From positions 1 through 40,543 of the forward strand of contig JACPGB010000015.1 in the NCBI GenBank assembly GCA_016182655.1: 40,543 nt of DNA, written 5' to 3'. The notes below the pieces were generated by a model that saw nothing but the letters and a program-made list of their open reading frames with translations, did no database searches and was not told the origin of the DNA. Numbering within the stretch: position 1 is the stretch's first letter; the number at the start of each line of letters is the position of its first letter. The position numbers and the translations under genes were made by a program. This stretch comes from Deltaproteobacteria bacterium. Lineage in GTDB: Bacteria > Desulfobacterota > GWC2-55-46. Shown here piece by piece: positions 1-40,543 of the stretch.

Positions 1-1
1 C

Positions 2-283
2 TGCTCGCTCGTCGTCGCGAACGACAGCGGCCCCATGCACCTTGCCGCCGCGGTCGGCAGGCCGGTCGTCTCCATATTCGGCCCCACCGACCCGGTAGAG
101 AAGCATCCGCTTACCAAAGGCAGTTTTTATTTCTGGAAGGGGCAGGGGCTCGATTGCTCGCCGTGCTATTCTCACGGCGCATTTCCTGATTGCAAGACCC
201 TTGAGTGCATGAGAAGCGTCGCTGTCGAGGAGGTCTTCGACAAGGTCCGCGAGCTTGCAGGCGTCACACACGGAGGTCTTTGA
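2..283 (+). CDS. GT9 heptosyltransferase, C-terminal part (cut by window edge)
   Basis: Only the last 93 codons are present. The reading frame is open to the left edge, so the start lies outside the window. The visible part carries the nucleotide-sugar-binding signature of glycosyltransferase family 9 (NDSGPMHLAAA, then SIFGPTDP), and it ends in a Cys-containing tail (CSPC, CKTLEC) typical of ADP-heptose:LPS heptosyltransferases of the WaaF/WaaC/RfaQ type. These act on the cytoplasmic face of the inner membrane and add heptose to the LPS core. The stop at 281-283 is 2 nt from the ATG of the next gene, so the two are probably cotranscribed. A second GT9 gene lies at 2257. The family is clear; the exact acceptor and the gene name cannot be fixed from this fragment. 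Confidence 0.85.
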   Translation, partial: CSLVVANDSGPMHLAAAVGRPVVSIFGPTDPVEKHPLTKGSFYFWKGQGLDCSPCYSHGAFPDCKTLECMRSVAVEEVFDKVRELAGVTHGGL

Positions 284-285
284 AT

Positions 286-789
286 ATGGGGCTTAATGTC
301 TCACTCACCGTTGACATGGCCTCTTTCGCTGTGCTGTTCGTGGATACGGGCGATGGGTTCGGCGAAGAGGCGTCCGTAGTAAGGGTGCTCGAGGATTTTG
401 ACGGCATCAAGGAAATGGAATTCGACCTTAGGCCGTTCACGGGCGCAAAGGCATTGAGGTTCGACCCGCTGAACGGCCATGCCGTCATAAAACTCAAGAG
501 GATAGAGCTTTGGACCGCTGACGGCAAGGTGATAAGGGTCCAGGATTGCGCGACGAACGGGTTCGCGGAGAACGGAGCTCTCGTTTTTTCCACCGACGAC
601 CCGCAGGTACATTTGAATATAGACCCGAGGCTGAAGGAAGTCGTAAAGGCGGTATTCAGGGTCGAGTACATTGCTACGGGCAAGGAGGCGGCAAGGCTCT
701 GCATGGCCTCGCGCGTGGACAGGGACAGAGCCCCGTCCGGCGCGAGGAGCGTCGCCTCGCGGATAATGAACTTCATAAGGAAGAAGTAG
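286..789 (+). CDS. Hypothetical protein, small beta-rich domain linked to LPS genes
   Basis: A 167-residue protein that starts 2 nt after the GT9 stop. A longer in-frame start at 205 exists, but it would overlap the GT9 gene by about 80 nt. I do not recognise a named family. The sequence alternates hydrophobic and polar residues over most of its length (for example AVIKLKRIELWTADGKVIRV, then STDDPQVHLNI), which suggests a beta-sandwich. It ends in a basic tail (SRIMNFIRKK). There is no signal peptide or membrane span. The layout resembles accessory beta domains attached to glycosyltransferases or methyltransferases in O-antigen loci, which is a loose inference. Its position directly after a heptosyltransferase suggests a role in LPS or O-antigen assembly. 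Confidence 0.7.
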   Translation: MGLNVSLTVDMASFAVLFVDTGDGFGEEASVVRVLEDFDGIKEMEFDLRPFTGAKALRFDPLNGHAVIKLKRIELWTADGKVIRVQDCATNGFAENGALVFSTDDPQVHLNIDPRLKEVVKAVFRVEYIATGKEAARLCMASRVDRDRAPSGARSVASRIMNFIRKK

Positions 790-807
790 CGCAAGTACAA
801 GGCCCCA

Positions 808-853
808 TTTATTCTCTCTTAGGGTCTAATACCCCGCGGCTTGCCGCGTTTTT
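808..853 (+). repeat. 46-nt dispersed hairpin repeat, copy 1
   Basis: These 46 nt occur again, base for base, at 40341-40386. The element is an ATTCTCTCTT block, a short link, and then a hairpin (CGCGG, loop CTTG, CCGCG) followed by five T residues. The hairpin plus T-run is terminator-like and follows the hypothetical gene ending at 789. Two diverged relatives lie at 952-981 and 982-1037. Confidence 0.8.
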
Positions 854-855
854 AA

Positions 856-941
856 TCCCCTCCCCCTTGATGGGGGAGGGTTAGGGTGGGGGTGACAATG
901 ATTTCACCCTCCCCTCACTCCCCTCCCATCGAGGGAGGGGA
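856..941. repeat. Inverted pair of a 40-nt G/C-block repeat
   Basis: Two copies of one 40-nt element face each other (about 856-895 forward, 902-941 reverse). The reverse complement of the second differs at four positions from a third copy at 39911-39950. A degenerate copy lies at 36649-36681 between pheS and pheT. Each copy contains CCCTCCC and GGGAGGGG blocks that can pair with each other, and the facing pair could form a large cruciform. No coding potential is seen. Confidence 0.75.
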
Positions 942-956
942 CGTATAAGAAGGATA

Positions 957-981
957 CCCCGCAGCTTGCTGCGGGGTTCTT
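957..981 (+). terminator. Perfect hairpin with T-rich tail (repeat variant)
   Basis: CCCCGCAG (957-964), loop CTTG, CTGCGGGG (969-976), then TTCTT. The 8-bp stem is perfect and the tail is T-rich though not pure T. It is a compensated variant of the hairpin in the 46-nt repeat at 808: the stem bases differ but pairing is kept. It may stop transcription coming from the LPS genes upstream. Confidence 0.5.
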
Positions 982-1037
982 CATTCTCTCTTATTCTCTC
1001 TTATTGTCTGATACCAGGCGGCTTGCCGGGTTTTTTT
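982..1037 (+). repeat. Diverged copy of the ATTCTCTCTT hairpin repeat
   Basis: The ATTCTCTCTT block appears twice in tandem, followed by a TCTGATACC segment and a GGCGGCTTGCCGGG hairpin remnant with a seven-T run. It aligns along its length with the repeat at 808-853. With that copy, the hairpin at 957 and the inverted pair at 856-941, it fills most of the 326-nt gap between the genes at 286 and 1116. Nothing else is evident in the gap except the Shine-Dalgarno-like AAGGAAG ahead of 1116. Confidence 0.65.
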
Positions 1038-1115
1038 GAATGCCGAACCCGTCAATATGTGCTATTATCTCCTTGTTTCGTGAAGACCCGCCGAAAACTT
1101 TAAGGAAGACCCTCA

Positions 1116-2072
1116 ATGAAAAAGGCTCTCATAACCGGAATAGCCGGGTTCGTCGGCTCTCACCTTGCCGAAAGGCTTAAACTCAGGTACGAGGTCTCAG
1201 GCGCACTCCTCGGGAACGACCCCGGGTGCGTTAAGGGGGTCAACGGCCTTGACCTCGTGGATTGCGATCTCCTTGAGAAGGACGCGGTCTCCGAGCTCGT
1301 GCGGAGGGCCGCTCCAGACGTCGTCTTCCACCTCGCGGCGCTATCCGCCCCGTCGGTCTCGTTTAAGGCCCCGTCAAGGACGCTCGAAGTCAACATATTC
1401 TCAACTCTTAACCTCTTTGAGGCTCTGGCCGCATACGCGCCGGAGGCGAGGGTGCTGAACATCGGCTCAGGGGACGAGTACGGCGACTCCGACGAGCTCC
1501 CCGTGACGGAGACGGCGGAGTTGAGGCCCTTGAGCCCTTACGCCGTAAGCAAGGTGACGCAGGACCTCCTCGCCTATCAGTACTGGAGGAGCCGGGGGCT
1601 CAATATCGTAAGGTGCCGCCCATTCAACCATTACGGGCCGAGACAGTCGGACCTCTTCGTCTGCTCCGCCTTTGCGAGGCAGATAGCCGAGATAGAGGCC
1701 GGGCTCAAGGCCGAAAAGACGCTTTCGGTCGGCAACATCGAGGCCGCGAAGGACTTTCTGGACGTAAGCGACGTGGTCTCTGCCTATGAGATACTCATCG
1801 AGCGCGGGGTTCCGGGCGCCGTCTACAATGTCTGCTCCGGCAGGGCTACGCGGATACGGGAGATAGTCGAGGGGCTTATTTCGCTCTCTACCGTCCGGAT
1901 CGATGTGGTGCAGGACCCTGAAAGGTTCCGCCCTGCGGACGTAAAGGCGGTCTACGGGGACGCTACGAGACTTAGGGCCCTCGGCTGGGCCCCGGAACGC
2001 GGCCTTGAAGAAGGCCTTAAGGCCCTCCTCGACTTCTGGCGCTCGCGCGTCGCGGAAGGTAAGCCCCTATAG
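1116..2072 (+). CDS. NAD(P)-dependent sugar epimerase/reductase, GDP-6-deoxy-mannose reductase (Rmd) type
   Basis: A 318-residue extended short-chain dehydrogenase/reductase. The N-terminal Rossmann motif is GIAGFVGSH (G8, G11, G14). The catalytic residues are visible as S118 in NIGSGDEYG and Y142/K146 in SPYAVSK. The pattern GSxDEYG, RPFNHYGPRQ and KDFLDVSDVVSAY is what I know from GDP-6-deoxy-D-mannose reductase (Rmd) and the related GMD branch, which make GDP-D-rhamnose from GDP-4-keto-6-deoxymannose. No Gmd partner lies in the window, so the precise substrate is inferred. AAGGAAG precedes the ATG. The gene sits alone between a repeat-filled gap and a 184-nt gap, so it may have its own promoter, but I could not identify a convincing one. 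Confidence 0.8.
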   Translation: MKKALITGIAGFVGSHLAERLKLRYEVSGALLGNDPGCVKGVNGLDLVDCDLLEKDAVSELVRRAAPDVVFHLAALSAPSVSFKAPSRTLEVNIFSTLNLFEALAAYAPEARVLNIGSGDEYGDSDELPVTETAELRPLSPYAVSKVTQDLLAYQYWRSRGLNIVRCRPFNHYGPRQSDLFVCSAFARQIAEIEAGLKAEKTLSVGNIEAAKDFLDVSDVVSAYEILIERGVPGAVYNVCSGRATRIREIVEGLISLSTVRIDVVQDPERFRPADVKAVYGDATRLRALGWAPERGLEEGLKALLDFWRSRVAEGKPL

Positions 2073-2199
2073 TATCCAGCCCCCCTTTTGGGTGCGCGGA
2101 GACCGCGCGCCTCAAAGTCAACTGAAATATCAAACCTTCCGTAAACCCCCTTAATTCCCCTACCATTTTTAGATGAAATATCTTATGATATTGTGATGA

Positions 2200-2225
2200 A
2201 CATACCCGTTTTTAGAGCGGTATGT
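2200..2225. other. Inverted repeat in the gap before the second GT9 gene
   Basis: ACATACC (2200-2206) and GGTATGT (2219-2225) are perfectly complementary across a 12-nt loop. The sequence then runs into CAGGTTTTT about 30 nt before the GTG start at 2257. It could be a leader hairpin or an operator. The rest of the 184-nt gap (2073-2256) is AT-richer than its surroundings (a TCTTATGATATTGTG stretch), but no well-spaced -35/-10 pair is seen. Confidence 0.35.
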
Positions 2226-2256
2226 CAGGTTTTTCCGACCCCGGAGCCTTGGACTG

Positions 2257-3414
2257 GTGTATTACAAAATAATAAACAGGAAGAAAAGGATCGCCACCCG
2301 TGTCGCCGACCTCCTCGGGTATGCCGTGTGGGCCCCTTTTAACCTTTTCAGGCGCCGCCGCCTCGAAGACCGCGAGATAAGGGAGATACTGGTCATAAGG
2401 ACCGCCTACATAGGCGACGTCGTCATGACCATGCCCATATTAAAGCCCTTGAGGGAGCGGTTCCCCGGGGCCAGGATAACCTTTCTTACCTCCGCGGCGG
2501 CCAAGGACCTTTTAAGGAAAAACCCTTACGTGGACTTCGTGCTCGCTTATGACGCCTTCTGGTTCTACAGGGGGGCGAAGGGGTTCGGGAGCTTCCTTAA
2601 GGAGCTTCGAAAGAAAAAGTACGACCTCGTCATAGAGGCGCGGGCGGACATAAGGGACATAGCGCTCCTCGCCTATGCCGCGCGGTCGAGATACAGGGTG
2701 AGCTACAATGTCGCGGGCGGCGGGTTCCTGCTTACGCACACCGTCCCGTTCAAGGCAATCAAGCACAAGGTCGAGTACCACCTCGACCTTGCGCGGTATC
2801 TGGGGGCCGAGATAGACGCCGTCGATTGGGGACTTTTGCCTGCCAAGGAGGAGTACGCCAGGGCCGACTCCCTGCTTGCGAAGGGCCAGGGGCCGATAAG
2901 GGTCGGCATACACCCAGGCGGGAGAAAGCTCCTCAAATCCTGGGCTCCGGAGAGGTTCGCCGAGGTCGCGGACAGGCTCATCGAAGAGGGCGCGGCCGTC
3001 TTCTTTTCAGGCTCGTCCGAGGAAAAGGGGCTTATAGAGCCGATAATCTCCCGGATGAGGCATAAGGCGGAGAACCTCGCCGGAAAGGCCGATCTCCGGA
3101 CCGGCGCGGCGATCATCTCAAGGCTCGACCTCTTCATAACTAACGACAGCGCGCCGCTCCACCTCGCCTCGGCGATGGGGACGCCGACGGTCGCGATATT
3201 CGGCCCGTCGAAGTCCAACGAGACCGGCCCCTACGGCAACATACACAGGGTAGTAGAGAAAGACTATAAATGCAGGGAGACGTGCGACGAGGACGTCTGC
3301 CTTTACAGGAATTACAAGGAGTGCATGGACAGCATCACGGTCGACGATGTGATGAAGGCGGCTACAGAGGTGCTCGAGATCGCGAGAAGGGCGGGGTATG
3401 GCGTTCAGGCTTGA
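2257..3414 (+). CDS. GT9 heptosyltransferase (WaaF/RfaF-like)
   Basis: A 385-residue glycosyltransferase of family 9. It has a basic N-terminus (about residues 1-40). The family's first signature follows (ILVIRTAYIGDVVMTMPIL), then the acceptor domain. The C-terminal ADP-sugar domain has GIHPGG, FSGSSEEK and ITNDSAPLHLASAMGTPTVA, with IFGPSKS after it. Length is near the family norm. The predicted role is transfer of heptose to lipid A-core at the inner face of the cytoplasmic membrane. The start is GTG with GGAG 10 nt upstream; no better in-frame start precedes the family region. The 3' end overlaps the next gene by 17 nt, so it heads a run of coupled genes (2257-7075). The substrate is inferred. 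Confidence 0.87.
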   Translation: MYYKIINRKKRIATRVADLLGYAVWAPFNLFRRRRLEDREIREILVIRTAYIGDVVMTMPILKPLRERFPGARITFLTSAAAKDLLRKNPYVDFVLAYDAFWFYRGAKGFGSFLKELRKKKYDLVIEARADIRDIALLAYAARSRYRVSYNVAGGGFLLTHTVPFKAIKHKVEYHLDLARYLGAEIDAVDWGLLPAKEEYARADSLLAKGQGPIRVGIHPGGRKLLKSWAPERFAEVADRLIEEGAAVFFSGSSEEKGLIEPIISRMRHKAENLAGKADLRTGAAIISRLDLFITNDSAPLHLASAMGTPTVAIFGPSKSNETGPYGNIHRVVEKDYKCRETCDEDVCLYRNYKECMDSITVDDVMKAATEVLEIARRAGYGVQA

Positions 3415-4639
3415 CATCATAAAGGCGTATTCGGTCTCCGAGATAGAGGCGAAGGTGAATGACGCCATGAAGAGGTACGCGGACCTGCTACCCGGGTCCA
3501 TGACCGCGAAGATCGTCATAAAGCCCAACATGAACAGCAACATGAACGCGCTTACGGGCAATACGACCGATTTAAGACTGGTCGCCGCCGTAATAAAGTT
3601 CCTTAAGGGTTGCGGGTACAGGGACATCTCCATCGCCGAGGGGACGAACTCCGGCTTCTACAGGTCCGGGATAAGCGTGATATCGAGGCTCTCCTTTGAC
3701 CAGCTCGCGAAATTCCACGGCGTAAAGGTCATCGACCTAAACTACTCGAAGAAGGTCGAAATAGATTTTGAGGACGGAGTGAAGGCGGCTGTGGCCAAAG
3801 AGATAATGGAGGCCGACTTCCTCATAAACATGCCGAAGTTGAAGACCCACTTCGAGGCGGGGATGAGCGTCTGTCTTAAAAACCTCATGGGCTGTCTCGT
3901 GGGGCAGGAGAACAAAAAAAAGACCCACCTCCACCTCGCCAAAAATATCGTGAACATAAACAAGAGGGTCAAGCCCGACCTTCATATAATCGACGGGCTC
4001 ATCTCGATGGAAGGGCTCGGGCCTACACGGGGCACGCCGGTCAGGACAGGCGTCGTGCTCATCGGCACCGACCCGTATCTACTCGACCACGTCTGCGCGC
4101 GGCTTGCGGAGTTCGACTACAAAAAGGTGAGGACACTGAAGGCCGCGGAAGACGCCGGGCTCCTTACAAAAGACCACCTGAGGTTCGCCTCATCCATCGA
4201 CCTTACCGGAGTCAAGAGGAAGTTTAAGGAGCCGGTGGCAAACGCCTTCGCGTCGTTCATACACAGCCCCAAGCGGCAGAAGTATTTTCTTGCCGTAAGG
4301 AACACCAAGGTCTTCAACCACCTATGCAACACGCGTTTTTTCGGGAGTCTCCTTTTTAAGACAGGCCTCCGGCAGGACAACTTCATAAAGACCGAGATGG
4401 AGTTCAAGGGCTTCTCATTCGACAAATCAAAATGTGTTAAAGGTTGCACCAAGTGCGCGGACTACTGCCCCGTGAGGCTCAAGCTCCCCGACGTCGTCGC
4501 CGCTAAAGGCAACGGGTGCATAGAGTGCCAGTACTGCTTCCTCGTCTGTCCGTCAGGGGCCATAGGTTTCAAGGGCTCTCTCGGCTTTTTATCGGAACAG
4601 CTACGCCAATACGAAAGGATAACAAAGGACATCGCATAA
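3398..4639 (+). CDS. DUF362 domain protein with C-terminal 2x[4Fe-4S] ferredoxin domain
   Basis: A 413-residue protein. The first 300 or so residues match the DUF362 pattern (IVIKPNMNSN, SIAEGTNSGF, INMPKLKTH, KNLMGCLVG, LHIIDGLISMEGLGPTRG, GTDPYLLDHVCA). The C-terminus carries two ferredoxin-type clusters, one C-x3-C-x2-C-x3-CP and one C-x2-C-x2-C-x3-CP (about residues 347-386). DUF362 proteins are thought to be iron-sulfur redox proteins, but the reaction is unknown to me. It lies inside an LPS-type operon and overlaps the radical SAM gene by one base (TAATG), so it could supply electrons to that enzyme. That is inference from adjacency. There is no signal peptide, so it is probably cytoplasmic. 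Confidence 0.85.
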   Translation: MAFRLDIIKAYSVSEIEAKVNDAMKRYADLLPGSMTAKIVIKPNMNSNMNALTGNTTDLRLVAAVIKFLKGCGYRDISIAEGTNSGFYRSGISVISRLSFDQLAKFHGVKVIDLNYSKKVEIDFEDGVKAAVAKEIMEADFLINMPKLKTHFEAGMSVCLKNLMGCLVGQENKKKTHLHLAKNIVNINKRVKPDLHIIDGLISMEGLGPTRGTPVRTGVVLIGTDPYLLDHVCARLAEFDYKKVRTLKAAEDAGLLTKDHLRFASSIDLTGVKRKFKEPVANAFASFIHSPKRQKYFLAVRNTKVFNHLCNTRFFGSLLFKTGLRQDNFIKTEMEFKGFSFDKSKCVKGCTKCADYCPVRLKLPDVVAAKGNGCIECQYCFLVCPSGAIGFKGSLGFLSEQLRQYERITKDIA

Positions 4640-6105
4640 TGAAGATATTGTTCCTTAACCCCCCGTTCCTCAAGAAATTCTCCCGGCCGCAGAGGTCGCC
4701 TGCGGTCACCAAGAGCGGCACCTTGTACTTTCCGCTCTGGCTCGCATCCGCCGCGGCGGTAGTGATGGAGAGAGGGCATGAGATAGACTTCATCGACGCC
4801 CCGGCCGACGGGCTGAACATACAGGACGTGGAAAACCGCGTCCTCGCCTTCGGCCCCGGCCTCATCGTCATCGACACATCGACGCCTTCCATCACGAACG
4901 ACATCGGCATGGCCGGCAGGCTCAAGGACCTGATGCCCGGCGCGTTCATAATAGCCGTGGGCACGCATGTCTCGGCGCTCCCGGACGATGTCATGAAGAT
5001 GGACGCGAGGCTGGACGCCGTTTCGAGGTTCGAATACGACCTCACCATCCTCGATCTGGCCGATACGCTCTCAAAAAACGGCCCGCTCGCATCCGTCAAG
5101 GGCATCTGCTGGAGGGACGGAGGCAATATCGTCCATAACGAGAGGCGGCCTTTTATAAACAACCTCGACGAGCTCCCGTTCGTCTCGAAGATCTACAAGA
5201 AGTTCCTGAAGATCGAGAACTACTTCAACCCCAACGCGCTTTTTCCGATGGTGACGATAACCACATCGAGGGGCTGCCCGTTCCCGTGCACCTTCTGCGT
5301 CTACCCGCAGACGCTCATGGGGAGAGGGTTCAGGAGCCGGTCGGTCGAGAATGTGGTGGACGAGCTCGAGTACATCATAAAGGAATTCCCGCAGGCCAAG
5401 TCGGTCTTCTTCGAGGACGACACCTTGACTGTAGACAAGAAAAGGCTTAAGGCCCTCTCGGACCTCATAAAGAAGAGGGGCGTTCGCATCACCTGGACCG
5501 CGAACTCCCGCATAGGCATCGACTTTGAATCGATGAAGGCCATTAAAGAGGCCGGGTGCCGCTCGCTCTGCGTCGGGTTCGAGAGCGGGAGCCAGAAGAT
5601 CCTCGACAACATGAAGAAGAAGACGAAGCTCGATGAGATGAAGGCCTTCATGAGGGACGCGAGAAAGGCGGGGCTCCTCATACACGGCTGTTTCATGGCG
5701 GGGCTGCCCGGAGAGACGAAAGAGACCTTGAAGGAGACCCTTGACCTCGCCAAGGACTTAAGGCCCGATACCGTCCAGTTCTACCCGGTGATGGTCTATC
5801 CCGGCACCGAGGCCTACGACTGGTACAGCCAGAGGGGGCTCATACGTAGCTCCGACTTCTCGCGTTGGATAACGCCCGAGGGGCTGCACAACACGGTCAT
5901 CCGTACGGAGGACTTGTCCGCCGAAGACCTCGTAAGGTTCTGCGACGATGCGCGGCGGGAATTCTACTTGAGGCCCGGCTACATCCTCTATAAGCTCAAA
6001 CAGCTCATTACGTCGCCGAGCGATATAAAGAGGACTGCCAAGGCGGCGAGGACTTTCTTCAGATACCTGCTTAAGGGGTCGGATATAAAGAAGGCGAGCG
6101 CGTAG
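4639..6105 (+). CDS. B12-binding-type radical SAM protein
   Basis: A 488-residue protein with the two-part layout of class B radical SAM enzymes. Residues 1-150 form a Rossmann-like cobalamin-binding-type domain (MKILFLNPPF start, AVGTHVSALP). It lacks a clear DxHxxG motif, so B12 may bind base-off without a His ligand, or not at all. The radical SAM core follows, with C213, C217 and C220 in the CxxxCxxC motif (RGCPFPCTFC), FFEDDTLTVD, VGFESGSQKIL and CFMAGLPGET. The ATG overlaps the TAA of the DUF362 gene by one base; an upstream in-frame start at 4516 would overlap that gene heavily and break the family's usual N-terminus. Relatives methylate unactivated carbons or rearrange lipids and sugars. 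The substrate here is unknown. Confidence 0.87.
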   Translation: MKILFLNPPFLKKFSRPQRSPAVTKSGTLYFPLWLASAAAVVMERGHEIDFIDAPADGLNIQDVENRVLAFGPGLIVIDTSTPSITNDIGMAGRLKDLMPGAFIIAVGTHVSALPDDVMKMDARLDAVSRFEYDLTILDLADTLSKNGPLASVKGICWRDGGNIVHNERRPFINNLDELPFVSKIYKKFLKIENYFNPNALFPMVTITTSRGCPFPCTFCVYPQTLMGRGFRSRSVENVVDELEYIIKEFPQAKSVFFEDDTLTVDKKRLKALSDLIKKRGVRITWTANSRIGIDFESMKAIKEAGCRSLCVGFESGSQKILDNMKKKTKLDEMKAFMRDARKAGLLIHGCFMAGLPGETKETLKETLDLAKDLRPDTVQFYPVMVYPGTEAYDWYSQRGLIRSSDFSRWITPEGLHNTVIRTEDLSAEDLVRFCDDARREFYLRPGYILYKLKQLITSPSDIKRTAKAARTFFRYLLKGSDIKKASA

Positions 6106-6106
6106 C

Positions 6107-7075
6107 ATGCTCCCCCGGGTCTCGGTAATCGTCCCAGCCTACAATTCGGAGAATACGATAGGCAGGTGCTTATCGGCGCTCGTTGGACAGGACTATCCGA
6201 AGAGCCTCTTTGAAGTGATAGTCGTGGACGACGGGTCGAAGGACTCTACCGCCGAGATAATAAAACAGCACGGGGTAAAATACTTCTGGCAGACGAACAA
6301 CGGCCCGGCGACCGCGCGGAATAAAGGAGTTGAAAAGGCGACAGGCGAGATAATACTCTTCACCGACGCCGACTGCGTCCCTGAAAAAAACTGGATAAGG
6401 GAGATGGCGAGGCCCTTTGATGACAAAGAGGTCGTCGCGGTAAAGGGCGCGTATAGGACAGAGCAGAAGGAGATGGTCGCGCGGTTCTGCCAGATAGAGT
6501 TCGAGGAGCGCTTCGAGATATTAAAGAAGGTACCCTCCATCGACATGATAGACACTTACTCCGCAGGCTTCAGGAAAGAGGTCTTTGATAAGATGGGCGG
6601 GTTCGACACGAGCTTCCCGGTCGCGAATAACGAGGACACCGAGCTCTCCTACAGGATGTCCGCCAAGGGCTTCAAGATGGTATTCAACCCGAACGCCATC
6701 GTCAGCCATCTTAACCACCCGGCCTCGATAAAGAGGTACGCGAGGATAAAGTTCTGGCGGGGCTACTGGCGGATGGTCGTATACAAACGATTCCCGGACA
6801 AGATGCTGAAGGACACATACACCCCGCAGACGCTAAAATTCCAGACGCTCCTTTCTCTCGCCGTGGCATGCACGGTCCCTGTCGCCTTGTTTATCAGGCC
6901 ATGGGGCGGCTTTTTGCTCGTAGCCGCGCTGATCCTGTTTTTTCTGACGACACTTCCATTTTTGAAGATTGCGCTTCTCCGCGACCCGATTGTCGCGCCA
7001 TTCACACCGGCGTTGTTATTTTTGCGCGCCGTCTCTATCGGCTCCGGCGCGCTCTGGGGGACTATTAAAAGATAA
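6107..7075 (+). CDS. GT2 glycosyltransferase with C-terminal membrane segments
   Basis: A 322-residue family-2 glycosyltransferase. The GT-A fold shows VSVIVPAYNSENTIGRCLSAL at the N-terminus, VVDDGSKDST, the metal-binding FTDADCVPE, and NNEDTELSYRM as the ED-containing acceptor motif. The last 90 or so residues hold two or three hydrophobic segments (about residues 245-320), so it is probably anchored to the inner membrane and uses a lipid-linked acceptor. It starts 1 nt after the stop of the radical SAM gene and ends 2 nt before the Mo enzyme gene, so translation is probably coupled on both sides. The donor sugar cannot be told from sequence. Confidence 0.88.
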   Translation: MLPRVSVIVPAYNSENTIGRCLSALVGQDYPKSLFEVIVVDDGSKDSTAEIIKQHGVKYFWQTNNGPATARNKGVEKATGEIILFTDADCVPEKNWIREMARPFDDKEVVAVKGAYRTEQKEMVARFCQIEFEERFEILKKVPSIDMIDTYSAGFRKEVFDKMGGFDTSFPVANNEDTELSYRMSAKGFKMVFNPNAIVSHLNHPASIKRYARIKFWRGYWRMVVYKRFPDKMLKDTYTPQTLKFQTLLSLAVACTVPVALFIRPWGGFLLVAALILFFLTTLPFLKIALLRDPIVAPFTPALLFLRAVSIGSGALWGTIKR

Positions 7076-7077
7076 CT

Positions 7078-9192
7078 ATGAATGACGGCGTATCTATCAT
7101 AAAGAGCGTATGCAGGGTCTGCCACGGCGGTTGCGGCGTCCTCGTCCATGTCAAGGACGGCAAGGTCGTGAAAGTCAAGGGGGACCCCGAGTCCCCTATG
7201 AACCAGGGCTGGATGTGCCCCAAGGGCGTATTCTCGCCGGACATCGCAAACCACCCGGACAGGCTCAAATACCCGCTACGGAGAAAGGGCAATAGGGGCT
7301 CAGGTGTTTGGGAACGCATATCGTGGGACGAAGCGCTCTCCGAGATCTCGGCAAAGGTCGGCGCGATAAGAAATGAGACGGGGCCTGAATCCGTCGCGCT
7401 CGGGCAGGGCACAGGCAGGCACCACTACATGCATGTGGTGCGGTTCGCGAACCAGCTCGGCACGCCTAACTGGTATGAGCCGGGGCTCGCGCAGTGCTTC
7501 ATACCGAGGATAACCGTAAGCAACCTAACATACGGCGGCTTTGTCGTAGGCGACTATTACGGAGAGGTCGCGCCCAAATGCATATTATTCTGGGCCCACA
7601 ACCCGCTCATTACCGGCCCGGACGGCGAGCTCGCGCCATCTGTAAAGAGGGCGCTCGACAAGGGTTGCGTATCAATCGCAATCGACCCCCGGAGGACCGA
7701 GACGGCGAAGAGGTGTAACCAGTGGCTCGCCGTAAGGCCGGGGACCGACGCCGCGCTCGCGCTCGCCATGATAAACACCATCGTTAGCGATGGTCTCCAT
7801 GACAGGGAATTCGTCGAAAAGTGGACCGTAGGGTTCGAGGAATTAAAGAAACACGTCGAGCCTTTTACGCCCGCGTGGGCAGAGCCGATCACGACCATCC
7901 CCGCGGCATCGATTGTCGAGGCCGCTCGCACCTACGCGACGAACAAGCCCGCTATTCTTGAATGGGGGCTTGGATTGGAGCAGAATTACAACTCCCTCCA
8001 GACCGTAAGGGCCGTGGCGTTGCTCCGCGCCATCACCGGAAACCTCGATGTGCCGGGCGGCGACATACTCGGCATGAATGTCATAAGGAGCTATCCGACC
8101 CTAAAGGACAAGCTCCCGGAGGGCATGGGGAAAAAAAGGCTCGGGTCGGATGAGTTCAAGCTTCTTGGCGGCTGGCGGGCATTCATGCCGTCTGCGCACA
8201 TACCTGCGCTCTTCACCGCCATGAGGACGGGAGACCCGTACAGGGTAAGGGCGTTACTCATATTCGGTAACAACCCGCTTGCGACAGTCGCAAATTCGAA
8301 AGAGGTATATGAGAGTCTGAAGGCGCTCGACCTCCTTGTCGTGACAGACCTATTCATGACGCCTACGGCCGCCATCGCCGACTATGTGCTCCCTGCCGCG
8401 TTCTGGACGGAGACGAGACAGGTCATCGGTTATCCGCTGGTCGTCGAGAACATGGTCATGGCTCAACCAGCTATTACGCAAGTCGGCGAGTGCAGGCAGG
8501 ACGAGTGGATAATGGACGAGCTCGCAAAGAGGCTGGAGCTCCCCGGCGCTGGAGAAGGCATTGACGAGGTCATGGACTATCAGTTGGAGCCTCTGGGTGT
8601 AAAATACGACGACCTTGTAAAGACCGTCTGCAAGCACCCTCCTCACGAATATAGAAGGCATGAAAAAGGGGGCTTCCGGACGCCTTCGCGGAAGGTCGAG
8701 CTATTCTGTAAGACACTCGAGCGGATGGGGTACGACGGCTTCCCTACGTTCAAGGAGCCGCCTGAAAGCCCGTTATCCGCGCCTGACCTTTCGAAAGAAT
8801 TTCCGTACATATTGATAACCGGCGCGAGAAGGCTCGAGTTCTTCCACAGCGAACACAGGCAGGTAAGAGCGCTACGCGAATTGAAGCCGGACCCCGAGGT
8901 CGAATTGCACACCGAGGCCGCCCGCTCTCTCGGCATCGCAAACGGCGACTGGGTGAGGGTGTCGTCCCCGCGCGGCTCCATAAGGATGAGGGCGCGCGTG
9001 ACCGACGACATACACCCGCGAGTGGTGAGTGTCGAGCACGGGTGGTGGTTCCCGGAAAAGACGGGCCCCGAGTTCGGCGTGTTCGAATCGAACGCGAATT
9101 GCCTTACGAACAACAAGCCGCCGTACGACCCCGGCTTCGGCTCTTATCAATTGAGGGGCCTACTCTGCAAGGTGGAAAAGGAGAATAGTTGA
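7078..9192 (+). CDS. Molybdopterin (Mo/W) oxidoreductase, acetylene-hydratase-like branch
   Basis: A 704-residue bis-MGD enzyme of the DMSO-reductase superfamily. The N-terminal [4Fe-4S] ligands are C12, C15, C19 and C47, followed by K49. A Cys in LAQCFIPR (C140) sits where the metal-ligand Cys lies in this branch. Other family motifs are WERISWDEAL, IDPRRTETA, PGTDAALALAMIN, and GNNPLATVAN with MTPTAAIADYVLP. The C-terminal molybdopterin-binding domain has EFPYILITGARR and HTEAARSLGIANGDWV. By memory the closest pattern is tungsten acetylene hydratase of Pelobacter and its many uncharacterised relatives. The active-site Asp after the second cluster Cys of that enzyme is His16 here, which argues against acetylene hydration. 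No Tat signal is seen, so it should be cytoplasmic. No iron-sulfur or membrane subunit is encoded next to it. Confidence 0.88.
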   Translation: MNDGVSIIKSVCRVCHGGCGVLVHVKDGKVVKVKGDPESPMNQGWMCPKGVFSPDIANHPDRLKYPLRRKGNRGSGVWERISWDEALSEISAKVGAIRNETGPESVALGQGTGRHHYMHVVRFANQLGTPNWYEPGLAQCFIPRITVSNLTYGGFVVGDYYGEVAPKCILFWAHNPLITGPDGELAPSVKRALDKGCVSIAIDPRRTETAKRCNQWLAVRPGTDAALALAMINTIVSDGLHDREFVEKWTVGFEELKKHVEPFTPAWAEPITTIPAASIVEAARTYATNKPAILEWGLGLEQNYNSLQTVRAVALLRAITGNLDVPGGDILGMNVIRSYPTLKDKLPEGMGKKRLGSDEFKLLGGWRAFMPSAHIPALFTAMRTGDPYRVRALLIFGNNPLATVANSKEVYESLKALDLLVVTDLFMTPTAAIADYVLPAAFWTETRQVIGYPLVVENMVMAQPAITQVGECRQDEWIMDELAKRLELPGAGEGIDEVMDYQLEPLGVKYDDLVKTVCKHPPHEYRRHEKGGFRTPSRKVELFCKTLERMGYDGFPTFKEPPESPLSAPDLSKEFPYILITGARRLEFFHSEHRQVRALRELKPDPEVELHTEAARSLGIANGDWVRVSSPRGSIRMRARVTDDIHPRVVSVEHGWWFPEKTGPEFGVFESNANCLTNNKPPYDPGFGSYQLRGLLCKVEKENS

Positions 9193-10541
9193 CGATGGAT
9201 CCATCTAACAAGGTATTCGTACTCGGCATAGACGGCGCGCCGCAAACGCTTCTTTCGGAGTATATGGCTGAAGGCGTCATGCCGAACCTCAAAAAGATAC
9301 TCTCAGGCGGCTACAGCCTCCACCAGATGGATGCGTCCATTCCTGACGTCTCGTCGACCTCGTGGACCTCGTTCATGACCGGCGTAAACCCCGGAGAGCA
9401 CGGCATATACGGATTTATGGAGCTCGCTCCGAATACCTACAGGATGACCTTCCCGAACTACGCCTCCATCAAGGCCCCGGCGCTATGGGACATGATCGGA
9501 GGCACTTCAGGCGCGAAGTCATCGACCCTCGCCGAAAAGTTCAAGGGGCGCGTGCCGAATGACTTGCGCTCCATCGTCCTCAACATGCCCGAGACCTTCC
9601 CGGCGCCGCGACTTAACGGAGTCCTCACTGCCGGGTTCGTCTGCCCGGACCTCAAGAAAGGGACCTATCCGGACTCGGCCTACGAGTACCTCCGCTCCAT
9701 AAATTACATCATGGATATAGAGGCCTCTAACGCATCGGATAAGCCGGACGCGTTTTTCGACGAGGCCCTGTTTGCGCTCAACAAAAGGGCCGAGGCCTTC
9801 ACGCACTTCATGGACAAGGAACGGTGGGACCTCTTCATCGGGGTCGTCACCGAGACCGACAGGCTACACCACTTTTTTTTCGACGCGGCAAGGGACAAAG
9901 CGCATAAATACCACGAGAGATTCGTCTTCTTTTACTCGCGGATGGATGATATGATCGGGAGGGTTTTCGAGAGGTTCATGGACGCAACCGGCGGCCAGGG
10001 TTTGTTCATGACCATGTCGGACCACGGCTTCGCGCCGATAAGGAAAGAGGTCTACCTTAACAGGCTCTTCGTCGAGAAGGGGCTACTGACATTAGACCCC
10101 GCCCGCGAGTACTTCGAGCAGATAGGGCAGGGCTCCAAGGCCTTTGTCATGGACCCGGGAAGGATCTACATCAACCTCGAGGGCAGATACCCCGGCGGCG
10201 CTGTTGCGGCCTCTGAAAAGAACGCGGTCGCAAATGAAATAAAAACCCTCCTCCTGGACCTAAAGGACAGCGACGGGAACGCCGTAATAAAGAGGGTGTT
10301 TGAGGCGGCCGAGCTCTACTCGGGCCCTGAAGCCGGGCGCGCGCCCGACCTCGTGGCAGTAGGCAACGACGGCTTCGACATAAAGGGAAATATAAAAAAG
10401 CCCGAGGTCTTCGGGACCTCGCACTTCAGGGGCATGCACACCCGGCATGACGCCCACTGCGTCCTGCCCTCGGGCGCGGCTATCCCCGAAAGGCTCCACA
10501 TAGAAAACCTCGCAGGCATCATACTCGAAAGATTCATTTAA
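9189..10541 (+). CDS. Alkaline-phosphatase-superfamily phosphodiesterase/nucleotide pyrophosphatase
   Basis: A protein of about 450 residues in the type I phosphodiesterase/nucleotide pyrophosphatase family. Visible metal and nucleophile motifs are VLGIDGAP (first metal Asp), the nucleophile region SSTSWTSFMTG with NPGEHGIYGF, VVTETDRLHHFFF, MSDHGFAPIRKEVYLNRLF, and MHTRHDAHC near the end. It has no signal peptide, so it is likely cytoplasmic. The start is uncertain: a TTG at 9189 overlaps the stop of the previous gene and sits 5 nt after AAGGAG, while an ATG at 9195 is 11 nt away. Both give nearly the same protein. cysD follows after 9 nt. It could hydrolyse or transfer a phospho- or sulfo-nucleotide, or act on a lipid-linked phosphodiester; the substrate is not evident. 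Confidence 0.85.
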   Translation: MTMDPSNKVFVLGIDGAPQTLLSEYMAEGVMPNLKKILSGGYSLHQMDASIPDVSSTSWTSFMTGVNPGEHGIYGFMELAPNTYRMTFPNYASIKAPALWDMIGGTSGAKSSTLAEKFKGRVPNDLRSIVLNMPETFPAPRLNGVLTAGFVCPDLKKGTYPDSAYEYLRSINYIMDIEASNASDKPDAFFDEALFALNKRAEAFTHFMDKERWDLFIGVVTETDRLHHFFFDAARDKAHKYHERFVFFYSRMDDMIGRVFERFMDATGGQGLFMTMSDHGFAPIRKEVYLNRLFVEKGLLTLDPAREYFEQIGQGSKAFVMDPGRIYINLEGRYPGGAVAASEKNAVANEIKTLLLDLKDSDGNAVIKRVFEAAELYSGPEAGRAPDLVAVGNDGFDIKGNIKKPEVFGTSHFRGMHTRHDAHCVLPSGAAIPERLHIENLAGIILERFI

Positions 10542-10550
10542 GGAGCAGAT

Positions 10551-11354
10551 ATGGACCACCTTACCGCTCTTGAGAACAAATCGATATTCATCATCAGGGA
10601 GGCCTACTACAGGTTCCGGAACATCGCCATGCTCTGGTCGGTCGGCAAGGACTCGACGACCCTCCTCTGGCTCGTAAGAAAGGCCTTTTTCGGAGAGGTC
10701 CCGTTCCCGGTCATACACATCGACACGACCTACAAGTTCCCGGAGATGTACAGGTTCAGGGACGAGTACGCGAAGAAGTGGGGATTGAACCTCATCGTCG
10801 GCAGGAACGAAGGGCAGGTAGAGGCGGGCATGGGTCCGGGCAAGGGGACGAAGCTCGACTGCTGCAACGAGCTCAAGACCAACGCCCTTAAGCGGATAAT
10901 CGAGAAGAACGGCTTCAAGGGGCTTCTTCTCGGCATCAGGCGCGACGAGCACGGGATAAGGGCGAAGGAGAGGGTGTTCTCGCCAAGGGATGAGAACTTC
11001 AAGTGGGACTACGAAGACCAGCCGGCGGAATTGTGGGACCAGTACAAGTCCACGGCCGCCGAGGACAACCACTTCAGGGTACACCCGATACTCCACATGA
11101 CCGAGCTCGACATCTGGAAGTACATAAAGCGGGAGAATATCCCTCTGACCGAGCTGTACTTAAGCAAGAGCGGCAAAAGGTACCGCTCGATCGGGTGCGC
11201 GCCGTGCTGTAGCCCTATCGACTCTAACGCGTCGAATGTGGATGAGATAATAGCCGAGCTCGAGTCATCGCACACCTCCGAGCGCGCCGGAAGGGCGCAG
11301 GACAAGGAGGACGCGTATACGATGCAGAAACTGCGTTCGTTAGGTTACATGTAA
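10551..11354 (+). CDS. cysD: Sulfate adenylyltransferase subunit 2 (CysD)
   Basis: A 267-residue PP-loop ATP pyrophosphatase. The loop is WSVGKDSTT (residues 29-37), the form typical of CysD rather than APS/PAPS reductase. FPVIHIDTTYKFPEMY, the HPILHMTELDIWKYI block, YRSIGCAPC, and SERAGRAQDKEDAYTMQKL at the C-terminus all fit CysD. With CysN it makes adenosine 5'-phosphosulfate (APS) from ATP and sulfate in the cytoplasm, driven by GTP hydrolysis. AAGGAGC lies just ahead of the ATG. It is separated from cysN by 162 nt that are largely one 120-nt repeat, so the usual tight cysD-cysN coupling is broken here. Confidence 0.94.
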   Translation: MDHLTALENKSIFIIREAYYRFRNIAMLWSVGKDSTTLLWLVRKAFFGEVPFPVIHIDTTYKFPEMYRFRDEYAKKWGLNLIVGRNEGQVEAGMGPGKGTKLDCCNELKTNALKRIIEKNGFKGLLLGIRRDEHGIRAKERVFSPRDENFKWDYEDQPAELWDQYKSTAAEDNHFRVHPILHMTELDIWKYIKRENIPLTELYLSKSGKRYRSIGCAPCCSPIDSNASNVDEIIAELESSHTSERAGRAQDKEDAYTMQKLRSLGYM

Positions 11355-11383
11355 TTTAGCTTCAAAGACTCAAATTTTGTTCA

Positions 11384-11503
11384 GGCTGCTCAAAAAGCTC
11401 CAGATGCGAGGCGTCGAGGAGCGAGTCGTGAGGCGTACTTTAGTATGTACGCCGCAAGGACGAGCGACGAAGACAACAAAGCAGATGGAATTTTTCAGCA
11501 GCC
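11384..11503. repeat. 120-nt MITE-like repeat, copy A (between cysD and cysN)
   Basis: It matches 34275-34394 over its full 120 nt with about six substitutions and no gaps. Its ends are imperfect inverted repeats (GGCTGCT...AAAAA at the left; TTTTTCAGCAGCC at the right). An internal palindrome GGCGTAC / GTACGCC encloses an 8-nt loop. The right end is only a few bases before the Shine-Dalgarno sequence of cysN. I know similar elements as dispersed repeats in deltaproteobacterial genomes. It encodes no transposase, so mobility would need help in trans. Confidence 0.85.
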
Positions 11504-11516
11504 TGAGGGAGGAATA

Positions 11517-12737
11517 ATGGAAGATAGGTCGCTTCACATAGTCATCGTCGGCTCGGTCGACCACGGAAAGTCGACACTGATAGGCAGGCTGTTTTTTGAT
11601 TCCGGGTCCCTGCCTCCCGAGAAGCTTGAAGAGATCAAAAGGGTCTGCGCGGAGCTTGGCCGCCCCCTTGAGTTCGCCTATGTCATGGACAATCTCGAAG
11701 AGGAGAGGACGAGGGGCATCACCATCGACATCGCGCACACCTTCTTCACGACCACGAAGAGAAAGTACGTGATTATCGACGCGCCCGGCCACAAGGAGTT
11801 TTTGAAGAACATGATAAGCGGCTCATCCCAGGCAGAGGCCGCCATCCTCCTCGTCGAGACGACCCGGGGCATTCAGGAGCAGACGCTCCGCCACTGCTAC
11901 ATATTGAGCCTCCTCGGCATCAAGCAGGTCGCGGTGACGGTAAACAAGATGGACCTCGCGGGATACTCGGAAGCGGCTTTCCTCGACCTGAAAAAGAAGA
12001 TCGAGGAGGTCACGGCAAAGTACGGGATAACTCCATCGTACATCATACCTATATCCGCGATGGAAGGGGAGAACGTCGCCAAAAGGAGCGAGAAGCTCTC
12101 CTGGTACAAGGGGCCGACCGTCCTTGAGGCGCTGGATTCCTTCGAAGCTATGAGGATCGAGGAAAAGGGCGCGAGGTTCCCCGTGCAGGACATCTATGAA
12201 ATAGCCGGAAAAAAGATAGTCGCGGGGCGCATCGAGGCAGGGACCTTGAGAGAGGGGCAGGAGCTATGGGTCCTCCCCGGAAAAACAAAGGCGAAGGTCG
12301 CATGCATAAAGAAGTACCTTGAGCCTGATTTGAATGAGGCGCGCGTAGGAGAGTGCGTGGGCCTCGTCCTCGACGGCGCTGATGTGAAAAGGGGAGATAT
12401 CCTGTCCGAGAGCCTCGCCCCGTCGATCACGACGACGGTCCACGCGAACATCTTCTGGATGATAGACAAGGACTACAGGTTGGGGATACCGCTCACCTTC
12501 AAATGCGCCACACAGGAGGCGAGGGGAAAGATAGAGAGGATCAGGAGGAGGTTCGACCCGGCCTCCGAGAGCGACGCCGTAACGGACGCCGACAAGATCA
12601 GCCAGGCCGAGGTAGCCGAAGTCGACATCACCTTGAGCGCGGAAGTGGCCATCGAGAAATTCTCCGACATACCCGAGCTCGGCAGGTTCGTATTAGAGCA
12701 CGAGGGACACCCGGTAGCCGGAGGGATCATCATTTAA
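11517..12737 (+). CDS. cysN: Sulfate adenylyltransferase subunit 1 (CysN), GTPase
   Basis: A 406-residue translation-factor-type GTPase. G1 is GSVDHGKST (residues 12-20), followed by the switch region RTRGITIDIAH, G3 DAPGHKEFL, and G4 NKMD. EF-Tu-like beta-barrel domains 2 and 3 follow. It couples GTP hydrolysis to APS synthesis by CysD. The ATG follows GGGAGGAATA; an in-frame extension back to 11445 would translate the 120-nt repeat and is not credible. The protein stops after the barrel domains, so there is no fused APS kinase (CysC) as in NodQ. No free CysC, and no APS reductase, is present in the window. The APS fate (assimilation or sulfation of a glycan) is therefore open. Confidence 0.93.
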   Translation: MEDRSLHIVIVGSVDHGKSTLIGRLFFDSGSLPPEKLEEIKRVCAELGRPLEFAYVMDNLEEERTRGITIDIAHTFFTTTKRKYVIIDAPGHKEFLKNMISGSSQAEAAILLVETTRGIQEQTLRHCYILSLLGIKQVAVTVNKMDLAGYSEAAFLDLKKKIEEVTAKYGITPSYIIPISAMEGENVAKRSEKLSWYKGPTVLEALDSFEAMRIEEKGARFPVQDIYEIAGKKIVAGRIEAGTLREGQELWVLPGKTKAKVACIKKYLEPDLNEARVGECVGLVLDGADVKRGDILSESLAPSITTTVHANIFWMIDKDYRLGIPLTFKCATQEARGKIERIRRRFDPASESDAVTDADKISQAEVAEVDITLSAEVAIEKFSDIPELGRFVLEHEGHPVAGGIII

Positions 12738-12792
12738 CCTTCGGAGGAGTTCACGGTTCCGCCATATCAAATGAGATTTACATTACAAGTCA

Positions 12793-12820
12793 GGCGGGGT
12801 CTTACGACCCCGCCTTTTTT
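12793..12820 (+). terminator. Strong rho-independent terminator after cysN
   Basis: A perfect 9-bp stem GGCGGGGTC / GACCCCGCC with loop TTAC is followed by six T residues. It lies 55 nt after the cysN stop and 12 nt before the end of the convergent PLD gene. It ends the cysDN transcript. On the minus strand the hairpin is not followed by a T-run, so it acts in one direction. Confidence 0.93.
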
Positions 12821-12831
12821 ATGGATGAGCC

Positions 12832-14373
12832 CTACCCGGTCTTCTTAAGGAACCAGTTTCTGAAGAGCGTCATCCCTTCGGTAAAGATATAGCCTACATT
12901 TGGAGATATGAGTTCGAAGATATTCTCCTCTATTATTGTCTTCTCAGGGTCAAGAAGCATATCGTTAAGAAGCTTCAAGACGCTCAAGTCCTCGAAGTAC
13001 GCTTCCATGCCGTGTTTTTCAAGCCTGTAGGCGCCGTTGTCCGCAAGCCGGTCCAGATAGTCCACAAGCCCGGCCGGCGAATCAAGCCTTTCCATCTCCA
13101 CGGCGTTCTCGAAACCCAGGTGCTCGGCAAGGAGGCTCGCCCTTACTCGCCGTATCGACCCTGCAAGCGCGCGGTTGCGTCGGGAAACAGCCTCGAACGA
13201 TATATTGAGCTCGGAGTCCAGCCCCATCGACCTGTTCGTTACGTTGGCCGAGCCGATGGTCACGAACCTGTCGTCGACTATCAGTATCTTCGAGTGTATG
13301 TAGACAGGGGCCTTCTTGTCGTCCGGGCCTCTCGCGGCCGGGTAGTAGACGCCCATCGAGTGGCCGTATTTCCGTGCAAAAGACTTGAGCGAGTTTAGAA
13401 GCCTCGATTGCGTCACGCCGATGGAGGCCTCCTCCATTATGCCGTGAGGACGTTCAGGGATGATGATGACTATCTCCAGCTTCGGCCTCGTTGCCTCCGC
13501 CATCCTCTCCATGAGCGCCAGGAAGACCGCGTATGAGCTGAAGTACTGGTTCTCGATAAATACGAGTTTTTCAGCGGCCCTTATGGCGTCGATGTGGAGG
13601 CGGCGGATCTCTCTAACCTCCGTTTGCGGGGAGGGAAGAGTCTGCGCCTGCGTAAGGGAGAGCGCCGCGCGCGAGGCCGGTATCTCCATGCCCCTTGAGC
13701 CGGCCGGAAGTATGAAGCCGTCGTCCGGGCCGTCAGGGTCTATCTCGGTGCCGGTGGCATCCCTCCAGCGCGCGGCGAAGATAGCGGCGAGGTCGTTAAC
13801 GAGCGGGCCGGTGACATATGCCTGGGTGTCATGGTATGGCACGTAGCCCCTGCCGTCCGGGTTTACGCGCTCCCTGTTCTCCGCGTTGTGGGACCTGTCG
13901 TCCCACCTCCCTGAGCAGATGTCCATGCCGCCGAGGAAGGCGACGGAGCGGTCTATTACCGCGAACTTCTGGTGCTGGCTCGCGCCTATGGGGTGGCGGC
14001 CGTCGAACCTGAAGAAGAGGCGCTCGTTGGTCGACCAGTTGAAGACCCACTCCTGCATCCATTGGCGCTCGAGCATGAAGACGAGGCTGAAGTCCCAGGC
14101 GAGCATGTAGACCCGGAGCTCTTTTCTCTCCCTGCATAGCCCGTCGAGGAAGCTTAGGAACGGGTATCCCCCGCCGTGTCTCCGCGCGTCCGCCCCGCGA
14201 AGCAGCGCGACCTCGCTGTCGAACTGCCAGCCCGAGATGAGGATCTGTTTTTTCGCCTGGACGGCCGCCAGATAGAAGGCGCGGTAGTACTCCTCGCCGT
14301 CTATGAGAAGTCCTGCCTTTCCGACGGATCTAAGCGCGCGGCAGTTCTCCCCGGGCTTGAGGATGCGCCTCAC
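12832..14373 (-). CDS. Phospholipase D family protein (cardiolipin-synthase-like)
   Basis: A 513-residue protein with two HKD catalytic motifs: H134/K136/D141 (HQKFAVID) and H360/K362/D367 (HSKILIVDD), each followed by a GG or GS turn (AFLGGMD, IGSANVTNRSMGLDSE). This is the layout of bacterial phospholipase D and cardiolipin synthase-like enzymes, which transfer or hydrolyse phosphatidyl groups. There is no N-terminal membrane pair of the ClsA type. The first 120 residues contain ISGWQFDSE, common in PLD proteins that pair with a DedA/TVP38 domain. The GTG start lies 22 nt after the EEP gene on the same strand. The TVP38-like gene diverges just beyond, and fusions of these three domain types are known, so a shared lipid role is plausible. 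Confidence 0.88.
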   Translation of the reverse strand: MRRILKPGENCRALRSVGKAGLLIDGEEYYRAFYLAAVQAKKQILISGWQFDSEVALLRGADARRHGGGYPFLSFLDGLCRERKELRVYMLAWDFSLVFMLERQWMQEWVFNWSTNERLFFRFDGRHPIGASQHQKFAVIDRSVAFLGGMDICSGRWDDRSHNAENRERVNPDGRGYVPYHDTQAYVTGPLVNDLAAIFAARWRDATGTEIDPDGPDDGFILPAGSRGMEIPASRAALSLTQAQTLPSPQTEVREIRRLHIDAIRAAEKLVFIENQYFSSYAVFLALMERMAEATRPKLEIVIIIPERPHGIMEEASIGVTQSRLLNSLKSFARKYGHSMGVYYPAARGPDDKKAPVYIHSKILIVDDRFVTIGSANVTNRSMGLDSELNISFEAVSRRNRALAGSIRRVRASLLAEHLGFENAVEMERLDSPAGLVDYLDRLADNGAYRLEKHGMEAYFEDLSVLKLLNDMLLDPEKTIIEENIFELISPNVGYIFTEGMTLFRNWFLKKTG

Positions 14374-14395
14374 GGGCGGCTCCGGATAACGGAAG

Positions 14396-15133
14396 TTATA
14401 TCACGGTAAGGTCGGCTATGAGCGGCAGGTGGTCCGAGGCCTCGGCGGTCCTGTGCGTGCGCGGAACGTCCGCATACTCGACTGAGAGCCCGGTACTTGC
14501 GAATATGTGGTCGATCCTCGCGAAAGGGAGCCTGCTCGGATAGGTGGAAAGGGGCTTTCCGCCTTTTATCGACAGTTGAACGTCCGAAAGGGTCCGGCTG
14601 AACTTCCTGTAGACGGATGAGAAGGGGAACGAGTTCATGTCCCCGCAGATGATCAAGGGTCGGGAGCACCCCTCGTGCGACGCCCAGTCGCACCCCAGAA
14701 GCGCCTCGGCCTGAAGTCGTTTCTCCCTCCAGTGTAGCCCGAGATGCGTGTTTATGACTTGCAGATGGACGCCCCCGATGTCCACAGACGCCCAGAGCGC
14801 GCCGCGTGATTCGAGGCTTATCCACCTGAACGTAGGGAGCGGTCCCGCCCTGACGAGCCTCGACGGCAGTCTGCTCAAGATGGCTATCCCGTACTTCTCC
14901 TCCTCCACTTCCATCGCGGCGTGGAAGTGGAAGTCCATCTCGAGATACTTCGCGATCTCCCGGGCCTGATGGGCGTGGTTCGTGCGGGCCCTGTTGGCGT
15001 CGAGCTCCTGGAGGGCGACGATGTCCGGCGAGTAGCGCGCTATTATATCGGCTATCCTGTACGGGGATATTATCCCGTCGGACCCGATACAACTGTGCGC
15101 GTTGTAGGTCATTATGCGTATTTTTGCGGCCAT
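14396..15133 (-). CDS. Endonuclease/exonuclease/phosphatase (EEP) family protein
   Basis: A protein of about 245 residues with the full EEP signature: MTYNAHSCIG, VALQELDANR (metal-binding Glu), INTHLGLHW, CGDMNSFPFS, ARIDHIFAS and the closing ASDHLPLIADL. The family cuts phosphodiesters in DNA, RNA, inositol phosphates or sphingolipids. No signal peptide is seen. A start 18 nt upstream (15151) is possible, but it would coincide with the transcription start predicted from the TATAAT at 15156-15161, so the MAAKIRIM start is preferred. There is no Shine-Dalgarno sequence. The gene is followed after 22 nt by the PLD gene. Given PLD and TVP38 neighbours, a phospholipid or phosphodiester substrate is a reasonable guess. 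Confidence 0.87.
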   Translation of the reverse strand: MAAKIRIMTYNAHSCIGSDGIISPYRIADIIARYSPDIVALQELDANRARTNHAHQAREIAKYLEMDFHFHAAMEVEEEKYGIAILSRLPSRLVRAGPLPTFRWISLESRGALWASVDIGGVHLQVINTHLGLHWREKRLQAEALLGCDWASHEGCSRPLIICGDMNSFPFSSVYRKFSRTLSDVQLSIKGGKPLSTYPSRLPFARIDHIFASTGLSVEYADVPRTHRTAEASDHLPLIADLTVI

Positions 15134-15155
15134 TTTTAATAAAAGATACATTCAT

Positions 15156-15185
15156 ATTATACATGTGTAGTGGCGCCTTGCTCAA
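15156..15185 (-). promoter_or_regulatory. Predicted sigma70-type promoter for the EEP-PLD pair
   Basis: On the minus strand TTGAGC (15185-15180) and TATAAT (15161-15156) are separated by 18 nt. The predicted start near 15149 gives a leader of about 16 nt before the ATG at 15133. The -10 is a full consensus match. Confidence 0.5.
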
Positions 15186-15316
15186 GGAATAAGAACGGTC
15201 CGGCCTCATTTGCGAAAAGAAAAAACGGGTGCTAACCTCAATGGAAGCCCGGGGGTCCGCCCGCGATCGTCCGCGTTCACTTCAACGCCCCGGTTTGCCC
15301 TGGTGCACGGAGGCCC

Positions 15317-16006
15317 ATGAAAAAAAGGCTCGCGCTCATTGCCGTTCTGATAATCGTCTTCCTGTGGCTCCGGTACGCCGTGCTCGCCGAGTATCTCACC
15401 TTCGAATCAGCCAGGGATAACGGCGAGCTAGCGAGGCTCTTTGCCGAGCGGCACTTCGCGTGGGCCGTCGTGGCGTTCCTTCTCCTCTATTTCTCAATGG
15501 GCTTCCTCCTGCCGGGGATGATAGCCCTTACCGTTATCGGAGGCTTCCTCTTCGGCGCGGTTATGGGGACGGTCCTTTCCCTCTCCGGCGCGGTCGGAGG
15601 CGCGTCCCTCGCCTTCTGGTTCGCGCGCGTCTTTGCCGGGAAGGGCCTCCAGAAGGCGTACGCCAAAGAGCTCAAGGCCTTCAATACGGAATTCGAGAGA
15701 AACGGTTTTTTCTACCTCCTGACGCTCCGCATTCTCCCAGTCTTCCCTTCGTTCATGGTGAACTTCCTCGCGGGGTTCACGAGGATCCCGTTTATGGTCT
15801 TTTTCTGGTCGACGCTGATCGGTTCGGCCCCCGGCGCGGCGGTCTATGCCTATGCGGGAAGAACGCTCCGGATAAAGGGTTTGAGCGCCGAGCTCTACGC
15901 AATGAGGATCATAACGGCATTTTCGCTTATTGCCGTATTCATGCTCGTCCCGGCCGCGTACAGGCGCATGAAGGAGCGCAGGCGCGGGAACCGCTCTGGG
16001 CCTTGA
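15317..16006 (+). CDS. TVP38/TMEM64 (DedA-like, VTT domain) membrane protein
   Basis: A 229-residue integral membrane protein with about six hydrophobic segments. The N-terminal one covers residues 3-20. The VTT core runs over about 50-190 with GGFLFGAVMGTVLSLSGAVG, FWFARVFAGKG and RILPVFPSFMVNFLAGFT, characteristic of the TVP38/TMEM64/YdjX family. These proteins are linked to lipid scrambling or membrane homeostasis. CGGAGG sits 4-5 nt before the ATG. It diverges from the EEP-PLD pair across a 183-nt gap, in which TTGCGA (about 15208) with TAACCT 17 nt further on is only a weak promoter candidate. The C-terminus is strongly basic (RRMKERRRGNR). Confidence 0.87.
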   Translation: MKKRLALIAVLIIVFLWLRYAVLAEYLTFESARDNGELARLFAERHFAWAVVAFLLLYFSMGFLLPGMIALTVIGGFLFGAVMGTVLSLSGAVGGASLAFWFARVFAGKGLQKAYAKELKAFNTEFERNGFFYLLTLRILPVFPSFMVNFLAGFTRIPFMVFFWSTLIGSAPGAAVYAYAGRTLRIKGLSAELYAMRIITAFSLIAVFMLVPAAYRRMKERRRGNRSGP

Positions 16007-16092
16007 GCACATATCCAATGTGGTCATCGTAAAACCGCCCCTCACTCCTCCTTATTCGTAAAGTATACACCGAGTCCCGCTCCGCCCTACTC

Positions 16093-16118
16093 TTGACAAA
16101 CCCGAATCCTGATATAAG
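16093..16118 (+). promoter_or_regulatory. Possible promoter ahead of the glycan cassette
   Basis: A perfect -35 box TTGACA (16093-16098) is followed by TATAAG after only 14 nt, which is short for sigma70; a 16-nt spacer would give the poorer TAAGTT. It is the only strong -35 match in the 319-nt gap ahead of the fifteen-gene cassette, so it is the best candidate for its promoter. Confidence 0.35.
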
Positions 16119-16161
16119 TTTAAAGCAAGGGGTACAATGAATCGTCGAAGCGATTGCCACG

Positions 16162-16180
16162 GCCTGTCAACAACAGGCCT
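16162..16180 (+). promoter_or_regulatory. Leader hairpin in the gap before the glycan cassette
   Basis: GGCCTGT and ACAGGCC form a perfect 7-bp stem with loop CAACA, followed by TTTCGT. A smaller hairpin (AATCG, CGATT) sits just upstream at about 16140. Both lie downstream of the candidate promoter and about 145 nt before the start at 16326, so they would be in the leader RNA and could act as an attenuator. No known riboswitch pattern was recognised in 16007-16325. Confidence 0.35.
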
Positions 16181-16325
16181 TTCGTATAAAGGCTCCAAGC
16201 GGCCTGAAAAATTTTTCCGTCGCGCCGCAAGGGCTTTTTACCCCTGCCTTTTAGCCCCGTCGTTTTAAAAATTGCACAAAAGACCTGCCCCATCAGTCGC
16301 CGGCATCCGATTCAAGGAGGGAGCC

Positions 16326-17441
16326 GTGGGTAAGCACGTTTTGATAACTGGAGGCGGGGGCTTTATAGGGTCGCACCTTGCCGATGAGCTCCTGAGACGC
16401 GGGCACAGGGTAAGAGCGCTCGACAACCTTTCGCCGCAGGTCCACGGAAACGCGCGGCAAAGGCCGGAGTACCTGGACCCCGAGGTCGAGCTCGTGGTCG
16501 GAGACGTCAGGGACAGGGAGGCGGTCTCACGCGCGCTTTCCGGCATCGACGCGGTCTTTCACCTCGCCGCGGCCGTTGGTGTGGGGCAGTCGATGTACGA
16601 GCTTGACATGTACTCCGACGTGAACACCAGGGGGACGGCCGTCCTCCTGGAGGAGCTTATTAAAAGGCCGGTGGAGCGGCTCATCGTCGCTTCCAGCATG
16701 TCCATATACGGCGAGGGGCTCTATAGCGGCGCCGACGGGACGACATGCGAGCGCGTAACGAGGTCCGTCGAAGACCTCAAGCGCGGCGAGTGGGAGGCCC
16801 TCGACAACGCGGGGACGAGGCTTACGCCCGTGCCCACGCCGGAATCCAAAACGCCGGCGCTCTCTTCCGTCTACGCGCTTACGAAGTACGGCCAGGAGAT
16901 GATGTGCCTCATGACCGGCAAGGCCTACTCCATACCTACAGTGGCCTTGAGGTTCTTTAACGCCTACGGAGAGAGGCAGTCGGCTTCGAACCCGTACACC
17001 GGGGTGCTCGCGATATTCGCCGCGCGCCTCCTTAACGGCAAGCCGCCGCTCATATACGAGGACGGCATGCAGATGAGGGATTTCGTGAGCGTAAAAGACG
17101 TCGCGCGCGCTTGCATGCTCGCGCTCGAGAGCCCTTCGGCCCCCGGAAACGCCATCAACGTCGGGAGCGGCAGGAGGTACGCCGTGATCGAGGTCGCCGG
17201 GCTCATGTCGCGGGTCTTCGAGACCGGGATAAGCCCGGAGGTGACGGGCAAATGCCGCGTCGGCGACATACGCCACTGCTTCGCCGACATAACACTCGCA
17301 AAAAAGTCCCTCGGGTACGAGCCCGAAGTCACGCTTGAAGATGGATTGATAGAACTCCGTTCGTGGCTCGACGGCAGGCCCGCGTTCGACAGGTTCGCCG
17401 AGGCGAGCGCCGAGCTCGCGTACAGAGGGCTCACGCTTTAG
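16326..17441 (+). CDS. NAD-dependent sugar-nucleotide epimerase (dTDP-L-rhamnose 4-epimerase type)
   Basis: A 371-residue extended SDR enzyme and the first gene of the cassette. The Rossmann motif is TGGGGFIGSH (residues 8-17). The catalytic set is S124 region VASSMSIYGEG and Y183/K187 in SSVYALTKYGQ. The segments AAVGVGQSMYEL, RFFNAYGERQSASNPYTGV and GKCRVGDIRHCFADI match a branch I associate with dTDP-L-rhamnose 4-epimerases. In many of those I recall paired Cys knuckles between residues 130 and 165; here that insert keeps a single Cys (C141). The GTG start follows a near-ideal AAGGAGG (16313-16319). A longer start at 16272 exists but has no ribosome site. It probably converts the activated sugar used by the glycosyltransferases downstream. 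Confidence 0.85.
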   Translation: MGKHVLITGGGGFIGSHLADELLRRGHRVRALDNLSPQVHGNARQRPEYLDPEVELVVGDVRDREAVSRALSGIDAVFHLAAAVGVGQSMYELDMYSDVNTRGTAVLLEELIKRPVERLIVASSMSIYGEGLYSGADGTTCERVTRSVEDLKRGEWEALDNAGTRLTPVPTPESKTPALSSVYALTKYGQEMMCLMTGKAYSIPTVALRFFNAYGERQSASNPYTGVLAIFAARLLNGKPPLIYEDGMQMRDFVSVKDVARACMLALESPSAPGNAINVGSGRRYAVIEVAGLMSRVFETGISPEVTGKCRVGDIRHCFADITLAKKSLGYEPEVTLEDGLIELRSWLDGRPAFDRFAEASAELAYRGLTL

Positions 17442-17450
17442 GAAAGACGG

Positions 17451-18734
17451 ATGAGATACGCGCTGATAAACCCGCGATGGGACTTCGAGGGCTCGGTTTA
17501 CTTCGGGTGCAGGGAGCCGCACCTCTCCCTCGAGCTCGGGTACGCGAGGGAGTTCCTCCGGCGCGAAGGGCATGACGCGGTATTGATAGACGCGCACCTC
17601 CTGGGGCTCGGCACGGAGGACGTGCGCCGGATACACGAGGACTTCCGGCCCGACTTCACCGTCGTCCTTACGGCCCCCACATACCTTTTCTGGCGATGCC
17701 CTCAACCCGAGCTCAAAGTCCCGAAGGACCTCATATCGGCCATAAGCGGCCAGGCCGGGAGGATCGTCGCCATAGGCCCGCACGGCTCCGCGACCCCGGT
17801 GCCGGTCCTGAAGAAGCTCGGCGCTGATATCGTCGTCATGGGAGAGCCCGAGGAGATACTTCCGAAACTCGCGAGATCGAGCGACCTTAAGGGCGTGCCG
17901 TCGATATGCTTCAGGGACGAGGGCGCTCTGCGCATACAGGGCAGGCCCCATGAGACGGATGTCGCGGCGCTCCCGGCGCTTACATGGGAGAGCGAGCTGT
18001 TGAAGAGCCACCTCCATCACCACCATCGGTTCGATTCCACGCCCGATGGCCCCGGGGCCGAGATGGAGACCTCGAGGGGATGCCCGTACTCCTGCTCCTT
18101 CTGCGCCAAGGCGGACTTCAGGAACAGGTACAGGAAGAGGCCTTTGCAGACGGTCTTGAAGGAGCTCGATTCCCTCATGAGCTCCGGGGTCTCGTACGTC
18201 TATTTCATAGACGAGATATTCATGCCTGACGAGAGGCTCCTTAACGCGCTGTCGGACAGGGGAGTCAAGTTCGGCATACAGACGCGGATAGACCTCTGGA
18301 AGACGGATACGCTCGAGCTCCTTGGGCGCTCGGGGTGCGTATCGATCGAGGCCGGGGTAGAGTCGATAACCGAGCGGGGCAGAGCCCTCCTCGGCAAAAG
18401 GTGCGAGAGGACTACCGACGAGCTCGTGAACCTCCTCGTCATCGCGAGGAACTTCGTCCCGTTCGTGCAGGCTACACTACTTGCGACCGAGGCAGACGAC
18501 GCGGAGATGGTAGAGAACTGGAGGGCGTGCGCGGACAGGCTCGGCATATGGGCTACGAGGCCCGTGCCTTTATTTCCGTACCCGGGGAGCGAGGAGTACA
18601 GGAGAAGATGGGGCATACCGGATTCGTCCGCGTGGGAGCGCGCCCATGAATATTATCTTTCGATGTACAAGAATTTCAGCGACATACAGGAGAGCGCCCC
18701 TAAACCCCTGAAGGAGCTTGAGCGCACGGAATGA
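17451..18734 (+). CDS. B12-binding-type radical SAM protein of the glycan cassette
   Basis: A 427-residue class-B-type radical SAM protein. An N-terminal cobalamin-binding-type domain (MRYALINPRWDFEGSVYFG at the start, AIGPHGSATP near residue 110) precedes the radical SAM core with C211, C215 and C218 (RGCPYSCSFC), YFIDEIFM, IEAGVESITE and PLFPYPGSEEY. A His-rich stretch (HLHHHH, about 187-192) lies just before the core. I recall a computed family, TIGR04295, for such proteins in oligosaccharide clusters, which would need an HMM search to confirm. The ATG follows the epimerase stop by 9 nt, and the 3' end overlaps the GT4 gene by 4 nt (ATGA). The likely role is C-methylation or rearrangement of a sugar; the substrate is unknown. 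Confidence 0.87.
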   Translation: MRYALINPRWDFEGSVYFGCREPHLSLELGYAREFLRREGHDAVLIDAHLLGLGTEDVRRIHEDFRPDFTVVLTAPTYLFWRCPQPELKVPKDLISAISGQAGRIVAIGPHGSATPVPVLKKLGADIVVMGEPEEILPKLARSSDLKGVPSICFRDEGALRIQGRPHETDVAALPALTWESELLKSHLHHHHRFDSTPDGPGAEMETSRGCPYSCSFCAKADFRNRYRKRPLQTVLKELDSLMSSGVSYVYFIDEIFMPDERLLNALSDRGVKFGIQTRIDLWKTDTLELLGRSGCVSIEAGVESITERGRALLGKRCERTTDELVNLLVIARNFVPFVQATLLATEADDAEMVENWRACADRLGIWATRPVPLFPYPGSEEYRRRWGIPDSSAWERAHEYYLSMYKNFSDIQESAPKPLKELERTE

Positions 18735-19843
18735 AGACAGACCTGAGTTCCATTCTGATGACCGCCGACGCGGCGGGAGGCGTATGGGCCTATTCGCTCG
18801 AGCTCGCGCGCGCCCTCGGGCCTTCCGGCGTCTCGGTGACGCTCGCCCTCATGGGCCCGGAGCCTTCCGCCTCACAAAGGCAGGAGGCGGCCGGGATACC
18901 GAACCTTGATCTTGTCGAGTCGGCATTCAGGCTCGAGTGGATGGAAGACCCGTGGGACGACGTCGGCCGCGCCGGGGAATGGCTTCGCGGCCTGGAAGAG
19001 GACCACGCGCCGGATGTCGTCCACCTTAACGGGTACGCCTACGGCTCGGCGGGGTTCAAGGCCCCGGTGCTCGTCGCGGCGCATTCGTGCGTCCTCTCGT
19101 GGTGGAAGGCGGTAAATGGCGGGGAGCTCCCCGGGCAGTGGGAGCGGTACAGGGAAGAGGTGTCGAAAGGCATCCAGTGCGCCGATATGGTCGTCGCTCC
19201 GACGAACGCGATGCTCCGGTCCATTTACAGGAATTACTACGTCCGGTCATCCTGCAGGGTGATATACAACGGCAGGAGCCCGTCTCTCTTCAGCCCGGGC
19301 CCGAAGGAGCCGTTCGTCCTTACGGCCGGCAGGCTCTGGGACGAGGCGAAGAACATAAGGGCGTTGTCAAAGGCCTCTGCCGCAATCCCCTGGCCTGTCT
19401 CTGCGGCGGGCGAGGGCTGGTCCAACGAAGGCAAGGGTCTCAGGACACTCGGGAGGCTCTCCGAAAGGGAGATCGCCGATTACATGTCCCGCGCTTCCGT
19501 CTTCGCGCTCCCGGCGCTCTACGAGCCTTTCGGCCTCTCCATACTGGAAGCCGCGCTCTCCGGGTGCGCGCTCGTGCTCGGCGACATACCGTCCTTAAGG
19601 GAGATATGGGGGGACGCGGCGGTCTTCGTCGAAGCGCGCGACACTTGCGGCCTGGGCGAGGCGATAGGGGCTCTTATACGCGACAGGGACGCGCTACGGG
19701 AATATTCAATGCGCGCGGTCGCCCGCGCGCGGAACTTTACGCCCGAGGCAGTAGCCGCCGGATACATATCGGCTTACGAACGGCTTTTGATGGACAGGGC
19801 GACGGTCAATGGAAAGGGCGCGGGCACAAGATGCGTATCGTAA
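18731..19843 (+). CDS. GT4-type glycosyltransferase
   Basis: A 370-residue GT-B glycosyltransferase. The N-terminal acceptor domain opens with MTADAAGGVWAYSLELARAL, the usual glycine-rich loop. VVHLNGYAYGS and VAAHSCVLSWW follow, and the C-terminal donor domain has LTAGRLWDEAKN, YMSRASVFALPALYEPFGL and the EPFGLSILEAALSG EX7E motif. It has no membrane span, so it works at or near the cytoplasmic face. The ATG overlaps the radical SAM stop (ATGA), and its 3' end overlaps the first CgeB-like gene by 13 nt. The donor sugar is unknown. Confidence 0.88.
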   Translation: MKTDLSSILMTADAAGGVWAYSLELARALGPSGVSVTLALMGPEPSASQRQEAAGIPNLDLVESAFRLEWMEDPWDDVGRAGEWLRGLEEDHAPDVVHLNGYAYGSAGFKAPVLVAAHSCVLSWWKAVNGGELPGQWERYREEVSKGIQCADMVVAPTNAMLRSIYRNYYVRSSCRVIYNGRSPSLFSPGPKEPFVLTAGRLWDEAKNIRALSKASAAIPWPVSAAGEGWSNEGKGLRTLGRLSEREIADYMSRASVFALPALYEPFGLSILEAALSGCALVLGDIPSLREIWGDAAVFVEARDTCGLGEAIGALIRDRDALREYSMRAVARARNFTPEAVAAGYISAYERLLMDRATVNGKGAGTRCVS

Positions 19844-20946
19844 TGTTCTGTCATTCGCTCCTTTCGGACTGGAACCACGGCAACGCGCATTTTCTCCGCG
19901 GGGTAGTCTCCGAGTTGCTCTCAAGAGGGCACGACGTAGTAGTCTATGAGCCGAGGGACTCCTGGAGCTTCAATAACCTCGTTCTTGAGCACGGCTACGG
20001 CCCGGTCGACGAGCTCTTGCTCGTCTTTCCCTGGCTCCGGAGCAACAGATACGAGCTTGAAAAACTTGATCTGGACCGCGTCCTTGACGGCGCAGGGATG
20101 GTCATCGTGCACGAGTGGAACTCCCCGGAGCTCGTCCGGAGGGCCGGGGAGTACAGGAAGTCGAACCGGGGGTTCAAGCTCTTTTTTCACGATACCCACC
20201 ACAGGTCCGTGACGAGCCCGTTCGAGATGGAGGCCTTTGATCTCTCCGGCTACGACGGCGTGCTCGCCTTCGGCGAGACAATAAAGGAAATATACCTGCG
20301 CCGGGGCTGGGCCGAGAGGGCATGGACGTGGCACGAGGCCGCCGACACGAGGGTCTTCTATCCATCGGAGCGCATGGAGCAGGACTGCGACCTCGTCTGG
20401 ATCGGCAACTGGGGCGACGGAGAGAGGACAAAGGAGATAGACGAGTTTATAACCGGCCCGGCGCGCTCTTTGGGACTGAGGGCGAGACTCCACGGGGTCA
20501 GGTATCCGTCGGAGACCGTGTCCGACCTTAAGTCCGCCGGGATCGAGTACGGCGGCTGGGTGCCGAATTACGCGGTCCCCGAGGTCTACGCGAGGCACAA
20601 GTTCACGATACACGTCCCGAGGAGGCCATATGCCGAGTCGCTCCCGGGCATACCGACGATAAGGGTCTTCGAGGCGCTCGCCTGCGGGATGCCGCTCCTC
20701 TCCGCCCCATGGGAGGACAGCGAAAGCCTCTTCTCTCCCGGAGAGGACTTTCTCGTCGCGCGAAACGGTGAGCAGGCAAGGAGGATCATGCGCGATCTCG
20801 CTAACGACCACGCGATGAGGCAAGAGCTCGCTTCAAACGGTCTCGGCGCGATACGTAGCAGGCACACGTGCGCCCACAGGGTCGATGAGCTCCTGGGCAT
20901 TTACGCGGGGCTTGGCATGGTCCATTCAGGGGGTGCGTTGGCGTGA
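19831..20946 (+). CDS. CgeB-like glycosyltransferase 1
   Basis: A 371-residue protein of the CgeB-like GT-B family (named after the Bacillus spore-coat protein). It opens with MRIVMFCHSLLSDWNHGNAHF. DLVWIGNWGDGERTKEI sits at the domain junction, and the C-terminal domain ends in RVFEALACGMPLLSAPWED and FLVARNGEQARRIMRDL. The start inside the end of the GT4 gene (13-nt overlap) is chosen because the family begins with a beta strand like this one; upstream starts would translate the GT4 gene out of frame. It is the most divergent of the four CgeB-like proteins in this row. Predicted cytoplasmic; substrate unknown. Confidence 0.85.
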   Translation: MRIVMFCHSLLSDWNHGNAHFLRGVVSELLSRGHDVVVYEPRDSWSFNNLVLEHGYGPVDELLLVFPWLRSNRYELEKLDLDRVLDGAGMVIVHEWNSPELVRRAGEYRKSNRGFKLFFHDTHHRSVTSPFEMEAFDLSGYDGVLAFGETIKEIYLRRGWAERAWTWHEAADTRVFYPSERMEQDCDLVWIGNWGDGERTKEIDEFITGPARSLGLRARLHGVRYPSETVSDLKSAGIEYGGWVPNYAVPEVYARHKFTIHVPRRPYAESLPGIPTIRVFEALACGMPLLSAPWEDSESLFSPGEDFLVARNGEQARRIMRDLANDHAMRQELASNGLGAIRSRHTCAHRVDELLGIYAGLGMVHSGGALA

Positions 20947-22001
20947 AGATAGCCTTCTTCGGCTCAAGCCTTGTTTCCGCCTACTGGAACGGGGCGGCCA
21001 CATACTACAGGGGCATGATAAGGTGCCTCGACGCGCTCGGGTACAGTACGACATTTTACGAGCCCGACGCCTACGGGCGGCAGACCCACAGGGACATCAA
21101 GGACCCCGAGTGGGCGCGCGTATTCGTATACGCGAATAGCATTGAGGGGCTCTCCAGGGCGCTCGATGACGCGAGAGACGCGGATGTCATCGTCAAGGCG
21201 AGCGGGGTCGGCGTATTCGACGAGGCGCTTGAAAGGCATGTCCTCGAGATAAAAAAGCCGGGGGCAAAGGCCGTCTTCTGGGACGTGGACGCGCCTGCGA
21301 CGCTCGAGAGGGTCCACGAGGACCCGAGAGACCCGTTCAGGCCGCTCATCCCGCGATACGATCACATATTCACATACGGAGGCGGGGACCCGGTAGTGAA
21401 GGCGTACAGGTCTCTGGGCGCGCGCGCCTGCATTCCGGTCTACAACGCCCTCGACCCCTCGACACACTTTCCGGTCTTTCCGGACAAGAGGTTCGGCTGT
21501 GATCTCGGGTTTATCGGCAATCGCCTGCCCGATAGGGAAACGAGAGTGCGCGAATTTTTCTTCGGCGCGGCCTCTCGTCTCCCCGAGAGGAAGTTCATCC
21601 TCGGCGGCAACGGCTGGGACGAGCCGTTTCTGCCGAACGTGCATTACCTCGGCCACCTATACACCGCGGACCACAACGCGTTCAACTCGACCGCGAACGC
21701 GGTACTTAACGTCAACAGGGAATCGATGGCGCGCTACGGTTTTTCACCGCCGACAAGGGTCTTCGAGGCCGCCGGGGCCGCGGCCTGCATCATCACGGAC
21801 GCGTGGGAGGGGATAGGGCTCTTCCTCGAACCCGGAAGCGAGGTCCTTGTGGCGAGGAACGGAGACGAGGTCGCCGGGATCATAAAGGCGTTAAAGCCCG
21901 AGGAGGCGGCCGGCATCGGCCGCGCGGCTCATGAGCGGGTGATGAGAGAGCACACCTACGCGCAAAGGGCCCGCGTGGTCGACGCGATACTCGGGGGATG
22001 A
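20943..22001 (+). CDS. CgeB-like glycosyltransferase 2
   Basis: A 352-residue member of the same family. The N-terminus MKIAFFGSSLVSAYWNGAAT is followed by TTFYEPDAYG, VFWDVDAPATLERV and YDHIFTYGGGDPV. The junction is GCDLGFIGNRLPDRETRV, and the C-terminal domain has PPTRVFEAAGAAACIITDAWEG and LVARNGDEVAGIIKAL. It starts at a GTG that overlaps the previous stop (GTGA) and ends with an ATGA overlap into the third copy, so the whole row should be translated by coupling. The order of domains and the spacing are close to copies 3 and 4, which supports duplication within the cluster. Confidence 0.86.
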   Translation: MKIAFFGSSLVSAYWNGAATYYRGMIRCLDALGYSTTFYEPDAYGRQTHRDIKDPEWARVFVYANSIEGLSRALDDARDADVIVKASGVGVFDEALERHVLEIKKPGAKAVFWDVDAPATLERVHEDPRDPFRPLIPRYDHIFTYGGGDPVVKAYRSLGARACIPVYNALDPSTHFPVFPDKRFGCDLGFIGNRLPDRETRVREFFFGAASRLPERKFILGGNGWDEPFLPNVHYLGHLYTADHNAFNSTANAVLNVNRESMARYGFSPPTRVFEAAGAAACIITDAWEGIGLFLEPGSEVLVARNGDEVAGIIKALKPEEAAGIGRAAHERVMREHTYAQRARVVDAILGG

Positions 22002-23155
22002 TGAATGCCGATCGAAAAGGGGCGCGAAAGATGGCGTTAGGCGCAAGGCTCGATATTGTAATGCTGGGGCTCTCGATCACATCATCGTGGGGCAACGGTC
22101 ACGCGACCACCTACAGGTCGCTTGTCCGCGAGCTCGTCTCGCGCGGCCACAGGGTGCTCTTTCTGGAGAGGGACAAGCCCTGGTACGGCTCGAACAGGGA
22201 CATACCTGGGCCGGGCTACGGCTCGATAGAGCTGTATTCGTCTATAGAGGACTTGAAGTCCAGGTTCGGCGAAAACGTAAGGACCGCCGACTTCGTGATG
22301 GTCGGCTCATATGTGCCCGAAGGGGCGACGGTAGGGGAATGGGTGGTCGATACCGCAAAGGGCGTAACCGCCTTCTACGATATAGATACCCCGGTTACGC
22401 TCTCCAGACTCAAGGCAGGCAAGGCCGGGTACCTTAGCGCCGCTCTCGTGCCGGAATACGATATCTACCTCTCGTTTACCGGAGGGCCTATTCTCCGGAC
22501 GATTGAGCGCGAGCTCGGCTCCCCTATGGCGAGGCCGCTCTACTGCTCGGTCGACCCCGAGCTCTACTCGCCGGAGGAGGCTGAAAAAAAGTGGGACCTG
22601 GGCTACGTCGGCACATACTGCGTCGACAGGCAGTCCGCGCTCGACGAGCTCATGCTCGCCCCTGCGAGGAACCTAAAGGACGGCAGGTTCGTAGTCGCCG
22701 GGCCGCTCTATCCTGAAAATATCTCATGGCCCGGCAATACCGACAGGATAGACCACCTCCCCCCGTCCGAGCACAGAGCGTTCTATAACTCCATGAGGTT
22801 CACGATGAACCTCACGAGGGCCGACATGATAAGGGCCGGGTACTCGCCGAGCGTAAGGCTTTTCGAGGCCGCGGCCTGCGCCACCCCTATGATCACGGAT
22901 TATTGGAGGGGGCTTGACGTCTTTTTCGAGCCGGGCAGGGAAATACTCGTCTCGGGCTCCGGGGCCGACACCGCCTTGTTTTTAAGCGAGATGAGCGAGG
23001 CCGCGAGGCGGAGGCTCGGCGAGCGCGCAAGAAGGCGCGTCCTCGACCGGCACACGGCTCTCCACAGGGTCGACGAGCTCGAGTCCTACATAGAGGAGTC
23101 ATACGGCGCGAGGGCCGAAAGGATGGCCTATGTGAAGGCGGGTGAGCTGGAATGA
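21998..23155 (+). CDS. CgeB-like glycosyltransferase 3
   Basis: A 385-residue member. After a short basic extension the core begins DIVMLGLSITSSWGNGHATT, with LFLERDKPWYGSNRDIPG, AFYDIDTPVTLSRL, WDLGYVGTYCVDRQ and VRLFEAAACATPMITDYWRG. The SSWGNGHAT and ERDxPxY motifs are shared with copy 4 but not with copies 1 and 2, so 3 and 4 are the closest pair. An in-frame ATG twelve codons in (at 22031) could be the true start, since the family starts at the beta strand shortly after it. No signal peptide is seen. The function is inferred as sugar transfer within the cassette. Confidence 0.86.
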   Translation: MMNADRKGARKMALGARLDIVMLGLSITSSWGNGHATTYRSLVRELVSRGHRVLFLERDKPWYGSNRDIPGPGYGSIELYSSIEDLKSRFGENVRTADFVMVGSYVPEGATVGEWVVDTAKGVTAFYDIDTPVTLSRLKAGKAGYLSAALVPEYDIYLSFTGGPILRTIERELGSPMARPLYCSVDPELYSPEEAEKKWDLGYVGTYCVDRQSALDELMLAPARNLKDGRFVVAGPLYPENISWPGNTDRIDHLPPSEHRAFYNSMRFTMNLTRADMIRAGYSPSVRLFEAAACATPMITDYWRGLDVFFEPGREILVSGSGADTALFLSEMSEAARRRLGERARRRVLDRHTALHRVDELESYIEESYGARAERMAYVKAGELE

Positions 23156-24213
23156 AGCTCGTCGTCTTCGGACTTTCCGTAAGCTCCTCCTGGGGCAACG
23201 GGCACGCGACCATCTGGCGGGGGCTCATTAAGGCGCTCCACCGGAGGGGGCATAGGACAATATTCTACGAGAGGGACGTCCCGTACTACGCGAGCCACAG
23301 GGACCTTACGCACGGCGAGTCCTTCGACTTGCGCCTCTACGGGAGATGGGAAGAGGTCAGGGGCGCGGCGTTTGATGAGCTTGAGGACGCCGATGCCGCG
23401 ATAATAACGTCGTACTGTACGGACGCGATAGAAGCCTTTGCGCTCGCGCGTTCATCGGATGCCTTAAGCGTGTTCTATGACCTCGATGCGCCGGTGACGA
23501 TCGCCGCTCTCCGCGACGGGAAAAGGCCGTTCTACATCGGAGCGGACGGGCTCAAAGGTTACGACGCGGTATTGAGCTACACCGGTGGCGCGTCGCTTGT
23601 TGCCTTGAGGGATGAGCTTGGGGCGAGGAGTGTCTATCCGCTCTACGGCTCTGTCGACCCCGGCCTCCACAGAAAAGCGCCTGAGATAGACGAGTTCAGG
23701 GCCGACCTCTCCTATCTCGGGACATACGCCGAAGACAGGCAGAAGGCGCTCTCCGAGCTCTTCATAAAGCCTGCTAAAAGGCTCAGGGAAAAGAGGTTCC
23801 TTATAGGCGGCTCCCTTTACCCCGAGGGGTTTCCATGGGCGGATAATATTTTTTTCGTGAGGCATGTGCCTCCCCCGGCGCACCCGGCGTTCTATTCGTC
23901 ATCCGCTTCCACGCTAAACGTGACGAGGGGGGCGATGGCCGCCATGGGCTGGTGCCCTTCGGGGAGGCTCTTTGAAGCCGCCGCGTGCGGAACGCACATC
24001 ATCTCGGACACCTGGCCGGGGCTTGACGAGTTTTTTATTCCCGGAGAGGAGATAACCATCGCGGGCTCGGCGGACGACGTCGTCGAGGCGCTCGGGATGG
24101 ATGAGGCGAAGAGGCGAAAGATAGCGGAGGCGGGTAGGGAGCGCGCGCTAAAAGACCACACAGCGGAGAAGCGCGCCATCGAGCTTGAAGGCATACTCGG
24201 CGCGTATATTTAA
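23152..24213 (+). CDS. CgeB-like glycosyltransferase 4
   Basis: A 353-residue member that starts directly with MKLVVFGLSVSSSWGNGHAT and continues FYERDVPYYASHRDLTHG, VFYDLDAPVTIAAL, ADLSYLGTYAEDRQ, GRLFEAAACGTHIISDTWPG and FFIPGEEITIAGSADDV. It overlaps copy 3 by 4 nt (ATGA). The similarity to copy 3 runs over the full length, which marks it as a tandem duplicate that has diverged, perhaps to recognise a different acceptor. It is followed after 14 nt by the nucleotidyltransferase, preceded by an AGAGGAAA ribosome site. Confidence 0.86.
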   Translation: MKLVVFGLSVSSSWGNGHATIWRGLIKALHRRGHRTIFYERDVPYYASHRDLTHGESFDLRLYGRWEEVRGAAFDELEDADAAIITSYCTDAIEAFALARSSDALSVFYDLDAPVTIAALRDGKRPFYIGADGLKGYDAVLSYTGGASLVALRDELGARSVYPLYGSVDPGLHRKAPEIDEFRADLSYLGTYAEDRQKALSELFIKPAKRLREKRFLIGGSLYPEGFPWADNIFFVRHVPPPAHPAFYSSSASTLNVTRGAMAAMGWCPSGRLFEAAACGTHIISDTWPGLDEFFIPGEEITIAGSADDVVEALGMDEAKRRKIAEAGRERALKDHTAEKRAIELEGILGAYI

Positions 24214-24227
24214 AAGAGGAAAAGACC

Positions 24228-24956
24228 ATGTGGGGGATCATCCCGGCCGCAGGGGCGGGTTCGAGGATACAGCCGCTCGCGTTCTCCAAGGAGCTCCTTC
24301 CGGTGGGGTCCAGGGTCGAGGACGGCGTCGAGAGGCCGAGGGCCGTGAGCGAATACCTCGTCGAGCGGATGATAGAGGCCGGGGCGACGAAGATATGCTT
24401 CGTCATATCCCCGGGCAAATCCGACATCATGGAATACTACGGCGGCTCGATAGGAGGAGTCCATCTCTCCTATGTCGTTCAACCACGGCCTGCCGGGCTC
24501 TGTGATTCGATATTCAGGGCGCTCCCGCTCATACCGCCGGACGAGTTCGCGTTGGCGGGTCTTCCGGATACGGTCTGGTTCCCGAGACAGGGGTTCTCTC
24601 TTCTCGGCGACGATAGACTCTCGTTTCTTTTATTCCCGGTCGAGCGTCCGGAGCGTTTCGACGCGGTGAGCCTTGATGCGAGCGGCGCGGTATTGCGGGT
24701 AGAGGTAAAGGCAGAGAGGCCGTCGACCAACTGGGTCTGGGGGGCGTTCAAACTGAAGGGCGAAACGCTTTCGTCCCTCCATGCGCTCTGGACAGAGCGC
24801 GGCATGATTGACGAATACCTGGGCACGCTCGTAAACGAATATATAAAAAGGGGAGGCTCCGCAACGGGGGTCAGAAAGGGCGAGTCCTATGTGGACGTCG
24901 GCACGCTCAACGGCTACAGGGAGGCCGTAAGGCTCCTTGAGACGGGAACGGGTTAG
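24228..24956 (+). CDS. Sugar-phosphate nucleotidyltransferase
   Basis: A 242-residue NTP-transferase. The nucleotide-binding loop is PAAGAGSRIQPLAFSKELLP with R13 and K21 in the expected places. YVVQPRPAGLCDSIF and FALAGLPDTVWF supply the sugar-binding and metal-binding region, and YVDVGTLNGYREAVRLL closes the fold as in RmlA/RfbA-like enzymes. It is shorter than RmlA (about 290) and lacks left-handed helix repeats. It likely activates the sugar phosphate that the epimerase and the transferases use. The stop and the next start are adjacent (TAGATG). Confidence 0.87.
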   Translation: MWGIIPAAGAGSRIQPLAFSKELLPVGSRVEDGVERPRAVSEYLVERMIEAGATKICFVISPGKSDIMEYYGGSIGGVHLSYVVQPRPAGLCDSIFRALPLIPPDEFALAGLPDTVWFPRQGFSLLGDDRLSFLLFPVERPERFDAVSLDASGAVLRVEVKAERPSTNWVWGAFKLKGETLSSLHALWTERGMIDEYLGTLVNEYIKRGGSATGVRKGESYVDVGTLNGYREAVRLLETGTG

Positions 24957-25694
24957 ATGACCGGGAGCGCGTCTCATAAGGAGCGCGAGGTAATCGAGCG
25001 GCGCGTACGCGAGCTCGGGCCGTGGTTCCAGAACATGGACTTAAGCGGTGTTGCGACCGCGCCGGGACACTTTCTCGGGGACTACCCCCGGAACAAGTGG
25101 AGGAAGTTCGAGCACGCCATTCCGAAGGACTTGACCGGCAAGACCGTGCTCGATATCGGATGCAACGCGGGCTTTTACTCGATCGAGATGAAGAGGCGCG
25201 GGGCCGAGCGCGTCCTCGGCATAGACTTCGACGACGATTACCTCAGTCAGGCGCGGTTCGCGGCAGAGGTGCTCGGGCTTGAAATAGAATACAGGAAACT
25301 TTCCGTCTACGATGTCGGAGAGCTCAGGGAAAGGTTCGACATAGTGATATTCATGGGCGTCCTCTATCACCTCCGGCACCCGCTTCTCGCGCTCGACCTC
25401 ATAAGGGAGCACGCGGCAGGAGAGACGCTCGTCTTCCAGACGATGCTCCGGGGGTCGCTCGCCAGGTACGATACGGAAGAGGACTACCCATTTGAGGAGA
25501 GGGGGATATTCGGCGATCCCGATTTTCCCGCCATGTACTTTATCGAGAAGAGTTATTCGGACGACCCCACGAACTGGTGGCTCCCGAACCGCTCGTGCGC
25601 CGAATCCATGCTCAGGAGCGCCGGGTTCGAGATAGTAGCGAGGCCGGAGGAAGAGGTCTATATCTGCGCTTTACGGGAGGGGACGGGATGGTAG
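24957..25694 (+). CDS. SAM-dependent methyltransferase (CmoB-like, glycan cassette family)
   Basis: A 245-residue class I methyltransferase. The N-terminal lead-in WFQNMDLSGV and LGDYPRNKWRKF resembles CmoB-type enzymes. The SAM-binding motif I is VLDIGCNAGFYS (about residues 64-75), followed by GIDFDDDYL, FDIVIFMGVLYHLRHPLLAL and a C-terminal substrate region NWWLPNRSCAESMLRSAGFE. By memory this matches the computed family TIGR04290, defined from similar gene neighbourhoods; an HMM search would settle that. The predicted role is O-methylation of the glycan or its sugar nucleotide. It overlaps the glycosidase-like gene by 7 nt. Confidence 0.86.
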   Translation: MTGSASHKEREVIERRVRELGPWFQNMDLSGVATAPGHFLGDYPRNKWRKFEHAIPKDLTGKTVLDIGCNAGFYSIEMKRRGAERVLGIDFDDDYLSQARFAAEVLGLEIEYRKLSVYDVGELRERFDIVIFMGVLYHLRHPLLALDLIREHAAGETLVFQTMLRGSLARYDTEEDYPFEERGIFGDPDFPAMYFIEKSYSDDPTNWWLPNRSCAESMLRSAGFEIVARPEEEVYICALREGTGW

Positions 25695-26572
25695 AGGCCG
25701 TGATGCTCTGGAACGAGCCTAACAACCTTTCGCACTGGGACTTCCATATAGACGGCGACTGGTCGATATTCGCGGAGATGGTGAAGCTTGCGTCCTCCGC
25801 GATAAAGGCGAGGAGTCCGGGTCTTACGCGCGCGCTCGGCGGGATATCTCCCATAGACCCGGACTTCATAACGAACATGAAGGCAAAGGGCGTGCTGGAT
25901 TCCGTCGACATCGTCGCCGTACACGGCTTCCCGCTCGACTGGAACCACTGGTCGATACACGAGTGGCCGGGTAAGCTTGAGGAGATAAAGGCGGTGACGG
26001 GGCTTCCGATATGGGTATCCGAGGCCGGGGTCTCCACGTTCGGGGCCGAGGAGGTGCAGGAGTTCGGGCTACGGAAGACCGCCGAATATCTCTCGGGCAA
26101 AGCGGGCCGTATTCACTGGTACAGCTTGTACGACCTGCCGCGCGCGTGGCCCGCGACGACCCGGCACAGGGAGGCCGAGGGGTCGTCTTATTACAGGCAC
26201 TTCTACATGGGGCTTATCCGCGAGGACGGCACGCCGAAAAAGGCATTGAGCATTTTCCCGGAGTTCGCCCCGGAGCTCGGCATATGCCAATGGTTCCACT
26301 TCGAGGACCCGAGGATGGAAGACGCCGTAAGATGGATGAAGAGGCTCGGCGTCAGGCGCATTAGGACGGGCTTAAGCTGGGCCGACAGCCTTCGCCCAGG
26401 AGCGTTGGCGTGGTTCGACGCTCAGATGAAGGCGCTCGAGCCGTTCGAGGTGACCGTCACGTTCTGCTTTACACCGGAAGAAAAGGGGATACGCCCCGAC
26501 CATACGAGCCCGCCCGTGAACATAAGCGAGTTCGCCGAATTCTGCGACAGGATGGTGAAAAGATATGCTTAA
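25688..26572 (+). CDS. Glycosidase-like (clan GH-A) protein, apparently circularly permuted
   Basis: A 294-residue cytoplasmic protein with both catalytic Glu motifs of retaining clan GH-A enzymes: E10 in LWNEPNN (acid/base, end of beta-4) and E112 in IWVSEAGVSTFG (nucleophile, end of beta-7), 102 residues apart. HGFPLDWNHW and HWYSLYDLPRAW lie in between and after. Normally about 150 residues (strands 1-3) precede the NEP motif. Here the protein begins two or three residues before beta-4, and a beta-1 to beta-3-like segment (GICQWFHFEDP, RRIRTGLSWAD, VTVTFCFTPEEKG, ending CDRMVKRYA) is at the C-terminus. Joining the end to the start would restore the usual order. A start at 25577 would overlap the methyltransferase and is rejected. 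The substrate is unknown; transglycosylation is possible. Confidence 0.8.
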   Translation: MVEAVMLWNEPNNLSHWDFHIDGDWSIFAEMVKLASSAIKARSPGLTRALGGISPIDPDFITNMKAKGVLDSVDIVAVHGFPLDWNHWSIHEWPGKLEEIKAVTGLPIWVSEAGVSTFGAEEVQEFGLRKTAEYLSGKAGRIHWYSLYDLPRAWPATTRHREAEGSSYYRHFYMGLIREDGTPKKALSIFPEFAPELGICQWFHFEDPRMEDAVRWMKRLGVRRIRTGLSWADSLRPGALAWFDAQMKALEPFEVTVTFCFTPEEKGIRPDHTSPPVNISEFAEFCDRMVKRYA

Positions 26573-27419
26573 GGACATCAAGGAGAGATGGATAGAGGAG
26601 AGCTACACGTTCAGGCTCCTTGAGCACCTGAGGGAAGGCCTGCACGGGTCCCCGAGGATGCTCATCGTCGCGGCGCACCCTGACGACGAGGTCGCCTCGG
26701 CCGGGACGGTCATAAGGTACGCAGAGGACCTCTACATAATACACACGACCGACGGCGCTCCGAAGGACCCGAAGTACGCGAAGGCCGCCTCGTTCCGGAC
26801 AAGGGGCGCGTACGCCAGAGCCCGGAGGCAAGAGCTCCTCGCCGCGCTCCGGCTCGCGCGCATCCCTTCGGCGCGGTCCATGGAGGCCGGGTTCGTCGAC
26901 CAGGAGGCCTCCTTCAACCTCTTTGCGCTTACGCTGAGGCTCAAGGAGATGATCTCTGCCGTCTCGCCGGAAGTCGTCTTTACCCTGCCGTACGAGGGCG
27001 GGCACCCCGACCACGACTCCACGGCCTTTGCGGTCCACGCGGCCTTGAGGCTCATCGAGAGGGAGACGAACGACGCCCCTTTCCTCGTCGAGTACGCGTC
27101 GTACCACGCGAACGGGACGATGTTCTCGGCGATGGAGTTTTTGCCGGCAAAGACCGAGACCGTGACGGTCGTCCTTACCGAGGAAGAGAGGGCCGCAAAG
27201 GAGTCTATGCTCAACTGCTTCGGCACTCAAAGCAACGTGCTCAAGGCCTTTCCGAAGGCCTCGGAAAGGTTCAGGATGGCGCCCCTTTATGATTTTACGA
27301 CGCCGCCGCACAAGGGGAGGCTCTATTACGAGAACTTCGACTGGGGCATGACAGGCGTCCTCTGGAGGGCGAAGGCAAAGGAGGCGCTTGCGCGGCTCGA
27401 TATACCCGGCCTGATATGA
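26565..27419 (+). CDS. PIG-L family N-acetylglucosaminyl deacetylase
   Basis: A 284-residue zinc-dependent deacetylase. The AHPDDE motif is at residues 37-42 and the second metal motif GGHPDHD near 145-151, with THTTDGAP-like HTTDGAP between. These are the zinc ligands of PIG-L/MshB/BshB enzymes, which deacetylate N-acetylglucosamine units. The N-terminus carries about 25 extra residues before the first strand. It overlaps the glycosidase-like gene by 8 nt and the GT4 gene by 4 nt. It would remove an acetyl group from an amino sugar in the glycan made by the cassette; free-thiol (MSH/BSH) pathways use similar enzymes but their partners are missing here. Confidence 0.89.
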   Translation: MLKDIKERWIEESYTFRLLEHLREGLHGSPRMLIVAAHPDDEVASAGTVIRYAEDLYIIHTTDGAPKDPKYAKAASFRTRGAYARARRQELLAALRLARIPSARSMEAGFVDQEASFNLFALTLRLKEMISAVSPEVVFTLPYEGGHPDHDSTAFAVHAALRLIERETNDAPFLVEYASYHANGTMFSAMEFLPAKTETVTVVLTEEERAAKESMLNCFGTQSNVLKAFPKASERFRMAPLYDFTTPPHKGRLYYENFDWGMTGVLWRAKAKEALARLDIPGLI

Positions 27420-28459
27420 GCCTCTCGATATTGAGCGTCGCCTACCCGTTCGCGCCAATCAGGGAAGACACGGCCGGAGGGGCTGAGCAGGTGGTCTTGA
27501 CCCTCGACAGGCTTTTTACCAGGGCGGGACACTCATCCACGGTAATAGCGCAGACCGGCTCCGTTATAAAAGGCGCGCTCATAGGGATACCGTCCATTTG
27601 CGGGCCCATAGACGATACGGCTAAAAAAAAGACTCATGAGGCGTTGAGGGAGGCGATAGAAAAAACTCTCGCCCGGCAAAGGTTCGATATCGTTCACATG
27701 CACGGGATAGACTTCGCCTCGTATATGCCTTTCGCGGACGTGCCGGTCCTCGCGACCCTTCACCTGCCTCTTGGCTGGTACGAGGAGGGGGCGCTAAGGC
27801 CCATAAGGCCCGAGACACATCTCAATTGCGTATCGGTATCCCAACTCAAGGGGGCGGACGTGTGCTTCCCGGTGGTCCGGAACGGGGTCGATACCGGGAG
27901 TTTCAGGATGGCGAAGACAAAGGGGCGATACGCGCTCTCCCTCGGCAGGGTCTGCCCTGAAAAGGGGTTCCATATCGCGATGGACGCGGCAAGGAGAGCG
28001 GGCGTCCACTACGCGCTCGCCGGTTCGGTCTTCAGGTACGAGGCGCACGAGCGGTATTTCATGGACGAGATAGTACCGAGGCTCGGCCGCGACTGCGTCT
28101 TTCTCGGCCCCGTCGGCCCTGAGAGGAAGAGGCGGCTCTTGAGCAATGCGAGGTGCGTGATAGTCCCGAGCCTTGCGCCTGAGACGAGCTCGCTTGCGGC
28201 GATGGAGTCGCTCGCCTCCGGGACTCCGGTCGTCGCCATGAGGACCGGCGCGCTCCCGGAGATGATCGAGGACGGGAAGACCGGCTTTCTCGTCGACTCC
28301 CTTCCGGAGATGGCGGAGGCGATAAAAGAGGCGGGTCGCCTCTCCTCCGGGGCCTGCGTCAGGGCGGCGAGAGAGAGGTTTGACGCCTCGACGATGGCAG
28401 AGGGTTACATCGGTCTGTACAGGGAGATATTGGAGGACGCTCATGGGAAGGCGAAGTGA
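27416..28459 (+). CDS. GT4 glycosyltransferase 2
   Basis: A 347-residue GT-B enzyme. The acceptor domain opens SILSVAYPFAPIREDTAGGAE with the standard GGAE loop. FDIVHMHGIDFASYMPF and VRNGVDTGSF precede the donor domain with LSLGRVCPEKGFHIAMDAAR, APETSSLAAMESLASGTPVV (EX7E) and GKTGFLVDSLPEM. No membrane spans. The ATG overlaps the PIG-L stop (ATGA) and the stop overlaps the GTG of the acyltransferase. It follows the pattern of transferases that act on a freshly deacetylated amino sugar (MshA/BshA-like), though the order of action cannot be deduced. Confidence 0.89.
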   Translation: MSLSILSVAYPFAPIREDTAGGAEQVVLTLDRLFTRAGHSSTVIAQTGSVIKGALIGIPSICGPIDDTAKKKTHEALREAIEKTLARQRFDIVHMHGIDFASYMPFADVPVLATLHLPLGWYEEGALRPIRPETHLNCVSVSQLKGADVCFPVVRNGVDTGSFRMAKTKGRYALSLGRVCPEKGFHIAMDAARRAGVHYALAGSVFRYEAHERYFMDEIVPRLGRDCVFLGPVGPERKRRLLSNARCVIVPSLAPETSSLAAMESLASGTPVVAMRTGALPEMIEDGKTGFLVDSLPEMAEAIKEAGRLSSGACVRAARERFDASTMAEGYIGLYREILEDAHGKAK

Positions 28460-29442
28460 TCATCACGGAAGTCGACTCGCTTGACGGCCTGCTCTCCGTA
28501 ATCGACGAGTGGCGCGGCCTCTGGCTCGAGTGTGCCTCAGCACCGCCCTTTCTTTCGCCCGAGTGGCTCGTCCCGTGGTGGAAGAGTTTCGGCGGAGGCA
28601 GGCTTTGCGTGCTCGCGGCGAGAGACGGCGCGAGGCTCGTCGGGCTTGCCCCGTTGTTCGTATACAAAACAAAAGACAACGAACGCTCTCTGGCCTTTAT
28701 CGGCACAGGCATCTCCGATTATCTCGGCGTGCTGTCGGCCCCGGGGTTTGAGACCGGGTTCGCAGGCGCGGTCCTCCGATGTATAACCGAAGAGTCCCAC
28801 TCCTGGGACACTTGCTGTCTCGAGGAGATAAGGGAGGGCTCGCCGCTCCTTGATATCCGGCCTCCCGCCGGATACGCCGCGAGTGTCTCTCTCCAGAGCA
28901 CCTGCCCGGTGCTCCGCCTCCCGGACTCGGCAGAGGCCTTTCAGAGGCTACTGTCCAATGACTTCAGGAGAAAGATAGCAAAGGGCAAGCGGGATATCGA
29001 AGGCGCGGGTAGGGTCGATGTAGAGGAGGCTGAAACGGAAGCAGTCCCTGGATTCATCTCGGGACTCTTCGCCCTGCTCTGCGAGAGGCGTGGCGCGGAC
29101 GGCGCGGAAATAGAGCGCCTGAAGGCATTCCATACTGAAGCGGCCAGGGGGCTCTCGATGCTCGGGTGCCTCTCTCTTAAGAGGCTTCTTTTCAACGGGG
29201 AGCCAGCCTCGGTCCTTTACACGTTCAAGAGGGGGGAGAGGCTCTACTGCTACATGACGGCATTCGACGAGAGGCTTTCAAGGTACAGCCCCGGCAGATA
29301 CCTCATGGCGCGCGCCGTCGAGGATGCCATAGGAGAGGGCCTCCGGGTCTTCGATCTCATGCGGGGCGCCGAGGCGTACAAGTACGCATGGTCCGCACAC
29401 GACACCTTCAACTACCGTCTGAATATCGTAAAACAAATCTAA
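28456..29442 (+). CDS. CelD/FemAB-type GNAT acyltransferase
   Basis: A 328-residue protein. PFLSPEWLVPWWKSFGGG at the N-terminus and LNDFRRKIAKGKRD-like SNDFRRKIAKGKRDIE with SRYSPGRYLMARAVEDAI and FDLMRGAEAYKYAWSAHD near the C-terminus match the CelD/BcsL (Acetyltransf_6) branch of the GNAT superfamily. Relatives acylate sugars or amino groups in exopolysaccharide clusters. It may re-acylate the amine exposed by the PIG-L enzyme, an inference from order. It starts at a GTG overlapping the previous stop by 4 nt and ends 11 nt before the next gene. Confidence 0.83.
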   Translation: MIITEVDSLDGLLSVIDEWRGLWLECASAPPFLSPEWLVPWWKSFGGGRLCVLAARDGARLVGLAPLFVYKTKDNERSLAFIGTGISDYLGVLSAPGFETGFAGAVLRCITEESHSWDTCCLEEIREGSPLLDIRPPAGYAASVSLQSTCPVLRLPDSAEAFQRLLSNDFRRKIAKGKRDIEGAGRVDVEEAETEAVPGFISGLFALLCERRGADGAEIERLKAFHTEAARGLSMLGCLSLKRLLFNGEPASVLYTFKRGERLYCYMTAFDERLSRYSPGRYLMARAVEDAIGEGLRVFDLMRGAEAYKYAWSAHDTFNYRLNIVKQI

Positions 29443-29453
29443 AAGGAACAGCA

Positions 29454-31214
29454 ATGATAGTCTACAGAAAGGTGGAAGAGAGGAAAAAGACCCTCTGCCA
29501 CATCGATTGCCTGAAGTCCATGCTCATCGAGGCGGCAAACGCATTCTCCGGAGATACGCTCCGCGAATCCGCGCTCGGCCTGCTCATGGAGTGGGGCGTG
29601 TTCGAGTCCGCCCTCGTCGACGCGATATCGACCGATGAGGACGACGACAACGACGCTACAGCGCTCCTCCGGGACGCCGCCATGTTGACGGGGCGCATAT
29701 TCCATGCGTCGGTATCCGCGATGGAGCACCGGGGGCTTTGCAACGAGCTCATGGAAATAGTAGACCGCCTCAGGGGCCTTAAGCTCCCGGAGGCGGTGAC
29801 GCTCCGTGAGCCCGAGGGGTACGCGCATTACGGGCTCTACCCCGAGCTCTACATGGAGGCGGCCGGGAGGCTCTCGGAAGAGTTGAAGCCCTCCGAGGCG
29901 GTCTGCGTGGGGTTGCGCTCGATCGGTACGAGCCTTTCGGCCGCGGCTTCGGCCGCGCTCGCCGCAAAAGGGTGTGCCGTCGAGTCGTTCACGTTAAGGC
30001 CGCGCGGACATCCATTCAAAAGATATATACAGGCGTCTCGCGCTGTCTCGCGGCGCGTCCAGTCGCTCAAAGGGAGGCCGTTCCTGATATTCGACGAGGG
30101 GCCGGGCCTAAGCGGCTCCTCTTTCGGGTCAGTTGTTAATTTCCTTTCAAGCCTCGGCATACCGGAAAAGGATATGGTCCTCTTCCCGAGCTGGGAGCCG
30201 GACGGGGAGGCGTTTTTTTCAGAAGAGTCGAAGGGGCCGTGGACGAGGCTCAGGAAATACACGGCGGACTTCGACGCCGTCTTTGTGAAGAGCGGGAGGT
30301 TGTCCAGCGGGCTTAATACAAGCGAACTCGTAAATATTTCCGGCGGAGGGTGGCGTCCGTACTTTTACAGGTCGGAGGAGGACTATCCGGCGGTCAACGC
30401 CCATCACGAAAAAAGGAAGTATGTGGCGATAGGCGGGAAGAACGACGCGCAAGGCAACGGGCGCGCGTGGAAGGGGCTCGTCCTCCGCTTCGCCGGGCTC
30501 GGCAGGTTCGGGCGCGCGAAGTACGAGCGCGCAGTCAGGCTCTCGGGTTCAGGCCTCACCCAGAGGGCCGCGTCCATACGGGACGGGTTCATGGCGACGG
30601 AGTTCGTCCACGGCAGGCCCGTTGCGGGTATGGAGCTCAATCAGTTATTGCTCGACGAGATGGCGCGCTACGTCGCGTTCATAGACAACAACATGGACGC
30701 TTACCCTTCCGTCTCGTTCGATGAGATGGAGGAGATGATAACACGGAACACTACGGTCGGCCTCGGCGGGAAGTGGACGGAGCGGCTCTCGGCGCTCTCC
30801 CGCTTCAGGCCGTCGTTCAACGAAAACGGCGCGCGCTCCATAGACGGCAGGATGCTCCCGAACGAGTGGCTGCTTACGCCGCGCGGGTACGTGAAGGCGG
30901 ACTCCTTCGACCACCACGCAGACCAGTTCTTCCCGCGTTGTCAGGACATAGCCTGGGACCTGTCCGGCGCGATAACGGAGTTTGATTTGAACCCCATGGA
31001 GGAGGATTATCTTCTGTCGCGCTTTCTCAGGCACTCGAGCGACAGGGGGGCATTAAAGCGCCTGCGGTTTTATAAGATCGCGTATCTCGCATACAGGCTC
31101 GGGTACTCGGCCTTCTCGGCCGAAGAGCTCAAGGGCACGAAGGACGGCGGGAAGTTCAAGGCGTTGAACGCAAGGTACGCCCTCAAACTCAAGCACGAGT
31201 TATTGGCCTTGTAA
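29454..31214 (+). CDS. Phosphoribosyltransferase-like plus kinase-like fusion, function unknown
   Basis: A 586-residue protein and the last gene of the cassette. I do not recognise a named family. The N-terminal 140 residues are helical. Residues about 150-245 look like a type I phosphoribosyltransferase: a strand and loop CVGLRSIGTSLS (151-162) and FLIFDEGPGLSGSSF (210-224), which fits the PRPP loop pattern of hydrophobics, two acidics, G and S/T. The last 200 residues have an aminoglycoside-kinase-like layout: DGRMLPNEW (464-472), YVKAD (479-483) and QDIAWDLSGAITEF (497-510), but the catalytic HGD motif is replaced by DGR. AAAAGGAACA precedes the ATG. A start at 29388 would overlap the acyltransferase. 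Placement suggests a role in glycan precursor chemistry. Confidence 0.72.
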   Translation: MIVYRKVEERKKTLCHIDCLKSMLIEAANAFSGDTLRESALGLLMEWGVFESALVDAISTDEDDDNDATALLRDAAMLTGRIFHASVSAMEHRGLCNELMEIVDRLRGLKLPEAVTLREPEGYAHYGLYPELYMEAAGRLSEELKPSEAVCVGLRSIGTSLSAAASAALAAKGCAVESFTLRPRGHPFKRYIQASRAVSRRVQSLKGRPFLIFDEGPGLSGSSFGSVVNFLSSLGIPEKDMVLFPSWEPDGEAFFSEESKGPWTRLRKYTADFDAVFVKSGRLSSGLNTSELVNISGGGWRPYFYRSEEDYPAVNAHHEKRKYVAIGGKNDAQGNGRAWKGLVLRFAGLGRFGRAKYERAVRLSGSGLTQRAASIRDGFMATEFVHGRPVAGMELNQLLLDEMARYVAFIDNNMDAYPSVSFDEMEEMITRNTTVGLGGKWTERLSALSRFRPSFNENGARSIDGRMLPNEWLLTPRGYVKADSFDHHADQFFPRCQDIAWDLSGAITEFDLNPMEEDYLLSRFLRHSSDRGALKRLRFYKIAYLAYRLGYSAFSAEELKGTKDGGKFKALNARYALKLKHELLAL

Positions 31215-31237
31215 CCACCCGGTCAAAACAGTATAAT
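31209..31237 (+). promoter_or_regulatory. Promoter for the PHP gene, overlapping the stop of the cassette
   Basis: TTGTAA (31209-31214) and TATAAT (31232-31237) are 17 nt apart. The -35 box contains the TAA stop codon of the last cassette gene. The predicted start near 31244 is about 3 nt before the ATG at 31247, so the mRNA would be almost leaderless. No Shine-Dalgarno sequence is present, which agrees with this. Confidence 0.6.
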
Positions 31238-31246
31238 CGTCGCCTC

Positions 31247-31855
31247 ATGCCATTCAGGATAGACCTGCATATCCATACGACCGGGAGCGGAGACAGCTCG
31301 GTTGAATGCGAGGAGGCCGTGGAGCGCGCCATCGCGCTCGGCCTCGACGGCATCGCCTTCACCGAGCACAACTCTTTCCTGGCTTCCGAGCCGGTGGAAA
31401 GGCTTAAGCAGAAGTACGGCAAGCGGATACTGATAATCCGCGGCGCGGAGTACTCCTCCTCCGACGGGCACATACTCCTCTTCGGCATAGACGAGAGGGT
31501 CATAAGCACGCTCGGCCGTTACGCCCCCGCAGTTGAGGCGGTGAAGGCGGCGAAGGCGGCCGGCGGCGCGGCGATAGTCGCTCATCCGTTCCGGGAGTGG
31601 TCTCTCTTTTCATCCGACATCTCCAATAAAGGGTTTACGGCCATCGAGGCCTTCAACAGCCACAACAACCACGAAGAGAACAGGAAGGCGCTCGTCGCGG
31701 CGGAGTCGCTCGGATTGCCCACGACCGGCGGGTCCGACTCCCACAGCCCCGAAGAGGTAGGGGCCTGCTATACGGAGTTCTTCGGAAGCGTGACCGTGGA
31801 GAACTTCATCGAACGGCTTAAAAGCGGGGCGTTCCGCGGCGTATGCCGGGGTTAG
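31247..31855 (+). CDS. PHP domain metal-dependent phosphoesterase
   Basis: A 202-residue protein with the full set of PHP metal-binding motifs: DLHIHTTGSGDSS (motif 1), AFTEHNSF (2), IIRGAEYSSSDGHILLFG (3), IVAHPF, and GGSDSHSPEEVG (4). The family hydrolyses phosphoesters, such as nucleoside or oligonucleotide phosphates; relatives include YciV/RnaAM and PolX domains. No signal peptide. It stands alone with its own promoter and a possible terminator, so it is probably not part of the cassette. The start is well defined, since the motif 1 strand begins at residue 3 and no better in-frame start is nearby. Confidence 0.88.
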   Translation: MPFRIDLHIHTTGSGDSSVECEEAVERAIALGLDGIAFTEHNSFLASEPVERLKQKYGKRILIIRGAEYSSSDGHILLFGIDERVISTLGRYAPAVEAVKAAKAAGGAAIVAHPFREWSLFSSDISNKGFTAIEAFNSHNNHEENRKALVAAESLGLPTTGGSDSHSPEEVGACYTEFFGSVTVENFIERLKSGAFRGVCRG

Positions 31856-31868
31856 CCCTGCGGTATGG

Positions 31869-31895
31869 GCCCGGTATTTCCAGCTCCGGGCTTTT
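31869..31895 (+). terminator. Possible terminator after the PHP gene
   Basis: GCCCGG (31869-31874) and CCGGGC (31886-31891) pair across an 11-nt loop and are followed by TTTT. The stem is only 6 bp, so it is moderate in strength, but it lies 14 nt after the stop. Confidence 0.4.
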
Positions 31896-31937
31896 GCCTG
31901 CCTCCAAATATCCCGTTGATATTTCTTAACAATATCC

Positions 31938-31965
31938 TTGACATGCGTTTCCGTTATGGTAAAAT
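31938..31965 (+). promoter_or_regulatory. Predicted sigma70 promoter upstream of tRNA-Val (distal)
   Basis: A perfect TTGACA (31938-31943) is followed after 16 nt by TAAAAT (31960-31965). It would start RNA about 127 nt before the tRNA. No ORF or known RNA was recognised between it and the tRNA. Confidence 0.55.
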
Positions 31966-32041
31966 CCAATGCTGCTTTACACCCCCGGCCATGTCAAAAG
32001 GGTCGCGTTTAAACGATGAGACGGACGGGTAATAAGCGGGG

Positions 32042-32070
32042 TGGAAATTTTTCCGCTGATTTATTATAAT
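32042..32070 (+). promoter_or_regulatory. Predicted sigma70 promoter upstream of tRNA-Val (proximal)
   Basis: TGGAAA (32042-32047) and a consensus TATAAT (32065-32070) are 17 nt apart. The expected start near 32077 gives a 22-nt 5' leader, typical for a tRNA gene. It forms a tandem pair with the distal promoter at 31938. Confidence 0.55.
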
Positions 32071-32098
32071 TAAATCAAGCAGTTAGGAAGTCAGTTGC

Positions 32099-32173
32099 AG
32101 GCGCGTAGCTCAGGGGTAGAGCGCTACCTTGACACGGTAGAGGTCGGCGGTTCGAAACCGCCCGTGCCTACCA
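32099..32173 (+). tRNA. tRNA-Val (anticodon GAC)
   Basis: A complete 75-nt cloverleaf. The acceptor AGGCGCG pairs with CGTGCCT (one G-U), the D arm is GCTCAGGGGTAGAGC, the anticodon stem CTACC/GGTAG encloses loop TTGACAC (anticodon GAC), and the T arm is GGCGG-TTCGAAA-CCGCC. The discriminator is A and the CCA end is encoded. Confidence 0.96.
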
Positions 32174-32185
32174 TGCCCAAAAGAA

Positions 32186-32240
32186 GGTGTCATTCCACCG
32201 TGCCGGGCTTGTCTTTCAAGGTGTGAATGACGCCTTTTGT
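32186..32240 (+). terminator. Hairpin with T-run after tRNA-Val
   Basis: GGTGTCATTC (32186-32195) pairs with GAATGACGCC (32225-32234) with one G-U, followed by TTTTGT. Inner bases CACC and GGTG can also pair. It lies 12 nt after the tRNA and could end its transcript or attenuate reading into thrS, which begins 103 nt further on. Confidence 0.45.
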
Positions 32241-32342
32241 CGATTAAAGGGTCCGGGGGCCGAGAGGCGGCGTGGGAGGTTGTGATCTCCGAGGACGCAT
32301 CGCGGACCAGCTCGGCCTTATTCCTAAGGAATCTATTTTTTG

Positions 32343-34256
32343 ATGGTCCAGGTCAGAGTCGCTGAAAAAGAGAAGGCGTATCCGGAAGGGACGAGCTTCT
32401 TCGAGGTCCTTAAAGACCTCGACAAGCCCCTCCTTAAAAAGACCGTCGCCGTCAAGGTCGACGGCGCGTTCAAGGATTTGAGGGCGAAGCTCGATTCCGC
32501 CGCTTCCGTGACGATCGAGCCCGTTGACGTCGAGTCGAAAGAGGGGCTCGAGATCTGCCGCCACTCTGCCGCGCACGTGATGGCCGAAGCGGTAAAGTCG
32601 CTGTATAATAATGTGAAGGTCGCCATAGGCCCGGCAATAGAAGACGGCTTTTACTACGATTTCGATACGGAAAAGCCCTTCACCCCCGAAGACCTCGAGA
32701 AGATCGAGGCCCGGATGAAGGAGATAGTCAAGGCGGACCACCCGATAGTCGGCAAGACCGTTGGGAAGGCCGAGGCCCTCGAACTATTCAAGGCCAAGGG
32801 CGAGATATACAAGGAAGAGATAATTGCCGAGCTCGAATCCGACACGGTCAGCGTTTACACGCAGGCCGATTTCACCGACCTCTGCAGGGGGCCGCATCTC
32901 CCCTCTACAGGCTGGATAAAGGCGTTCAAGCTCACCGGCACCGCCGGGGCCTACTGGAGAGGCTCTGAAAAGAACAAGATGCTCCAGAGGATCTACGGCA
33001 CGGCCTTCGCCTCCAAAAAAGCGCTTGAAGACTACCTCGCGCGGATAGAAGAGGCGAAGAAACGCGACCACAGAAAGCTCGGACGCGAGCTCGACCTCTT
33101 CACGACGAGCGAGGACATCGGCGCGGGGCTCGTGCTCTGGCACCCGAACGGCTCGACGGTAAGGCGCATCATAGAGGACTTCTGGAAGGGCGAGCACGTA
33201 AAGGGCGATTACCACATCGTCTATACCCCGCACATAGCCCAGGTGGGCCTCTGGAAGACGAGCGGCCACTGGGATTTTTACAGGGAGAACCTTTTCTCCC
33301 CGATGGATGTCGAAGGGCAGGACTACATCGTAAAGCCCATGAACTGCCCGTTTCATATTCAAATTTACAAGAGCCACCTCCGTAGCTACAGGGACCTGCC
33401 CGTAAGGTACGCGGAACTCGGCACGGTCTACAGGTACGAAAGGTCCGGCGTGCTCCACGGGTTATTGCGGGTCAGGGGCTTTACTCAGGACGACGCCCAC
33501 ATCTTCATGACCCCGGACCAGCTCGAGGACGAGATAAAGGGCGTCCTCAATTTTACGCTTTACATCCTCAAATCTTTTGGATTTAATGAGTTCGACATAT
33601 ACTTGTCCACCCGGCCCGAGAAGTACGTCGGCGATCTCGATAACTGGGCCAGGGCGGAGGCCGCCTTGAAGGCCGCGCTCGAGTCCACGGGCCTTAAGTT
33701 CTCCATAGACCCGGGCGAGGGCGTTTTTTACGGCCCGAAGATAGACATAAAGATAAAGGACGTCATCGGGCGCTCGTGGCAGTGCTCGACTATACAGGTC
33801 GACTTCAACCTCCCGGAGAGGTTCGACGTCACCTACAGGGACGCAAGCGGGAACGAGGCCCGGCCCATCATGATACACAGGGCGCTTATGGGCTCGTTAG
33901 AGCGTTTCTTCGGCTGTCTCGTGGAGCACTACGCCGGGGCGTTCCCGTTCTGGCTTTCTCCCGTGCAGGTGACGGTACTGACCGTCACGCAGAGGAACGA
34001 CGAGTACGCAACAGCCGTGTACAAGAGGCTCCGCGAAGAGGGCATAAGGGCCGAGCTCGACATAAGGAACGAGAAGCTCGGGTTCAAGATAAGGGAAGCA
34101 CAGCTTAAAAAGATACCTTACCAGCTCGTGATCGGCGACAGCGAATCAGCCGAAGGCAAGGTCGCCCCGAGGCAGAGGGGTGGAGAGTCTCTGCCGCCTG
34201 AGCCGCTTGAAGAGTTCATCGAACGCGCGAAGAGAGAGAACCGGCCGAAAAATTAA
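32343..34256 (+). CDS. thrS: Threonyl-tRNA synthetase
   Basis: A 637-residue class II synthetase with the full domain set. An N-terminal TGS domain (about residues 1-62) precedes the editing domain with HSAAHVMAEAV and YTQADFTDLCRGPHLPSTG. The catalytic core contains the zinc-ligand region VKPMNCPFHIQIYKS, the motif 2 VYRYERSGVLHGLLRVRGF, and motif 3 IHRALMGSLERFFG. The C-terminal anticodon-binding domain begins near VQVTVLTVTQRNDEYA. It charges tRNA-Thr in the cytoplasm. The start is ATG at 32343, directly after an in-frame TTG at 32340; AAGGA at 32326-32330 is 9 nt from the TTG and 12 from the ATG, so the TTG remains possible. It heads the translation operon. Confidence 0.96.
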   Translation: MVQVRVAEKEKAYPEGTSFFEVLKDLDKPLLKKTVAVKVDGAFKDLRAKLDSAASVTIEPVDVESKEGLEICRHSAAHVMAEAVKSLYNNVKVAIGPAIEDGFYYDFDTEKPFTPEDLEKIEARMKEIVKADHPIVGKTVGKAEALELFKAKGEIYKEEIIAELESDTVSVYTQADFTDLCRGPHLPSTGWIKAFKLTGTAGAYWRGSEKNKMLQRIYGTAFASKKALEDYLARIEEAKKRDHRKLGRELDLFTTSEDIGAGLVLWHPNGSTVRRIIEDFWKGEHVKGDYHIVYTPHIAQVGLWKTSGHWDFYRENLFSPMDVEGQDYIVKPMNCPFHIQIYKSHLRSYRDLPVRYAELGTVYRYERSGVLHGLLRVRGFTQDDAHIFMTPDQLEDEIKGVLNFTLYILKSFGFNEFDIYLSTRPEKYVGDLDNWARAEAALKAALESTGLKFSIDPGEGVFYGPKIDIKIKDVIGRSWQCSTIQVDFNLPERFDVTYRDASGNEARPIMIHRALMGSLERFFGCLVEHYAGAFPFWLSPVQVTVLTVTQRNDEYATAVYKRLREEGIRAELDIRNEKLGFKIREAQLKKIPYQLVIGDSESAEGKVAPRQRGGESLPPEPLEEFIERAKRENRPKN

Positions 34257-34274
34257 ACGGCACAACTGCTTCAA

Positions 34275-34394
34275 GGCTGTTCAAAAAGCTCCAGATGCGA
34301 GGCGTCGAGGAGCGAGTCACGAGGCGTACTTTAGTATGTACGCCGCAGGGACGAGAGACGAAGACAACAAAGCAGATGGACTTTTTCAGCAGCC
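34275..34394. repeat. 120-nt MITE-like repeat, copy B (between thrS and infC)
   Basis: The same length as copy A at 11384 and about 95% identical. Inverted ends and the internal palindrome are conserved. It begins 18 nt after the thrS stop and ends about 10 nt before the AAGGGGGTGA ribosome site of infC. Two of the substitutions fall in the left half next to the GTC/GAG block; the paired ends are mostly kept. Confidence 0.86.
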
Positions 34395-34403
34395 AGCACC
34401 ATT

Positions 34404-34422
34404 AAGGGGGTGAGCTTTTATA
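34404..34422 (+). promoter_or_regulatory. infC ribosome-binding site and AUA start codon
   Basis: AAGGGGGTGA (34404-34413) is one base from a perfect anti-Shine-Dalgarno match, and it is followed after 6 nt by ATA at 34420. The frame from this ATA encodes the conserved IF3 N-terminus (AKDTVRINRNIR). A TGA at 34411-34413 closes the frame just upstream, and the only standard start, GTG at 34459, would cut 13 conserved residues. Confidence 0.8.
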
Positions 34423-34956
34423 GCAAAAGACACTGTAAGGATAAACAGGAACATAAGGGTGCCGCAGGTGAGGGTCATTGACGCCGAAGGCAACCAGCTT
34501 GGCGTGATGGCCACGAAGGATGCGCTGGCTTCCGCAGAGGGGCAGGGCCTCGACCTCGTCGAGATAGCGGCTACGGCAACACCTCCGGTCTGCAGGATAA
34601 TGGACTACGGCAAGTACAAGTACCAGTTGTCCAAGAAGGCCAAGGACGCAAAGAAGAAACAGACCGTCATCCAGGTCAAGGAAATGAAGCTCCGGGGTAA
34701 GACCGAGGAGCACGACTTCCAGTTCAAGGTCCGGAACATCAGGCGGTTTCTGGGCGAGGGCGACAAGGTAAAAGTCTGCATAATATTCAAGGGCAGGGAG
34801 ATAACCCACACCGAGCTTGGGATGTCGATGCTCAAGAGGGTCGCCGAAGAGATAAAGGACATAGCCTCCGTGGAGGCGCCTCCGAAGCTCGAGGGCAGGA
34901 ACATGTCGATGCTCGTCGCCCCGCTCCAGAGCAAGCAAGCTGACATAAAGACATAA
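34420..34956 (+). CDS. infC: Translation initiation factor IF-3
   Basis: A 178-residue IF3, the normal length, when read from the AUA codon at 34420. The N-domain has RINRNIRVPQVRVIDAEGNQ and GLDLVEIA, then CRIMDYGKYKYQ and the lysine-rich linker. The C-domain has VKEMKLRGKTEEHDFQFKVR and GDKVKVCIIFKGREITH. It binds the 30S subunit and checks start-codon choice. A rare start codon (AUU in E. coli) underlies its known autoregulation, because IF3 rejects such starts; AUA here is expected to do the same, an inference. The next gene, rpmI, starts 21 nt downstream. Confidence 0.93.
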   Translation: MAKDTVRINRNIRVPQVRVIDAEGNQLGVMATKDALASAEGQGLDLVEIAATATPPVCRIMDYGKYKYQLSKKAKDAKKKQTVIQVKEMKLRGKTEEHDFQFKVRNIRRFLGEGDKVKVCIIFKGREITHTELGMSMLKRVAEEIKDIASVEAPPKLEGRNMSMLVAPLQSKQADIKT

Positions 34957-34977
34957 ACTCGAAAGGTATATACGAAG

Positions 34978-35175
34978 ATGCCGAAGCTCAAGACAAACAA
35001 AGGGGCCGCTAAAAGGTTCAAGATAACCGGCACCGGCAAGGTAAAGAGAAGCAAGGCCGGGATGAGGCACATACTCACCTCCAAGGCCAAGAAGTCGAAG
35101 AGGGTCCTCAGGAAGGCCGGGCTCATATCCGACACGCACGCGGCCTCGATAAAGAAGCTCATCCCCTACGGGTAG
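34978..35175 (+). CDS. rpmI: 50S ribosomal protein L35
   Basis: A 65-residue, strongly basic protein. [20 protein letters not shown] and [17 protein letters not shown] are the L35 signature. It is a late-assembly component of the large subunit. It lies in the universal infC-rpmI-rplT order, 21 nt after infC. ATACGAAG before the ATG is a weak ribosome site. Confidence 0.97.
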
Positions 35176-35231
35176 GGTTGTATTTGTTTTACAATCGACA
35201 GAAGAGTTGAGAACAGAAAAGGAGCAGTAAT

Positions 35232-35591
35232 ATGCCGAGGGTAAAAAGAGGCGTAAACGCCAAGAAGAAGAGGAAGAAGGTACTAAAAGCCGCGAAGGGC
35301 TTCAGGGCCGGAAAGTCCAAGCTCTACAGGGTAGCCACCGAGGCCGTCGACAGGGCCAACGCCTACGCGTTCGGCGACAGGAAGCGCAAGAAGAGAGAGA
35401 TAAGGTCTCTCTGGATAGCGAGGATAAACGCCGCCGCCAGGATGAACGACATCACCTACAGCAGGCTCGTAAACGGGCTCCTGAAGGCCAATGTCGAGCT
35501 CGACAGGAAGGCGCTCGCCGATCTCGCCGTGCACGATCCTGCCGGGTTCTCGAAGATAGTAACGGTAGCCAAGACCAGCCTTGCGGCATGA
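35232..35591 (+). CDS. rplT: 50S ribosomal protein L20
   Basis: A 119-residue basic protein. [20 protein letters not shown] and [21 protein letters not shown] with [11 protein letters not shown] are the L20 hallmarks. It is needed early in 50S assembly and is known in E. coli to repress the rpmI-rplT genes by binding mRNA. Whether that holds here cannot be read from the short leader. AAAAGGAGCAG precedes the ATG. Its stop overlaps pheS by 4 nt. Confidence 0.97.
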
Positions 35592-36604
35592 TCCGAAGAC
35601 TCGAGGAACTTTTAAAAGAGGCGCGGGAGGAGCTTAAGGCTGCCTCCACGCCGGACCTCGTCCTTCAGGTCAAGGGAAAGTATGTAGGCCGGAAGGGCGA
35701 GATAGCCTCTCTTTTAAAGGGACTCGGGACGCTTCCGCCCGAAGAGCGCAAAAGCGCGGGTGAGGCGATAAACAGGGTCAAGACCGGGATAGAGACCGAG
35801 ATAGACCGTCTCCTCGAAGGCTTCAAGTCAGGCGAAAAGGAAGAGAAGCTTAAAAAGGAGCGCGTCGATATAACTCTTCCGGGAAGGCGTTCGCCTTCGG
35901 GCAGGCTCCACCCGGTGACGCAGGTAATGGACGAGATCGAGGACATATTCCTCGGTCTCGGTTTCGACATAGCGATGGGGCCAGAGGTAGAGCTCGACTA
36001 CTACAACGTCGAGGCCCTGAACTTCCCTCCGGACCATCCCGCGAGGGACATGCAGGACACATTCTTCGTAGCCGGAGATGTGCTCCTCCGCACGCACACC
36101 TCATCCGTTCAGCCGAGGGTGATGGAGGGGAGAAAGCCTCCGCTCCGCATAATCGCCCCAGGCACCGTATACCGCAAGGACTCCGATATAACCCATTCGC
36201 CGATGTTCCACCAGGTAGAAGGATTCATGGTGGACAGCCGCATCACCTTCAGCGACCTTAAAGGCACGCTCGCGCACTTCCTTAAAAGCCTGTTCGGGCC
36301 GAAGACAGGCGTGAGGTTCCGCCCGTCCTTCTTCCCGTTCACCGAGCCGAGCGCCGAAGTCGACATCGGTTGCGTAATATGCAAGGGCGCGGGTTGCCGC
36401 GTCTGCAAGGGGACCGGCTGGCTCGAAATATTGGGCGCGGGCATGATACACCCTAATGTCTTCAGGGCCGTCAAATACGACCCCGAGACGGTCACGGGGT
36501 TCGCCTTCGGGCTTGGTGTTGAGAGGATAGCAATGCTCAAGTTCGGCATAGACGATCTTCGGTTGCTCTTCGAGAACGACTTGCGGTTTTTAAAGCAGTT
36601 CTGA
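35588..36604 (+). CDS. pheS: Phenylalanyl-tRNA synthetase alpha subunit
   Basis: A 338-residue class II synthetase subunit. The N-terminal coiled-coil (about residues 1-90) binds tRNA. The catalytic core has [55 protein letters not shown] and the C-terminal [36 protein letters not shown] segment (four Cys, about residues 259-273) is the zinc-knuckle-like insert seen in many bacterial PheS. It starts inside the rplT stop (ATGA). It forms the alpha2beta2 enzyme with PheT. Confidence 0.96.
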
Positions 36605-36648
36605 TCTTTCACTAAAAAACATACCACATTTTGTCATTCCTTTTTTCT

Positions 36649-36681
36649 TCCCCTCAGAGGGGTCAGAGGGGAGGGGTGAAA
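36649..36681 (+). repeat. Degenerate copy of the 40-nt G/C-block repeat
   Basis: TCCCCT, AGAGGGGAGGGGTGAAA and the spacing match the repeat family at 856-941 and 39911-39950, with an internal deletion. It lies in the 99-nt gap between pheS and pheT. Confidence 0.55.
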
Positions 36682-36703
36682 CTACAATATTGAAGGCAGG
36701 TCT

Positions 36704-39100
36704 ATGAAGGTCAGCTACAATTGGCTAAAGGAATTCCTCGACGGCGCACCGGTTCCGAAGGAGCTTGGACGCGCCCTTACCATGACAGGGACTGAGGTAG
36801 AGTCGCTCGCCGAATCAGGCGCGTCGTTAAATAATGTGGTCGTAGCAGAGATAATATCGTGCGCGCAGCACCCGAACGCGGACAGACTCAAGCTCTGCGA
36901 GGTGAAGACCGCAACTGACAAGTATTCGATAGTCTGCGGGGCCTCGAACATGAAGGCCGGGGACAGGGTAGCTTTGGCGCTCATCGGCGCGGAATTGCCC
37001 GGCGGCGTAAAGATAAAGAAGTCGAAGATCCGCGGTGTCGAGTCCCAGGGCATGATGTGCTCTGAAGTAGAGCTGGGTATCAAGGACACCTCAGAGGGCA
37101 TACTGATACTGCCTCCATCCGCGCCGTTGGGTGCGAGCATAAACGACGCGCTTATCCTTGGGGACGCGCTCATGGAAATCGGCGTCACGCCGAACAGGTC
37201 CGACCTCCTGTCCATTCGTGGTGTGGCGCGGGAAGCCTCGGCGGTCACTGACGCGAAGCTCAAGGAAAAGTCTTTCTCTCTTGAAGAGGGGGTGCGCGAG
37301 ACCGAAGAGATGGTCTCGGTCTCCATTGAAGACGGCGCGCCCTGCCGGAGGTACACTGCTCGCATTATCGAAGGTGTCGCAATCGGACCTGCGCCCGAGT
37401 ACATGAGGCAGAGGCTTGAGGCCCACGGCATCCGCTCCATAAACAATGTGGTGGACGTCACGAACTATGTCCTTCTGGAATTGGGCCAGCCCCTTCACGC
37501 GTTCGACCTCGACAAAATTGAGGGCCGCTCAATTGATGTGAGGCTCGCCGGTGAGAATGAGAAGCTGGAGACCATAGACGGCAAGGTAAGGGAGCTTGAG
37601 CCCTCGATGCTCGTCATAGCGGATGCAAAAGGCCCTGTCGCGCTCGCGGGCGTCATGGGCGGAAAATATACCGAAGTTACCGAGGCTACGAAGTCCGTCC
37701 TCCTGGAATCCGCGTGGTTCGAGCCGTCGAGCGTGAGGAAAACGGCGAAAAAGACCGGGCTATCGTCTGAATCGTCCTACAGGTTCGAGCGCGGGGTCGA
37801 TATCGATTCAGTCCCGCTCGCACTCGACTACGCCGCTTATCTTATTAAGGAGCTCGCCGGAGGCACGATTGCCAAAGAGCGGATCGATGTGTATGTAAAC
37901 GAGATGGTCCCCGCGCCGATAGACTTGAGGCTTGAGAGGGCGAATGCCATCGTCGGGGTCGATGTCGCGCCACGGGCCGCCGAATATCTCTCGAAGCTCG
38001 GCGTTACCGTAAAGGGAACCGGCGAAGTCGCGATCATCGCCACGCCGCCGCCTTTCAGGCCGGATATAAAAGAAGAGATAGACCTGATTGAAGAGATAGC
38101 CCGCATCCACGGGTACGACAATATTCCGACAACACTTCCTTCGGCCCCGCTTAAATCAGGAGACGCGGGAAAGGCGACCCGGACAAAGAGGGCGGTAAAA
38201 TACAACCTCTCTCGCGCCGGGTTCAACGAGGTCCTGAACTACAGCTTCGTCTCCCAGGATTCATTCGCCCTTGCAGGGGGCAAGGACGGGGTTCAGCTTT
38301 CGAACCCCCTTACCGAAGAGATGGTAATAATGAGGCAGTCCCTCATACCGTCGCTCCTCGACAACCTAAGGGACAACCTCCTTAAGAAGAACGAGGAGGT
38401 GAGGGTATTCGAGATAGCCCCGGTCTTCCTTCCGGGTGGTAAACTGCCGAATGAAGTCTGGCGGGTCGCCGGGCTCCTCTACGGCCTCCGATCAGGCGAG
38501 GCCTGGAACCTGCCTAAAGAATGGGTGGATTTCTACGATACAAAGGGTGTGGTGGAGGGGATATTCGAAGGCCTCGGGCTTGAGTCCTCGTTTGAGGTAG
38601 GCCCCGTAACTATGGAAGATTCAAAGATTTTTCATCCAGGCAAGTCCTCCGCGATAATGATAGGCGGGAAAAGGGGCGGCGTCTTCGGCGAGATACACCC
38701 TGAGCTGAAGCTTAGGCTCGATTTAAAGAGGCCCGCGTACCTTTTCGACGCGGATTTGAGTGCTATAATTGATTTGTCCGCGCGCAAAAAGGCCTACAGG
38801 CCTCTGCCGAAATTCCCGGAATCCGGAAGAGACATCGCCTTTATCGTCGGCGTGGAGACCACCTACGGCGAAATAATAAGCGCGATTAGCTCTTTAGATA
38901 CGAAACTTATTGAAAGGGTTGAATTGTTTGATGTATACTATGGCGGGAACATACCTCAGGGCAAGAGGAGCCTGGCGCTACGCATAATATACAGGTCCAT
39001 GGAGCGCACGCTCGTAAGCGACGAGGTAGAGGCCATGCACACAAGAGTAAGGGACGAGCTTGTCAAGAGGTTTGGGGCGGAAGTCAGGGGAGAGCAGTAG
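36704..39100 (+). CDS. pheT: Phenylalanyl-tRNA synthetase beta subunit
   Basis: A 798-residue subunit of typical length. The N-terminal tRNA-binding (EMAP-like) domain contains CAQHPNADRLKLCEV and GVESQGMMCSEVELG (about residues 40-150). B3/B4 editing domain: RSINNVVDVTNYVLLELGQP and LHAFD, SSYRFERGVD. The B5 region has RIHGYDNIPTTLP, the catalytic-like core domain ends the middle, and the ferredoxin-fold anticodon-binding domain (FPESGRDIAFIV, YRSMERTLVSDEVE) is at the C-terminus. It edits misacylated Tyr-tRNA(Phe) and binds tRNA. The start is ATG, preceded by GAAGGCAGGT. Confidence 0.96.
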   Translation: MKVSYNWLKEFLDGAPVPKELGRALTMTGTEVESLAESGASLNNVVVAEIISCAQHPNADRLKLCEVKTATDKYSIVCGASNMKAGDRVALALIGAELPGGVKIKKSKIRGVESQGMMCSEVELGIKDTSEGILILPPSAPLGASINDALILGDALMEIGVTPNRSDLLSIRGVAREASAVTDAKLKEKSFSLEEGVRETEEMVSVSIEDGAPCRRYTARIIEGVAIGPAPEYMRQRLEAHGIRSINNVVDVTNYVLLELGQPLHAFDLDKIEGRSIDVRLAGENEKLETIDGKVRELEPSMLVIADAKGPVALAGVMGGKYTEVTEATKSVLLESAWFEPSSVRKTAKKTGLSSESSYRFERGVDIDSVPLALDYAAYLIKELAGGTIAKERIDVYVNEMVPAPIDLRLERANAIVGVDVAPRAAEYLSKLGVTVKGTGEVAIIATPPPFRPDIKEEIDLIEEIARIHGYDNIPTTLPSAPLKSGDAGKATRTKRAVKYNLSRAGFNEVLNYSFVSQDSFALAGGKDGVQLSNPLTEEMVIMRQSLIPSLLDNLRDNLLKKNEEVRVFEIAPVFLPGGKLPNEVWRVAGLLYGLRSGEAWNLPKEWVDFYDTKGVVEGIFEGLGLESSFEVGPVTMEDSKIFHPGKSSAIMIGGKRGGVFGEIHPELKLRLDLKRPAYLFDADLSAIIDLSARKKAYRPLPKFPESGRDIAFIVGVETTYGEIISAISSLDTKLIERVELFDVYYGGNIPQGKRSLALRIIYRSMERTLVSDEVEAMHTRVRDELVKRFGAEVRGEQ

Positions 39101-39148
39101 AAATACACGGACCCGGCGGCATAATTCGACATTTACAGGAGGTTTACT

Positions 39149-39436
39149 ATGACGAAAGCGGATATCGTGGAGATAGTATTCGAAAAGGTCGGGTTTTCAA
39201 AAAAGGACGTCGGGGTGGTCATCGAGGAGATCTTCGAGTCCATCAAGAACACGCTCGAGAAGGGCGAGAAGGTCAAGATCTCCGGGTTCGGCAACTTCAC
39301 CATCAGGCACAAGAGGGCACGGAGGGGCCGCAACCCCCAGACCGGGACCGAGATAACCATAGACCAGAGAAGGGTCATGACCTTCAAGGCGAGCCAGCTC
39401 CTCAAAAAGGCGATAAACGGCGCACCGTCGGCCTGA
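39149..39436 (+). CDS. ihfA: Integration host factor alpha subunit
   Basis: A 95-residue HU/IHF-family DNA-bending protein. MTKADIVEIVFEKVGFSKKD, the GEKVKISGFGNFTIR beta-arm base, and RRGRNPQTGTEITIDQRRV with FKASQLLKKAI match IhfA more than HU; its place after pheT is where deltaproteobacterial and enterobacterial genomes keep ihfA. The heterodimer with IhfB bends DNA sharply. CAGGAGG sits 6 nt before the ATG. Confidence 0.93.
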   Translation: MTKADIVEIVFEKVGFSKKDVGVVIEEIFESIKNTLEKGEKVKISGFGNFTIRHKRARRGRNPQTGTEITIDQRRVMTFKASQLLKKAINGAPSA

Positions 39437-39485
39437 GCGAATAAAGCCCGAGTCTTACAGTCTAAACAGTTACCGGCGGCCTATT

Positions 39486-39848
39486 ATGAATACCACTCCC
39501 GAGATTCCCGATAAGCTTTACTACAAGATCGGCGAGGTCGCCGACCTTACGAAGGTAAAGCCGTACATCCTCCGGTACTGGGAGAACGAGTTCAAGATAA
39601 TCAGCCCCAGGAAGTCGCTCACCAAACAGCGCGTCTACAGCAGGCGCGATGTCGAGATGATAATTGAGATAAAGAGGCTTTTATATAAGGAGAAGTTCAC
39701 GCTCGAAGGGGCGAAGAAGCGGATAAAGGAGTTGCAGGCCGAAAAGACGAAACAGCTCGGCTTCGAATTCACCGACGCCAAGTTCCAGAGCGCGCTTAAG
39801 TCGATAAAAAAGGAGCTCACGAGCATAAGTAAGCTTCTGGCAGACTGA
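39486..39848 (+). CDS. MerR-family transcriptional regulator
   Basis: A 120-residue protein with a MerR winged helix: YKIGEVADLTKVKPYILRYWENEF (residues 13-36) as the helix-turn-helix, and the wing and coiled-coil VYSRRDVEMIIEIKRLLYKEKFTLEGAKKRI. The C-terminal 40 residues form a short coiled coil with no Cys ligand pair, so it is not a metal sensor. Such a gene after ihfA is usual in Deltaproteobacteria. Its targets are unknown. Confidence 0.9.
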   Translation: MNTTPEIPDKLYYKIGEVADLTKVKPYILRYWENEFKIISPRKSLTKQRVYSRRDVEMIIEIKRLLYKEKFTLEGAKKRIKELQAEKTKQLGFEFTDAKFQSALKSIKKELTSISKLLAD

Positions 39849-39910
39849 GGGGGGCTCTAAATCCTCCTTTGACTGAAGGGGAGAAGGGTGAAAGGGTTTT
39901 CGCTTAAACC

Positions 39911-39950
39911 TCCCCTCCCTTGACGGGAGGGGATAGAGGGGAGGGTGAAA
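39911..39950 (+). repeat. 40-nt G/C-block repeat, single copy
   Basis: Four differences in 40 nt from the reverse complement of 902-941. CCCCTCCC and GGGAGGGG are self-complementary with TTGAC as loop. It is one of several repeats in the 374-nt gap between the MerR gene and tRNA-Pro. No ORF in this gap is credible. Confidence 0.7.
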
Positions 39951-39957
39951 AGGTTCC

Positions 39958-39984
39958 TGTCATTGCGAGGAACGAAGCAATCTC
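39958..39984 (+). repeat. TGTCATTGCGAGG dispersed repeat
   Basis: The string TGTCATTGCGAGG, then AACGAAGCAATCTC, is a short repeat that I know to be widespread in Deltaproteobacteria, Nitrospirae and some other phyla. Only one copy is in this window. Confidence 0.6.
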
Positions 39985-40047
39985 CTGAGTAGCAATACGG
40001 TAAGCGCAGTTTATTTTGTATGCGGAGCGCGGCCACCCATCTTTTCT

Positions 40048-40076
40048 TTGCCATTCGTTCCTTGATTGTATATAAT
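40048..40076 (+). promoter_or_regulatory. Predicted sigma70 promoter 1 upstream of tRNA-Pro
   Basis: TTGCCA (40048-40053) and TATAAT (40071-40076) with 17 nt between; 5/6 and 6/6 matches. It is the first of two tandem promoters. Confidence 0.6.
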
Positions 40077-40090
40077 AGCTGAAATACCCA

Positions 40091-40119
40091 TTGACTAATA
40101 AGGCCGGGTAAAATACAAT
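40091..40119 (+). promoter_or_regulatory. Predicted sigma70 promoter 2 upstream of tRNA-Pro
   Basis: TTGACT (40091-40096) and TACAAT (40114-40119) with 17 nt between; 5/6 matches each. The predicted start near 40126 leaves about 97 nt before the tRNA, which is long for a tRNA leader. The box is framed by AGGCCG and CGGCCT inverted repeats. Confidence 0.6.
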
Positions 40120-40222
40120 ACTCGGCCTGTTCTTTTGAAATGCTCAAGGAAAAGACAATCTGAAAATTCGGGATTTTTTCTAAAATCGCAGAGATCAGGA
40201 AAAAGAACAATTTTCTGAGAAT

Positions 40223-40299
<77 letters not shown>

Positions 40300-40308
40300 G
40301 ATTAATAA

Positions 40309-40343
40309 AACGGGAGCCGGTATAACCGGCTCCCGTTTTTTTT
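40309..40343 (+). terminator. Strong terminator after tRNA-Pro
   Basis: A perfect 12-bp stem AACGGGAGCCGG / CCGGCTCCCGTT with loop TATAA, running into a run of eight T residues (40336-40343). It lies 9 nt after the tRNA CCA end. Confidence 0.93.
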
Positions 40344-40386
40344 ATTCTCTCTTAGGGTCTAATACCCCGCGGCTTGCCGCGTTTTT
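40341..40386 (+). repeat. 46-nt dispersed hairpin repeat, copy 2
   Basis: Identical over all 46 nt to 808-853. Here it overlaps the T-run of the tRNA-Pro terminator and is directly followed by the insertion-sequence end at 40387. Confidence 0.8.
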
Positions 40387-40543
40387 GTGCAACATGCACA
40401 TGGGTTACATTTTAACCTATGGACATAGGTTACATTTTGGTTAACTTAGGCCTGACTCCCCCATGCCTCAGGTCGAGAATTCCGACCGGATGGAAGCCGA
40501 AACGGATTTCGTGTTTTCCGTCCTCGATCTCGACGAGGCCGAC
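40387..40543 (-). mobile_element. Insertion-sequence end (IS481/integrase-core type), continues past the edge
   Basis: Two tandem 25-nt units with GGTTACATTTT in each (about 40394-40418 and 40419-40443) lie at the edge of the element. On the minus strand they read TGTAACC and ATGT blocks, a layout I know from ends of integrase-core transposase elements. The coding part reads leftward and its stop lies within the second unit. The other end of the element is outside the window. Confidence 0.5.
40430..40543 (-). CDS. Transposase, C-terminal fragment (cut by window edge)
   Basis: The minus-strand frame is open from the right edge and stops at TAA (40432-40430), giving 37 residues ending LDLRHGGVRPKLTKM. 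The pattern VGLVEIEDGKHEIRFG, then a hydrophobic strand and LDL, resembles the last beta-rich module of integrase-core (DDE) transposases of the IS481/ISNCY type, such as those ending in YFDLxxxxLQP. The catalytic DDE residues would lie beyond the window. The stop falls within the tandem end repeats. Confidence 0.5.
   Translation of the reverse strand, partial: VGLVEIEDGKHEIRFGFHPVGILDLRHGGVRPKLTKM

Follow-up and report, generated by a model that had tools for sequence, protein, structure and literature searches.

A conserved fusion of a phosphoribosyltransferase fold and an altered kinase fold as a candidate for ribose addition in a glycan-assembly cassette

What would a protein that joins a phosphoribosyltransferase (PRTase) fold to a kinase fold with altered catalytic residues do inside a cluster of sugar-assembly genes? 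This question is raised by a gene at 29454-31214 on the plus strand of the window, by which we mean the whole stretch of 40,543 nucleotides analysed here. The gene is an open reading frame of 586 amino acids (aa), starting with ATG at 29454, about 12 bases past the end of a GNAT acyltransferase gene, and is preceded by a candidate ribosome-binding site (AAAGGA, 29442-29447, +). A longer version of the frame, starting with ATG at 29388, is not conserved and is unsupported because the homologs open with M[IL]VY. By sequence and predicted fold, the protein consists of a helical N terminus, a PRTase-fold domain and an APH/choline-kinase-fold domain in which the catalytic Asp is replaced by Arg, and it is here called the PRT-APH protein. 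The sequence-only reading of this locus could place it in no named family, and this holds, as searches of Pfam, NCBIfam, PADLOC and PDB sequences (phmmer) all returned no match.

The protein nevertheless represents a conserved family, of which we aligned 25 members from groundwater metagenome-assembled genomes (MAGs), Nitrospira and alphaproteobacterial megaplasmids. The nearer relatives (45-87% identity) come from groundwater and Nitrospira-type MAGs, and plasmid homologs were found in 89 records with identity up to ~35% over most of the length (tblastn), mostly on Sinorhizobium pSymB-type megaplasmids, but also in Azospirillum, Roseomonas, Rhizobium, Ensifer and Ciceribacter, where they are labelled 'hypothetical protein' or carry no annotation. 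This nearer group extends to the family of the window's organism, where the gene is present in 14/30 genomes, the window's own genome included. A defence or phage origin was rejected, as there was no PADLOC match and no phage record or viral contig with a relative of the protein. At one locus (L032; G416 contig C23 128947-130667) the gene is broken into two frames, with two TGA codons in the first piece, and the remainder of the cassette is present. The open-access literature that we searched yielded nothing on TIGR04290, TIGR04295 or fusions of a PRTase with a choline kinase, and no library or paper that we searched describes the family or its architecture (PRTase fold plus APH fold with DGR...E...KxDxxDH).

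The AlphaFold2 model, based on a shallow input alignment of 5 sequences from the window and its related loci, is good at residues 1-290 (most blocks with pLDDT 75-95) and poor beyond. In this model, residues 1-108 (29454-29777, +) form an all-helical region that is poorly conserved among the 25 members (1/108 positions invariant), and invariant positions are densest (27/173) in the PRTase-fold domain that follows at residues 109-281 (29778-30296, +). Residues ~110-280 match PRTases, and the best 32 VIA matches of the full-length model were all PRTase-fold proteins, led by PyrR (Z 9.2, 3.8 A, 145 residues) and followed by HGPRT, UPRT and PRPP synthetase; the first periplasmic binding proteins in the VIA list appear at 7.7, below the PRTase-fold matches. 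The best Foldseek match was human HGPRT. By itself this fold assignment is moderate because the Foldseek E value is only 5e-3, and it is strengthened because conserved motifs sit at the loop positions of type I PRTases.

In type I PRTases, the pyrophosphate, flexible and PRPP loops follow beta strands in that order. The predicted order here is strand 148-153, then R155-S-I-G158; strand 175-180, then RPxGxPF; and strand 210-213, then DEGPGLSGSS, leading into helix 222-233. The candidate pyrophosphate loop is RSIG (residues 155-158; 29916-29927, +), the candidate flexible loop RPRGHPFKR (residues 182-190; 29997-30023, +) and the candidate PRPP loop FLIFDEGPGLSGSS (residues 210-223; 30081-30122, +). 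In 25/25 homologs, R155-G158 as well as D214, E215, G216, P217, G218, S220, G221 and S223 are invariant, and L219 is Met in one of the 25. Ahead of the PRT core lies a further conserved motif, PEGYAHYGLYPELY (residues 120-133; 29811-29852, +), which is a candidate for the hood or acceptor site. The sequence-only reading had proposed a PRT-like pattern with FLIFDEGPGLSGSSF, residues 210-224 of the protein, as the PRPP-loop candidate, and both the PyrR and HGPRT matches and the invariance of the loop agree with that proposal. Given their conservation, neither this loop nor the DGR motif of the kinase-like domain is a chance match, and a loose PRPP-like motif arose in only 54/20000 shuffles of the 586-aa protein.

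The loop does depart from the canonical form, reading DE-x4-SG-S-S and not [hydrophobic]4-[DE][DE]-x3-[ST]G-x-[ST], while PRTases from the same genomes show the canonical loop (e.g. VDDVLYTGRT). Further, the protein has no match to Pfam Pribosyltran (PF00156), its locus is not among the PF00156 matches listed, and no significant match emerged when the family was compared by HHalign with sets of PRTases from relatives. As the loop is one residue longer than canonical D[DE]x3[ST]Gx[ST] and no sequence-level similarity to a PRTase was found, we infer PRPP use from fold and motif.

The C-terminal domain (residues 282-586; 30297-31211, +), when folded separately, gave a model of low confidence (mean pLDDT 54.6), but despite this its best 50 Foldseek and best 50 VIA matches all belong to the APH/choline-kinase superfamily, including an APH-like protein (VIA Z 12.8), maltokinase (12.3) and LicA (11.2; Foldseek E 6e-6). 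In the PDB, the family profile had just two matches, the better being LicA choline kinase (E 0.44) and the other an unrelated chain (E 1.5). The same profile matches intact APH-AAA fusion proteins through residues ~486-567 (E 5e-6 per genome), and these APH-AAA proteins alone rise above shuffled and reversed decoys. The sequence match to them starts at QDIAWD (residues 497-502; 30942-30959, +), a conserved APH-type C-lobe motif. Foldseek and VIA support both the PRT-like and the kinase-like domain, including the aminoglycoside-kinase-like character that had been ascribed to the last third of the protein.

In the catalytic-loop equivalent DGRMLPNEWL (residues 464-473; 30843-30872, +), HGD is replaced by DGR (residues 464-466), as had been noticed from the letters, and Asn by Glu471. 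Counted over the 24 members whose C-terminal domain can be aligned, this replacement is a fixed family trait: D464, K481, D483, D486 and H487 are invariant (24/24), Arg466 is present in 23/24 (His once) and Glu471 is Asp once, both exceptions residing in a single member (L023), which has DGH(x4)D where the other 23 have D[GN]R(x4)E, and the HxD(x4)N catalytic loop is thus lacking. The motif KADSFDH (residues 481-487; 30894-30914, +), which contains K481, D483, D486 and H487, is a DFG-like metal-site candidate. With beta-7 (472-475) and beta-8 (478-481) as anchors, the predicted topology suggests that the metal-binding Asn corresponds to E471 and the catalytic Asp to R466, while the counterpart of the metal-binding DFG Asp after beta-8 would be D483, 12 residues past E471, with D486 as the alternative.

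The altered site is kept under selection because the replacement residues are invariant across distant taxa, and for the same reason a simple decaying pseudokinase was rejected. The earlier suggestion of a perhaps inactive kinase is therefore only half right: the canonical catalytic Asp and Asn are lost, but their replacements and neighbours (D464, R466, E471, K481, D483, D486 and H487) vary no more than the PRPP loop does, as one would expect of a site that has been rewired or repurposed.

An association of PRT and APH also recurs in separate genes, with the PRT gene first and the APH gene second as in the fused protein. An HPRT-like gene adjoins an APH-AAA gene in G000 (contig C4 66397-67715; L110, 2181-4264, - strand), and this pair occurs in 10 genomes of the order. 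The PRPP loop of the paired HPRT-like gene is often degenerate (VEGIIDRGTT in the window's genome), and the Asn of HGDxxxxN in the paired APH-AAA protein is often His.

The PRT-APH gene is located in a glycan-assembly locus with TIGR04295 and usually TIGR04290, the markers of an oligosaccharide cassette to which TIGRFAM notes give the name 'rhizo-twelve'. In the window, the cassette genes, all on the plus strand, encode an NAD-dependent sugar epimerase/dehydratase (16272-17441), the TIGR04295 B12-binding radical SAM protein (17451-18734; 639 bits, cut-off 400), five glycosyltransferases spanning 18731-24213 (18731-19843, ~19837-20946, 20943-22001, 21998-23155 and 23152-24213), a sugar-phosphate nucleotidylyltransferase (24228-24956), the TIGR04290 methyltransferase (24957-25694; 381.8 bits, cut-off 300), a glycoside-hydrolase-like protein annotated as beta-xylosidase in relatives (25577-26572 as the longest frame, the true start being later), a PIG-L deacetylase (26565-27419), a GT4 glycosyltransferase (27416-28459) and, as the upstream neighbour of the PRT-APH gene, the GNAT acyltransferase (Acetyltransf_6; 28456-29442). 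The sequence-only reading had let the cassette end with the PRT-APH gene, but a gene for a PHP-family phosphoesterase of 202 aa (31247-31855, +) starts ~32 bases further on and lies directly downstream in 14/15 loci of the window's lineage. With 88 bits, this protein passes the cut-off of the NCBIfam CehA/McbA domain (80 bits), and it is a candidate 5'-phosphatase partner. A weak, sub-threshold match (42 bits) links it to phosphoribosyl 1,2-cyclic phosphate diphosphodiesterase, as phosphoribosyl chemistry would lead one to expect.

The gene order of the cassette is conserved in relatives. Among the 30 genomes of the window's family, the 14 with the PRT-APH gene are precisely those with TIGR04295, and 12 of the 14 also have TIGR04290, although this count overstates independence because the genomes are related. 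Two further genes of the alphaproteobacterial cassettes encode an inositol-3-phosphate synthase and a histidine phosphatase; a UDP-glucuronate decarboxylase, or a zinc-binding dehydrogenase together with a Gfo/Idh oxidoreductase, is often present as well. The histidine phosphatase is near the PRT-APH gene in 9/10 alphaproteobacterial loci and in the Nitrospira locus L006, and 23/25 loci have a phosphoesterase gene of one kind or the other (PHP or histidine phosphatase) nearby. Only one of the 25 loci (L104, on plasmid AZO_p1 of Azospirillum lipoferum 4B) has no recognised cassette neighbour within 14 kb. The trio of PIG-L, GT4 and GNAT genes in the window (26565-29442), together with the inositol-3-phosphate synthase and phosphatase of the alphaproteobacterial versions (L001-L003 and L108), resembles a mycothiol/bacillithiol-type layout, for which the NCBIfam scores are weak (MshA 46 bits, BshB2 42 bits). 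On the alphaproteobacterial megaplasmids (L001, L002, L003 and L108), genes of a stress type adjoin the cassettes, namely DUF1003, PAS kinases, Hsp20 and a potassium channel or Kdp. The Rhizobiaceae cassettes also contain a pair of pyruvyl-transferase and F420-hydrogenase-like genes.

With a PRTase fold and an altered kinase fold inside a sugar-assembly cluster, the protein is therefore a good candidate for a ribose addition to glycan that has not been described. Our preferred reading, to which we give a probability of about 45%, is that of a cassette enzyme whose PRT domain binds PRPP and ribosylates a glycan or polyol. The domain would bind Mg-PRPP, with D214 and E215 holding the ribose hydroxyls and Mg, G216-S223 the 5'-phosphate and R155-G158 the pyrophosphate, and, in the manner of CriT and gPRT, would transfer ribose-5-phosphate to a hydroxyl of the growing glycan or polyol. 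The altered kinase domain may bind and position the acceptor instead of carrying out ordinary ATP-dependent phosphorylation, and a cassette-encoded phosphoesterase, PHP here and the histidine phosphatase in alphaproteobacteria, would then remove the 5'-phosphate. Ribosylation of a glycan is favoured by the glycosyltransferase, nucleotidylyltransferase, PIG-L, epimerase and UDP-glucuronate decarboxylase genes of the cassettes, by the matching presence of TIGR04295 and by the nearby phosphoesterase genes. Against this reading count the longer PRPP loop, the missing sequence link to PRTases, the low confidence of the C-terminal model and the lack of the HAD phosphatase domain of known bipartite ribofuranosyltransferases, and the alphaproteobacterial histidine phosphatase, which adjoins the inositol-phosphate synthase, may serve inositol phosphate instead.

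The latter neighbourhood also bears on a different, rather doubtful proposal, in which the acceptor is a small metabolite such as inositol and the PRT domain makes a small phosphoribosyl intermediate (N- or C-linked, nucleoside-like) or a 5-phosphoribosyl polyol, to be elaborated by other cassette enzymes. Classical PRTases use small acceptors and the fold matches are nucleobase PRTases, and in alphaproteobacterial cassettes the inositol-3-phosphate synthase and histidine phosphatase adjoin the gene; however, no gene of nucleobase or nucleoside metabolism was recognised in the cassette, and the window's lineage has no inositol synthase within it. It is unlikely that the C-terminal domain is instead an active kinase with rearranged residues (D464/R466/E471/D483/D486) acting on a sugar, polyol or lipid, with the PRT domain as an accessory that supplies or senses a phosphoribosyl ligand. 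Such a kinase would fit the constancy of D464, D483, D486, H487 and K481, the beta-3 position 345, which is Lys or Arg in all members, and the fold neighbours, among which are the small-molecule kinases for maltose, glucosamine, 5-methylthioribose and choline, but the catalytic Asp and metal-binding Asn positions are taken by Arg (His once) and Glu/Asp, and the kinase domain is less invariant than the PRT loops. Equally speculative is a more radical version, in which the kinase fold has been rebuilt around the fixed set D464-R466-E471...K481-D483-D486-H487 for a non-kinase reaction on a phosphoribosylated intermediate, coupled to an O-phosphoribosyltransferase; the site might, for example, take off or shift the 5'-phosphate, or work with PRPP or pyrophosphate in place of ATP, and, if true, this would make the protein a ribofuranosylation machine without a HAD phosphatase and add a new activity to the APH fold. 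That both domains are non-catalytic, a PyrR-like sensor of PRPP or nucleotides and a pseudokinase that regulate or scaffold glycosyltransferases, is least probable, since the regulator PyrR as top VIA match and the lost HGD motif are set against the lack of any recognised RNA- or DNA-binding segment and against active-site-like loops kept in both domains even though the proteins of these very distant phyla are only 28-35% identical overall, which would be unusual for a scaffold.

If the preferred reading, glycan or polyol ribosylation from PRPP, is right, the protein represents another route for ribose into bacterial glycans, found in bacteria of soil, of groundwater and of root nodules, Sinorhizobium meliloti with its pSymB among them. 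It also offers a kinase fold refitted with a fixed new residue set, an example that can be put to the test. The sequence-only reading, which suggested undescribed chemistry, went too far here, because O-phosphoribosylation of glycans from PRPP has been published for CriT/CrpP, Cj1432 and Klebsiella gPRT+PRP (PMC10299916, PMC12096443, PMC11231755); it is the combined PRT and APH-like architecture and its family that we did not find described. CriT moves Rib-5-P from PRPP onto the glycan, after which a phosphatase takes off the phosphate (PMC10299916; precedent also in PMC12096443 and PMC11127046), and Campylobacter Cj1432 and the Klebsiella O4/O7 systems act likewise. The prototype ribofuranose-adding family was traced with the HAD phosphatase domain as marker (PMC11127046), a screen that a PRT-APH-type protein would escape because it has no HAD domain.

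Compared with known systems, the locus has the gene set of the TIGR04295/TIGR04290 cassette, with which the gene co-occurs strictly within the window organism's family, and in which the PRT-APH protein has no named family. With LicA and the APH superfamily, the protein shares the predicted two-lobe kinase topology, a DFG-like Asp and a C-terminal QDIxWD (APH type DxxxDLA), and it differs in HGDxxxxN becoming DGRxxxxE, in having no Pfam PF01636 match and in its fusion to a PRTase fold. The COG2187-like bifunctional APH-AAA proteins (L095-L101) are alike in the profile match and in that related proteins adjoin an HPRT-like gene in relatives, whereas they retain HGD, carry a C-terminal P-loop ATPase and have their PRT partner as a separate gene. 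Type I PRTases (PyrR, HGPRT, UPRT) are alike in predicted fold, loop order, and the acidic pair and S-G-x-S of the PRPP loop; the PRT-APH protein differs from them by the additional loop residue, the missing PF00156 match, its fusion to helical and kinase-like domains and its location outside nucleotide pathways.

In CriT, a PRTase-like core is combined with helical bundles, and D680 and E818, acidic residues from two separate loops, stand in for an adjacent acidic pair (PMC10299916), whereas the pair is adjacent in the PRT-APH protein (D214-E215). An APH-like domain takes the place of the HAD domain of the CriT-type systems: the rest of the protein is helical and kinase-like, no HAD phosphatase was recognised among the cassette genes scanned, and the PHP or histidine phosphatase comes from a gene of its own. 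By predicted fold and not by sequence similarity, the protein nevertheless resembles CriT-CrpP (H. influenzae Bcs3), Cj1432 and Klebsiella O4/O7 gPRT+PRP in its PRTase-like alpha/beta core within a glycan-assembly locus, its helical N-terminal part, its candidate acidic residues for ribose and the phosphoesterase encoded alongside.
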